From Branchiostoma floridae (lineage: Eukaryota > Chordata > Leptocardii > Amphioxiformes > Branchiostomatidae): a stretch of DNA of 64,000 nucleotides. Where the stretch lies: positions 5,164,626 to 5,228,625 of the forward strand of contig NC_049990.1 in the NCBI RefSeq assembly GCF_000003815.2, written 5' to 3'. This document shows positions 1 through 64,000 of this stretch, one piece after another (the stretch's first letter is position 1; each line of letters begins with the position of its first letter). A model generated the notes under the pieces. That model was not told the origin of the DNA. It saw only the letters and a program-made list of their open reading frames with translations, and searched no databases. Position numbers and translations under genes: made by a program.

Positions 1-483
1 AGGACGGGAATGGATCAGATTGGCAGATGCCGCAATAAGAAAGATAAATCTTATCTGAGACAAAAATGCTATAGGGAATATTACTATAAGCTGAGACTAA
101 GACGTCAAATTAAAGATTATTCCAAGCTTAAACCAAGATGCTAAAGAAATGATTATTCTCAGCTAATACTAAGTAAATAAGTATCTATCCATGAACTACG
201 TTCTACCATTTTCAGCTTAACACAAAGATTGGTGATGGGGTATTTTAGTGCAGATTATGCACAGACACGATTCTGTCCTACCACCATATATCTTTTATAT
301 TGTGCCAAAACAACCTCGAAGCTAAAGCCTGTCGATTTGTTACACCTTTTTGTGAATCATTTGAAAAACGTGAATCATTTATCTGGTGAGCCTTTGCAAT
401 ACCGCTTGAAACACAAAATTGATTGTTTCTTTAGATATGCATCTTGATTGGTATGAAGAACTTTTTTGGCTGTGCCTTGTGAC
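1..483. other. Left-edge flank downstream of G1
   Basis: Lies 3' of the G1 stop on the minus strand. It is A/T-rich and open frames are short and without family resemblance. I saw no canonical AATAAA on the minus strand here, so either the 3' end uses a variant signal or lies beyond the window, or the last G1 exon splices onward. Confidence 0.4.
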
Positions 484-2582
484 TTACGACGTGCATTTAT
501 TTACCTTATCATCTGGCGTCTTCTGTTCACCGTCTTTTTGTTCTTTTGGCGTTTTTGTGGGTTTCGCAGGCTTTTGTTTCTTCCTTGGGCATGGTGGTGT
601 CAACGGTACATCCTCAAACTCCATTGGGACTATTCCAAACACGAGCATTGGGTTAAGGGGTGCTTTATTGCCCTTTGCTGGTTTAGATGAGCCATTCGGT
701 TTGCTGCTGGTATTTTTCTCTTCCGGTTTCTTGCTTGGCCTCTTTTCTGCTGCATCCTTTTGTTTGTTATCTTTCTCTGTTGGTGTGCCTACCGGGAGGG
801 TTGTTGGTCGTTTGCGCAGACTCTTTGTCCTCGGCGGTGGTATTGGAGCTGGTTCGTCTGTTTTTGCGTCGTCACCTGGCAGGGCAGTCTTCGGCTTTTG
901 TCCTTGTGACGGTTCATCTGTAGATTTGTCAGTAGACTGATCCTCAGGCGGAGGCGGAATTGTCTCTTCGTCTAGATGTAGCGTCTTTAACAGGCGATCA
1001 AGGACACCTTCAGATGGCTTCTTCTTCGCTGCGTCTTCTGGCTTATCGGGTTGTCTATCTGAGGAATCTGTCTTGTCTGGATCGGTATTGTTTTCGTTTT
1101 CTGTTGGCTTACTGCCCCGTTTGCTTGGGTCATCTTCTCTATCTTTCGGTTTTAGTTTGCTTAACAAGTTGTCCAGCAGACCTAGTTTGTCATCCTTGTC
1201 AGTTGTAGGTTCGGGTGAACCACCAGAATCAGGATGCCTGGAAGTGCTCACTGGCTTCTTTTGATTTGCACGTGAATCTTTTTCGACAGACTGTCTACCG
1301 TCGCTGTATTCGTTGCTCGGGGTATCTTCCGAGTCTTTTGGCTTTGGTTTTATCTTCTTTAACAAGTTGTCAAACAATCCTGGTTTGTCATCCTCATCTT
1401 CTTCAGTTTTAGGATCCTTAGCGGTGGTTTCTGGCTTTGTTTGATTTGCTGTTGGTTGTGACCCGTCACTGCCGTCTTTGCTCGGGGTATCTTCTGAATC
1501 CTTTGCCTTGGGTTTCATTTTCTTTAATAAGTTGTCAAACAGTCCCGGTTTGTCATTCTCGTCTTCTTCAGTCTTAGGATAGTTAGTGTTGGTTTCTGGC
1601 TTTCTTTGATCTCTTGGAGACTCGTCGTCGACAGGATGTTTCCTCTTACTATCATCTTTGTTTACGTTATCTTCCGGACCGGTTGCCTTTGGTTTTAGTT
1701 TGTTTAACAAGTTATCAAGCAGACCTGGTTTCTCATCGTTGTCTGTCTCATCTTTAGTTGAAGGCTCAGTACTTGATGGTTCCTGTTTGTCTGGAACATT
1801 CCGACCTTTCTTCTTCTTCAATAAATTACCAAAGAAGCCATCATCCTCTGGTACTGATGTCGAGTCACCTTTGGGTGTTGTGTCGCTCTTTTTGTTGGGT
1901 TCTTTTATTCTTTTCGATCCATTGGAGGGTTGGCTTGGCGTTGTCTTTGTTGGTGGTGATGTATCATCCCTTTGCACTGGCTTAGGTGTTGTGGCTACAC
2001 TTCTTTTCGTAGACCTCGGTGGTGCTATTGTTGTTGATTTGTCTTCAGGAGGAACATAATCATCTTCAGGTTCAACTTCTTCGTCATCTGGGAACGGGCT
2101 CACCGGTCTCTCTCCGTTCGAGCCAGGTTCATGTCCTATACCACTCTCTGCCTGTGATCTATTGTCTTCGGGGCTACTCACTCCCTCTGCAGTGCCTGGT
2201 GCCTCATTCTGTGGCAGCGCGCTGAGTTTTTCGTAAAACGATGTTGGGTCTGTTGGGATGTCGTCTGTCGGCTTGGGATCTTGCGCTTTTTCCACTGTTG
2301 GTTTCTTCCTCTTGGGTTTCGGACTTGGTGACAATGGCACTCCTTCATCAGGATAAAGAGGCTCCACTTCATCACTACTCTCTCCTTTATTGTCTTCATT
2401 ATTCACGCTTACTGGAGGTCGTTTCTTCTTCTTCGATCTAGATGGTTTCTTTTGACTGTTGAGGGGCTCCACTTCGTCACTGCTGTCCGTGTCTACCGGA
2501 TCGTCGCTTCCTCTTTGAGGAGGTTTTCTAAAGACGTTTTGGTTGCCAATGTTGGCACCATCTTCGGAGTCTGACATCACAC
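484..2582 (-). CDS. G1 last coding exon, 698 codons, GLFDNLL repeats
   Basis: A 2.1-kb open exon preceded by a good acceptor (TCTTTCAG) at 2583. It begins GT GTG ATG TCA, so it either continues a phase-1 upstream exon or starts at the ATG at 2577. The motif copies are near 1800-1845 (GFFGNLLKKKK), 1690-1740 (GLLDNLLNKLK), 1510-1560 (GLFDNLLKKMK), 1340-1390 (GLFDNLLKKIK), 1150-1200 (GLLDNLLSKLK) and 975-1020 (GVLDRLLKTLH). Spacing is about 55-65 residues, separated by Asp/Glu/Ser/Thr linkers. A strong internal donor-like site (GATAAG/GTAAAT, about 505-516) lies just before the stop, so a further exon outside the window cannot be excluded. Confidence 0.8.
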
Positions 2583-5500
2583 CTGAAAGATGACGTTTTG
2601 AATGAACGTTTGTAGTGTACTATCTGTATCTGTATCTATATAGCCGGTATAAACAGCCTTCGGCGTAACACACAAGCTACCAGACAGTAAAGCAGAGATA
2701 ATGTGCAAGACAATAGAAATAAAATCAATGAAATAACAGGTCATGGAATCCTAATATGTAGAGAGCAAAATAAAATCGGACAAGTTTAGCAATTCGTTAC
2801 AGAGAACCTGCTTGAGTATTTGTGTGTGCATATAGGTATACGTTTGTGCACGTGCGTTTGTATAGTTTTCTAATTATTCATATACATCCGGGCCACACGA
2901 AGAGACCCACGACAGTATGCTACTTGTTTCCATGTGCTTTTTTCCTCTGGTGAGCCCACCTGACTCAGACGACATTGTTGAGTCACTGTCGCGCCAGAAG
3001 TCCTCTTCCTTGATAATTTCCAGTTCTGTTTCTGTGTCTCCGAGTAGCAGTAAGAATTCTTTGGCTCTCTGCAAGCGTTCTGCTTCCGTTGTTGGCACGT
3101 TAGAAGTTTCCTCTTCAATTTCGTCCTCGGACGTTCCCGTGCTCACCGGCTGTTCAATGAAAAGAGCATTTTCAGTGTTCACCTCAAATGCTTCCATACG
3201 TTCCCTTTTTCTGGCACTACCACGGGTGACATAATTGTTGTTTGGGGATTTGGGCCCTAATCTGTTAACCCAAGCGAATCCTCCTTGACGGTAATACTCA
3301 ATTATACGTTAGTCCTAAACGACGCAAAAGACTGAATAACAGGGTGGTCTTTTGACGTTCGTGTACCCTATAGTCAGGCTAGTGTTGGTAAAACTTGCTG
3401 ACAGACATATGTAATTGGAGGACATAAAGCACCAACAGCCATTAAGATTGACCTTTCTGTGTGTTGATAACATCAACAGATACGCGGGTCTAAACGTGAG
3501 GTATTGAATAATTGATGTTAAGTCCATCATAAATGACACTTTCCGCACAACAGCCCTAACTGGGTAATACAATACTTCAGCGCCAGCGAACTGCTTAGCC
3601 ATAATTCACCGTGACATTTTTCATGTGCCCTTTGGGACTCTACCTCCAAAAACAACTCACCTGGCCACATTCTATAGAACAACAATAGTGGTGACCTCGA
3701 TTATAAGAAAAAGCACCACCTGCTTTAAAATAGAGCTATTAAAAGCAGATGTTGTTGTTTATATGTCAGTTTTTATCAATAATTGAAAAGGCCATTTTTT
3801 GTTTTCGAGATCTTACACAAAACAGAGCAATACCGGGCTTCACACCTGTGCCTTAGTGCAATCTTTGTTCATGGACTACTGAAGTGTACTAGGGCCTAGG
3901 GATGTGTGACAGCTTTTTCAGTGTTTGGGCAATTGGATATTTTGACAGTCACTGATTCACTTGCACGTATTTAAAGAAAAGACAGACCGTCACTGTTGTT
4001 TGGAAAATTCTGTTACATGCATTGGACTTACATGCTATCACTAAAAAGATGTTCTACAGAAAAAGGTTAGACTTGAACTAAAAAAACACAAGCTCAAACA
4101 AATGTAGTTTTAACCGGCACGAGGCAGTTTGTTCTAAGCCTATAAATTCGTCCAAACACCACATAAGCAGACAAAGAGGACGTTCTATTTGCACGTTTAA
4201 GCGTAGACACAATTTATGGAAAGACAGTTCATAATTGCTGCTAGTTTACAAGACTTGTGACACCAGTGTAAATGACAACAATTCAGCTACGCATCCAGTG
4301 AATTAGATAATGGGGGCAATGGGCACTTTGGGTAGTAAATCTGCCAATATAAAATCAATAGGGTTATACTAGAAATGAAACATAAAAAGAGTGATTATGT
4401 TTGAAATATAACTCTAAGTTGAGTTGTATTGGCGTCTTAATTTGCCTGAAGCATAAGGTGGGCGTGTACGTATGAATTTTCAGCATTCCTTACCCATATC
4501 AGCAAGGGCCATAGTCCCTGTGTAAAATTATAGGCAATAATCATAATATACACATCCTGAATATGGACGTGACAATGAAACGATTGTGTAAGTACAAAGA
4601 TCTTATACGACACATGCCAACACAATGTCAACACCAGATGTGCCATTTTCCAAAAAACAAGTAACGGACCTGCACATACAGACAATTATCAAACGACACA
4701 GACTGCATATTCTATTGTTAGCCAACTGCTGAAAACTATTTGGTATTTCTATTGGTCGCATATGTGTAAATAGAAATCAAAGAACGTATAAGTAGCTACT
4801 GCAATCAACCAAGGTCACACGTGATAGAAGAACAAGTCTTTACGAACCAACAAAAAACCGTTCTCACAGACTAAATGTTTTTAAATGTAAGAAACGCAGA
4901 ATTCTATCATGCATACCTACCAGCTCGTATACTGCTAGCGTCTCTGACGTAGAAGCAGTGACCTGAACTCTACGTTACCGCTGCAATATTATGGTCTGGA
5001 TATCTAGGTACCAACAGAACGGGACTGTCAAGTAGGAGAGGCACGCCTTATAATAATCTCCAGCGAACTATGACTCGAACTCTGACACACAACCGTCCGG
5101 TTCTGCCGCCTTGTCAGACCTTTCGGCTTTGTCATTGGGCCCAATTTATTGGCGAAACTATCACCGTGCCTCTCATTATAATAGTCTTGATTGGCTTAGA
5201 CAGTGAAGTACAATCAGAACATGGATTCTGACACAGAGTTTTTATATAGTAGGAAAAAGGTGAAGAAACATCATTTGTACCTGAAACAACTATTTTTACA
5301 CAGTGGTGCCCCATATGTATAACAAAATGCACGTGCATCAAGAAGCGTGACCCTCTCTAAGTGTTAAAAAGCAAATATAAACGACCGCTGTATGAATAAT
5401 CGTCCCTCTGCCAATAAGATACACAGAATGAATGCACAGTATATAATTCTAGGCACTGTGCATCCCTCTGTAGTACACATTGTACACAAAGACAACTACC

Positions 5501-5586
5501 ACGTTGTCTACAGTATCAACGAAATGTTGAAAAGATCTTACCATGGCACCGATAGCTTCAACTGGTGTAATACCGCCAAGATCCAT
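484..5586 (-). CDS. G1: disordered protein with GLFDNLL repeats (three-exon model)
   Basis: Proposed exons 5586-5542, 3296-2960 and 2582-484 join in frame (phases 0, 1) to about 826 residues. The start ATG at 5586 opens MDLGGITPVEAIGAM and is followed by a GTAAGA donor. The middle exon begins YYRQGGFAWVNRLGPKSP and is acidic/helical later. The last exon is almost wholly Lys/Pro/Asp/Glu/Ser, predicted disordered, with six spaced G-[LF]-[LF]-D-N-L-L-[KN]-K-like motifs and two SSDEVEPL repeats near its start. No folded domain, signal peptide or membrane segment is evident and I do not recognise the family. The neighbour G2 is a LIM gene on the same strand, but G1 has no LIM cysteines. Exon 1 is linked only by phase, splice consensus and an upstream ATGGCGGC element, so additional exons in the 2.2-kb intron are possible. 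Confidence 0.6.
2960..3296 (-). CDS. G1 middle exon
   Basis: The acceptor TTGAG follows a good branch-site sequence (GGACTAAC). The exon opens YYRQGGFAWVNRLGPKSP and contains an acidic helical stretch (EAERLQRAKEFLLLL) followed by an acidic tail. The donor CAG/GTGGGC at 2960/2959 leaves one base that completes a Gly codon with exon 3. If that donor is not used, the frame reads on to a stop at 2874, giving an alternative short C-terminus (..SSCGPDVYE). Confidence 0.6.
3297..5541 (-). other. Proposed first intron of G1
   Basis: A/T-rich DNA with only short open frames lacking family resemblance. I found no convincing extra exon, but a short one could be missed. Confidence 0.35.
5542..5586 (-). 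CDS. Candidate first coding exon of G1
   Basis: ATG in the context TTGCAGGATGG, 15 codons (MDLGGITPVEAIGAM), then the donor ATG/GTAAGA. It ends in phase 0, matching the phase-0 acceptor at 3297. A YY1-like ATGGCGGCC lies about 85 nt upstream on the same strand, a usual distance for a first exon. Confidence 0.45.
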
Positions 5587-5667
5587 CCTGCAAACAGTCT
5601 TTTGCCAGCACAGGTCAACAAAACTCCGATGGTCTCTGGGTTCGTGTTACATCTGGGAGGGGAAAGT

Positions 5668-5679
5668 GGCCGCCATTTC
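5668..5679 (-). promoter_or_regulatory. YY1-like initiator element upstream of G1
   Basis: Minus-strand GAAATGGCGGCC matches the core ATGGCGGC of YY1-type downstream/initiator elements known from animal TATA-less promoters. It sits about 85 nt before the proposed G1 start codon. No TATA box is evident. Confidence 0.4.
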
Positions 5680-5759
5680 ACTTTTTCCCCTGGGGCTAGA
5701 GCTTACTCGTTGGGAATGGAGGGGGGTTGTCAACAGAACACTTCGGTCACGGACTAGTA

Positions 5760-7581
5760 TCTCTAAACTTAGATCAGGCTGAGTTCTAGTGTCGGCAACG
5801 GATTCAAATCAAGTTGACTACTTAAAATGGTACAGATTCGAACGCTTTCTTGTAGTTGATGAAATTTTATGCCACTTTTTTCAGACCATATTGCAGATGA
5901 GTAAGTATCATTAAAGAGCAGACATGGAATCTGATTGGTCACAGCAGGTATGACGTGAACGCTGTACATTGTTTGGCTTACAATAACATGTTTGTTTTCA
6001 GGTGTTCAACCTATAACCTCATTTATTTACATTGCTGTTGATTTTTGTTTTTGCTATTTGAGATTTGTAATGTCACTTTTGATAGCTGTGAAGGTTATAA
6101 TTGATCTCTTGTTTTTAAATAGGAAGAAAAAATCAATGTTGGATTACTTATTTTTGGCGCCATTACAATGAACGAGGTCAACTCCCAGAGGGTGTGACCA
6201 ACTATTCAACGTTTTCTATCCACAAATTTATGAAACTTCTCATATGCCTTTAGTATGAGAATAAAGCTGTCAATTTTTCTTCCAATCACTGTTCACGATT
6301 GTACTACTTTAGGACACAGTCGTTGACTGTGTTCTTTGTTCATAAGCTCAATGAACTTTGACCCCGTTCCCTGATGTTATCTTGTGCTCTCATTACTTGC
6401 CACCATTGTTATTCTAAAGTGGAAGAACAGGTCCCTGCTCATTATATCATTATGTCCTCTACACATTTTCTACCTCTTTGTCTGTCCTTATAACACCCTT
6501 TACCACTTACTCCTCTAAATGATGAAATGGCTATTTAAGACATGTACTTTAATATTCTTTTGTGATTGTTGAATGATATTATATCATGTTATCCATGTAT
6601 CCGTTTTCCCTCTTAAGCTCCGTGTTTTATTATACAGATGGGATTTATCACGGCTATACAACGGCACAATAAAAACATAAACATATATGTATAAACATCA
6701 ATGGATGTTTGAACTTTCACGGACCAATATAATTACCTCAATAGAATGAAGACATTGCGAGTTGTTTTAAGGGTGTGTTGCCAATTATATAAATATCCAC
6801 GATGATTATAAGTGACGTGCAAACGTTTAGATGAATTATTCGATTACTATAAATAAAAGAAACCGAAAAAATATGGCTTGGAGACAGTATTCTTTGAATT
6901 CTAAATGTACTACTGGGTGACTTGTATGTTCATTTCAACAAAGAATAGCTTGCAGGTGTTGGAGGTACACATGTGTAGTCTCTGTATTGGGACCAATACA
7001 GATCCTGTTGTTGGTGTCTTCAAACAATGCATTGACATAACACGTTCGTAAATTAGAACCATTTTATTAATCAAAGGCACTAAAACAGTAATACACACCA
7101 TACATGTATATATAAGTGAATCAACTATGGTATCAAATATAACAACATAATCCCTTTGAGCCAATAAAAAATATCCATATCGTTAAATCTTTAACCCTTC
7201 AATAACCTTCATTTTTTCATACAACCAAACACATCTAAGGTGCTCTGATGAGTTCCCTCACTCTTTGCCATATATAGTCTTATCACTGGTCTTATCACAA
7301 TCCTAAAGCCTGACATGTAATTTCTAATGTTGACTAAGATACGTTAGCTTTAGATAATATAGTTAATGTTCATAAAACTATTTGAACGCGATCCATGAGT
7401 ATAACATGACTTGATAAGACTGTAAATGATGTAATTTCGGTGTTCAAAAACTTTATCCGTCGGAAATGTGAAATCAAATATATTCTTGTCAAATGTCTCC
7501 AGGCAATCACCGTATATAAGCCTTTTGACATATCATATCCTTACAAATTCGTGACATGTTCTTAATCATTTCATGAGAACG
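5760..7581. other. Spacer between G1 and G2
   Basis: No supported gene. It contains A/T-rich sequence; TTTATT near 7060 would read AATAAA on the minus strand and is a possible G2 poly(A) signal about 515 nt after the G2 stop. Confidence 0.35.
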
Positions 7582-7900
7582 TTAATGTGAACCTTCCGAC
7601 TCTCTCCACGGAAACTCGTCCTCAGACAGAGGACTGTCCGCCATCTCCACCTCTCCTATGGCCACTTCCGTTTCCTGTCCGGCGTTTCGTAGCGCGTCAG
7701 GCAGCTGGACCTTCTTGGCACTCTTTCTGAAGCTTCGCACGAGACTGTTGGATCTCTTGACAGCACCGGACGATCCTGGGGACCTCATTCTCTCCAAAGT
7801 TGAGGATTTCTTCTGCCCTCCTCGTTTTCCGCGTCCTTTCTCCACGACCATGTAGCATCGCGCACAGACTGGCCTCAGGTCGATTTCAAGAAATAAGAAC
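7582..7900 (-). CDS. G2 terminal exon: end of LIM plus basic tail
   Basis: Acceptor CTCTACAG at 7901. The exon opens FLFLEIDLRPVCARCY, the last zinc ligands of the LIM domain, then a Lys/Arg/Ser-rich tail ending at TGA (..EFPWRESEGSH). Confidence 0.8.
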
Positions 7901-10018
7901 CTGTAGAGCAATTTGCATGAGAAGAGAAAGTTAGGTTAGCTTTTACTTTTGTACCAATTAAAACTATTAAGTATATGGTTTGTAAAGACCATTCATCATC
8001 ATGGACCTCTTGTCTGTCATGCCCGACAGAGTCATCTGGAGGGACTTCATAGTGTCACCTTATGGATGACAGAACTGAACCGAACTGATTTATCATCTTA
8101 GATCTAGTATTGTGTTTGCTTGAAGTTAAAGACAAGGACAATGTGTCAATGCAATGAAGCCTAGCCTGTAGCTTACTTAAACAGAGCAAAATATAAAGAA
8201 CAGCTTAATAAACTTATAAAGATGATAACAATGATAATACGTAGTAGTTACATGTAATATAATCAAGTAATCGAATATGGATACATCAATCTTATAAGTT
8301 TGATATTATGCAGGCATAGATATGAATACATCATTTAAAATCGTGCAAGAAGATCATATATCACTGACAATACATCAATACAAAATGACCATGATGAAGA
8401 CGTTCATTATCAATCTAGCGTCACATGAACATGATTCACTTACTCAAGAGACAGCTCCTCGTTACAAAAGGAACAGAACAGATGATCTTCACACCATGTC
8501 TTTTGAAACAAAGACAAACCTGAAGCAATAGGAAATAAACATTACAACTGATATTTGATATTTATAAACTCAATGCAGGTACCAGCTAAAACAAGTATTT
8601 CAATGTATGACAGATGTTTCCATTGAATAAATCATCTACTAACCTGATTCAGGGACTTCATTGCAGTGGTGACAGAGGTCATCTTTAGGAATTTTCTGAA
8701 AGATATACAATACCATTGCTGTATGGAGGACAAATACATTGACACTCATTGTGCATCTATATCTTTTGCAGTCTTTGTAATCATATATTCAATCTAGAAG
8801 TTATTAGTTTGACGTTTGCCTGGAGTCTTTCCAATCTCGAGCCCCCATGCATTCCCGTGCATAGTCTGTCCCTCTCACATAACATAGAGGGCCATGTTTG
8901 AGGAGAGCCTAACTTCGAGCACCTTAAAGAACCCACCACACTTATCGAAACGAGTATGGTGTGTGCGTTGATTAGTTAAATCAGTCTGGATATGCAGCAT
9001 GTACTCCTCAGTCCAACCTGGTGTGTTGCGCCATGAGGCAATGTGCAATTTAGTATGAAGAGTATCTTCTCTTGGTTCTGTATCCTAAATCAATGAATAT
9101 ATCACCTACCACACTGTCATACTGGGGGCGTCGTCTCTCCATTATCTTCTCGTAGCCTGGACCCGGGTCATCATCATCTACTGGATCAGATCGCAGCCTC
9201 CAGATGTCATCCTCTTTGGGTCTGTCTGACGTCATAGATGAATCATACGAGCGAGACATCTTCTGCAGCTCACTGACGAGACGGAGGATCTCATGGTGCT
9301 CCTCGTCTATAGTCATGATGCCGGGGGTCGGGCGGAAGTTCAGGAAGTGGTCCATGGCTCTTATATGAGCGGAGTTTACTTGTGGCTCTGTTCGACTTTT
9401 CTCCCTAACAGAAAATAACAACAACAAATAAGTAATGGTTAATAATTGCCGACGATTTGTGTTCATATGAGGGTATACTAAGTGTACGATTGCCCAATGA
9501 TGAAAGCTTAAGTTTGTGGATGCTATCTGGAACGTCAGTCCTTTTACAATCTCTATCTAGTTGCTTGAGCAACTCCTGTGACGTATACCAAGTATAGTGT
9601 AGCGAATAGTGCCAAACACCTTTCATACCTTCTGTCTCAATGGATTTTATAGAGGGGTCTTTTAGAGGGCAATCGTTTATATTATGTGTATTTTATATGC
9701 TAATTGCGCGATTAAGATTATGCAAAGGACAATGCACAAGCAATTGTTGGTCATTAGAAATCGTCTGTTAATGATGTAGAACATGCCATGATCACCCATA
9801 TCACAATAGAGTTTTCTCATATACTCAAGTATCTGACATCTTTTACACAAGTGTATTCAAATGCCTATGGAAACTTACAAATCAAATTGTTCTCATGCAT
9901 AATGCAAACGCCCAGCAGATATTGCTTACTTTGGTTCACTTTGGTCTCCGTTCACAGCCTTTCTAAGCTTGTTAAGCAGGACGCAGATCTCCTGGTGTTC
10001 GTCAAGAATGTTTTCAAC
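7582..10018 (-). CDS. G2: PINCH-related protein with a single C-terminal LIM domain
   Basis: Five exons join in frame: 10018-9930, 9404-9110, 8695-8644, 8519-8444, 7900-7582 (about 280 codons; the N-terminus is incomplete because the first exon is phase 0 without ATG). Two short acidic coils share a (D)E(E)H..I..L...L pattern: ILDEHQEICVLLNKL and MTIDEEHHEILRLVSEL. The LIM domain reads CHHC, then WCEDHLFCSFC, then RPVCARC, with the end resembling PINCH LIM5 (FDMKPVCKKC). The zinc ligand order C-x2-H-x2-C-x2-C is unusual, since LIM normally has H/C-x2-C at that point. After the LIM comes a basic tail of about 85 residues with possible phosphorylation-type Ser clusters. The N-terminal exon pair is paralogous to G3. 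G2 lacks the LIM4-like domain present in G3. Likely a cytoplasmic adaptor by family. Confidence 0.75.
8444..8519 (-). CDS. G2 76-nt LIM exon
   Basis: Acceptor TTGCTTCAG, donor GA/GTAAGT. Encodes LSLFQKTWCEDHLFCSFC, the middle of the LIM domain. Length and phases equal those of the corresponding G3 and G4 exons. Confidence 0.8.
8644..8695 (-). CDS. G2 exon: first LIM zinc ligands
   Basis: Acceptor TATCTTTCAG, donor TCAG/GTTAG. Encodes KIPKDDLCHHCNEVPES, giving the first CxxC of the LIM domain; ends in phase 1. Confidence 0.75.
8868..9045. repeat. SINE tail fragment in a G2 intron
   Basis: Contains the tail block AGCACCTTAAAGAACCCACC..ACTTATCGAAACGAGTATGG, also found near 34.98-35.02 kb after a SINE body. 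The tRNA-like head is absent, so this is a truncated copy. Confidence 0.5.
9110..9404 (-). CDS. G2 exon with DEEHHEI coil
   Basis: Acceptor TTTTCTGTTAG, donor GTG/GTAGGT (phase 0). Encodes PTPGIMTIDEEHHEILRLV then an Asp-rich segment. The corresponding segment of G3 reads PTNGRVLTMDEEHKEISRLL. Reading through the donor would give a stop at 9050. Confidence 0.75.
9930..10018 (-). CDS. G2 exon with LDEHQEI coil
   Basis: Acceptor ACATCTACAG, donor AA/GTAAGC. Encodes VENILDEHQEICVLLNKLRK, matching the start of the G3 17235-17596 exon (KDMVDEHQDVHHLAEQLKK). Phase 0 at the 5' side, so an upstream first exon is expected. Confidence 0.7.
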
Positions 10019-10500
10019 CTGTAGATGTAAAGATATGCCAAAATCCACGTCATATGCGTAATTGATATCCATAAATCTCTCAGACACTACAACATATATA
10101 CAGGGTTGTCTGAGGGCACAAAAAGGGTAACTTTTAAGCATTTTAGACTTAATGAGTCCATCATATACATATGTTCTAACTGGCTATATGTTAACTACGC
10201 ATCTTACCTGTAATGATGAGCTTATGATAAAATTCAATGTAAAACAAGATCGTTATCTGACCTTCTAGTTGACCCCTACTGGCAATACAATGTGCAGTCG
10301 TGTAAACAATACGACTATTGTGAAGGGTTCAATGAAGAAATTTACCTTTGAACTATAGTCCGGTCACATATATTCCAGAGTGAGTCTTTCTTCAACCAAA
10401 TCAAGGGTCGAATGCATTCGACCTTTAAAGAGCCATCAATCAAAATCTGACTATAAACATTCTTTGGCATTTCTTAAAAAATAGATCATTAGACGAAGAA

Positions 10501-10513
10501 TCCGCCATTTTGG
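10501..10513 (-). promoter_or_regulatory. YY1-like element, possible G2 promoter
   Basis: Minus-strand CAAAATGGCGGA about 485 nt upstream of the first G2 exon I can place. The ATG there opens only a short frame (MADSSSNDLF..) that I could not splice in phase to the next exon. A second ATGGCGGCC on the plus strand lies at 10867-10880. Confidence 0.3.
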
Positions 10514-10519
10514 GTTAAA

Positions 10520-12860
10520 GGTTAATGCTGTTGACGGCTTGTCTTGAAGGTCATTGGGTTTATAATCTCAAGGTTTTATATACCCTGCAAAGCCTCTTGA
10601 GAACTTGTTGATTGTTATTTCCTTCACAGCTCATGGCATACCATTGCAGCCAATCAGAGTAACCGTGTTTGACAGTTTTTGCATTCAAGACCACACATTC
10701 ACACACAAAACAGGGGAAAGTATTGCTATAATGTTGTTGCCATTAATCAAACTATACCTCATTACCCACGTGATCGTCAGCATCCATTGCAGTCAGGTTT
10801 TACCACCAACGGCATGCAGATATCTTACACACTGGTGCTTACGACGACTCACTCTTACGTCACAGACAAAATGGCGGCCTCCAAATGTTTTGTGTGGTAC
10901 ACAAGATCTCGTTACCTAAACTGTCACTGGGTACAGGTGGTTGTTATTGTGATAACCCACCAATTAAAATCATGGGGTAAAGCGTATCAGGACGATGCGA
11001 CCATATTGAAAATTGTTTTGTAATGACGGTATCGTTCTTTATTACAATATCATCAGTATATTCAATGCCACCAAAAACTTTTGAAATTGCCCACTATATA
11101 TAACTAGAAGTATGTTGTTATCGTTAACTCATACTTCTCGTTGTCTAACTCAAGCATATATTAATGAAAAAGTTCTTAAACTATGTTTGAGCCCTTATTT
11201 TCAACAAAAATTGATTATATGTTATCCCTGTAATTCAATAAGGTATGTTTAAATCTCTTTATGTCAACTATGCATCCTGTTTGACTTTTTTTGGCTATCT
11301 TGATAAGAAATCAGATAATTTACTCCTTTCTATATACAACCCAACGCTGGCCCCCACCCAGACAATCCATGTGAACGCTATGACCCGTAAACATTTATCC
11401 AGAGGCCCCACCTCCCGTTTTTAAGTCCATCCGTCAAAATGTGACAGGCGCTGAGTCCTCAAAGCAGCATTGTTTAGAATGGAATGTCGTCTATTCAATG
11501 TGATTGAGGACGCTCTTTGTTAGACAGCAGGGTTGCCCCTCATGTCAAGCATGTAAAATACTGCCCTGGAGCTGGTGCCATCAGAAGATTCCTACCCCCT
11601 CCCTCGCTTAAGACAATTATCCCTCGATTAGCTTTTATGAAAGGTACCAATACGGAACATATGCATCTAATGGTTGCCCAAGTCAATCTTATACATACAA
11701 TCTATAAGTAATAGTAGTCCGCACATTTTGCAAAGACAATTGATAGTATGTACTGATGTTCAAAGGGTACTTTTAATACGAAGATCCGATGACAATTGTT
11801 CTCTAACCTTACTTGTTTTAGATCTTGGATTTGTAGTCTTGAGTGAAGCGCCACCTATCTACTTCTGATCGCAGCGATGCCTCCTTTCAATACTTCATTC
11901 TATCATTGTAATGCATCTGTATATCTTCCCGTTGATTCGCGAAGCACGTGTTACTTTGTTGAAAACCATAAACAAACGCGAAATGTAGTTCATTAGAAGA
12001 ACGCCATCTACGAATACAGTTGGTATATATTTATGGGATAAGGTGCCATTCTAAGAATTCAGAAATTCTCTTTTGGCTAATTAACTGTGTATGTGTTGTT
12101 CTTGTCTTCCCATGCCATTCATATCAATGATCCCAATGACGCAATATTCTCCGTATAAATATATTTATTTGTACTGTCAAGCACATTTTATGTTGACAAC
12201 AGTCCATGTCTATGTGTCATAATTTAGGTACGTTCTTCATTTGGCATGGATATCGTATAATGTGTATCTTATAACTCCCGCTTTTCCTGTTAGATTGCAC
12301 TGCAATAAAAATGCAAATTGCACATAGAAACACATTTTCATTATCATATTACTGCCATCACCATAGAATAAGTAGATTCAATGTACATCATCCAAGTGAT
12401 AAAGAAATTGTATGTCAGTACAACACAGGTCGATGGCCTAAAGTACTTATTACTTGTCATTGCTAACAAATAAAGTTGCAGCTCCTAAATGTATCATTAC
12501 ATGTATTTGTTATCTTGAAATCTGCATCTGCTAAATTCTAGGAAAGATTTCTCTGAAATCTCGTACCTAAAGGCTAATTGCAAGTACATGTAACAAAATG
12601 AAATAGCTCTTTATTTACATTATTTGGCCAAGCTTTATGCTTACATCAATGTTATTTACCAAATAAATCATGCAACATAACATTACACAATGTGCTACAT
12701 TTGTCTACGATTAATCTCTTTACAAGTATAAAATGATTGGAAACCATCAGTTGTTGCTGTTACTTTCAGAAAGCTAAGAGTCTCTAAATACTACGTTGTG
12801 GAGGATGGCGCTATATTGGTCTACATCCTTTTATGAAAAGTTTCATGTCTAGGCTCTTTC
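10520..12860. other. Spacer between G2 and G3
   Basis: No supported exon. Open frames are short and look like noise. TTTATT near 12610 would be AATAAA on the minus strand, a possible poly(A) signal for G3 about 590 nt after its stop. Confidence 0.35.
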
Positions 12861-12863
12861 TTA

Positions 12864-13094
12864 GGCCCACATTACACTTGTTCCTTGAGACTATATAAAT
12901 ACTATTAGTATTACACTTCGTAGTCTACTAATGTGTAGAATACAGATTCGCGTCCTCTTTACACTGACAGAAATTCTAGCATGACACCTGCTTTTCTCTG
13001 CCACGAAACTGATGTGATCCAATGTGAACTTGACAATTTATAGTAGTCTACGATGTGTAGTACCGCAGTTCAGATGACAAGTGTAATGTGGGCC
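12864..13094. mobile_element. MITE-like element with 18-bp terminal inverted repeats
   Basis: The left end GGCCCACATTACACTTGT (12864-12881) is the exact reverse complement of the right end ACAAGTGTAATGTGGGCC (13077-13094). The 231-bp element has no coding capacity and lies just downstream of the G3 stop, probably within the 3' UTR. Confidence 0.75.
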
Positions 13095-13198
13095 ACATAA
13101 GCACAGTCCTATCTTTACAGTGAAGGCATGATTGTCACATTAATTTGAGGCCAACTTTATCTTACAAAGGTTCCTTCGGTAAATCATAAGAACATTTT

Positions 13199-13346
13199 TC
13201 ATCTCTTCTTGCCCCCAAATCCACAGATGAGAGGCATGAAAGAACTGGTGATGGTTGGCTTCTTCGGCCTGCCCGTCACCTCGTCAGGGAGGCAGAGGTA
13301 ACAACGCTTACACACAGGCCGCATGTCGAACTCGAAAAACTTCGTT
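13199..13346 (-). CDS. G3 terminal exon: end of second LIM
   Basis: Acceptor ACCCATAG. Encodes KFFEFDMRPVCKRCYLCLP, the PINCH-like last zinc ligands, then a short tail with a hydrophobic stretch ending GGKKR and TGA. Confidence 0.85.
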
Positions 13347-16300
13347 CTATGGGTAAATAAAACAAAAGGAAACCACCAATTTTACATTAGATATGTATTG
13401 TATCATCTCTCCTAGAGGAGTAGTCGACGCAGGTTAGCTGAATAAGAGATGAAGTCGCGAACAAACACCAATAAACACTACAGTATACTGCCAATACACC
13501 AATGCACCTAGTTCGAGAAGACCTTGGATTTGCGCATTATGATCGCACATGTGGTATTTTCATCATCAAAAGTAGAAGTAGCTTGGCATGCAATACTACA
13601 TGATATGAGGCAAATAGGACATTCAATTAAAGGATGAGTACATATTTATAACTGTACGGTATACTCACTTTAAGGTAAACCTGATGTCACAGAACGGGCA
13701 CGTGAAGCAGTCCTCGCACCATACTTTGTTGAACACTTTCACAGCTGAGAAACAATGATATTGAGATATAGTCAAACAGTCTTTATAATGCGGATTGTAT
13801 CAAACTGTAGTATGATAATCAGCCTGTGGGTACTGTAGTTTATGCCAGTGGAGGTATGTCGCTAAAGCCTTAATATTAGTGACTGCAATAGATGTATGAA
13901 GTTTTTTTTGTACTGCCTGCTATTAAGCGTACATGTACCTGAGCATACGCATGCAGGACAAGCCCTGTACTATGCAAAGGTGACACTTGCTTCATGAAAC
14001 AAACATTAAACTCACCATCTCCAGTGATTGGAACGTTGCAGTGGTAGCATCTGTCTGCGACTAGCTGAAATATACACATAATCACAGGTATGTCAGGCAT
14101 TTGTCTTTGAATATGCAACATGCAAAATTTTCTGTATGGCATTATAATGATTGATTCTTAGATACCTGTAACGCCATGTTTATCTATTCTTTGTCCCTGT
14201 ATTTCTGCTATTTCTGTATATATTGATTCATAATATATTGACTTAAGTGCATGTGTACATTGAAAAATGCAAGTGTCTCTTACCTCATCGTAATGTTTCT
14301 CGCAGTAGGGTACTCCCTCAAACTCGAAGTATGGCTGTCCCACAAGTTCAAATGGCAACGAGCACTTTCCACAAACGAAATGCTAGAAAACAATAACTAA
14401 AGGTTAGCTGAACGCATACGATCACTGCTGTACAGTTAAAGAAACGGTCAAATTATTATTGAAATACAAATATATGTTGCTATGTGTAAAGAATATGTAT
14501 CACACGTTAAAGTTTTAGCTCATTTCTTTGTTATGATGTTGTATGTATGTGATTTACCTCTCGATGCCATCTCTTGCCTGCTCCTTCCACAAAGCTCTCA
14601 GTGAGAATGCGCCTGAAATATAACATTGAATCAAATCTTTACTAGCAGTCTGTGCATATTTCTTACATTTATGTAAATTCAAATGGGACATGTAGGATGT
14701 ACACGCTTGTGTTATGATGTACAATTATACAGCGGTAATTCACAGATTCAATAAACCTTTGCTGAAACATGCACCAACAAAGATTCCTTTAATCTCACAT
14801 TGAATGTATCATTAATAAATCACTAGTTCAATATTTCTAGTATTGTGGTACGTCGAGACACAATATTAGTAATGATTCCAATTGTTCCCTACCTGCAGGC
14901 ATGGCACTTTTCAGGCTTTCTGACTTTGTCCATGTGATTGTGTCCACTTCGCCTCCAGAAGTCGAATGGGGATGAAAGTCTGCAATGAGAATAGGAATGT
15001 CATTACATGGGCTATATGGAAAGTAATTTGAGAACCACTAAGTGCACATTTAGGTTAATCTAAAACATGCCAATTTGTTATTGCTATTGAATCTGAGTAG
15101 TCACCCTAATGTTGAATTTCGTATGCCATGGCCACTCAGTGTTGACATGATGATGAAAAAGAACACTAGAAAAGAAGCAAGATTCTTCTTCCCAGTAAGT
15201 TAAACTTAATTTACCTTTTCTTTGACTTTGGGGATTCATACAGGAATGCATCTGTAACAAATATAGAAGACTTGGTTAGTTTTTAACATCGTTTGCTGCA
15301 GGCCTTCATAGTGGTCTTGATCGATGATGCTCTCACAACGATAGCCCTGTGTAGATTATCATGAGCAAAGCGATGCTTTGTTTACCACAAGTGTCTCCCT
15401 TGTTCCGAAATAAGGTATGGCAAATGTTTGTCTTACCTGGATCTTCTGCTCCGATTGGGGACGGTCGTGAGGGTTTCCTAAAAAAGGTAACGCTTCATGA
15501 GATGCTGCATGGGGATCTAAATACATAGATACCGGCAGTGGAAACGTGCATAACTTTATCTAAATACAAAGATGAACATCGAAAAAGGAGAGGAGGTGTA
15601 GTATAAAAATACATTGGCTTTACCTCCTTCGTCTCCATAGACTAGATTCACTTATTTGGAGGTCGAATTCCTTTGCTTGCTTCTTTCGCTGAGGTGAACG
15701 CTGAGACTTGCTAAAACAAACACAATAAATTATATCAAACAACAAACATCATCATAGGTACACAGATATTGTAGATGATACATTTTATCTATAGGTAGAT
15801 GAATAGATAGATGGATACTAGATAGATAAATAAATATATTTGATTACCTTCGTTGGACTGGAACACTCAACTTGTTCTTCCGCTTTTTGACTAAGGACCG
15901 TGGATCGAAAGAGGCTGCCCTGTCCCTGATGATCCTGGGAGGGAAAGGCAGAGTAAGTCCGTGACACATGGAACATGGATTCAATCTTGTTGTACGAGTA
16001 GACCATCCTTACAGTGTACAAATATGTGCTATAGCATTCAATGAAAAACGCGATATATAATCCAGGAATAGTTATTTACACATTCACTCCAGTTTTGTAT
16101 CTGTATTTACGGACGGTCCTGTACGTTTGTTGTGTCCAGAAGGTACTTGTGAAAAGACATGTATAAACAGCATAGGTGAATACTACTAGCAATATAGGGA
16201 ATATATTAATGTCTTTTGATTCTTGATGTGGTAGGTACTTAGAAAAGCAGTGGGTCGTTCCCAACCTGTATCAATACAGTGATAGCGACCATGGCATACG

Positions 16301-18673
16301 CCATGTGATCTGTAATGCGTCTTATTGCCCACTATGACCCCCCCTCCCCAAGATTCAAACGATCCTACCACGGTTGATGATCCGGTGATGACGTCGATGA
16401 CGTCAGTCGGTGTAGATCCTTGCAGGAGTCTTCAAGAGCCTTCAGAGATCTGTTCAGGTCCTCCCGTGACGTGGTGAGGTCATCGACCTCCTGCTGCTGC
16501 CGTTTCTTGTAGTAGTGAGGCATGGAGCTGGTCTTGATGGTGCCGGCGGATGTAGGGTGCTCGGTGACCCGCGGAAGGCTGGCGTGCCTGGTCGGTACGA
16601 AGTCGGATACGGGCCTGTCGATCCTGGATCTACAAATGTAGAAACATGGGAGATTGAGATTGTATTTTCTTCTAACATCTTTGACTTTATTTGAATTCCA
16701 CAGGTACAATGTGGACACTATAGCTAGACAACTGATATTGTGAGCTATAGAACTGTAGTTATTTAGATGCCATACTTTGTACCTCGTACAGTTGTTGTGC
16801 AATAAAGTTATATACTCAATTTCATGTGATCACATAACAAAATATCTGGATTTGTTTCAACATATCATTCTTAATGAGTTTTCGTTGTCTTCTAACAACA
16901 CAGCCAGCAAATCCCGTATAAATGATATAATAGTAATGATATCTAATCGTTTCTTTTAACCTTTTAAGTTCCTCCTAGACAAGTGTTCCTTTATCTTGAA
17001 GAGAAAACCTGTTCCTGTAAAGCAAGTTACCACCAGTGGACCAGCTTCAAGCTGGGATATGCTTGTACTGTGTGATCCAAGGGCTTTATAAACGGATATT
17101 AGCACCACTCTATTCATCATATGATGTAGGAAGAACTTAACTGAATGTAACTGTTCCCACAACATCAGTGTCAGTATGAACCAAAAAGGTATGATAAGGG
17201 CCTCTGAATGTAATGATCGAATATGAGTACATACGCATAGTTCGATGCAGCCCGTTGATGTGCCACCATGGACCGTGTCTTCTCCTTGACGGTCGCGGCT
17301 CGCAGTGCGTACAGCAGCCGAGAGATTTCCTTATGTTCCTCGTCCATGGTCAGCACTCTCCCGTTAGTCGGTGTGATGCAGTCCTCCTCGTCTGAGCCAG
17401 TGGAAGTGACGTGGTTGTTTGGGGAGGTGTAGGGAGCATTGCCGATTGTGGCTTCCGGCGTGAGAACGTGGTAGACCCTTTTCTGGTCTTGTTGGTGGTG
17501 GTATCTGTGTCTTCTTCCTGACATCTTCTGTTTCTTTAGTTGTTCAGCTAGATGATGGACGTCTTGATGCTCATCAACCATATCTTTCACAGTTATCTGA
17601 AATATGAACACAGATGGTTTAACACTGGTGTCTATAGAATGTAACTGTCAGTAACAGTATTGGAGAAAAAGGTAGTCTCAGAACCAAGAGGCCCAGTGTT
17701 CAAAGCACATGACATGCCTCTGGAGTTTGTGCCCCTTGGAAAGACACATGACTTTCCTCACTCCTCATAGGTGTGAAAATTGGTACCTGCAGTTGGCGAG
17801 ATAAAAGTCGATAGAAGGAGAGGGATGGGCTTTGTCGTTCAATACCTTACCCTGGTAACAACCCACTGCCTCTACGGCCTAAAAAAGGCTGAGACTACCT
17901 TTACCTAACTTTTCATTCTTGCTTCACTCGCCTACTACTAGTGCTAGTACTTGTAATCAAATTATTTAGAACGTATACCTTTATCATCCTGGCTCACCTG
18001 CACTTAGTTTTTGAGAGCAGAAACGTACAATAAAGGTCTTCGTCATTGTATGAAATGAATAGGAACGTTGCAGTGTCCAGACTACTAGGCTAAGCTTTCC
18101 CTATAATTGGAAATGCAGGATGTGCGTCTATCCTTGCAAATCGGAAGGTAATTCAAACAGCAGGACGTTCGTTGTTCTTTTTCCCCCCAGATCATTGTCT
18201 TCTCATCACAGGATGTTGATTGTGTAATCCTAGACAGTCTACCTGTACCATTTTTCAAACTTTTCGTGATGAGTGTCATATTGTGTTCTCCGAAGACGCA
18301 TAGAACTACTCGGTCGAACGGACATATAGTAGTCAACTTTTCGTGGACAAGAGCCCTCCTTGCAGAAATTTAAACTAGACATTATGTATACCATAACATA
18401 ACATCAATGCGTTGTGTGTTATTCAGAGGGGAGCAGAGAGAGGGAAAGTTAATGTGTTACCTTGTAATCTCTTGTATGTTACCCTGCTGTACATGTAACG
18501 TGTGTTCTTACAATGTAATACTAGTTTCTATATTAGTATCCATATTACCTGTATAACATGTATTAAATCCGCTCGCTGACTCCCAATTTATAAACTGTTC
18601 CAACTTACATAGAGGTCAGGGGTCAGTCGGCGGTCGCCATCTTTATTCAGAAAACCGGTGGTGCAGGTAACGA
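13199..18673 (-). CDS. G3: PINCH-related protein with two C-terminal LIM domains
   Basis: Twelve well-supported exons plus one candidate 5' exon join in frame: 18673-18609 (candidate), 17596-17235, 16629-16369, 15934-15848, 15710-15624, 15477-15437, 15251-15215, 14979-14893, 14612-14558, 14382-14284, 14064-14016, 13744-13669, 13346-13199; about 480 codons. The first LIM domain reads CHAC, GKRWHREHFVCGKC, then YCEKH, very close to PINCH LIM4 (GKRWHPEHFVCAKC). The second reads CYHC, VWCEDCFTCPFC, MRPVCKRC, as in PINCH LIM5. The N-terminal half has DEH-type short coils (MVDEHQDVHHLAEQL, MDEEHKEISRLLYAL, EDLNRSLKALEDSC) and a basic linker. In PINCH these LIMs contribute to adhesion complexes; a similar adaptor role is inferred. 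The start codon is unresolved: the first in-frame Met in the 17596 exon is MVDEHQD. Confidence 0.8.
13669..13744 (-). CDS. G3 76-nt LIM exon
   Basis: Acceptor TTTCTCAG, donor AA/GTGAGT. Encodes VKVFNKVWCEDCFTCPFC. Same length and phases as in G2 and G4. Confidence 0.85.
14016..14064 (-). CDS. G3 exon: start of second LIM
   Basis: Acceptor ATATTTCAG, donor G/GTGAGT. Encodes LVADRCYHCNVPITGDG with the first CxxC; compare PINCH LIM5 CFHCNRVIEGD. Confidence 0.85.
14284..14382 (-). CDS. G3 exon: second half of first LIM
   Basis: Acceptor TTTTCTAG, donor GAG/GTAAGA. Encodes HFVCGKC and PYFEFEGVPYCEKHYDE, 33 codons, phase 0 on both sides. Confidence 0.85.
14558..14612 (-). CDS. G3 exon: centre of first LIM
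   Basis: Acceptor ATATTTCAG, donor GAG/GTAAAT. Encodes RILTESFVEGAGKRWHRE, including the zinc-binding His. Confidence 0.85.
14893..14979 (-). CDS. G3 exon: linker and first CxxC of LIM
   Basis: Acceptor TCATTGCAG, donor AG/GTAGGG. Ends with KPEKCHACR, opening the first LIM domain. Confidence 0.8.
15215..15251 (-). CDS. G3 37-nt linker exon
   Basis: Acceptor TGTTACAG, donor AG/GTAAAT. Encodes AFLYESPKSKK. G4 has an exon of identical length and phase at the same place. Confidence 0.7.
15437..15477 (-). CDS. G3 41-nt linker exon
   Basis: Acceptor TTTTTTAG, donor G/GTAAGA. Encodes RKPSRPSPIGAEDP. The counterpart in G4 is also 41 nt (KVRTMSSRSPEPS). Confidence 0.7.
15624..15710 (-). CDS. G3 87-nt basic linker exon
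   Basis: Acceptor TTGTTTTAG, donor AG/GTAAAG. Encodes KSQRSPQRKKQAKEFDL and onward. Phase-2 introns on both sides, as in the half-LIM exons of G4/G5, but no Cys or His ligands. Confidence 0.7.
15848..15934 (-). CDS. G3 87-nt basic linker exon
   Basis: Acceptor TTCCCTCCCAG, donor AG/GTAATC. Encodes IIRDRAASFDPRSLVKKRK and onward. Same length and phases as the next exon, suggesting exon duplication followed by divergence. Confidence 0.7.
16369..16629 (-). CDS. G3 exon with coiled segment
   Basis: Acceptor TACATTTGTAG, donor TG/GTAGGA. The coil REDLNRSLKALEDSCKDLH resembles EEVDRSVQNLQQSIHELH of the G4 32743-32871 exon. Confidence 0.75.
17235..17596 (-). CDS. G3 N-terminal exon with two DEH coils
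   Basis: Acceptor TCATATTTCAG, donor GC/GTATGT. Contains VDEHQDVHHLAEQLKK and LTMDEEHKEISRLLYAL. The two coils are encoded by two separate exons in G2, so an intron was gained or lost between the paralogues. Confidence 0.8.
17700..17890. repeat. Diverged SINE body fragment
   Basis: Contains TTGTGCCCCTTGGAAAGACA and CATGACTTTCCTCAC, degraded forms of the SINE body at 25.74-25.79 kb. No tRNA-like head. Confidence 0.5.
18609..18673 (-). CDS. Candidate 5' exon of G3 with ATGGCG element
   Basis: Acceptor CTTTTGGCAG, donor CTAT/GTAAGT; joins in phase 0 to the 17596 exon, reading TTGFLNKDGDRRLTPDLY then ITVKDM. The same DNA carries AAAGATGGCGACCG (18644-18631), a YY1-like promoter element, so it may instead be the transcription start, in which case ATGGCG would open a five-codon upstream frame. 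The two readings are not resolved. Confidence 0.4.
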
Positions 18674-18699
18674 CTGCCAAAAGGTGCTGTTTACATAGC

Positions 18700-21180
18700 C
18701 TTCTGCCCGCGCCTTTTGTACGAAACTACCACAACGATGCGCTAATAACACGGAGTTACTATATCTTTATAATTGAATGACAAAAAAATTTCGAAAAAAA
18801 ATTATACAACTTTATCAGTAACGTTCCACTGAAAGGAGATGTGCGCTGTAGACTGATAAGTGTGTTTTGGTATTGTGCCAAGTGGCACAGAAGGCATGTC
18901 AGAATGCGAACTGACAGGGATGTTCCATACCACCCTTAGGCGAGGCCTAATCTAAGCTGGACGCGTGCCACATTGTACCAGTGTGTTCCAGTCATGCCTT
19001 AAACCTTCCTTTCCCTTGACATAAGTTCGATATTCGACTCAACGAAAGCCAATAATTGATATCGATAAACGATAACGAGTTTGTTATTCAATAACAAATG
19101 TTACAGCTAATGTTATTCGCCGTACACAAATGTTAGAGTGAGACATGTTCTGTCTTGTTCAGGTGTCAGATTAAGCAGAAACCACAACAAAGGTGGGGTC
19201 TTCCTGACGATCCATGACTTCTGCCCAGCCGAAAACCGCTAAAGCTTCCTAGAAACCGTGTGACAGGGCCTGGGTTACAAACGGATGTACAAGATAAAGA
19301 TCTTCTAATAGATTGCAGGTGTTCTTCGGTCATGTTCAACACCGCTACATTTCGTGTTATGACCATTTTCTTGACACGTTTTCTGTTGTATTCTGTAATA
19401 CTTCTATTTCACACTGCATCCCCTACGAAAAATATTTGTTTCGGGTTTATAAGGAATTAGCATTACCCCTAGCCTCTCTTTCTGAAAAAGGACATTTTAG
19501 ACAGACCAACCCGGAACAGATATAGACGTTAGATGACCTTCTCTTCATACGGAAATAGGAAAGAGTTTTGAGATTTGTATTTATCCTTACAAAACCTACC
19601 TTGTTCTATGAGCCAAAAATCACCCCTTTGATACGAAAAGTAACCGATAGATCATCATATGTACTGTATGGGACGCCGCACCTTCAGCCCACCTATATGT
19701 GTGACGTGGTTTAGTTTTACGATGTAGGTGCGAACTTACACGTAGACATTAGCTGGCGATTTTAAAGACAAGAAACCTACTTATTTTTTTTTTACATGGG
19801 GCGAACTCGTAAAAAAACGTACGTCAATGCATATACAGTGATGTCAACCAATATGGGTCACTCGGTGGTGAATCATTATTGACACCTTGTCCAATTTATG
19901 TTAATCTACATAGTTCATTTGAAACTAGAAGTTGAAACACTTTATCAAACGTTGAGGTATAAACGATGATAACCCATAAAAAAGTATGCGCACGCTTTTG
20001 TGTTTCAGCAACAAGCTATTGAATTACCGATCATGAGTAACATGAACAACTGCTTAACACGTAGAAACAACTATAATCCCATCAACCGCGTCGGTCAACT
20101 GAATGCCTGATAATTACAGACCATGTGGCATTCTTTTGACCCCTCTGCCTCAAAGCGGTAAAACTACACCAGGCTGTGGGAAGGTAGGGAGGGGGGAGGG
20201 GGAGATTGTGTTTTACTTCATATATGAACCACCTGTACAGCAAAAATATACGCTAAATATTGTAGAATATCTTGTGAACTATATGGGTACTTGTTACACT
20301 GATATAATCTCTAGGCAGATCTTGCTGTGGCATACGATGGTATCGTAAGCTTGGGTAGGAGTTTAGCAATATAACTTCTCTACCGGGTAAACTCCTTCCC
20401 AAGCTTACCATTACTGTCTTATGCCACATCAAGATCTACCTGGAAATTGACAATCACACTGCACAACACGTTTAATGCCCAATAACGCTATACCAATGGA
20501 AGTTCATATCAGATACTGTATATACAGTGAAACTACAGATACAGGTGTCTATATATAGGTATGTACACTTCGCTGGCTAGGATAAGTATCATGACTTAAA
20601 AGCTTTATCCACACCGACGGCGATTCTACAAAGAAAGAGTTGTAAACTCACCTTGGTCTATTAGACTGGCAAAACGAGGGTGATCCTTACACTGAAATCC
20701 TGAACAAAATGTGGGTCTATTTCTCCACCTGCTGAATTTTTGTCGCTGACTGTTTTGTGTATACAAGTGAGTCAAACAGCCGGTTGCACAACTTCCGGGG
20801 ACCTACCTTTTACCTAAACAAGTGTGCCAATGACACGCAGTGACATCTGTCTATGCAATACCAGGAAATGTTTGCTATGAGTTACTGAAATGATCTTAAC
20901 ACCTATAGACAGTACTCACCCACGCTCAAACCGCCCGCTGGGTGCCGTACAGCTTTACTTGAAGTTTGCACAATAGGCAGGTAGACCGTGAACACTTGCG
21001 GGGACCTCCTTTCGTGAGTGCTGTCCTCCACTTCCGGTCGTGTTCGTCCGTGACTCGCACGCCCAGGAAGTGATCTTACTAATCATCGCTCAATGCCTGT
21101 CAATCAAAAACTTACCTCATGGAAAATTTTATGAGTTATATATGAGGGCCTCTTCCTGTGTATTTCTTGGTAATAGATAC
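18700..21180. other. Spacer upstream of G3
   Basis: No supported gene. Short minus frames at 18085-18336 and 19166-19366 carry weak EH-type similarity to the G2/G3 coils but lack good splice sites. GC-richer DNA at about 20.9-21.05 kb has a minus-strand donor-like site, a possible untranslated exon. Confidence 0.3.
20312..20441. repeat. Imperfect inverted repeat (foldback), arms about 54 bp
   Basis: The left arm begins AGGCAGATCTTGCTGTGGCA and ends near GTAGGAGTTTA; the right arm is its imperfect reverse complement (TAAACTCCTTCCCAAGCTTA..AAGATCTACCT). The spacer is about 22 nt. No coding content. Confidence 0.7.
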
Positions 21181-21185
21181 GTAAG

Positions 21186-21918
21186 AATTGTCAAAATGGA
21201 ACATGTCATCATATGTGTGTCAAGACGGTCAGTTTTTCCATGTAACAGCATTTGTACAGGTATATTTAAGTCAAAGTATCTGCACACATATAAATCGTTC
21301 AACAACTATGACGTCTACGAAATAAAGATGTAACTTAAATGGAAATAAGAAATTTTGTTATCTGAATATTGCTATAAGGTACCGCACATTTCATTACTCC
21401 TGTATAACCCATTATTATAATCTTCACAACTTATTCTCTAATTTAATTTTGTCAAAATGGAACATGACATCATATGTTTGTTATGGCGGTCACTTTTTCC
21501 CATGTTTATATTGCAGGTGTAAATATGTACATACAGGTGCAAATGTCAATCGTTGAATAGCCGTTGGCCTTTTCCTATGACGTGTAATTCATCTCATTAA
21601 TATGTAAATGTGATCCTTTATTACCTCACATCTCACCTACTTAAGTAATTTAAGGTTTAATTGAAGGGCGTTCTTGATAGGTGCATAACTGTGGTTAGCG
21701 GCACCTGTTAGAAATATTGCCCATAGCTATATATAGGTCCATATGTTTGTTAAGAGGCGGTTACTTTTTCCCATGTCTATATTACTAGTGTAATATGTAC
21801 AAACAGGTGCAAATATCAATCGTTGAATAAAAGTTGGCTTTCTATGTTTACGTGGAGGGCGTTCTTAATAGATGCATAACTGTTAGTTAGCAGCACCTTT
21901 TAGAGATATTGCCCATAA
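21186..21918. repeat. Dispersed two-module repeat cluster
   Basis: Module 1 (GGAACATG[TA]CATCATATGT, then a CTTTTTCCATG-like block) occurs near 21195, 21455 and, diverged, 21740. Module 2 (GGGCGTTCTT..ATA GGTGCATAACTG then GCACCT[GT]TTAGA) occurs near 21665 and 21855. The copies are noncoding. Confidence 0.6.
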
Positions 21919-21919
21919 C

Positions 21920-23160
21920 AAAAGTCCCCGGAAAATGGTAAATGAAGCGTAAGTCCTTGTCAACATCTTGTAAGATTTATAGTCTTTAAACAGTAAAGAA
22001 GTGCAATACAATCGATAGATCTTGAATAAAAAATGTCACCCACGTGTAAGTAGAAAACGCGAAGTATATGATATACGAAAGCGTCCCTTTTTTCAGTATG
22101 TAGGGCGACTTGTAGTACAGGTTAGGATTGTGTAATTCATAAGATCAGACTGGTGTTGTACTGCGTCATATTGTTTACTTTGATACGTGTAGGTAAATAT
22201 CTGGGTCAAAGGTCGAATCCATTTACCGGAACTATGTTTTGAATAAACGACGAAAATTCAGGACAGATCCCCTCAGTACTCAGTACTATCTGTGAAATGG
22301 TCTGGATTGAAGTGTGCCTTATGATTATATATTTATCTTTTGATACCAGATTAAGTTGCTCAGGACACTTGTGCTCTATATGAGCTTAGTTATAATGCTG
22401 TTAACCCATTGTTTTTAGCTTAACGATCTTTATATAATTAGGTTCGAAAGGATAATGGATCCATTTTTCAAGGCGACATTTTAATCCTAGAATCCTTGGT
22501 AGTTTCTTTATTTATAGTATCATGTGCATGTTTTTTGGTGGCGTATGCTAGTGCTTCAATATCCTACTCCTTTGATACCTTAATATATCCTTAAGTACAT
22601 TTATATATCATTGCCAACAATTTGGCATTTAGTTATGAATATTTAGGATCGTCCTCACCACCCAGGGATAGCTATTTGAACTTTCACATAGAAAGTATAA
22701 AGGGTGCGGCACAGCACACAGGTCAGGTAGGTTGAACAGATTAACAAACAAGTTATGTAAAGAAACCTGACATCTGAAGTATTTGAATAATGGGGGCGGT
22801 GCTTAAAGCTAACTGATATTTTTGGCGGCTCGCCAGACGCAAACTGTTGATAGAAGCTGCGCCTCCTTGCGATTTCGTAACAGATGTTTGAGAGTGCCTG
22901 GGACCTTGGCCGGATTATAGTAATAGCAGCAATAGATATCCCTCCGTCTCATGAGATGATGGTAGCACTCATGGTGTGATTGTCGTTGGTCTCGTCTTAC
23001 GAGATTGTCAGTCCAATCCTTTCATGGCAGTCAGGTATGGTACTGTTTGGGCGTTAAAAAAGGTAGTCAGTGTTTGAGGGTTGCTGTCTCAACAAAGGCA
23101 TTGTACAGTGGGAGAATTTCAATGGATGTTTTAAGAGTCTTTGTTTATAGTTGCGTTGGT
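21920..23160. other. Spacer without recognised features
   Basis: A/T-rich DNA. I see no gene or clear repeat. Confidence 0.3.
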
Positions 23161-23167
23161 GGCGTTG

Positions 23168-23265
23168 TGAAAGGCACCTTACACAACCATTCTCACTCCA
23201 CCCAGGTAGGTGTAAATGAGCACCTGACTTTGTTTGGGGAGGTAAGAGGTCCAGCTCTCTAATGC
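23168..23265. repeat. SINE body fragment
   Basis: AAAGGCACCTTACACAACCA..CTCACTCCACCCAGGTAGGTGTAAATGAG..: body block of the same SINE as at 25.7 kb, 5' truncated. Confidence 0.55.
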
Positions 23266-23299
23266 CAAAACATAGTGGATAGTATGCAATTGCGCTCAC

Positions 23300-25640
23300 G
23301 GCTTCAAAGGGCTATGGGTACTTACCGATCAGTGAAATGCATTGAAAAAAGGATTATGCTTCCTATTGAAATACATTACCCCTTCAGAGTCAAGAAAAAC
23401 GTATGAAGACAAAGAGCAGGCATTTCCAAGAGATTAAATGTTTCAAGAGTTTTATTTCAATTTAACGTCCAGCAGATACGTAGACAAGCATACAGTATAG
23501 ATAGTACAGCAAGCGTCACTGATTATTAATCTACCATAACGTAACGACACATTTTGCAGATAGCCCATCTATTCGTTAAAGTAAAATTTAAGGTTGATGT
23601 GGACATTGACGTATCGTGTGGCTTATTTTCTACATTAACTTGGAATCCGGGCTGTTTTCAGGGTTTACACAGGCATGCACGTCGGCACCAAGGCCAGCAT
23701 TCTCCGAGGAAAGTTTGCCTCAGAACTACAGTGAAGATTGTTATATAGAACTCAGGCAGGCAAAATCCCCCGGATGGCCTCAGTTGGCCAGGTGGGGACA
23801 TACGCTGTCAGTACCGAGGAAACGAAATCTTCAGCCCCGGCAAAGACTGATGACCAGGTTACATCTACATATCCATCTGTGATACTACAGCGACACGTGT
23901 GACATTTTACAATGATTTTCTACTCAGATAACTCGTGAAATACAAGATAGGGTAGCATCTTTATTAAATAAACACTATTAAGTGGCTGCGTCTTGATAGT
24001 CGTGGATATGAAAATTTCGGGCTTCTCTTGGAATTAAGGCCGATGTTAGTGTTGGTGTTCATTACAATGTTTTAAGACGTTTTATGAATGTCGTTGCATT
24101 CTGGAAGACGCAGGGAGCTGTGGGTAACTCGGGGCAAAACATCATCATTACCATGACAACGCCTAGGAGGCGCATGCGTGTTGTACGTGAGCCGGTCTTT
24201 GTTGCCATGGTACGATTTTGCTTGCTCGCTTGCACACATGTGCACACATGGTTCACATCGTCTCCCGGCTGGCACTGATGTCCATAAAAGGTCTATGGAT
24301 GTAACTTAATGCATAATTCATTTTCAGCAACTTATGATTAGTTGACATTAGAAGAGAAGGGGGACGAACAATGTCTCTTTTCGACAATTATAAGACCTCA
24401 CAATGTGCTGTCCAGCCAATATGATAATTCAGTACCGTACATATCTTTATGGATACCTTTTTTTTCAATTTCGTATCGCCAATTTTGCATTTTCGTATTA
24501 TCAAGGAAACATAAAAAAAACAATTGATGAGTTTCACTTTTGTTTCAATTTATTAGCTGCCTACCAAAAGAAAATTATTCACCTGTTAATTGCAGATTAC
24601 AAAGTGAAGGCAGTAGGGGCAAACAATAATTTTAAAGAAATTATAATTCAATGCAATTTACATACAACCATGAAAGCAGCCCTCGTCTACAACGTAATCC
24701 ATGTACATTGGTAGTTTTTATGACAACTTAATAGTTACTTTTCTTTCACCAAGGCTTGTTATACGTACATTTCACCGAGATATTTTCATAACATTGAATT
24801 GACAGAACTATGTCTTTCAATAACTTCTTATTTTTGTGGAGAACATTCGTCGTCATGGTGACATGGTTCTTTGATTATTGTTTGAACAGAATACATTCTT
24901 AAATAAATTATTGGGAAATATATCATAAACCACAAAGCACACCTTGTTATATATACTATATACGTCAAAAGTTGCAAGTTTCGTAGTTGAAGCAATATAT
25001 TTATCTCTTCATCGTAAAGATAGTCATAATTGACAGTTACGTCTATTTCTTATTAATAAGGACTATTGCTTGTGTGCTCTTTGTCAAGAACAGTGTCCTA
25101 TGCCATCTTATAAAGCAACAGATCAATGAATTGGTGATATTGTTATCAATCTGGATATATCTATCTCTTACCATGAGATAAGCTTAATATTTTTCAAACT
25201 ATGCCTTATTGCCCTGCACTTACATTTAGGTAGAAGCAAATTTGTTTATATAGTGTCTATTAATACGATACGTATTTAGTTACACCTCTCAATACTTCGA
25301 CTTGGACAGTAAATTGACAAGAACAATGGCATTTCTTTCACCAAACATACAAATAAATAATTATAAGAATACACTTTTCCAAGTCATACTTATGGCATGG
25401 CCTTGGCCACAACATTTTTCTTTTTTTTTTAATCTTCATGACCAATATTGAATGGTTTTCTAATAACCATGCATATATTCAACATTGATCTTCTAAGCTC
25501 ATGTCCTATACATAGCAAAGTATATGGTCTTGTAATTGTTTTCTGCAATAACTAAGCTTGTCTACATTTCTTTAAACGGTTACATTTGAACGTGTATATT
25601 TACTCTTTAACGATTTATTTTATTTATTTTACGATAATGT
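23300..25640. other. Spacer without supported genes
   Basis: Only short unrelated open frames. Very A/T-rich from 24.3 to 25.6 kb. Confidence 0.3.
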
Positions 25641-25651
25641 AATACGTACGT

Positions 25652-26130
25652 GTATGTGGGACCGCGTGGCACGATCGGGAGCGCGTTGGTCTCAGGCCCG
25701 AGAGGTCCCGGGTTCAAATCCGCTTGCCGTGTCACCGATCTTGTGCCCTTGGGAAAGGCACTTTACACGACTTTCCTCACCTAACTCAGGTGTAAATGAG
25801 TACATAGCTGCGGCTAGTGGCAGTGACAGGCCTTTGTTGTGGTGACAGGCCATAGGGGCATGTTCGGGCATGACGCACCCGCCATGACACACGAGTCAGG
25901 GGTAGGAGGAACCCCTTGCATCCTTGGTCGGAAGTCCTCCTAGGAGACGGAAACTCCAAAAATAAACCTGCATCTGCTGGGGCCGTCTTACGTGGCAAAC
26001 AGTTCTGTCCCTGTAGGATTTAGTGCGCCAGTAGACGAGAGGGTGGAGAAGGGAGTGCACACCCCTCCTTCACTTTAAAAAGTCACGTGCAGGCCAGGCA
26101 GACTGGTCGTCTAAGCAACCTTGTGTGCCT
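25652..26130 (+). mobile_element. tRNA-derived SINE, most complete copy
   Basis: The head has an A-box-like CGTGGCACGATCGGGAG and a B-box GGTTCAAATCC at about 25709-25719, which is the internal RNA polymerase III promoter layout of a tRNA. It is followed by the body CTTGTGCCCTTGGGAAAGGC, TTACACGACTTTCCTCAC and GGTGTAAATGAGTACATAGC. The 3' limit is uncertain. Confidence 0.75.
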
Positions 26131-26300
26131 ACCATTGATCTTCGGATACGAAGAAACAGCCATCAATACGTACGTGTTGTCGAAAACACCACAACGACAA
26201 AGACGTGGCAGAATTGTACATTAACAAAAGCTAACATGACGGTGTTATAATAGCACATACTATATATCACTGGCTCATCCTCGTACTACTGCCTCTTGTC

Positions 26301-26634
26301 ATATAGTAAAGTTCACAAAAACACAACAAAAATATTACTCACTCCTAACGTTTCGATGTTTGTCAGACACCAACATTAGGGTTAGAATGACTGGATCTGC
26401 TTTTCCTGACTACTCATAGCCGATGTAGGTGGCGCTGCAGCAGCGAGAATGACATCCCAAACGTGGCTCAGTTTGTATCCCCCTCATTCTCATTGCTGCA
26501 GCGCCACCTACATCGGCTGTAAGTAGCAGCGAGAGAAAGATCCAGCTATTCTAACCCTGATGATGGTGTCTGACAGACATCGAAATGTTGGGAGTGAGTA
26601 ATATTTTCGATCTGTTTGAAGAACTTTACTATAT
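26301..26634. mobile_element. Foldback element (nonautonomous, long inverted repeats)
   Basis: Arms start ATATAGTAAAGTTC (left) and end GAACTTTACTATAT (right), and pair almost continuously inward through TATTACTCACTCC.., ..GTCAGACACC.. and GGTGGCGCTGCAGCA.. / TGCTGCAGCGCCACC. It lies within 50 bp of the G4 stop and is thus probably in the G4 3' UTR. A direct repeat GCCTCTTGTCAT flanks it at 26291-26302 and 26670-26681. Confidence 0.75.
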
Positions 26635-26683
26635 AAGTATTTACCAAGCTGATGACTCTATTTACGGTTGCCTCTTGTCATGT

Positions 26684-26792
26684 TTACCTCCTCCCCATGG
26701 TGAATCCCCATTTTGAGTCCACTTCATTCCCCGGAAACGCCCGACAGCACTTCTTGCACATCGGTCGGTCGTCGAGCTCGTAGAACTTTTGA
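26684..26792 (-). CDS. G4 terminal exon: end of LIM
   Basis: Acceptor ACTTTTGCAG. Encodes QKFYELDDRPMCKKCCRAFP then a 17-residue tail ending TMGRR and TAA. Confidence 0.85.
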
Positions 26793-29700
26793 CTGCAAAA
26801 GTAGTAGAGTGAAGAACTTTTTTTTTTCTTTGAGTAAAAGTTAGTTCATATGTTTAGGTACAATAACCCATTTATAGAGACGAGAGACGACATGCAACTT
26901 TTGATTCATTGCTCGCGACATCACGTTTTCGTTTTCTATCTACATAAAGCGACAAAAAAGGGAATGTATCATTTTACAATCATAAAGAAGCAAAAAGTCA
27001 AAAAAGGACATAATATGTCCTTGTGGTAAATTCTTGATAATGTATCTGTAAGCTGCATTTTTATGACCTGTACTTAGATATGTGAATCTAAAATGCTGTG
27101 TAATGCACAGTGACTGACTGTAGACAACACGTTAACGCTCATCAACGAAACGAAACTTACCCTCGCTTGAATCTGCGATGGCAACAACAGCAGGCAAAAT
27201 GTCCTTCGTGGAACACTTTGTTGAATGCACCAACGACTAAAACAGAAACAGAAAATAGATTGAAGCTTTGTCAATGAGTTCTCTCTGTGTTAACTCACAT
27301 CTTACATGTTATATTCTATTTCTAGCAAGTCAACAAAATTGTGAGTAGTTAGAAGAAACGCGGTGTACATGTACACCAGATAAATCAACGAGAAAGCATT
27401 GATTGGAGTAATTGATTTTTGACCATAACTGTGGCAATATCCTTTGTAACACATTGTAATAGAATCACGCATATTCGCTACTACAAACTATTGTATATAA
27501 TAGTGTTGATATAAGTTTTCTTACCTTGTCCTCTGATGGGTTTGTTGCAATAGAAGCACATGAACACATCTCCGCCCTCCTGTTATGAAAAGAATATCAA
27601 TAAGCAACTATTTCCTCCATTTCATAAAGCTAAAGCCTGGCAACTTAGTACTTTTAATATGCTGATACAAGATGATGGATTTAGTAGATTTTTATAGATT
27701 TTATCATCATACCATCCTTTTGGTTGAGGCATGTGCTATTGATTATTATATGAAATTTATTATGCATTTAAGAATGGCATGGTTTCCATTCCTTGTGTTC
27801 CAAATTGCAGTAAAATACCCTTCTTCATAGTAAAATCCTACCGACACAAATAAACTTTGTTTGAACCTTTCTTTATTAATGAAAGCTCAAATCGGCCTGC
27901 AGGCCGCTTTTTATTAAAGTCATGAGGGAAGAGGCACGGGTCAGACAAAGTATACAACGGAGATGCAGTTTACATCGTATCTTTCAAGAATATATCATGA
28001 GGAAACGGCCTTACCACTTGTCTAGTTTGACGGACCATCGACATGGTGAACCCAGAAGTGTCAGATGTCGCGGAGAATGGGGTGTGCGGGGTGACCTCGC
28101 CTCCCCAAGTATAATGGGTGGACGTAGACACTGAAGAAGACATCGGCATAGTCTTACAACATTTATAACTATTTCACATCATCTTAAATAACGTTAGAAC
28201 ATGTTTCCTAACATGAATTCGGTCTCGTTGGTTTTGAGTATACCATGAGCTTTGCTTGCATGGTCATGGAAAGTGAAAATGTTGATTTTAACAATATGAA
28301 ATCTACCATATCACTTCGTGTCACGTATTTCTGAGTGACACAAATTCAACCAAAACACGGACAGAGCTATGAGGTTGACATTGCCGAAAGGTCGCAATAA
28401 AACTTAAAGGAATTGATCATGCGCGAAGGTCAAAGTGAGCAATCCTTAGTAAATAAAACCCAGGAGGGTAAAACAGTTCTAGGGAACACACTTTTGGAAA
28501 GTGGCCGGAAACGATATGCAAATGTGTTGATGTTTTCCATGTACTAATGCATGTGTCAATGTGAATGGCAAATGGCAACATCAGATATCGATCAGTGTAA
28601 CTATTCTATAACGTTTGTATTTCATAATATATTCGTGTTACAAATGTGCGATAAAAAGAAGTGTACTCACTGGCGCTCGCTGGAGTCCCAGGGGTCGGTG
28701 GAGGCAAATACTGCATCCTTGATGATTGTGATTGCATTGTGCCCATCCTAAATTAAAGACATTTGAGATTTTAGTAACATCTTAGATGTGTTACATCATC
28801 TAAACCATTAGCACATAAAGCTATAAAGGAAAAAATTCAATTACAATTTCAGTCTACCAATTTCTATTACTTTAAGGTCGCCATCAAAATGCCAAAAGTC
28901 TATGTTGATGTTTAGATACTCACTCCACTTTCCTGACCGACAAGGCTGGACTTGTTGGGGCTGTAAGAATAAATCATTCACCTTGAATAACTCTGCATGG
29001 AAGTTTCATACACAAGTTTCAAATATTGCTAAAATAGAAAGCAATGAGCAATGCGTCAATCAATGCGTGACGCCGTCAACGATACGAGATATATTTTTGT
29101 AAGTGTTGATGCCTGTAAACGTTGGTACTAGTGTTGTAGATAAGGTCTAGTACAGCGAATACTCACTTGAAGGTTCTGGACTTCGTGACGACATGGTCCG
29201 AACTTTCCTACAGGGGGAACACAAAAACCGTCATTATTTTCCTGATAATCATAACGTCACGGAAGACCACATATATGACCTCAGCCACTCCCGAAGCCCA
29301 TACTACCAGTCGCAAGAGTACCCATGCATGAAGTATGCATCGGAAGGTATAGAAAGACCTGTTTCTTTGACCAGACATAGCAGAGAAAAAAAAAACAAAG
29401 ATGCTGAAGAGAAAGAGCTCCTTTCAGTCCGTTGTCAACAAAATAGACCAGCTGTCAATATTTGAATAGTAAAATTACATCAAAGCTCACCAGCGCCCAC
29501 TGATTACGTATCATGTAGTATTGCACTGAGCCTTGATTTAAATAAATTTTGAACTCTCTATATTACTTCCTATACCAGCGATAATGTCAGTACTAGTATC
29601 ACTGCTGACGATTACCTTCACTGCAGCAGCTTTAGCTATAAGTAGATGCGAGAAAATAAAAACCGAATGCTGAATTTTTTGTTGTAGGATCGTGTAAAAT

Positions 29701-32700
29701 AATTATGATTATTCTTGTTACACAATCTGTGGAGTCCATTCAGGCTCAGATACAAGTAGCTTAGACATCACCGAAACGATGGGCAGGTGGTAGCTCTCTA
29801 AATTGCTTTACAATTTCACAGTTTTCCTTTTCCTTTCCAAAATGCATAAGTTCTACAATGTACTTACAGGTGCATGGAAGAGTACTACTTAAAGTGTTGT
29901 ATCGTTTTGATTCATCTAAAACACATGGCTACTTTTGCAAGGTAACCAAATATCTTAGCTAAATTGTTTATTTTATCTTGGTCCCAGACTTAAAAAAGTG
30001 CAAAGCCGGTTAAACGGATCATATAGCAGTTAGATGGTGTGTGTAAACTCTATATGAGTTATGATTCCGTAGTGAATGATGTTGGCTGGTAGTTGGCTGT
30101 AGTCTGTTATATGTGGGATGAGTGGTAACTTGTAAGGACGGGCTGTGGATTGCAGACAAGTTCAAGCGGATAACAAGAGACAATGGCTATGTACTGATGC
30201 GGCGATGATTATCATGAGTATTAGATATATTCATCTTGTAGCCGACTATGCAACAACAGCTGTTCCACTGGCCTTTATTAGCAGGTTATTTGTTTGTGGG
30301 ATAATTCTGTGTGGTTTTTAAGCACTGGCGAAGTGCCATCTCGTTTTATAATGGGGGAACAAGCAGACATAGGTTTTCTAGAGGTCCATGGTCTCTGATG
30401 CACGTGTAGCTGACAGATGTTGTAGCCCATGGGGAAAATGTGAGTATATGGAACTTAGACTAAAGTCTATCAGTGCTTTGTTAGTTACACAAACCATGGT
30501 TTAAGGCCTGTATGAAGGAAAGTTGCGCTGGTATCATGATTTTAGCAGTGGAGAGCGTCCTGACCCAGGGCTGAAGGCAAACCAGATACCATAGCTCTAG
30601 TATCTAATCTACCACCGACGGGCACCAAAAACAAAACATAGGAAAAACATTATATCTTTGTGATCTGTTTAACTTCCCACCTTATTGAGGTATTCTGTTC
30701 GTCAGTCACTTTGCTATAAAAGAGAGAAACTTCGTGAAAAGTGTGCATCCTGTGAGAAAAGAATGACATGGCTAGTCTGATCTTGAATGAATGAAGGATT
30801 CGTTGTTCTTCGTGTTGAGAAAAGACGGAGACACATACAAACACACACATATCAAGCTATAGCAGTAGCTCGGAAGATAATACTTCAAGAATAAGAGTGA
30901 GAACTCAGTACAGAGTACAGAGATACAGACAATTATAGACTGGATAACACTACAGACATAACAAAACACGGTGGTGATTGTAATGGTTTGTCCATGAAGC
31001 AAACGTGACAAAAAGCCAGGTACATGTACTTACGGTAAGCACATCTCATGACAGGGCTTCCCGTTGAGTAAAACCATTTTGTCGTCCGGATGAAACTTGA
31101 TGTGACAGCCAACGCAAGTACTCGCGGGCTTCTCAGTTGGGCTATTCCTGTGAGTAGAATAAAGACCATCACATTGATTGTGTCTGTTCTTCCAAAACAG
31201 GTCTAGAGACCACAACAGTGCCAATTCATGTCATGCAACTCGTATAAGCTTCAATATTTCAGCGTCTCCCCGAAACGCCTCACAACTTTCTTTTTCGCCA
31301 TGATTCGCACCATCATATGTAACAGTGTACAACATAAAACAATATCACATCATCGTAATTATCATTCAACTACAAACCAGCCAATTATCCAAACATGTCA
31401 TGATAGAAACCAACCGTTATCATCAACCAGATCACGCTCAAAACTATCTACCATCATCATCATCATCCAATCATACTCAAAGTGAGACCTGCAGTACTGC
31501 ATGTCTCGTACATGCATGTCTCGTGGCAGGGGCTGCCCCGGTAGGTGCCCATCTTGACATCATCATGACATTAGACCAAGTCAGGATCCAAACTATCAAA
31601 CCACATCATCTCATCTAACAACTATATTGGGGTTATGACGTGCAGTACTTACGGCATGCACGTCTCATGGCAGGGGCTGCCTCGGTAGGTCCCCATCTTG
31701 TCGTGCGGCCCAAAAGGTCGCTTGCAACTGACGCAGATGGTGGCGTTCATGGATCGATCAGATCTTATTGCAGAGAAAACAGCATCAGTACAATATAGGC
31801 AATGGCTATCAGCATATATAGCCTTATTGCAAAACAATTAAATGCATGGGATTGAAATTGCTCTATAAGCCACTGAGTAGTTTCAAACAATACTATATAC
31901 ATTTACAGTTTCTGCTGTATTGGCAGTTTTGTATAGTCTTTTGTTTTGCAATGATTGTCCAAATGAATTAATGTTCTCCATTTTTGCCCGCCTTTTTTCC
32001 ACTTAACTTGTAGTTAGCCTTTGGGCAAGAATTTGAAATAAACTTAATTGTTATCCTTCTTAAACAGATGGGCTACTTCAAGTTGCAAAGTTGATAGCTG
32101 CCAATGGGTTATGCACTTGTTAAAACATTACATTGTTTGGCAAGTAGGTAGAGTGGCAATTGGCACACTTACTTCCCATCAATACTGCTTTGGGACACGC
32201 TGCGATGCCGAAACGTGGAGACCTCGCTATAGGCAGACGGGCGGAGGTGGGAGTCGTATCCACTGGCGGACGTCGCAGATGTATAACTGAAGCCCAGAAG
32301 TAAAACAATTAACAAACAAAACATATTTGCCAACTTAAGACCATATCAAAGTAAGCAAGTCATGGCAGTACAATTCATTTATATCAAACCACTTGTGCAG
32401 AATGATTGAATGATGTGATATTTGTTAGGCAACCAAGTAAGTTTTGCATCAGGCAATAGACTCATTTCCAATTACGGACGACATATTGGAATGTGTTCTC
32501 GTGAGAACATAGCCTATCTAGAGCGCACGTAACTGGTAACAAAATTGGAAGTTAGAGTGGAAGTTTTATGTAAGATTGATTATATGCAATAAAGTCAATC
32601 AAAGCAAGTAAGTCATCTTGAATCTTGAATTGATTGTCTCGAAGGCCCGTCAGTCTTACGAAAGCATTGTCTTTTATTATTTCAATTTACACTTTGTCTT

Positions 32701-35700
32701 AACAAAATCCAGGACTGCCTAGCGAGGCTATGTGTGACTCACCGTGACCGGGTGCTCCTCATGGTCCCGTGCAGCTCATGGATGGACTGCTGCAGGTTCT
32801 GCACGGACCTGTCCACCTCTTCCAAGGAGGACCCGCTGTCCACCCGGTAGCTGCTCCCTCCGTCCAGTATTCTTGAGAGGGAAATATGGGCATGGTTAAA
32901 ATTGATAAGAGTGACATATTTTTACTATTAGGAAGTCTATTAGCTGTGTCATGGCTACCTTGTCCCCCTCAACGACCTGGTGTGTGGTGGTGCGTGTTTA
33001 TATTAAGTACATGAGTATTACATATTTCATTGGTTCATATTTCCTTTATATTTCTTCGTTTTAAACAGCTTTCAATGAGACTATTTTGCATCACTTCATT
33101 AAATTAAACAAACTGCACAAATCAAAGAAAAACAACAGCTTGGCTGTAAACCATAGTATTAGGGATGATGATGCTCTTCTATAGAAGTCGATGAAGGTCA
33201 TTCAGGTCCTAGTATTGCTCGAATAGAGGGTCTCAAGTGTAAAACAAGTTTGCTCGTACCTTGCCCGTTTCGTTATCTCCCATAAGATATCGACCATGCC
33301 TACCTTATCTGTTGGCCTCTCCCCGGTAGAGTCTGAGTCCCCAGGAAGGCTTCAGCAGGAAGAATGTAAGCCTGCTGGGTCTGTCCTCTGGGGAGGGTTA
33401 GAGTCCTCATGCCGCTGTCTATGGTGCCTGTCGGCTGGGTTTGCAGGATGTACAGCTAGGTGGAGGCATAAATGTGACATTGAAAAAAAATCACTGGCTA
33501 TATCCGTACACAAAGTAAAGTTATCAACAAACTTTCAAACAGTTCTCTAGTTTTTCTTATCAATAAGTTGACTTGATCCTTCTAAATTTCGTGTCAAATC
33601 AACTTGAGAAGGACCGTCCGAATGCTTGTTGGTAACTTCAGGTCAAAGAAATGTACATGTTAACTATTTCCATTAAACTGACTTCACTAAAAGTGGGTAT
33701 ACAAGCAAAATTAGGTAAATAATTACAATGAACTTAATTGCATAAGCCTGCCCCACTGGGGCTAAACATATCAAGTTAGAAACCTAGCGTATGATAAGAA
33801 AAACTATGCTCTGCTTTGTTTTTCGTCCACATGCTCCTTTGCTCTAAACATGTGTTAATAAGGTTTCCATTATATCGTTACGGTAGTTATTTAAACAGTC
33901 CGTCCTTCAGCTCTCTTAAGTCAATGCCAAGTTTGTGGTGTTTCATAGAGTGCGGAAGTTCTAATCGTGGGGCTTCAATCAGTGAATGGTTAGAGTATGG
34001 GACATCGGATCAATAATCACAGGTTCGATTTCTTCCAATACCTTGCCCAATACACTTTCCAATATTTCTACGGCCTCAACAAAGGCCCTGTCCTTTGTAG
34101 CCTCTTACCAACCGTGCTTTATTGTGTTTAAGTCTTGCTATGCTACGATTTTGTACTTATCCTGTATTTAGTCGTTACTGTGTGAAAGGTCAAGGTTTTC
34201 CCATACTTACAAGCAATGGCTGCCGTGGAGAGAGCAGCAGTGAAGCGCAAAACAATGTTTAATCATCTGTGATTTTTTAGCGAACTGCCAGTTTTCTAGA
34301 TATTTGTTCCAGTCTAATAAGTTTAACACAGACAGAAAAGAAGTTTGAGGTTCAACAATAGCTCCGAAACACCAGACTCTTAGTCAGATATGCATACGCC
34401 CTGCTATAGGAAACCTTCCTATGACGCACCGGAAAGCTCAACCCCCGCATACCGACAACACAAAAGTGCGCTTAACAAACATCGTTAGTGCCGTTTAACT
34501 GCTTACCACAAACTATTATTATAGAGGTCTAGAAGTACTTTGAAGATTACGCTACATTCTTTGTGTATTACATATCCTTTCATGTTTGTGCTATCATAAA
34601 TAAACCATCCCCAATCACAACAAACAAGTATGCATGTCCGTCCTTGGTCGGGGTCCTCGACTTCTTTAACGAGGTTTACAGGGTGACGTATTCACATACA
34701 TTTCACAGTCTGTGAAACCCTTTGTCGAGTGACAATTTGCTCGGTGTATCATTATGACTTGTATACATGAGTTAGGTCTTTAAACACGTGAACTAGAACA
34801 TGCTGTCTGTGCCTGTTGTGATCGTGTGGCGAAATCAACAGCGCTTTGGGATCAGGCCAAAGAGGTCTTTACACGACTTTCCTCACTTCAATCAGTTGAA
34901 AAATGAGTACCTAGCTTTGGCTAGGGCCGTCCCTAGAATAGGACGTTAAATGGAGGTCCTGTGTTCGGGGAGAGCCACGTCACGAGCACGTTAAAGAACC
35001 CACAACACTTATCGAAAAGAGTAGAGTTCCTTCCCATGTGAGCTAGTAGATCAAATCTTACAGTCTGGTCTCCGGGTTTACATCTTGCAAACCTGTTATG
35101 TCAATCCTTCAAACAAATGTGGTAAAACTGAGTAGATGATAATAAATGAATACCTGTTGTGGCTGGGAGGCGACCGGCATCTGCTGGACTTGCTGTGGCT
35201 GCACCTGTATGACCTGCTGTAAGGGGACAGTCTGTGGGATGTACTGTTGTCTGGGTAAGGTGCCCTCCGCCACTAGGATGCGGGGACTGAGCGGGGCAGG
35301 CGCTGGAACCATCTAGAAATTAGAAAAGACGATTGTTTCTATGATTTATGTAATGCCAATTTAAGGCCGTTAAGTCTGGATGAGTCTAGTAGGTGCTTGA
35401 AACTATCTGCTACAAAGAAGAGTGGCAAATGTTAAACTAATTAAAAATGTTAAACACTCTATCTAACTTGATAGAAGAACATTGACAGCAATATTCCAGA
35501 CTCTGAGAGGATGTAGGAACTACCAAGACTACAGAATATCTAGCACATGTTAGAGAAACAAAACAAATATATATTGTCTATCAGCAACATGTATGTTTGA
35601 GCCGACAACGGAAAACCTGTGAAGGCCTACATGAAGTAAACTCTAGAGATAGAGTTGAAGCTACTGCAATATGCTGAAATCACTACTTTACTACACATAT

Positions 35701-37117
35701 GGGTTTGCCATACCATAGCTATGGAAATGTACGTAACATTGGATTTAAAAATGTAATGTTTCATTACCTGATGATACACCATAGCCATACCTGGGGTGGC
35801 GATACTTGCATGCGCTGTTCCTGTTTAATCTGGACAGGCGGTGGGGGCTTCTGCTTCTGCTTCGGCTGGGAGCTCCACTGCACTGATGTCGACCAGAGGG
35901 GCCCGTTCGGCTGCACTGGCTCGGGGACTTCCTTCTTGACCTTGCGCACCTTCCGCGTGGTCGTGATGACGCGATTTCCGGTGATTTCTACATGCTTGGT
36001 GCCTTCTGTAATCTCGCCGTCTGGGTCGTCGTCGTCTTCGGGGGGTGTGGGCGCGCGCTGTGGCGGAGTCGGGCCCAGGTTCCAGTTCACTTTTCTCTTC
36101 CACTCCGGTGTACCAGGCGGCGTCGCTTCCTCCTCAGTGTACTCGCTTTCACTCTCTTCACTCTCCACTGTGGTGGCGGTCCGGTACGTCACGTGGCGGG
36201 TCGTCTTCTGGTACGTGTGCACGGAGGGGTTGGTCTGTATCACCCTCCTCGTCTCTGAGGTTGTCGCCGTACCGTTTCCGTTCGGCATTCTCGGGTGATT
36301 GCTCCCGTTCACTTCGGCTGGCTTTCTTCTCCTGTCCTCGCTCGGTCTTCCTCCTGGTCTTCCAGCAGTCGGTTCCCTGTCCTGGGGTCTCCCGTTACGA
36401 CCACTTGGTTCTACATTGTTTGGATAGTCATAATCATTATCAGTCGGCGGCGGCGGTTTGCCTCGACGTACGTTTGGTGCCACATTGGTCGGTATAATCA
36501 CTTCATCTACCATTTTTGGAGCCCTATCTCGACGACTTTCTGGATTCACCCGTTGCGGCACAATTTCTTCGTTGACAGGTTGCCGTGGTTTTCCACCACC
36601 GCGTCCTCCTGTGGGGTTCACTCGACTTGGTACAATTTCTTCATCCACCATTTTCGGAGCATTTCCTCGGCGACTTCCTGGGTTGACCCGTTCTGGTACG
36701 ACCTCTTCGTTGACAGGTTGTCGTGGTTTTCCACCGCCGCGACCTCCAGTGGGATTCACTCGGGTCGGCACGATTTCTTCGTTCACCATCTCTGGCGGCG
36801 GTTTTCCACGTCGTCTTGGCGAGTTGACGTTGGTCGGCTCGATGACTTCGTCAACCATTGCCGGTGGTTTAATGCGCCTTCCACTCGGCTTACTTGGCGC
36901 AAACACGTCGTCTGCTTTCTCCATCACTGCATCTACCATTCCGGGGGGTCCACCGCGTCCCCCAGTTGGCTTGGCGGTACTAAGGGGTATCATGTCCTCT
37001 ACTATAGGTTGAGGTCGCCTGTTGCCTCCCCTACTGGCAGGTACGGAGTTGCCGCTGGGTTTTCCCCGGCCACCCGTATAGCCTACTCGTGTCGGTGTGA
37101 TGACTTCGTCAATCATA
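26684..37117 (-). CDS. G4: repeat-scaffold protein with two half-LIM fingers and a C-terminal LIM domain
   Basis: Fourteen exons join in frame: 37117-35791, 35312-35154, 33455-33304, 32871-32743, 32286-32173, 31763-31653, 31147-31034, 29207-29167, 28960-28924, 28747-28671, 28130-28015, 27579-27525, 27236-27161, 26792-26684; about 870 codons. Order: a ten-unit MVDEEIVPTRV repeat array; an acidic and Pro-rich linker; a Gln/Pro-rich segment (QVIQVQPQQVQQMP); a short coil; two half-LIM fingers (CVSC..HETC, CVGC..HEMC, each C-x2-C-x18-H-x2-C); Ser/Pro linkers; a full LIM (CFYC, VFHEGHFACCCC, RPMCKKC) that resembles PINCH LIM5; TAA. The first ATG (37116) may be the start, with an untranslated exon near 38.0 kb, or a Met inside the array. 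Probable cytoskeletal or adhesion scaffold by family; no signal peptide or membrane segment. Confidence 0.8.
27161..27236 (-). CDS. G4 76-nt LIM exon
   Basis: Acceptor CTGTTTTAG, donor GG/GTAAGT. Encodes VGAFNKVFHEGHFACCCC. Length and phases equal the G2 and G3 exons. Confidence 0.85.
27525..27579 (-). CDS. G4 exon: start of LIM
   Basis: Acceptor TTCATAACAG, donor AAG/GTAAGA. Encodes EGGDVFMCFYCNKPIRGQ with the first CxxC. Confidence 0.8.
28015..28130 (-). CDS. G4 Ser/Thr-rich linker exon
   Basis: Acceptor TGTCTTCTTCAG, donor GTG/GTAAGG. Encodes THYTWGGEVTPHTPFSATSD and a hydrophilic end; replaces the LIM4-like domain seen at this place in G3. Confidence 0.75.
28671..28747 (-). CDS. G4 Pro-rich linker exon
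   Basis: Acceptor TTTAATTTAG, donor CCA/GTGAGT. Encodes MQYLPPPTPGTPASA, a possible SH3/WW-type ligand region (inference). Confidence 0.7.
28924..28960 (-). CDS. G4 37-nt linker exon
   Basis: Acceptor TATTCTTACAG, donor GGA/GTGAGT. Encodes PTSPALSVRKV. Paired with the G3 exon of equal length and phase. Confidence 0.7.
29167..29207 (-). CDS. G4 41-nt linker exon
   Basis: Acceptor CCCCCTGTAG, donor CAA/GTGAGT. Encodes KVRTMSSRSPEPS. Paired with the G3 41-nt exon. Confidence 0.7.
29210..31030 (-). other. Large G4 intron
   Basis: No exon recognised on either strand in 1.8 kb; open frames present are short and unrelated. Confidence 0.4.
31034..31147 (-). CDS. G4 half-LIM finger exon 2
   Basis: Acceptor TACTCACAG, donor CC/GTAAGT. 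Encodes CVGCHIKFHPDDKMVLLNGK then PCHEMCLP: C-x2-C-x18-H-x2-C. Phase-2 introns on both sides. Confidence 0.85.
31509..31556 (-). pseudogene. Truncated duplicate of a half-LIM exon inside a G4 intron
   Basis: About 48 bp nearly identical to the 3' half of exon 31653-31763; it reads KMGTYRGSPCHETCM. The first CxxC half is absent, no acceptor precedes it and the donor is weak (CAT/GTACGA), so it looks like a dead exon copy between the two live half-LIM exons. Confidence 0.7.
31653..31763 (-). CDS. G4 half-LIM finger exon 1
   Basis: Acceptor CTGCAATAAG, donor CC/GTAAGT. Encodes ICVSCKRPFGPHDKMGTYRG then SPCHETCMP: C-x2-C-x18-H-x2-C, phase 2 on both sides. Confidence 0.85.
32173..32286 (-). CDS. 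G4 Ser/Tyr-rich exon
   Basis: Acceptor TGGGCTTCAG, donor GAA/GTAAGT. Encodes YTSATSASGYDSHLRPSAYS and onward; ends in SVSQSSIDG. Confidence 0.75.
32743..32871 (-). CDS. G4 coil exon
   Basis: Acceptor CCTCTCAAG, donor ACG/GTGAGT. Encodes SSLEEVDRSVQNLQQSIHEL, similar to the G3 coil REDLNRSLKALEDSC. Confidence 0.75.
33304..33455 (-). CDS. G4 Gln/Pro-rich exon
   Basis: Acceptor TCCACCTAG, donor AAG/GTAGGC. Encodes LYILQTQPTG.. and AFLGTQTLPGRG; the latter has one TQT that fits an LC8-type core. Confidence 0.75.
34830..35090. repeat. SINE copy with damaged head in a G4 intron
   Basis: Has TTTACACGACTTTCCTCAC, AAAAATGAGTACCTAGC, then GAGCACGTTAAAGAACCCAC and CACTTATCGAAA. The region between head and body is deleted relative to the 25.7-kb copy. 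Confidence 0.6.
35154..35312 (-). CDS. G4 Gln-rich exon
   Basis: Acceptor TAATTTCTAG, donor CAG/GTATTC; 53 codons, phase 0 both sides. Encodes VPLQQVIQVQPQQVQQMP within a Pro/Gln-rich, probably disordered segment. Confidence 0.75.
35791..37117 (-). CDS. G4 large N-terminal exon with MVDEEIVPTRV array
   Basis: Acceptor AAATTAACAG at 37118, donor CAG/GTATGG at 35791/35790; 442 codons. About 10 diverged units of about 23 residues of type [MV][VN][DE]E.[IV].P.[RN]V followed by GGRG.., with an alternating two-unit (about 46-residue) order in the middle. After the array come RRVIQTNPSVHTYQKTTRHV, an acidic Ser/Glu block, a WKRKVNWNLGPTPP segment and a basic TTTRKVRKVKKE stretch. Predicted disordered. 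Confidence 0.8.
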
Positions 37118-37405
37118 CTGTTAATTTAGAGCATATCTCTCCTCATGACCGTCAAGAAAAACTTTCAGTCTCTCCCTTTCTCCTTCTTTCTTCTCTATAC
37201 CTTCTATTGTTTTTATTTTGGAAATTGATTAAGACCACTGATATGGAATTTGGGTCACTTCATGAGTTGCCGACAGGGTGTAATATTACGCCGATCTTTG
37301 TCAGTCAGAATCCCGCGGTATCAGAGATTTCCGGTACGCGTTTCCACGTTCGTTTTTGTACAAGCTGGTGACGTAGTGTCCTTGTTTTGGAGACTGACCG
37401 AGTTT

Positions 37406-37790
37406 TTGGTAAACAAAGCCACCTCACAACCGCTCTTAGCTAGACAGGGGATTCCTGAAAAGACAAGGAGGGGGAAACATAAGAAAACGATAACCACAGC
37501 TATCACAAACACGTAAAAAGACAAGATCCAAAACTACTATCCCGATGGCCCTATTGGTAAACAAAGCCACCTCACAACCACTCTTAGCAGGGGATTCCTG
37601 CAAAAGACAAGAAGGTGAAAACATGAGAAAACGATAACAACAGCTATTACAAACGTGTAAACAGACAAGAACTACTATCACGATGGCCCTGTTGGTAAAA
37701 CAAAACTACCTCACAACCGGTCTTAACTAGACAATAGATTCATGAAAGGACAAGGAGGGGAAATATGAGAAAACAACAACAACTAGCCTC
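37406..37790. repeat. Three tandem diverged copies, about 140-150 bp each
   Basis: Each copy starts TTGGTAAA(A)CAAA..ACCTCACAACC and contains GACAAG..GGAAA..AAAAC. Starts are near 37406, 37554 and 37692. They lie just upstream of the G4 coding start, within the presumed 5' intron. Confidence 0.75.
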
Positions 37791-37998
37791 CTCTGTAGAC
37801 ATTGGCTTTTATCTTTCAAGGGAACCGCTAAAGTCGCGATTTTCAACGTTGGCTACTAATCAACTTATCCCCTTCGTCCCTGGTGAGACATAAGGCCATG
37901 ACTTCGGCTACGGTAAACTCGAATTTCGCACTGGGTGAAACTCCCTTCCTCGCCATTAGAGAACCTTAGATGTTAAAAAATCGCGAACCAGCACTCAC

Positions 37999-38060
37999 CT
38001 CGAAAAATAAAAACTAGTGCTGCCGAAATCTGTGACGGAGGCTAAACAACAACCACAACA
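37999..38060 (-). promoter_or_regulatory. Candidate untranslated first exon end of G4
   Basis: A strong minus-strand donor TCGAG/GTGAGT at 37999/37998, about 880 nt upstream of the first coding exon. The 5' limit and the promoter are not visible. Confidence 0.3.
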
Positions 38061-39230
38061 ACCAGACGTTGTTGTGTAAACAATGTAACAGACAAGATGT
38101 ATATCTTATCCAAAACCACTACATTTATCTTGATGGAAATACAGATACCTGCTCAATCATCTATAGTAAGTATTGTCGCTGTTAGTGTTAGCCTAAAACT
38201 CATTGTACATAACTCATTGTTAATAACATCTTGATTGAGTTGCATTTTGCGTGCACTGACATTGTTCGCTATAGTCCGATTTGGAAAAATATTACATTCA
38301 TTGACGAATACATGTTAGTTTTTCAACTTATAAAAAACATCATTGACAGATACGTATATCCAAAGCGTGTATCAGGAGTATTTACCATTGATGCTACAAT
38401 TTTTGAAAATTTCGTTTATTGAAGAATGCAAGAATCAAAAGGGTTTGTAGAAGCTGAAGCATGGTTTCAACAAAACATGGCCGTCGGCGAAGGTACACCT
38501 TTTGGTATACGTATAAAGATAATACTTATTCATGGTCAAAAATTCTAACTAACACATTTTAAGTTTTCGTACGTTTTGTGAAGAATGGATTTTACAAGCA
38601 TACATTGCCAACTTAGTCACAAAGGCAATAGACAGTTTGGTAGTTCGTTATCAAGTCATTACCTACCACGTGCCATGTATCGTATTTCATTTATCATTGA
38701 GATTATGTTTCACAAATCATATCCAAAATCTATTAGTACAGGATAGAATCCAAAATGTGCTACAATACACGTTTTAAAGCTTAATACATTACGGAGGCCA
38801 AGTGCATTTTCATTAGAAAATGGTGACATGATTTTAAGCAGAAATGTATGAACTGTATTACACTTAGGCGAAAAATAAACGAGAATTGCCATCAACGAAT
38901 CTTTGAACACCAAACTCGTCCCAAGTTTGCTTTATCTCTATTCTAACTAAGATTTATCTGAGGAATAAGTTTCACGTATTTTAGGCAACAAAAAAAGAGT
39001 TATAAACACTATTTTGCCTAGTCATATACTACCTCTAGAAATATTCTTAACACGCATTTGGGAGGGATATGGCCGACAGCCAGCACGATAGCGATATAAA
39101 TCTGTACTGTAGTTTACCAGTTCTTTTGGTACGTTACCATAACAAAGACATTGACGCAAGTCTATAGATATGTTGGCTGGGTGCTTTTAGAAATCTGAAG
39201 ACGATCTCCTTAGATAACAGAGTCACCGTT

Positions 39231-39980
39231 GTTATAGATGACTGAGGTTCTAAAACCCCTTTATGTACAAAACATCTTTTTATCTGTTTGGTTGGCTAGG
39301 AAAAATTCTAGGCAACGGTAAGTACATGGGTTAGACTTGCCTTAACAAACATAGAATGAAACCTTATATACTTAATTTGTATTGATTATTCTATAGGACT
39401 ATAAGAAGCCTACACTGCAATAATTTTAGGGTCCTAGATGCGCCAAGCCAACATCGCATCCTACCATGCGACACACAATATATACATGAGAAAATATACC
39501 AAACGAAAAACAATAACTTACAGTGCTTATTTTACAGCAGGATCTCCAAAACATTCGGAACTACTAAATCCGACGAATGGGCAAATTGGGTCATCGTTGA
39601 AATAGATGACTGGTTCTAAAACCCCTTAATGTACAAAACATCTTTTTATCCGTTTGGTTGTGGCGGAAAGATTGTAGGCAACGGCAAGAACACGGGCTAG
39701 ACTTGCGTCAACAAACGTACAATAAAACCTTGTGTACTTGATCTGTATTATTCAATAGGACTAGATTTATATCTACAAGAAGCCTACGCTGTAATAGTTT
39801 TAGATTTCTAGATGCGCCTAGCCTGCATCGCATCTTCCTATGCGACACACAATATATACATGAGAAGATATACCAAACACAGATGATAACTCATCTACAC
39901 GTACTTACTGTCCTTTTTCACTGTAGGATCCACAAAACACTGCGAACTACGAAATCCGACGAGTGGGTAGGTTGGGTGGG
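39231..39980. repeat. Tandem duplication of about 360-380 bp
   Basis: Copy 1 starts TAGATGACTGAGGTTCTAAA near 39234 and runs to AATCCGACGAATGGGC; copy 2 restarts TAGATGACTGGTTCTAAA near 39603 and ends AATCCGACGAGTGGG. Identity looks about 85 percent by eye. Noncoding. Confidence 0.75.
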
Positions 39981-40257
39981 GTTCCGAAACGTTGTCAACA
40001 ACGTTACGATCTGAATGTTCATCAATATTTAATCACACCTACGTAAGTAACGTGGACGTAGTGTCTGTCGAAATAACAACCGTCTGATTTGCAGCAGCAG
40101 CTGCTATTTGATTATCCCTACTCTTTGTGTCATGGAACATCTCTCCGTTCATTAAATTCAAGACATTATCTCTTCCTTTATGTTCAAAAGTGTCTTATCA
40201 TCAAAAACGATCACATCGACGTCTTTGATGAAAGAATCTGGCACTTTACTGCATGAG

Positions 40258-40277
40258 ATATATATATATATATATAT
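40258..40277. repeat. (AT)n microsatellite
   Basis: About ten AT units. A short AATGCT hexamer repeat lies nearby at 40596-40616. Confidence 0.9.
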
Positions 40278-42175
40278 ACAACAGCTGTAAAGCGATTGGG
40301 AACAATGTGACGTTTTCTAATTATTTGGCCCTACCCGCAGAAGGTAGTTGATCATGTGATAATCACCTAAGGCCTTTTTTCCAGCGTCATGCCCACCAGC
40401 CACGTTATTGAATAACAACCAAACAAACTCTATTCTTATCCCCTGGCGAAGCACAATGCGGGTCGTCATGTTATTGTTGGGCAGGGGTGGACAACATTAA
40501 TCATTTTAAACGTGTTGGTTTATGATGGGGGGATTATTAGATGCAATAAAGTCGCACATTTGGTTGTATGTGCCAACCATGAATCACTTATAAGAAAATG
40601 CTAATGCTAATGCTAATGGTACATATGTGCATGGGAATAGCGAAGGCATAAAAAGGAATCGAAAGAGATATCATGAATGAACACTCATGAACACAATTGC
40701 ATCGGCTGCTGTGGATACGTGAGTGCTCAAATCCACTTACTGCAATGTTACCATATACGTTCCATTTCATTATATCTATCAATTTTCATTGTAGTTAGCA
40801 ATTTTTCAGTATTCTTGACACTCTTCTTGGAAAACCCGTTAAAGTACATCGAATGTCATTGAGTTATATAATATATATCCACTGTATTGATAGGGGATTC
40901 TCAATAGAAAAGTTATTCAAGCAACTTCGAAACTTATCTGGTTACTTGAGGTGAAATTCTATATATGTATTTATAATTGCATTGTATTCATAAAATTGCT
41001 ATGTACATTTGGCACCCCTCAAAAGGACAAAAACTTTCATCTTGAATGACGTAAACAACACGATAACACGTGCATAACGTGGCTAATATTAAGATAAAAT
41101 AACCCTGACACAGGGTGTAGATAGGAAGGAAGATAACGGGCAACAAAGCCTCGAAATAGGGTCGTGGGAGTTAAGAAGGAAATAGCCCAGACAATGTACA
41201 GACTCAAAAAACAACTATGACAAGGTGATTGATAGAACATAATGCATGATTTAAAACGAAAGGGGCAAGGTCGCGACACACCTATGTCGTCTAGATCTGA
41301 CCTTCAAAATCTGAAAACTTTTTTAGGGTAAGGATAACAACTATTGTACTAGTTTCTAACCACCTTGTAAAATAACTCCGAATGAATGTCAGCTAAACTT
41401 GATTAAAGATACATGAATAAATGGACGTTTTACAAGAAAAGTATCATTGCTTACACTCACATTATGTAACGATTTTACTTTGCACATACAACAAACAGCT
41501 CAAGGAAACTTGAGTAGCTTTGTGATAAAACCGACCTCATTCGAATACTTATTCCAAAAAACTATTAGAAGTGTTTAAAGCATAATTTGGTCGACAAAAT
41601 TGATTGGAGAGGTGACCTTCAAGATGAAAGATAATGATCTTACCTTGCTTTGTAAGAACACCTGGCTTTTACACTCCTATTTGTACAGGATTAGTAAGCT
41701 GTCACCATAACTGACATACATAGGCAATGATGGTGTTAATTGTGTCAGACAAACAATGCGTCTATATTATTGCATAGAATGAATCTGCTGTCCACTGTGA
41801 AAGTACGAAATGGTGGTGCCATAGGGGTCAGACAACGAGAAGGCCTACAGCGACCAAACAGGTCACATTTGCATACAGGTGAAAGGGCAGGTATCGAAAA
41901 AGATCTACTGTTCACCAATAACAAGATGTCACTCCTGTGATCGAAAGATTACGGAAAAAAATGGGTCAGATTTCCTGCTAACGATCTATTATTTATAAAA
42001 CCCCGGAGAAAACCACGATGACGTGATGACTGTGAGAGCAATGTGAAATAACATGGCAGGACTTTTCAAGGACTTTACCGGTGTGTAATTAACGCACTGA
42101 TACGCAACAACACGCCCACGCAAACAAGGTCAAGATGCCATCCTCGTTGAAAAGGTGACGCTAAACAGATTTCAA

Positions 42176-42530
42176 ATGGCAGGTAAATACAAGACATTCA
42201 AGGACCTAGCTAGAAACAATACCAACTGTACTCAAGACATATGTACTCATGTCATCAACATAGTTACAGATTTAAAGATCGTCACTATCGTTGTTGTCAT
42301 GCTTTCACTCATATTAGTTGTTTATGTCTCCCTTCACATATAACACAAACATACAGGCAGGTATATACAACAAATTCACGAATCTGGCAAGAAACAAAAT
42401 CAACTGTACTGAAAACACAAGCGTTCACACAAAAAATGTGACATTACCACAGTTACAAATCAAAAGATAGTCACTCTTGTTGTCATGCTTTCTTAGTCGT
42501 TGATGCCTCCCATCTCATGTGACACAAACA
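42176..42530. repeat. Tandem duplication of about 175 bp
   Basis: Blocks such as GGCAGGTA[AT]ATACAA, AA..CAACTGTACT and TTGTTGTCATGCTTTC occur in the same order in both copies (42177-42350 and 42355-42530). Confidence 0.65.
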
Positions 42531-43470
42531 AAATGGCAGCCGCCATGCGGTATGTCGTCCAACCACACGACAGGTGGCTGACATGCACCATGCCCCATCC
42601 GTTTGACCTTCACAAGTTACAAAGACTCTATAAATTCCATGTGCGCAAAGAGTTTACAATCAAATATTGCCATCACGTCTTAACCCATAAAGATATCATT
42701 ACTCGTTACACCTGATGTTCTGGCCAGTGGCAGTAGTACTAATCTATAGCAAGGGCAATCGGCTTCAGTGGCGTGTTTTGGTTGCGTGTCTGCGAAAACA
42801 GACCTAGGTCATGACCCAAATATATCTCTGACAGACACAGTAGCAGATCTCAGTAATAACAGTTGAACAACTGGAAAGCTTCTGGCACAAATGTCCTCTG
42901 GTTGTGAATACTATTAGATTGCGCAAACATTTCTATGTATCGCAAACTGCAATACGCCGTTTGTTCTTGTTGATTACTTTTGTTAGTCACATTTCTTTCT
43001 AATATGTCTTTTTCTAAACGTTTCAAGTGTAAAATACAAAGGTTTGTTTTTGTTACGAAAAGGGTACATCATAAGTATCGTTCACAATTGATGGACATGT
43101 AATCACTAAAAGATGTTTCAACCAAAAATAATTATAGCAATCGGTATCAGAAGATCAAAACAACATGGACAAAAATAAAGAAATTATTATCCTAAATCAT
43201 AGAATATATAGTCAAAAGCAATGGATGTCCCCCTGTACCATAAACGCCGTGTGAGGGGGCGTGGATCACCTGTACAAGATAGATGGGAGACCTTGTCTAT
43301 CTCTCTTCCCATGCTATTGTTCACATTGTCCCAACAACACCAGCTGCGGGCAATGCACGCCTACCTCCCTACGGGTTATTATCAGTCGGCATGGGTGGCA
43401 TTTATTCCCCAGTTGCGAGTCCCGTAACTGTAACGAGTCCCATAACACACATAATGTGAATCGTAGCTAA

Positions 43471-43830
43471 ATGGCCAACAGATTATGTCTTCACACCTAG
43501 GTCTGTGTATTGTCAGGATCTACTCTTAGGAACGATTTACACGAGTCCCTGAGTAGACTTGGAATGGACTTGAAGTCCACTTTTTGTCGACTTGGAGTCG
43601 CTAAATCAACTTATAGTTGACTGCAAAACGTGTGTAAATCGGTCAACAGATTATGTCTTAACACCTTTGTCTATGTATTGTCAGGATCTACTCTTAGGGC
43701 CGATTTACACACGCTTTTTCTGTGTCCTTGCGTGTGTAGACCTTGAATGGACTCGGAGTCAACTTGTTGTCGACTTGGAGTCGCTAAATCAACTTATAGT
43801 TGACTGAAAAACGTGCGTGTAAATCGGGCC
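43471..43830. mobile_element. Tandemly duplicated MITE-like unit
   Basis: Two consecutive copies of about 165-190 bp share CAACAGATTATGTCTT.., TGTCAGGATCTACTCTTAGG and CTAAATCAACTTATAGTTGA. Each includes an inverted-repeat core: one runs 43531-43642, the other 43698-43830 with ends GGGCCGATTTACACACG and CGTGCGTGTAAATCGGGCC. Confidence 0.7.
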
Positions 43831-45643
43831 GTAAAGTTCTTGGTTGATGCTTTGCAAATCACACTTACACTATGACTTTGCTACAAGCCAAAAGTAAAAT
43901 ATTTGCTTTGTCAAAAAGTAGATATACAAAGTCAATCACCAATGCTAAATGATGTATAACTGCATGGCGCCGACAACCCATAATGTCTGTCAACCATTGT
44001 TTCCAGGTAATTTAATCGTTTAAAAGGTGACGTTGCAACATCTACCCAGACATATTTACCAACGCTAAGCGTGGGGCGTGGACAGTACGGTAGAACAGAT
44101 ACATGTGGGGAATTTAAAATCAACAACACTCCACAAGAAACCATTATCCTTAACTTGAAAGTGTTGGTAGAAGTCATTCTGGAACGAGTTGAACTGCAAT
44201 TTCCAAAACAAAAATAGACCCAAATTTTTGACTGAACAATTCCGGTCTTTGACAAGGAATAAACATGTTTTGTGTTGGAAATTACAGTTCAACTAGCTCC
44301 AGAAACATTATCCATGATTACGTAATTTGTAACAAAAGGAAAATGTGCCAAATCAAAATGTGCCTAGAGCTTCATCAACATACACTACTACTACCATTGT
44401 GATATCTAAACATTGCCAGTACACAATGAGATAATTAATCTTAGTAGTAGCTTTCAGACATAAACACCGAACCGTGTACTTTTCTTGATGAGCTAAATAT
44501 AATGTTTAGGATCTATTACAGTTACATGACATTTACGCTTGCTGTACCGTGTGTTTTCACACACTCTAATTGAATAATGCTGCATTTCGTGAAAATCGTT
44601 AACGATTTCACACTCTTACAAATCATAATTGACACCTCGTGAATCAAGTAGGACTTTCCCCAATATTAAAAATTCTTTACCATCAAAAGAAGTGCCAACA
44701 CCCATCTCATTATCTAACATCAGCCATTGTCTTCGAAGACATTTCATGATCGATCACGAGTTCTAAACAAGTGCTGGAATTTCGATAAAGCCTCTAAAGA
44801 CTACAGCTACACAACCGATTCCCTTGTTAAGCGATCAGTGGGTTACAAGACAATCTGGACACTTAAAGACTCGCTGTTACCCCTGTTGAATATCAATGCC
44901 AAGACACAGGTTTCCAGTCGGAGGACCAATGTCTTACCAGGTCAATGAGCAACAATTTCAAACCTCTGTGGTATTCCCTCCAGGTGCAAGCTACTAGAGC
45001 CTATTCACCAAGGGTCACCGGGTCATTCTTAAGTCTTGCATTACGACTTCAAAGTTGATCGCTGGATATCCGTCAACGACACTCGCAGCATTGTGTTTTT
45101 AGTGAATGAAAATCCCGATCACTTTTGGAGAGTTAAGTTGTTCTTTGTTATAACACATATGTTTATCGAGTGACAAGCCTCCAGCTAACTCGGCATAACT
45201 GTTAATTGATAGACGGCAGTGTATTGTGGAAGACAAGGGAGCTGTCAAGTGACTTAAACAGATTGCAAAAAGAAAAAAAATTCTATGCTTTGTAGGATCT
45301 GCACCCAAGGGGCTGTACCTTCTTGGAAAGCTTCAACCTATTACCTGAAAAAATCTGGATTCTAGAATTAAACATTTTAGGTAATTAGATATTTAGGGAA
45401 GGTTTATTATATCTCGCAAACTGCAGTGAAAACAGCAGTGAAACCACATATTTGGTTTACTTATATCAAGGACATTATATAGAAGTCTATACAGCATCCT
45501 TGCTTATATACGTTATATAATCACTGTGATATTTACTTCTATACGTATATCTATAGTTTTAAGACCCTTGAAATTATAGAAAATAAAGTCAATGTAGTAG
45601 TCTGACATGGTTGGTCTATGTTAATGTTAGAATCAAACGTTTC

Positions 45644-45682
45644 ATCCACTGTGAATACTTTCAAAAAGTATTCACAGTGGAT
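45644..45682. repeat. Perfect hairpin, 17-bp arms, 5-nt loop
   Basis: ATCCACTGTGAATACTT pairs exactly with AAGTATTCACAGTGGAT across the loop TCAAA. Confidence 0.85.
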
Positions 45683-47700
45683 AAAAGATTAAGATACTTT
45701 TCTATTGAAAGAAACACGAGCACAGTCTGAATGAGTTGATCAGTTGACAGCATAGATTTATGACCAGTTTATAGCTGAGTTCTTGCGCCGAGTCATCTTG
45801 AGTTTCAAGAATGTGTCAGTCCGCTGTCCACACAACCACATACCTCTTGTGTATCTTATTTGGTGTAAATACTCCATGACACACGGACAATAGGGCACTG
45901 TTCACAAGAAATATTGCCGTAACATTAGGTGAGAGGTTTTGGATGGATTAATGTTCTAGTAAGGGCAAAGGGATAATGAAAACAAACCAAGCAGATAGGG
46001 CAGGGGGTTATGTATAAAACAATGTGTTCTCGGACATCCAATCTTCTAAAGTATAAACATTATTGTGTTATCGTAAATATTCCAATGGATGGTAATGATC
46101 TGAAGAAGCCAACTCATCCGAAGTAATAAGTTAAAACCATAGACATCTATTTGTAAACATTTGTACGCACTAAAGGGATTGGTGAATCTATGCTACCCTT
46201 GATGAGGCAACTCTGAAGTCGGAAGCTAGATTTTATCTTCAAAAAGCATTTTTGCTATTTCTTTCAATTACACATATACCACAGATCCCATGCAGCCTAC
46301 AAATGTACATGTACAATGTCAATTATGATCTTACTCGACTATCTTGAGCCTTTCTTCAAATTCTATGACCGTATAGTGAAGTCCAATACTAGTACATTGT
46401 TGATATTCATTCGGTACAGATAAACTTTCAAACCTTAGTGACCAGAAAGTTCAACTTCAAAGCACATAGACTTGTATCTTCAAAAACAGCTCAGCTACAA
46501 CAAAGCAGATCATTGCTGTGAAATCACGTAGAGTTCCGGCTTAAACGTGAGAACCGTCATTATAAGGAAAACAAGAACTGACCCGAAATGTCAAACTTGA
46601 GGGAAAACAGGATGTAGCGATTAAAAGCGTGAGACGCAACAAAGCATAGCAACGACTGATCATGAGCCACAACGTTTGTTATTCGTGGGGAACAACATTG
46701 TATATTGTAGTAGCCTCCATAACAACTAGGAAGCAAACTGTATTCATCTCCATAAACTCGGAAATCTTGGCTATAATCCAACATTGCACCATCACAACAA
46801 AACGCCTTATATCCTGACTTCTTCTAAGTAAGTTACTGTGTTGAATTTTACTTTTCGTATTTAAGTTAGGGGATCGGACTTACGCCTTCAACAACCTTTT
46901 GTTATAATGTATCATCATTTGCTTCATGCACATCAACTCAGTTCATCACATTTTGTTACAATTTTTTGGTCTAGCTTATGTTGTTTACGATTAGATCTTT
47001 TGTCAAGTTGAGTGCGCCACCACTACATCTGTCACGTCTTCCAGCAATAATATAAAAACGCACTATGATGTTTGTGGTCATCAAATGTCACTCATAGCAA
47101 CTTTTAACTTTTTTTCATTCCAATATGAACCTAACCAAGACTGGCCAACATATATGGAATGTGAGTGAGTTTATGGGACATATTGAAACAGTTTTGCTGA
47201 TCAAAACACTATCTTTTAGCCCCCTTATCAGTGCCCACGTTTCACGTATTGTTGAGTGGTACGTACAGATTAGCGTGATGAAAACAAAATGGCGCCAAGG
47301 GGGTGTGGTCGACATAAGTCCCCAACAATACAAAATTACATGTACAAGGCTTGCACATAGCTTCGTAACAACCACCTGCTCTTAAACAACTGAACATACA
47401 TGTTTGTGTGCTAGTGGTAGAACATTTTGGTAGCTGCTAAGAAGTTATTGGTACGAAAAAGGCGTTTTAAATAGTTCTGCTTCAGGCAAGAGGGGATCCA
47501 ATCTCCTGTGAGCATGATCGTTTCCCTCTCTACGGTCACTTTGCTGTCATTGTTCCAGGGCTATAATTATCCCAATTAGAACGTGCTTTGTGTTTGTGTT
47601 TATCCTGAAACCTCCTTCAGAAGCTGAGGATCTTTAAGGGTCCCACTGTATAAAGCAGTGTTTATATGCACAAAGATGGGCTACCCAGGCTTAAGAATAG

Positions 47701-47734
47701 CAAGGACGTTATATATACTCATATAACGTCCTTG
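47701..47734. repeat. Perfect hairpin, 14-bp arms, 6-nt loop
   Basis: CAAGGACGTTATAT pairs exactly with ATATAACGTCCTTG. A related CAAGGACATTATAT occurs near 45468. Confidence 0.85.
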
Positions 47735-50020
47735 ATAAGATCCAGAATCCGAGAAGTATTTTCTACTAGTATCACATGCATGGTTCCAGTAACTGTCGAA
47801 ACAAATAGTAATTGACAGCTCAAGGACTTTTTAGACAGCGACAGTGAATTATAGATTGTATGTAGTGAGAAGGCTAAAAATTAAGTTCTACACACTTAAC
47901 TAGGAGTATGAAAGTTACTCTCCGAGCAGAGATTCGGCTCCTACTGTTATCGGACTTACTATTATGTGCTGTTTTCTTTATGTCTGCCTGGCGACAAAAA
48001 TGCCTAAAAACATGTCACAAACAGCCGGAGCCGGTTACCTCTGCTTGGAGAGTATATGAAAGTATGCTGGGTGGTTTCCCCACCCGTGTCAATGTTGTCA
48101 TACAGGCGCAACTGAGCAAATTGACTTTCACAGTGTCGACAAATGAGGTCATTGTTTGCCCATTGACGGAAAGCGTTTTCAATGAGACAGTCGCACAGAA
48201 TAAAAACTGTTACTTATAAACTGTGCCAACGTGGGTGACATTTAAAAGCGAGGGGGTCATGCCGCAAATATGCCCATGACATCACTTTCAATATGGTGTT
48301 ACAAGGGAAACGTGATTTGGAAGTGCAAACAGTTCTTTGAAAACGCTGCACGCACGTTCTTAGAAAGCGCTTAACAATGTTTACAATTGTGCAAGAAGAA
48401 GTTGAAGCTGTACATACTAGCATATAGTGTAGATGTAGAAAGGTAACACTTTTCTTATATCAAATTTTGCCTTATCGCTATGACATGTACTTAGCTTGTT
48501 TGAGCATAAATGTACACTAAAGGTCTTTCTTTCATTCAACAATTGGGGGCCGCCACGACAACCTTTAAGTTCACAGTCCACTTCACACAAGTAACCCTTT
48601 CTGTTTCCCTTCATAACGAACCCACCTGTGCGTTCACGGTTCCAACCTTGTTTGCAGGACTTAACCAGATTTTCCCAGCAACGACGTCAAAACAGGTGTT
48701 CCCTTCCCAACAGCGCCGTGCGCATTTTCCGAGCAATTTTCCCCGGATCTACCCCGGACCTCCTGTTGCTTTTCCTTATTCAGGACCCACACGGGGCAGT
48801 CCTTTGTGTTGACATTTAAAACCTAGGCAAAAGGTCCTGAGAGCGACGCGAAAGAAAGGACGGTTTTGTTTACTAGGTACAACGTTGGCGGGAGATTGTG
48901 GGCGCCCCAGGGCACAAACCCAGACCACGTGACCAGAAAATTAAAGCTGTGATAATCACTCCATCTGAAATGGAGGTATTTTTCGTGACCGTGTTTACGT
49001 TTGTGTCACCGTTGGGTGGTTTTGACCTATAATGGGCCGTGTGTGTAAGTAGGTGAAGGCGAGGGAAAACGTCGCTAAGGAACGCGGTTACGGGCGCTAG
49101 TTGAATTATCGGGACGGAACAGAACAACTTTTGTCCCTGGGCGTCGGTGGGGTGTTTTATGTGACGTGAAAACCGCCCGGAGACCTCCTCCGCCCAGCTA
49201 TGCTATGTCCTCTCCCAATGACTCGTCCCTCATTCTATTGGACATGTTTTTAAACCACAAGAACCATTCTTTCCATCTCATTGAGAAGTCAGCTCACGTA
49301 TAAGCAGTAAAACGCCCTAATGTCGTGCGAAAGACCATGTATACACACCCGACGAACCGGCCTGTAAAATGGCATTTCAACTTTGTAATTTCGCACTAAA
49401 CATGTCTGTTGTAATGGACAAGGGGTCATGGGGCGACAGTTGTATCAATGGGTACAGTTCAGGATACTAGAACGAGAGGAAGGGGGGTTAAGTCGAGGGT
49501 GTGTTGTGCCTTGACACCGCCTTGGCAAAAACCTTCCTTTGAAGAATTCCTGAATATACGTGACTTAACTTTAACTTACCGTGAGAACAATTTTACATCA
49601 ACCACTAGTTCGCTTTAGTCCAACCCTGTCAGATTAGCAAAGTCCAACAATCGACGAATGTACTAACAGAAGGTTTTTAAGCAAACACTTGAGCATTAAA
49701 TTCACATTTGTCGTCCTGACAGAGAAGAACTGGACTGGGAAGAACCAGCTGGTCTCACCCCCGGTCTTGCCAAACGTCAAACTCATTTAAATCTACATAC
49801 CTTCACTCCTGTGTCTAGTTCTCTACGTATAACACCACGGCCTGTCGTTGTAAAAGGCAGAAGAGGACCTCCACAAACTCGGGAAGAATTCCCGTCCGCT
49901 GCTACAGTACAGGGATGTGGTTAGGTGGGTTCAACTCGACAGTAGGCGACACAGAATTCGCCAAAGGTCAGAGGTCAACCCCGCGCACCCATAGTGATCG
50001 ATTACGCCCATCCGACCGAA

Positions 50021-50108
50021 CAAAATGGCGGCCTCTTGGGACTAATCTGCAAGTATCGCACAGCACTAGTTTTAGAACTTTTAACCTATTTTCTAGACTT
50101 ATTGGTAC
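50021..50108 (+). promoter_or_regulatory. Candidate G5 promoter and untranslated first exon
   Basis: CAAAATGGCGGCC (50021-50033) is a YY1-like element on the G5 strand, followed 75 nt later by a strong donor GGTAC/GTAAGT (50108/50109). The next acceptor for G5 is at 53184. The ATG here opens only an ATGGCGGCC..TAA frame of seven codons. No direct evidence of transcription. Confidence 0.35.
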
Positions 50109-51080
50109 GTAAGTCTGACAGTATTTCAAAAGCTCAACTTTGGAGCTGACCAGGACTTGGTGACCTTGTATCTTTCTAGGTCATTCTTTCGTCAACACGC
50201 TCAGCTGCATCAGAACTGAACCTGCAGGTTTTTGTGGCCGCAGGGTTGATCTGAGTGAAGCGGCCTGTGAGTCACTGTGCCCGTAAAGTGCCTGGCATAT
50301 TTGTTGAACAATTGAACTACACAGAGTTCCTTGCATATCTGGTGAACAATTGAGTAACACAGTTTGCAGTCTTCAAAATTTAAGTCTAATTCTACCACGT
50401 GATCTTGAGTTGTGCAGAACTTTTCCATTAGGTTTAGAATATGTCAGGCCTGATGACGTATGTTTAATTGACAGGAGGGTCAGAAGATCGAGTGAGGAAT
50501 CCCGGGATGCGGGCGTGACGTTTAGTGACGTCGTCGCTGTCACCTTGTGACGTCACATGGAATGTTTACACGCCCAAGAAGTCAAGGACATCCGCCTTAA
50601 CAAAAATTATCGTGTATTTCTTTAAATCATTTCTTATGTTCAACTTTCAAATATCAATATCGATATGTGTCCACTTGCTGCCCATTTCCTTTAGATAATA
50701 CAGTTCACATTAAAGCTAATGTTATTTTACTCAAAGACAGTTGTTTATCATATTTTGCCTTTATTTATTAGAAACGTACATGAAACAAATCAGTGAACCG
50801 TATCTTGGACCGATTAGAAAATGAACAGAATATATCGGCAGGCATTCACGCGTTTTGTGGCTTACCGGTCAAAGAAAATGACAAGAGCGAGTGAAGGAAA
50901 GGATAATCATTTTTATCAAGTTTCTACAGTCAAACTTCGTCGTTAGTGTTAGTGTTGTTTACATGAAGATAAGATTTAAACCTTCAGTGGAAGTCAATAA
51001 ACAGAATCCTTAGAAGCAAAATGGGCAATTGTTTTGTGTATCGCCCAATCACAAGTTTTCAGAGACAATCAGGTCCAGGT

Positions 51081-51102
51081 TCAGGTCCAGACCTGGACCT
51101 GA
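51081..51102. repeat. Short palindrome TCAGGTCCAG/CTGGACCTGA
   Basis: 10-bp perfect arms with a 2-nt spacer, inside a run of GGTCCAG / CTGGACC words at 51070-51119. Confidence 0.8.
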
Positions 51103-51277
51103 TCTCATGGACCTGGACTTTCTGTACCGGTACCCACCCATATCGTGCGGTATATGCGATCGGGGGGGTTCAAACATCATGATCATTCATACCTGTTTCA
51201 GTACTCTGATGTCTTTGTTGTTTTAATTCGCTGCTATTGGTGTCGTTCTTCCCCACAGTATTTAAAACTGAAACCCC

Positions 51278-51295
51278 GGGGGGGGGGGGGGGGGG
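51278..51295 (+). repeat. Poly(G) tract, 18 bases
   Basis: An uninterrupted G run following AAACCCC. It may be length-variable and is a sequencing risk point. Confidence 0.9.
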
Positions 51296-51299
51296 CAAA

Positions 51300-53184
51300 G
51301 CATCAGTTAAGTGGAAGCATCCCGACGTCAAAAGTTGTATAAACGTGTAAAACAGATGGTACTAAAACAGAAAGTTCTGCAGGAGTACTAACTTAAAGAA
51401 AGCTACTAGAAGATCCTGCCTTTGGCTTCCAGATTAACCCATCCGCATACAAAAGAGCGTCAGAATCCCTCAATGGCTTCTTAATTTACAAAAACACGGG
51501 AATAGAGTGGTTCTTAATCACTTGTAATGCGTTGTCCCATGGGCATTTCACCAAACAAATGCTTTAACACTCACAAACCTAGCCCAGAACAGACTAACCT
51601 AACGCAACACTTTCTTCAACATCAAAAAACGAAGATCAGTAACTTGTGGTATCTACTAAAAGTATCTTGTACGATATCCTATACCACCAGGTCTTCTAAG
51701 AAGTGGATGATATGTCCACCATTGTAATGCCAGAAGCTGCCTGGAGGTTTAATGAGTTACTATTCAAGCTGTCAAGCGTGGACCATATGATACAGTAATG
51801 TTGAAAACAACAACAACAACTGCATGCCAAGCTTTGTGAGATCTAGAAATGTTTTTATTTACAATCAGATCGCGATAGGGAAAATAGATAAGCTGTATCA
51901 TGTTGACACAGTCTTGTTAGGAGCTCAAGATGAAATTACCATCTTACCAACCCTCGGGGACTGATGGCTTGGATGATTGAAAATGCGCGGTTATAAGTGG
52001 CTTTTAATAGCTCCAACCGGTCTTTCCTCAATTTTGCCACCCCATAATTTTCACCCCGGACGCGCTGCGCAGCACTATCAGTTTCACGCCGACACTGTTT
52101 GGAGGAAGACGTAAGTACAAACTTCTTAACATCATTGTCTGTCAAATATCTCAATGGTTTTCCTACAGCATACATACATGAATGGATCGCAAGTCATCTT
52201 AATGCTTAGCTTAATCAAGCTGCTAATGAGGCAATACCATAAAAAGTTCTATAAGGAAACATGTGTCGCGTATATAGGTCGCATTTAAAAACAACATCTC
52301 CATATGTATTAAATTTCTGATTTTCTTTGAGATGTTGATGATTAAGAAGATCTTACCTTGTATGAAAGCCATTGGACAAGTAAAATTAAGAGCAACTCTG
52401 AACTTAGCGCGCCTCTTGTTGATTTATATTTAGTAACTTTCGCATTTTCTTTCTGTCCTGCCATTTCGACGACTCAATATAGAAGATAAGTATTCTGTAT
52501 GTATAAACAATCGCATCTAAGAAACTATCATTTGTGTATTGTAGACGAGGCAGATCGTTTTGTTTTGTAGATTTCCAGTAACAAAAGAGAATACAAGGTG
52601 TAGGATATTAAATGTATTGAATTAAGCCTAAATTACTATCAAATACATAGGCATCTTTGTGGTTGTATAACGTGAAACCTCCTTGCCAAAACACACCACG
52701 ACGTGTATCCCTCCCCCTCATGACAGTAAAATGTCATTTACAAGTTCCTGAGTCATTTTATTATGATGTTCTACTACCCGAGTCTGTCATTTACGGCATT
52801 GCAATTCCTGATAGGGTGACTGCGATGATTTGAACTAACGAAAAATACCTTATGGAATACATTGTACAGTGTATGTCAGGCCTATGGCTGAACACATGAT
52901 GATGATAAACGACACGCTTCTGCGCCCTCACCCCTATAGGAACGCCTTATGCAGTTTATCCCCATGGCGAAATTACCCTTATTAGGTCAGTTGATGCCGA
53001 CATGCACCATAGATTTGCGTCATACCATGGTCTATGTTTTTTTTCCAAAACTACATTGGTTCTTACTGGCCCAAACCTACATGACAAGTATTTTTTGTTG
53101 ACTCTTCCAAAACGAGAAAAATATTAGCCATATGTACACGACGCTTTTGATTAAACTTTCCTTTAACTTCTGTTCATATTTCAG
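51300..53184. other. Spacer/presumed 5' intron of G5
   Basis: No confident exon. The minus frame 52175-51936 has a basic, exon-like look (RKDRLELLKATYNRAFSIIQ) ending at a donor-like GTAAGATGG, but I could not connect it to anything. Confidence 0.3.
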
Positions 53185-56100
53185 CCCTCCAGTGTTTTGT
53201 GAACTACTGTGTGGCACGAATGCACAGCTGAACGACAAGCAAACGAAGGCGACAAAATGGATCAACCAAAAGACGCCGGACAAGCGAACGACCCTTCCAA
53301 GGTAGAACCTGCACCAACAAAACCTAATGAAGGACCTACAACCAATAAGCCTAACGAGAACAATGGTCCTGTTAAGCCAAAGAATGAACCTGCAACTGCA
53401 AAGCCAAACGATGCACCTGCTGCCATGAATCCTAAGGACCAACCTGCATCAACAAAACCTACGGATGAGCCTGCAAATACTAAGCCTAACGGGGACCTTG
53501 CAACCTCAAAACCTAAAGAGGATCCCAAAACAACCAAACCTAAGGAGGATCCTACAACACCCGCAACTGCACCCGTAGAGAACCCTGCGCCAACTACACC
53601 CGTAGAGAACCCTGCGACAACTACACCCGCAAGTAATCCTACTCCGACTACACCCGCAAGTAATCCTACTCCGACTACACCCGCAAGTAATCCTACTCCG
53701 ACTACACCCGCAAGTAATCCTACTCCGACTACACCCGCAAGTAATCCCGCACCAACTACACCCGCAAGTAATCCTGCACCAACTACACCCGCAAGTAATT
53801 CTGCACCAACTACACCCGCAAGTAATCCTACTCCGACTACACCCGCAAGTAATCCTGCACCAACTGCACCCACAAGTAATCCTACTCCAACTACACCCGC
53901 AGACAAGCCTGCACCAACTACACCTGCAGACAAGCCTGCACCAACTGCACCAATTGAACCAACTGCACCCGCAGACAAGCCTATACCAACTGAACCAACA
54001 AACAAGCCTGCGTCAACTGCACCCGCAGACAAGCCTACACCAACTGCACCAACAGGCAAGCCTGCCCCGACTGCACCCGTAGACAAGCCTGCAGCAACTG
54101 CACCAACAGACAAGCCTGCGCGAACTGCACCAACAGACAAGCCTGAGCCAACTGCACCAACAGACAAGCCTGCACCAACTGCACCAACAGACAAGCCTGC
54201 ACCAACGGCACCAACAGACAAGCCTGCGCCGACTGCACCAGCGGACAAGCCTGCGCCAACTACACCAACAGACAAGCCTGCGCCAACTGCACCAACAGAC
54301 AAGCCTGCGCCAACTGCACCAGCGGACAAGCCTGCGCCAACTGCACCAACAGATAAGCCCGTGCCAACTGCACCAGCGGACAAGCCCGCGCCAACTGCAC
54401 CCGTAGACAAGCCTGCGCCAACTGCACCAACAGACAAACCTGCGCCAACTGCACCAACAGACGAGCCTGTGTCAACTGCACCAGCGGACAAGCCTGCGAC
54501 AACTACACCAACAGACAAGCCTGCGCCAACTGCACCCGCAAACAAGCCTGCGCCAATTGCACCCGCAGACAAGCCTGCACCAACTACACCCGCAGACAAG
54601 CCTGCACCAACTACACCCGCAGACAAGCCTGCGCCAACTGCACCAACAGACAAGCCTGCGCCAACTGCACCAACAGACAAGCCTGCGCCAACTGCACCAG
54701 CGGACAAGCCTGCGCCAACTGCACCAGCGGACAAGCCTGCGCCAACTGCACCAACAGACAAGCCTGCGCCAACTGCACCAACAGACGAGCCTGCGCCAAC
54801 TGCACCAGCGGACAAGCCTGCGCCAACTGCACCAACAGACAAGCCTGCGCCGACTGCACCAGCGGACAAGCCTGCGCCAACTGCACCAACAGACAAGCCT
54901 GGGCCAACTGCACCAGCGGACAAGCCTGCACCAACTGCACCCGCAAGTACTCCTGTACTAGCTGCACCCGTAGATAAGCCTGCGCCAACTGCACCAACAG
55001 ACAAGCCTGCTCCAACTGCACCAGCGGACAAGCCTGCGCCAACTGCACCAACAGACAAGCCTGCGCCAACTGCACCAGCGGACAAGCCTGCGCCAACTGC
55101 ACCTGTAGACAAGCCTGCATCAACTGCACCCGCAGACAAGCCTGCGCCAACTGCACCAACAGACGAGCCTGCGCCAACTGCACCAACAGACAAGCCTGCG
55201 CCAACTGCACCAGCGGACAAGCCTGCACCAGCTGCACCAGCGAACGAGCCTACCCCGACTGCACCCGTAGACAAGCCTGCGCCAACTGCACCATTAGACA
55301 AGCCTGCGCCAACTGCACCAACAGACAAGACTGCGCCAAATGCACCAACAGACAAGACTGCGCCAACTGCACCAACAGACGAGCCTGCGCCAACTGCACC
55401 AGCGGACAAGCCTTCGCCAACTGCACCAACAGACAAGCCTGCGCCAACTGCACCAACAGACAAGCCTGCGCCAACTGCACCAACAGACAAGCCTGCGCCA
55501 ACTGCACCAACAGACAAGCCTGCGCCAACTGCACCAGCGGACAAGCCTACCCCGACTGCACCCGCAGACAAGCCTGCACCAACTACACCCGCAGACAAGC
55601 CTGCACCAACTGCACCGACTGCACCAGAAGACAGCCCTGCGCCAGAGCCTACAATTACAAAGCCTGCGGCAGAGCCTGTGACTACAAAGCCCAAGACAGA
55701 GCCTGCAACTACAAAGTCCACGACAGAGCCTGCACTTGCAAAGCCAAAGGCAGGGTCTGCACCTGAAAAGGCTAAAGACGAAGCTGGTCCCGCGAAACCA
55801 GATGATAAACTGAAGAAAGAGGTGGGCACTCCTACGAAGGAGAAGGCACAGAAGAAAACGGAAACAGTGAAACCTTCGAGCGATCGAAAGACTCTTTCAA
55901 CTGTTCCGGAAGAAACCGAGGGGAAGAATCTCGAAACCGACTCTAAAGACAAAGTGACAGAGCCAAAAGAAACGGCGACGGACCCGAATGACACCGAAAA
56001 GAAAGTCCTCTCTACAGATCCCGAAACGAAGGCAGAAAAGACACCGCAGACAGAGCCTCCGGAAACAAATGAGAAGAGTACCGAAACAAAAAGCGATCCT

Positions 56101-56305
56101 AAAGACAACAAAACATCGTCTACAGTGCCACCGGAAAAAACTAACGCCGAAATCGAAACATCACCCAAATCGGAGGAGAAAGATGCCAAGGCCACGGCAA
56201 CGGAGCCTGCCATCACCGATAACAAAGATTTAGGTACAGAGAAGGCACAGCCGGATTCAAAGGACATAGCCACTACCAGTGACCAGAAGGATGCCAAGAA
56301 TCTCA
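53185..56305 (+). CDS. G5 exon with about 73-copy PAPTAP[TA]DK array
   Basis: Acceptor CATATTTCAG at 53184, ATG at 53257, donor CTCA/GTAAGT at 56305/56306 (phase 1). After a Lys/Pro/Thr/Asn lead-in, about ten ASNP[TA]PTTP units (about 53625-53890) give way to 27-bp units [18 protein letters not shown] up to about 55625, then a Lys/Glu/Thr-rich tail. The lead-in and array have almost no hydrophobic residues, so an extended disordered chain is expected. Confidence 0.85.
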
Positions 56306-59300
56306 GTAAGTTATTAGTCATATTTCTATGGTACATTGGATAGTATGCTGATTTGGGGTTCTCAAAATGTGTAATTAAGTACAAATCAAGAAACAATTTA
56401 GTATACCCTAAGCGTTCTAGCGAATGTCATTGGCCCGAAAAGGTGCTTTGAATGTCCACACGTCCAAAGTATTTCTCATAGACGACGCGGTTTCTCCTTG
56501 TATGTCGCAGTGGCATAGTGTTGGGAGCGATTGAATAGGGGTTGTCATTTTATTTATGTATCCCTATGCGGCAAACATAAGACATGATTTCATGAATTTT
56601 CATCATTTTTCTATCACCATTTCTCTGACAGACACCACACCAGAAGCGAAAGTAGCAAAGACTACCGAGCCTGAGGTTGAAGAAAAACCCGACAAACAGA
56701 CCAATACAGACAAGACCGGGACGGATTCCAAAGAGACAGCGACAGATGCCCCTGTTGGCATACCAAAGCAAACCGAAACAAAGGCAGAAGAAAAAGAAGG
56801 AAAGCAGACGGGAACAGAACCGATCGTCAAAGCAGATAAAGGAACCGCAATGGATCCACAAAAAGAAAAGAAGAAGATCGCTACCGAGAAAGAACCTAAG
56901 GATGACAAGGCAGCAGAAACAGAGAAGGAAGTGAAGGTAGCAAAGACTACCGAACCTGAAGTTGAAGAAAAACCCGACAAACTGACCGCCACAGACAAGA
57001 CCGGGACGGATTCTAAAGCTACAGAGACAGTTGCCCCTGTTGGTTTACCCAAGCAAACCGAAACAGAGGCAGAAGAAAAAGAAGGAAAGCAGACGGGCAC
57101 AGAACCGATCCTAAAAGAAGATAAAGGAACCGGAATGGAGTTACAAAAGGATAAGAAGATGATCGCTACCGAGAAAGAAGCTAAGGATGAGAAGTCAGCA
57201 GAAACAGATAAGGAAGTGAAGGTAGCAAAGACTACTGAGCCTGAGGTTGAAGAAAAACCCGATAAACTGACCGCCACAGACAAGACCGGGACGGATTCTA
57301 AAGCTACGGAGACAGTTGCCCATGTTGCAATACCGAAGCAAACCGAAACAGAGGTGGAAGAAAAAGAAGGAAAACAGACAGGAACAGACCCGATCCTAAA
57401 AACAGATAAAGGTACCACAATGGAGTTACCAAAGGAAAAGAAGATGATCGCTACTGACAAGGAAGCCAAAGACGAAAAGGCAGCAGAAACAGAAAAGGAA
57501 GTAAAGAATGAAAAGTATCTGGAAACAGACCTGGATGAAGTTCTGAAGAAAGACCTGGCAACGGTTAAGAAGGAAGTTGCACAAAAGGGTGTGGAAACGG
57601 ATAAAACGCCTACCGAAAATGTTGACACATCTACTGAAGTGGAGGAGAAAGTTGCAAAGGTGGAAGAAACAGATAAGAGGAAGACCGAAGACGTCGAAAC
57701 CGCTACGGAGAAGGAGGAGAAGGTTGTGAAGGATGCAGAGACAGTCATGCCAGAGAAAGAGGCAAAAACTAATGCAACAGACAAGATAGAAAGCTCACTC
57801 AAGGAAATCATGGTCGAAAAGGAAAAGGAGGATAACGGCACACAGACAACTCAGGAGTCGTCCGAAAAGGTCTTAGAGACCCTCAAGGAAGAGAAGGACG
57901 AGAAGACGTCTTCAACTGACAAGGAGGAGAAAATGCCAAAGACCACCGAAACCGACAAAGAGGAGAAGGATGCAAAACAGATCAGTGTCAAAATCGAGGT
58001 TACAAAGGTGGACCAAGGGACAGATGCAAAGAAAGATACTGAAGATGAAAAGTGCATCGAAACCGACGCGAAAGAGAAGCAAACGACAGTCGTGTATCAA
58101 ACAGAAGCGGAAAGTAAGGAACAGAAGACCCTGGTCACAGAGAAAAGGGAGGTCGTACAGAAGCAGATTCTTACCGACCAAGTGGCCACAGCCGACGCAA
58201 AAACCATCACAGAGGCTTCTATAAAAGGCGACAAGGACTTGGCCACCACGGGATTTGGTACAACAAGTCAAGGCTCACAAACTCATAAAGACGTCACAGA
58301 TAAGACGATTGCTGTCATGAAAGATTTGCAGAACAAGCTATTCGGAACAGACCTCATTGCTGTAAGCGCAGGAGAGACACAGACAGAGATCGTTGAAATT
58401 ACATCATCTGAAAGTCAAACAGTAAAGGTGGTTGGTGAAGAGAAGGATATTGAAACCGAAACGGCTGAAGTTAAAGAGAAGAGCATAAAGAACATGGAGA
58501 CGGACATGGTTGCTGTTCAGGACAGTGGAACTCAGAAATCAGGACCTCACGTGGATCCAAAAGGCACTCAGACTGATGTTGTTGAAAAGGAGGAAGTCAA
58601 GGTGGTGGATTACGTCGCTAAGGATATCCAAACAGACATCATTAAGAAGGTTGGCAAGAAGACTGGTACTCCAGGCGGCAGGCCACGTGATTACGCAGAC
58701 ACCCTGGTACAGACTGAAGAATGGACTCCTGAGAAACAAGAAGAAAAGGTCGACAAGGAGAACGCTACAGATGTCCAGCCTGCACCAGAACGTGAGACAG
58801 AGGTAAAGATCATGGAGACAGACAAAGCAATCAAAGTGAGCAAGAAAACAGGCACCAAGGTAAGAAGCCTTGCGTACGTGGAGTTCAGAAGCAGCTGCAT
58901 CCAAACCGACGAAGAGGCTGTTGAAGAAAAGGTGTCTGCAGCTATCGGCATTCAAACAGACGTCGTCAAAGAAGAAACTCCGGCTGAGCCTGTGATGGTT
59001 ACCATAACTGTTGGATGCCAGACAGACACTGTAGTTGAGAAAGAAGAGGCCAAACCGGTCACCAAAGAAGAGCCAAAAGAGATCAAGAAAGAATCGGCAA
59101 GTGTAGCCATTCAAACAGACGTCATCAAAGAAGAGAAGGAAGAAGTAACGACAAAGCCTGTTACAGTCACCATCACTGTTGGCTGTCAGACACTGCAAGA
59201 AGAAGTAAAAGAGAAAGTGGCAGTCGAGATGGGCTCCGTTAATGTCCAGACTGACGTTACCGGCTCTGACATTGACGGTTGGCAGACAAGTGAAAGTGAG

Positions 59301-59508
59301 AGTGCCGTACAGGAGCAAAAGGCGATCACAACAAGCGTGTCCTCACAAACCATGAGCAAGGTGATGAGTAGCCAATCGTCGCAGTTCTCACCTACGACCT
59401 ACACCATTGGTGTGCAGTTTGGGCCCAAACAGGTTCGTATATATTTATCTATCTACATGTATCTATCTATCTATCTAATAAAAAAGTATCTATCTATCTA
59501 TCTATCCA

Positions 59509-59565
<57 letters not shown>

Positions 59566-59574
59566 ACCTACATG

Positions 59575-59609
<35 letters not shown>

Positions 59610-59610
59610 T

Positions 59611-59648
<38 letters not shown>

Positions 59649-62600
59649 CATGTGTGTGTGTGTGTGTTAGTGTTATTAAAAAAGTCATATCAAAACTAAG
59701 GTCATGACAGCATACAGTATACATTGTATCTTGAACATCCTTTAGCATCTTACATCTTAGCTAGCATTTCTGTCTTTGATGTTCAATGTGAAAGCTTATA
59801 AATAAAGTGTTGCTTTGAAAAATTGCATTGCTAGCCTAGATAATACGGATATTGTCATGTGTAATTACTTCGAATTCTTCTTCGTACATATCTCTCGAGA
59901 AACGAAAATGAACTGTAACAATATATTCCACATTACCGACTCTGCAGGACTCGTTCAGCACCCAGACCAAAGCTCTAGAGACCATATCCCGAAGCTTGGA
60001 GACTCTGAAGGACAGAAAGATGTACCGAAGCATGGAGACCATCAAACGGGAGCCTAGCAAAGAAGAGGTCAAACCCCGACCCGTTTCCCCATGCGAGAGC
60101 AATACGTGAGTACGCGAATATTTCCCAACAATCATGTGTTTAAGAACCTCCTCAATGTATACTCGATGACGTAACGCATTACAGGTGACTTATAACCACC
60201 GAATAAGCAGCTGAGTGAGTGAAGGGCAGGATTTATGTTGCTGGTAACGACGTGGAAAAGCCGGTCATTAACCCGATGGCATACTTGTAATGTTGTAGCC
60301 GTATAACCAATAGAAGTGAATGTTTTGCCCACACAGCTTGTATTTAAGATCATAACAATATTGACTGTATTTTGTTTAATTATGATTATTGCGCAATTCA
60401 ATATGTGACATGATGTTGCAGAGATGAAGAGGTGATAACAGTACCACCTCAACCTACTCCAGTGACGCCTACTTACATCATCATTCCTACGTCACCGCAA
60501 CCGTGCTGGCCATGGACTGTACCGTGAGTTCAATATGTTACATTACTTACGACAGTATAGGTCCCCTGCTAATGGAACAGTCCAAGCCTGCGGTCTGAGC
60601 CCTCTGGTGTACAGGGAGTCAGTCTGGTTCTAGAGACTCAATGCAAATACAACGTGGTTCTGTTACGTCTGTTTGTGTGTACTTGATTATTGACTGGCAG
60701 CAAAGGGATAGAGGTCAGTTTACATGACAACGGAATAGAAATACATGTAGTTATTGCATGCACGAGCATGCCTTTGTATGTATCAATGCTGTTAAGATGG
60801 TTATACATTTATGCAATTGAATCACCGTGAGCCGACCGCAGCTAATGTTTTCACGTTCACGTAATAATAGTATGGACTAGTTTTTGTTTATTTCCCTCAC
60901 CTTGTTTTGACTCTAGATTGAGATTTATTCAGTTTATGACAAACCTACTAGTTACTAACTTGCCAGGGCAGTGAATTCGTTCGTAGCTTAGTCTGAACAA
61001 TCAGAGAAAAAAACGTAACGGTCACATCAGACAAAAATAACAGTAGATCTTTATTTCCATGTTCTTAGCCACACGGGCTAAATGCAGTGATTCGGTTAGA
61101 TACTGATACAAGTAGTGTAAAATAACAAGTCTTTGTCTCCTGTCATCAAAGTGTTACATTGTGACTATATCTAAATAAATGGCCATGACCGCTAAGATAT
61201 TCCTTCTCATAAACAGAACACAGTACGAGAGTTATTCCTCCGAAGCTTCTTCTCTCGATGACGACAGCTGGGAACGACGCTCCCCTCCCCGGGAAGAGGT
61301 AGTTCCTGTACAGAAACCTGCCGCAGAGAAGGAGTACTGCTATGGGTGTCAGTGTGAGTTCGACATCAACGACAAGCAGATCAACTACAACGGTTACTAC
61401 TATCACGAGATATGCATCCCGTAAGTTTTATCTGATACAAAACATCTAACAATGCTTTATGTTCTACCTTCCCTCAAAACATGTACTAAGGTTCTACTGA
61501 GATTCAGACTTCAACTGTTGACTCCAAGTTTGCCATGTTTCCTTTCTTACTTGAAGTTTTCTTCTTCTGCCATTTTTCAAAAATATGGGGACATAAGTGG
61601 CAATACCAATTTGTTTTCGGTAACCCCTTTACAAAATCGTGCTATTTCCAGTCAAATGATAAGATTATAATAACTTACTACTTCTAGAAACAATATGTCT
61701 GTACATACGTTATGAAGTAAGTCGGTCTTGATGCAAGGAATTACCATTGTGATGCCATTGGATAGGCACTTATAGTAGAGAAATACATCTATGCTTACAT
61801 TGTATACTTGGTATTATATGACACAAAATTTAACATTTGGTCACCAAACAGGAGGAAGTACTGCCATGCCTGCGAGGAACCCTTCCAGAATGACGACAAG
61901 AGAATCTACCACAATGGACTACTCTTTCACGACAAATGCATGTAGGTTTTGCTGTGTTGTGTTGTTGTTGTTGTTGTCATTTTCTGGTTCTTAGGCCATG
62001 TTGATTTGATTATATGAATAACATCCTCTGGGAATCTAAAAACTGATGCGAGCGTGCGAATAACAAAAGTTTGCCTCTATTATGAAATCGAAGTGGTGAG
62101 GAAGATTGAACATATGACTGAACAGTCAGAATATAGTTTACCAAACAATAAATACTTCATTTTTGTTCTTTCAAATCTTCTTTGACCATGTAGTGTTCTA
62201 TGACATTAGTATACGTTCTCCAATATCTGTTTTTGCAATCCGCGGCATATATTTGCTGCTTTGTACGATTTGAAGTATGGTTGAAGCCTTTTTTTAAACG
62301 GCCGCAAATTGATGCGCGCGCGGACGTCATCCATATAATCAAATCAAAATGGCCTTAGTTTGCATTTGACGGCCATCGGCAATGTTACGTATGTTCGTAT
62401 ATGGGCTTAACTGTGATGCAAAAAAAGCAGTCTGTTACATAGTCTCATCATTGGATGAACAGTTCCTCGACTATCCCATGTATTTCTTCGTACACAGGGT
62501 TTTGGTGGACGTAAAGGAGACAACGGTAGAGAAGGGAGTTGAAGTCTGTTCCGGATGTTCTCTTCCAATCAAGGAAGACGAGACGACTGTCATGTATAAT

Positions 62601-63902
62601 GGCTACGAGTTCCACCAGACATGCCTGTAAGTTTGTTTGTTTTTTCAAGATAATTTTTATTGATTTTCAAAGAACATAAAACACATACAAACACATGTAT
62701 GGCACGTAAATCATAAACAGAATGACACGTGAAAAACTATAGAACTGATGATTGAAATAAAGTGAAGGTGGTGACAAATGAAGTTCTAGAAGTTGTACCC
62801 CCAATTACCATTGCAGCAATACATAATGTATAAGACATATCAAATTAAATGCCTGTAACTTTTGGTTAGGAACGATAGATCACATAGTGTATAACCAACG
62901 TAGCGTCCTCCGTTTATCGCCATTCTGTGCAAATCTACCAGCACAGATGGGCTTTCACGCTACGGTGAGAGTAATTGTCACGATTCTCCGTTTACAAGGT
63001 TAGAACAACGATCGTATGAAACCTTGGCTATTACGCACTTTTACAGTCAACTGGATATAAACCGATGTGAGGCGTGCAAACAACCGATGGATGACAACGA
63101 CCAAGTGATCACCTACAACGGGGTGGACATTCACGACTACTGCATCCCGTGAGTCATACTCTCAGTCTGATTTTGTTACGAGAAGCAGCCACGTTGCCCA
63201 AACTTGATGGTTGCTAATCATCAGAATTTGACGTCGAGATGTACTTTTCTCAGTTGCAACAGAGCTAATGACTACGTTCGTTGTGGGTTGCTTGAATGCA
63301 ACAAACTTCTAAATACTCTTGTACAGCTTTCATTATCTTGCCCCTCTCAAAAATTTAAGCCATTCATGTTATATCATAATATGATTCGTACCTTCATTTC
63401 AGATTACTGAAAAGCATGATGGCAGGGTAAGTTCCTTATTTGTCGTCAAAAGATAGATGATTTGTATAAAAGAATCTACGTCGATAGCTAGTACTTTACC
63501 TCGTAACCTTAGAACTTCGCATGCATTGATGTTTATATATAAGTTGACTTTTACGATGTAAATTAAAGAAACACTCAGTATCAAAGACTTATAGAAACTT
63601 ATAGTAACAGACTATTATCAGTATCGAAGACTAAAAGGAAACATATAGTGACAGACTTGCAAAGTCGCTGGATCATCATTGTTGCAAATGTATCTTCACT
63701 CTCTTTATGCATCTAGACTATAATTAGTTGTTGTTCATTTGCAATTAGCCAACAGACACGAATTTGCAATAAACTTTGTCTTCATGATCTACCTATGAAT
63801 GATATTTTTCAGAGGAGAAAATGGAAATGTGAATGGAAATGGAAATGTGAATGGAAATGGGTCTGTCAGCCCAAGCCAGTATCCGGATTGCCAGATATGC
63901 GG
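53257..63902 (+). CDS. G5: giant repeat scaffold with LC8-like motif array and half-LIM fingers (partial)
   Basis: Ten exons join in frame: 53257-56305, 56632-59432, 59948-60105, 60422-60523, 61217-61420, 61852-61941, 62498-62626, 63047-63148, 63403-63426, 63813-63902; about 2,250 codons so far, continuing past the right edge. Order: about 1,000 residues dominated by DKPAPTAP[TA] repeats; about 930 residues of Lys/Thr/Glu repeats whose C-terminal third has some 15 [GVIAC]QT[DE]-type motifs; a Pro-rich linker; four half-LIM fingers (CYGC..HEIC, CHAC..HDKC, CSGC..HQTC, CEAC..HDYC); a GNVNGN spacer; then YPDCQICG, the opening of a LIM domain. The start MDQPKDAGQ is chosen because an earlier ATG is out of frame. 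No signal peptide. I infer an intracellular multivalent scaffold related to G4 by its half-LIM tail. Confidence 0.8.
53620..55625 (+). repeat. 27-bp coding minisatellite, about 73 units
   Basis: The consensus unit is GACAAGCCTGCGCCAACTGC plus ACCAACA or ACCAGCG. Units are nearly identical in the centre and more diverged at both ends, the pattern of ongoing unequal exchange. The antisense strand is open over the same span purely because of the repeat. Confidence 0.9.
56632..59432 (+). CDS. G5 exon with 96-residue repeats and LC8-like QT array
   Basis: Acceptor TTTCTCTGACAG, donor CAG/GTTCGT; 934 codons. The first 290 residues are three tandem 288-bp units starting [13 protein letters not shown] near 56648, 56936 and 57224, themselves built of 12-residue sub-units with a repeated T-x-[TE]-[DE]. 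From 57834 on, QT motifs appear: GTQTT, GSQTH, ETQTE, ESQTV, GTQTD, DIQTD, LVQTE, CIQTD, GIQTD, GCQTD, AIQTD, GCQTL, NVQTD, GWQTS, SSQTM. The known LC8 core is TQT or [IV]Q[TV], usually followed by an acidic residue; binding here is inferred. Confidence 0.85.
56645..57508 (+). repeat. Three tandem 288-bp coding repeats
   Basis: The spacing between equivalent GTAGCAAAGACTAC sites is 288 bp each time (56.65, 56.94, 57.22 kb). Each unit is 96 residues and keeps the reading frame. Confidence 0.85.
59455..59667 (+). repeat. Compound microsatellite in G5 intron
   Basis: (CTAT)n, (TA)n at 59511-59562, (CTAT)n, (CT)n and (TG)n in succession. The upstream reading frame runs through it by chance; it lies after the donor at 59432. 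Confidence 0.9.
59948..60105 (+). CDS. G5 exon with a further STQTK motif
   Basis: Acceptor ACTCTGCAG, donor AC/GTGAGT. Encodes [20 protein letters not shown], combining an LC8-type STQT with a short heptad-like helix. Confidence 0.8.
60422..60523 (+). CDS. G5 Pro/Thr-rich linker exon
   Basis: Acceptor TGATGTTGCAG, donor CC/GTGAGT. Encodes [19 protein letters not shown] then PCWPWTV. Confidence 0.75.
60530..61200 (+). other. G5 intron
   Basis: No exon or repeat recognised in about 690 bp. Confidence 0.4.
61217..61420 (+). CDS. G5 half-LIM finger exon 1
   Basis: Acceptor CATAAACAG, donor CC/GTAAGT. A Ser/Glu lead-in, then [19 protein letters not shown] and [10 protein letters not shown]-x2-C-x18-H-x2-C, phase-2 introns. 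Confidence 0.85.
61852..61941 (+). CDS. G5 half-LIM finger exon 2
   Basis: Acceptor ACCAAACAG, donor CAT/GTAGGT. Encodes [19 protein letters not shown] then LLFHDKC; 90 nt, phase 2 both sides. Confidence 0.85.
62498..62626 (+). CDS. G5 half-LIM finger exon 3
   Basis: Acceptor CGTACACAG, donor CCT/GTAAGT. Encodes [19 protein letters not shown] then YEFHQTC; phase 2 both sides. Confidence 0.85.
63047..63148 (+). CDS. G5 half-LIM finger exon 4
   Basis: Acceptor TTTTACAG, donor CCC/GTGAGT. Encodes [19 protein letters not shown] then VDIHDYCIP; phase 2 both sides. Confidence 0.85.
63403..63426 (+). CDS. G5 24-nt micro-exon
   Basis: Acceptor TTCATTTCAG, donor AGG/GTAAGT. Encodes LLKSMMAG; keeps phase 2 on both sides, so including or skipping it preserves frame. 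Confidence 0.65.
63813..63902 (+). CDS. G5 exon opening a LIM domain (last in window)
   Basis: Acceptor ATATTTTTCAG, donor CGG/GTAAAC. Encodes [15 protein letters not shown] from an 18-bp coding repeat, then YPDCQICG, the first CxxC of a LIM domain. The equivalent place in G3 reads KCHACR before a split LIM4, so the remaining LIM exons should lie to the right. Confidence 0.8.
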
Positions 63903-64000
63903 GTAAACCAACATATATTAATTTGCTTTCGTTTTAATGCATCATAATATTAATTTCAATGATGGTTCAGATAATCTATAAAATCTATAATCCATATTGC

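Follow-up and report, generated by a model that had tools for sequence, protein, structure and literature searches.

A predicted multivalent LC8-binding QT array in a Branchiostoma floridae gene with a PINCH-like LIM tail

The window, a stretch of 64,000 nucleotides from Branchiostoma floridae contig NC_049990.1, carries a long gene (gene A) on its forward strand. The upstream exon (53203..56305) is an open frame whose true start is unfixed. Repeats come first, T-x-T-[DE] repeats follow, 49 PTAP motifs are found in its 1034 amino acids, and the splice donor at its end joins in phase. The following exon (56632..59432) consists of K-x-T-x-T-[DE] repeats up to about 57833 and then of an array of QT motifs (57834..59432), delimited by motif count, shuffles and predicted disorder. 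A further QT site and a charged helix are encoded by exon 59948..60105, and a proline-rich linker by 60422..60523. Four half-LIM fingers occupy one exon each: 61217..61420 (CxxC-x18-HxxC), 61852..61941, 62498..62626 and 63047..63148. After a short linker exon (63403..63426), the LIM tail opens in exon 63813..63902 and runs past the window into the neighbouring piece (L007, 411-2359), where two domains resembling PINCH LIM4-LIM5 and the stop codon are found. The splice sites chosen for this exon chain fit in phase through to the stop codon.

The Pfam LIM model (1.5e-31) recognises four stretches of the tail. Our own reading gives two complete LIM domains, one additional finger and the four half-LIM fingers. 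The two terminal LIM domains of the tail align over 131 residues with LIM4-5 of PINCH-1 (E 4e-35), and the same contig carries a canonical PINCH gene 60-72 kb past the window end. The PINCH class is described as having five tandem LIM domains, and a 12-residue leucine-rich PINCH motif after LIM5 (PMC3305314). The present protein differs from PINCH/LIMS1: it is without LIM1-3, it does not have the five tandem domains, and its disordered N-terminal part is very long. The leucine-rich motif is absent after the LIM5-like domain, where basic PRKKHRKTKLPK stands in its place. Eight RSU1 contacts of PINCH-1 (PMC8141872, PMC7909951) were mapped by residue number onto the alignment in this analysis. 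Three are identical in the tail (H254, N256, D295), three are conservative (F253 to Y, K297 to R, R314 to K) and 2 of the 8 are changed (T280 to F, F307 to I). The F253 to Y exchange is the state of PINCH-2, which is described as binding RSU1 more weakly (PMC8141872, PMC7909951).

The array reads in a single frame across a phase-0 intron (57834-59971) and holds 18 QT dipeptides spanning 535 residues. Seventeen belong to exon 56632-59432, with Q codons starting at 57843, 58080, 58098, 58278, 58380, 58416, 58569, 58629, 58710, 58902, 58953, 59019, 59112, 59187, 59247, 59283 and 59346; the eighteenth, STQTK (Q codon 59963), opens the helix exon. The residue preceding Q is T or I (4 sites each), S (3), V or C (2 each) or K, Y or W (1 each), so that T/V/I/S/C precedes Q in 15 of the 18 sites, while a TQT or VQT anchor is present in only 6. 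Gaps between successive QT range from 6 to 79 residues, and short-to-middling linkers (12-34) occur only in the C-terminal cluster.

Chance or plain composition was ruled out as the source of the array by 2000 composition shuffles. The 533-residue exon part contains 17 QT, whereas its shuffled versions average 5.19 and reach at most 14, and the array exon has 9 copies of the stricter [TVISC]QT[DE] (mean 0.41, maximum 4; 0/2000 shuffles reach 9). In the window and neighbouring DNA (144 kb), 159 six-frame ORFs of at least 100 amino acids were retained after those with masked runs had been dropped. The stricter motif was found in 4 of them and in two or more copies in 3, namely this gene and two pieces of its paralogue. 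Recent tandem copying was likewise rejected: the 17 QT of the array exon are encoded by six codon pairs, and copying of this kind therefore does not explain most sites. By eye, two VTITVGCQT units alone resemble a recent copy. Upstream in the same exon (56697-57375) there are seven more QT, every one of them KQT. A charged residue before Q does not fit LC8, and these were rejected as LC8 sites.

No known fold was recognised in the QT array, which matched neither a PDB chain (E cutoff 10) nor a Pfam family (E cutoff 1). AlphaFold2, run on 58341-59432 from the single sequence, which is weak evidence, gave a mean pLDDT of 35.2, and 360 of the 364 residues fell below 50; charge-hydropathy analysis agrees with disorder. 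In the same single-sequence mode, the model of 59948-60103 is a single helix (residues 2-33, mean pLDDT 81.4), with a 12-residue repeat visible by eye and no clear coiled-coil heptad. This predicted helix adjoins the array and is a candidate self-association element; its exon is partly conserved, 34 of 48 aligned residues being kept in the paralogue. The last TQT sits within the modelled helix instead of being extended, which counts against LC8 binding. The first-pass annotation had described about 16 QT motifs in disordered sequence, a short helix after them and a LIM tail. The count here is 18, the 17 sites of the array exon exceed the shuffle expectation, the disorder and the helix are both predicted by the models, and the tail proves to hold two PINCH LIM4-5-like domains.

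The gene is followed by an inverted paralogue (B), whose array lies 17-20 kb past the window end. The two share 330 of 495 residues, with a silent difference of 0.557 per site (dS about 1 by Jukes-Cantor) and a pN/pS of 0.35 overall. Selection on QT was judged by this paralogue comparison. The QT residues are kept at 31 of 32 positions (pN/pS 0.058), compared with 299 of 463 elsewhere (pN/pS 0.366; Fisher p 5e-5). Of 16 aligned sites, 15 retain both residues, and none of 532 circular shifts did as well (mean 46%, maximum 88%). The residue before Q differs at four sites: twice S has become T and once I has become L, which are LC8-like, and the remaining change falls at the KQT site, which has lost its Q in the paralogue. 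The flanks (-5 to -2) are not better kept than the rest (43/60 against 287/435, p 0.47), which counts against an LC8 role. With 31 of 32 residues kept and no shift as good, the sites appear to be under selection, and LC8, whose binding is predicted, has the best support as their ligand.

The same comparison bears on a simpler explanation, that the low-complexity repeat T-x-T-[DE] gave rise to the array as a by-product, the stretch being a charged spacer in which QT is one of many variants and has no LC8 role. K-x-x-x-T-[DE] units are indeed abundant in the same exon and in the paralogue, A, E or G usually taking the place of Q. K stands at -3 in 19/35 and 71/114 and Q at 0 in 3/35 and 11/114, and the repeat part of the paralogue comprises four near-identical exons. 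However, Q and T residues outside the QT sites are kept at only 51 of 74 positions, and the circular shifts do not reproduce the retention at the sites. The by-product explanation is considered unlikely.

As to LC8 itself, the genome encodes a canonical LC8, which differs at 3 of 89 residues (hand count from the alignment) from a cytoplasmic dynein light chain 1, its closest match in the PDB. Predicted affinity was scored with a PSSM built from 35 published LC8 binders, with an approximate background; the weak binders of PMC6607443 Table 1 and ASCIZ QT3 were left out. The 24 non-binders were QT-bearing, non-viral peptides from PMC6607443 Tables 1-2, with PLK1, DDX1 and a shifted BSN peptide left out. 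A 7-bit cutoff separates the two groups poorly, accepting 16 of the 24 non-binders along with 30 of the 35 binders (leave-one-out). By this measure 9 of the 18 sites here pass, as do 10 of 17 in the paralogue. The shuffle control of the PSSM missed the first site (57843, at the slice edge) and counted one GTQK site. IQT accounts for 4 of the 18 sites, which counts against LC8 given that 3 of 3 IQT peptides failed to bind it (PMC6607443 Table 2). CQT was not found in the published LC8 binder lists that were compared.

The sites might instead be real docking motifs for another ligand, or for two ligands including LC8. GWQT and YQT are conserved between the paralogues although LC8 is not expected to accept a bulky W or Y ahead of Q, and some of the QT conservation may therefore serve something other than LC8. 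Two blocks of 17 and 16 residues, which the paralogues share and which do not fit LC8, would mark the second ligand. On the other side stands the LC8-like residue before Q in 15 of 18 sites, and we know of no other QT-reading hub with this consensus; another or a second ligand is regarded as improbable. That paralogue B is decaying at an unexpressed locus, its likeness reflecting shared history alone, is hardly credible: B has an apparent one-base frame change within its array, but both sides of it stay open and conserved at a silent difference of 0.557 per site and an overall pN/pS of 0.35, and the splice sites of gene A run in phase to the stop codon.

The reading that we hold to be probable is a PINCH-related scaffold, in which the disordered QT array pairs chains via LC8 and the PINCH-like tail docks at adhesions. 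LC8 dimers would bind the array at many weak sites, so that two chains come to run alongside each other in parallel, adjacent to the charged helix. Through the tail, the chain pair would be docked on an adhesion partner, for which RSU1 is plausible, while the long charged, proline-rich N-terminal part could serve as a spacer or brush. A putative LC8-type array on a LIM-tailed protein, as first proposed, has gained from the motif enrichment, the predicted disorder, the LC8 gene and the QT retention in an old paralogue. The suggested link to adhesion sites gains from the LIM4-5-like tail and the nearby PINCH gene. Less is left of the rigid rod: with irregular spacing and short linkers only in the C-terminal cluster, a mixed, partly occupied assembly like that of ASCIZ is likelier, which suggests patchy, concentration-sensitive filling. 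In a bolder and rather doubtful extension, the whole disordered part would be one LC8-register array, in which the K-x-T-x-T-[DE] units, dozens in number, preserve the LC8 consensus around a replaced Q and serve as sites of low affinity or as former sites. Two chains would then be zipped by a larger number of LC8 dimers than any known partner has, and would anchor LC8-organised assemblies at an integrin adhesion site.

Judged from its sequence, the array is likely a variant of the multivalent LC8 partners. ASCIZ/ATMIN is similar in its long disordered stretch with many weak, irregularly spaced LC8 motifs, joined to a zinc-binding module. ASCIZ, however, is a zinc-finger transcription factor controlling LC8, with 7 sites in fly and 11 in human (PMC5963919, PMC12017986), whereas here 15-18 candidate sites with mixed anchors accompany a PINCH-type LIM tail. 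The 11 sites of human ASCIZ were the most of any LC8 partner as stated in 2018 (PMC5963919) and still the largest number in a 2025 review (PMC12017986). Nup159 shares the order of low-complexity repeats, LC8-type array and helix; its 5 sites lie between FG repeats and a coiled coil and form a stiff rod by negative stain (PMC12017986), whereas the present array is irregularly spaced and known from sequence. A limited survey of open-licence literature, judged by titles and abstract openings, yielded no LC8-array protein with an adhesion-type LIM tail. If true, a natural array of about 15 sites on an adhesion-type LIM protein would give LC8 zippering a new place and purpose, and would provide a second, separately evolved series for testing how spacing and anchor quality set occupancy. 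WWC1-3 (KIBRA) have two listed sites each (PMC5746249 Table 1), and none of their domains was seen here. Their VDKETNTE-type LC8 sites resemble PDKQTNTD at 56688-56711, which has a PSSM score of 11.8.

The array is located in a plus-strand gene, for which splice sites were picked by eye to give a predicted model. Nine plus-strand exons within the window (56632-59432, 59948-60105, 60422-60523, 61217-61420, 61852-61941, 62498-62626, 63047-63148, 63403-63426 and 63813-63902) have AG/GT borders and compatible phases, and six further exons in L007, the neighboring DNA beyond the window, lead to a stop codon. The predicted product comprises 1410 residues counted from 56634 to the stop. More sequence joins upstream, where a proline-rich exon on the same strand (53203-56305, start not fixed) connects in phase.

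Between 57834 and 59971, 18 QT dipeptides were counted, confirming the array that the first-pass annotation had put at about 16 motifs. The last of these, STQTK, opens the exon following 56632-59432, which explains why the array was taken to end at 59971. The residue preceding Q is T, V, I, S or C in 15 of the 18 sites, and K, Y or W in the other three. QT-to-QT distances range from 6 to 79 residues (17, 22, 31, 25, 20, 12, 21 and 34 from 58902 onward). The 533-residue exon part holds 17 QT dipeptides and nine matches to [TVISC]QT[DE], neither of which was ever matched in 2000 composition shuffles of that part (means 5.19 and 0.41; maxima 14 and 4).

When used as query against its own genome, which measures 513 Mb and is that of an animal judging from gene content, the array matched itself plus three segments of a single further locus. 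The latter is a minus-strand paralogue in tail-to-tail orientation. Its fingers and LIM exons lie nearer the window, starting about 6 kb past its end, its array follows at about 17-20 kb and its repeat exons reach about 29 kb. The homologous stretch contains 17 QT dipeptides (8, 8 and 1). In this copy (L007-L009), four near-identical exons are seen in the repeat region and the array shows an apparent one-base frame change. The two arrays share 330 of 495 aligned residues, and silent differences amount to 0.557 per site. Of 32 aligned QT residues, 31 are identical (pN/pS 0.058), versus 299 of 463 for the remaining residues (pN/pS 0.366; Fisher p 5e-5); for Q and T residues outside the QT sites the figure is 51 of 74. 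With site 59112 set aside from the exon's 17 (alignment gap), both residues are retained at 15 of 16 aligned sites, a value equalled by none of 532 shifts of the site pattern along the alignment (mean 0.46, maximum 0.88). The sole site losing its Q is the LC8-unlike KQT at 58080. Because QT is retained between such old paralogues, the array is likely to be functional. By position, 0 (15/16) and +1 (16/16) stand out, followed by -3 (13/16), -5 (12/15), -1 (12/16), -4 (11/15), +2 (10/16) and -2 (9/16). The flank from -5 to -2 was not better retained than the rest (43/60 versus 287/435, p 0.47).

As judged from sequence, LC8 is the likely ligand of the candidate sites. The available text of PMC6607443 and PMC3078936 gives T, V or I for the position preceding Q, T or V for the one that follows, and P, D or E for +2; binding by SQT sites is also known (PMC5746249, Table 1). 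TQT and VQT together make up six of the 18 sites, IQT four, SQT three and CQT two. Against LC8 counts the failure of all three IQT peptides to bind (PMC6607443, Table 2), even though the accessible part of PMC3078936 lists GIQVD as an accepted motif class. In favor of LC8, chained weak sites of ASCIZ assist one another, according to an excerpt of PMC5963919. With a cutoff of 7 bits, a small PSSM trained on 35 published binders passes 9 of the 18 array sites and 10 of the 17 paralogue sites; it does not decide the matter because 16 of 24 non-binders taken from the literature clear this threshold too. At 9 bits, eight array hits compare with an average of 0.46 and at most 3 in shuffles. Over 89 residues, the product of the genome's LC8 gene shows 3 differences from its best match in the PDB, and the genome also contains another intact copy plus four partial matches. 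Conserved LC8-unlike blocks are also present in 58341-59432, e.g. a 25-residue stretch and GSDIDGWQT, and suggest a second partner.

Upstream of the array, T[DE] units recur, the counts of which are not independent as repeat copies contribute. K occupies -3 in 19 of 35 units here; in six pieces of the paralogue it does so in 71 of 114. T occupies -1 in 15 and 30 of these units, respectively. At position 0, A, E and G are commonest, and Q appears 3 times among the 35 and 11 times among the 114. The resulting K-x-T-x-T-[DE] reads as the LC8 consensus with Q replaced, and these repeats may be the stock that gave rise to the array, or its wreck. PDKQTNTD (56688-56711) resembles VDKETNTE, a proven LC8 site of WWC. 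The proline-rich exon carries 49 copies of PTAP, a TSG101-binding motif, within 1034 residues; this abundance is probably repeat-driven.

Downstream, the tail consists of four half-LIM fingers (one per exon), one more finger and two full LIM domains. The four tandem half-LIM fingers (61217-63148; CxxC-x18-HxxC) retain 67-84% of aligned residues in the paralogue. The tail matches LIM4-5 of PINCH-1 over 131 residues (7d2t, E 4e-35), and a canonical PINCH gene was recognized by eye on the same contig, 60-72 kb past the window end. The array gene may derive from a duplication adjoining PINCH, in which LIM1-3 were lost together with the leucine-rich motif at the C terminus, and the disordered part was gained. 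LIM5 is the docking place of RSU1 in the available portions of PMC8141872 and PMC7909951. Among the eight contacts named there and covered by the alignment (A319 lies beyond it), H254, N256 and D295 are identical, F253 is replaced by Y, K297 by R and R314 by K, and there is F in place of T280 and I in place of F307. Binding of RSU1 is no more than plausible. By eye, the canonical PINCH gene (L017-L018) apparently has three alternative LIM5 end exons.

A two-chain scaffold is the best account of the gene product. LC8 dimers would hold two parallel chains together at their QT sites beside a helix, and the LIM tail would anchor the paired chains at an adhesion site. For fly ASCIZ, linkers of 6 and 9 residues accompany uniform complexes and those of 3, 30 and 41 mixed ones, as described in the accessible part of PMC10046861. 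Taking an 8-residue motif, linkers in the C-terminal cluster span 4-26 residues and those in the N-terminal half are mostly longer. Given these lengths, a single rigid rod is not expected; instead, the C-terminal block would be better filled and the N-terminal half patchy.

ORFs resembling mobile elements were also noted by eye in the DNA beyond the window. One of 1128 residues in L008 is LINE-like, with stretches that resemble endonuclease and reverse transcriptase, and the ORFs of L011-L016, with capsid-, protease- and integrase-like frames, resemble a large DNA transposon or integrated element.
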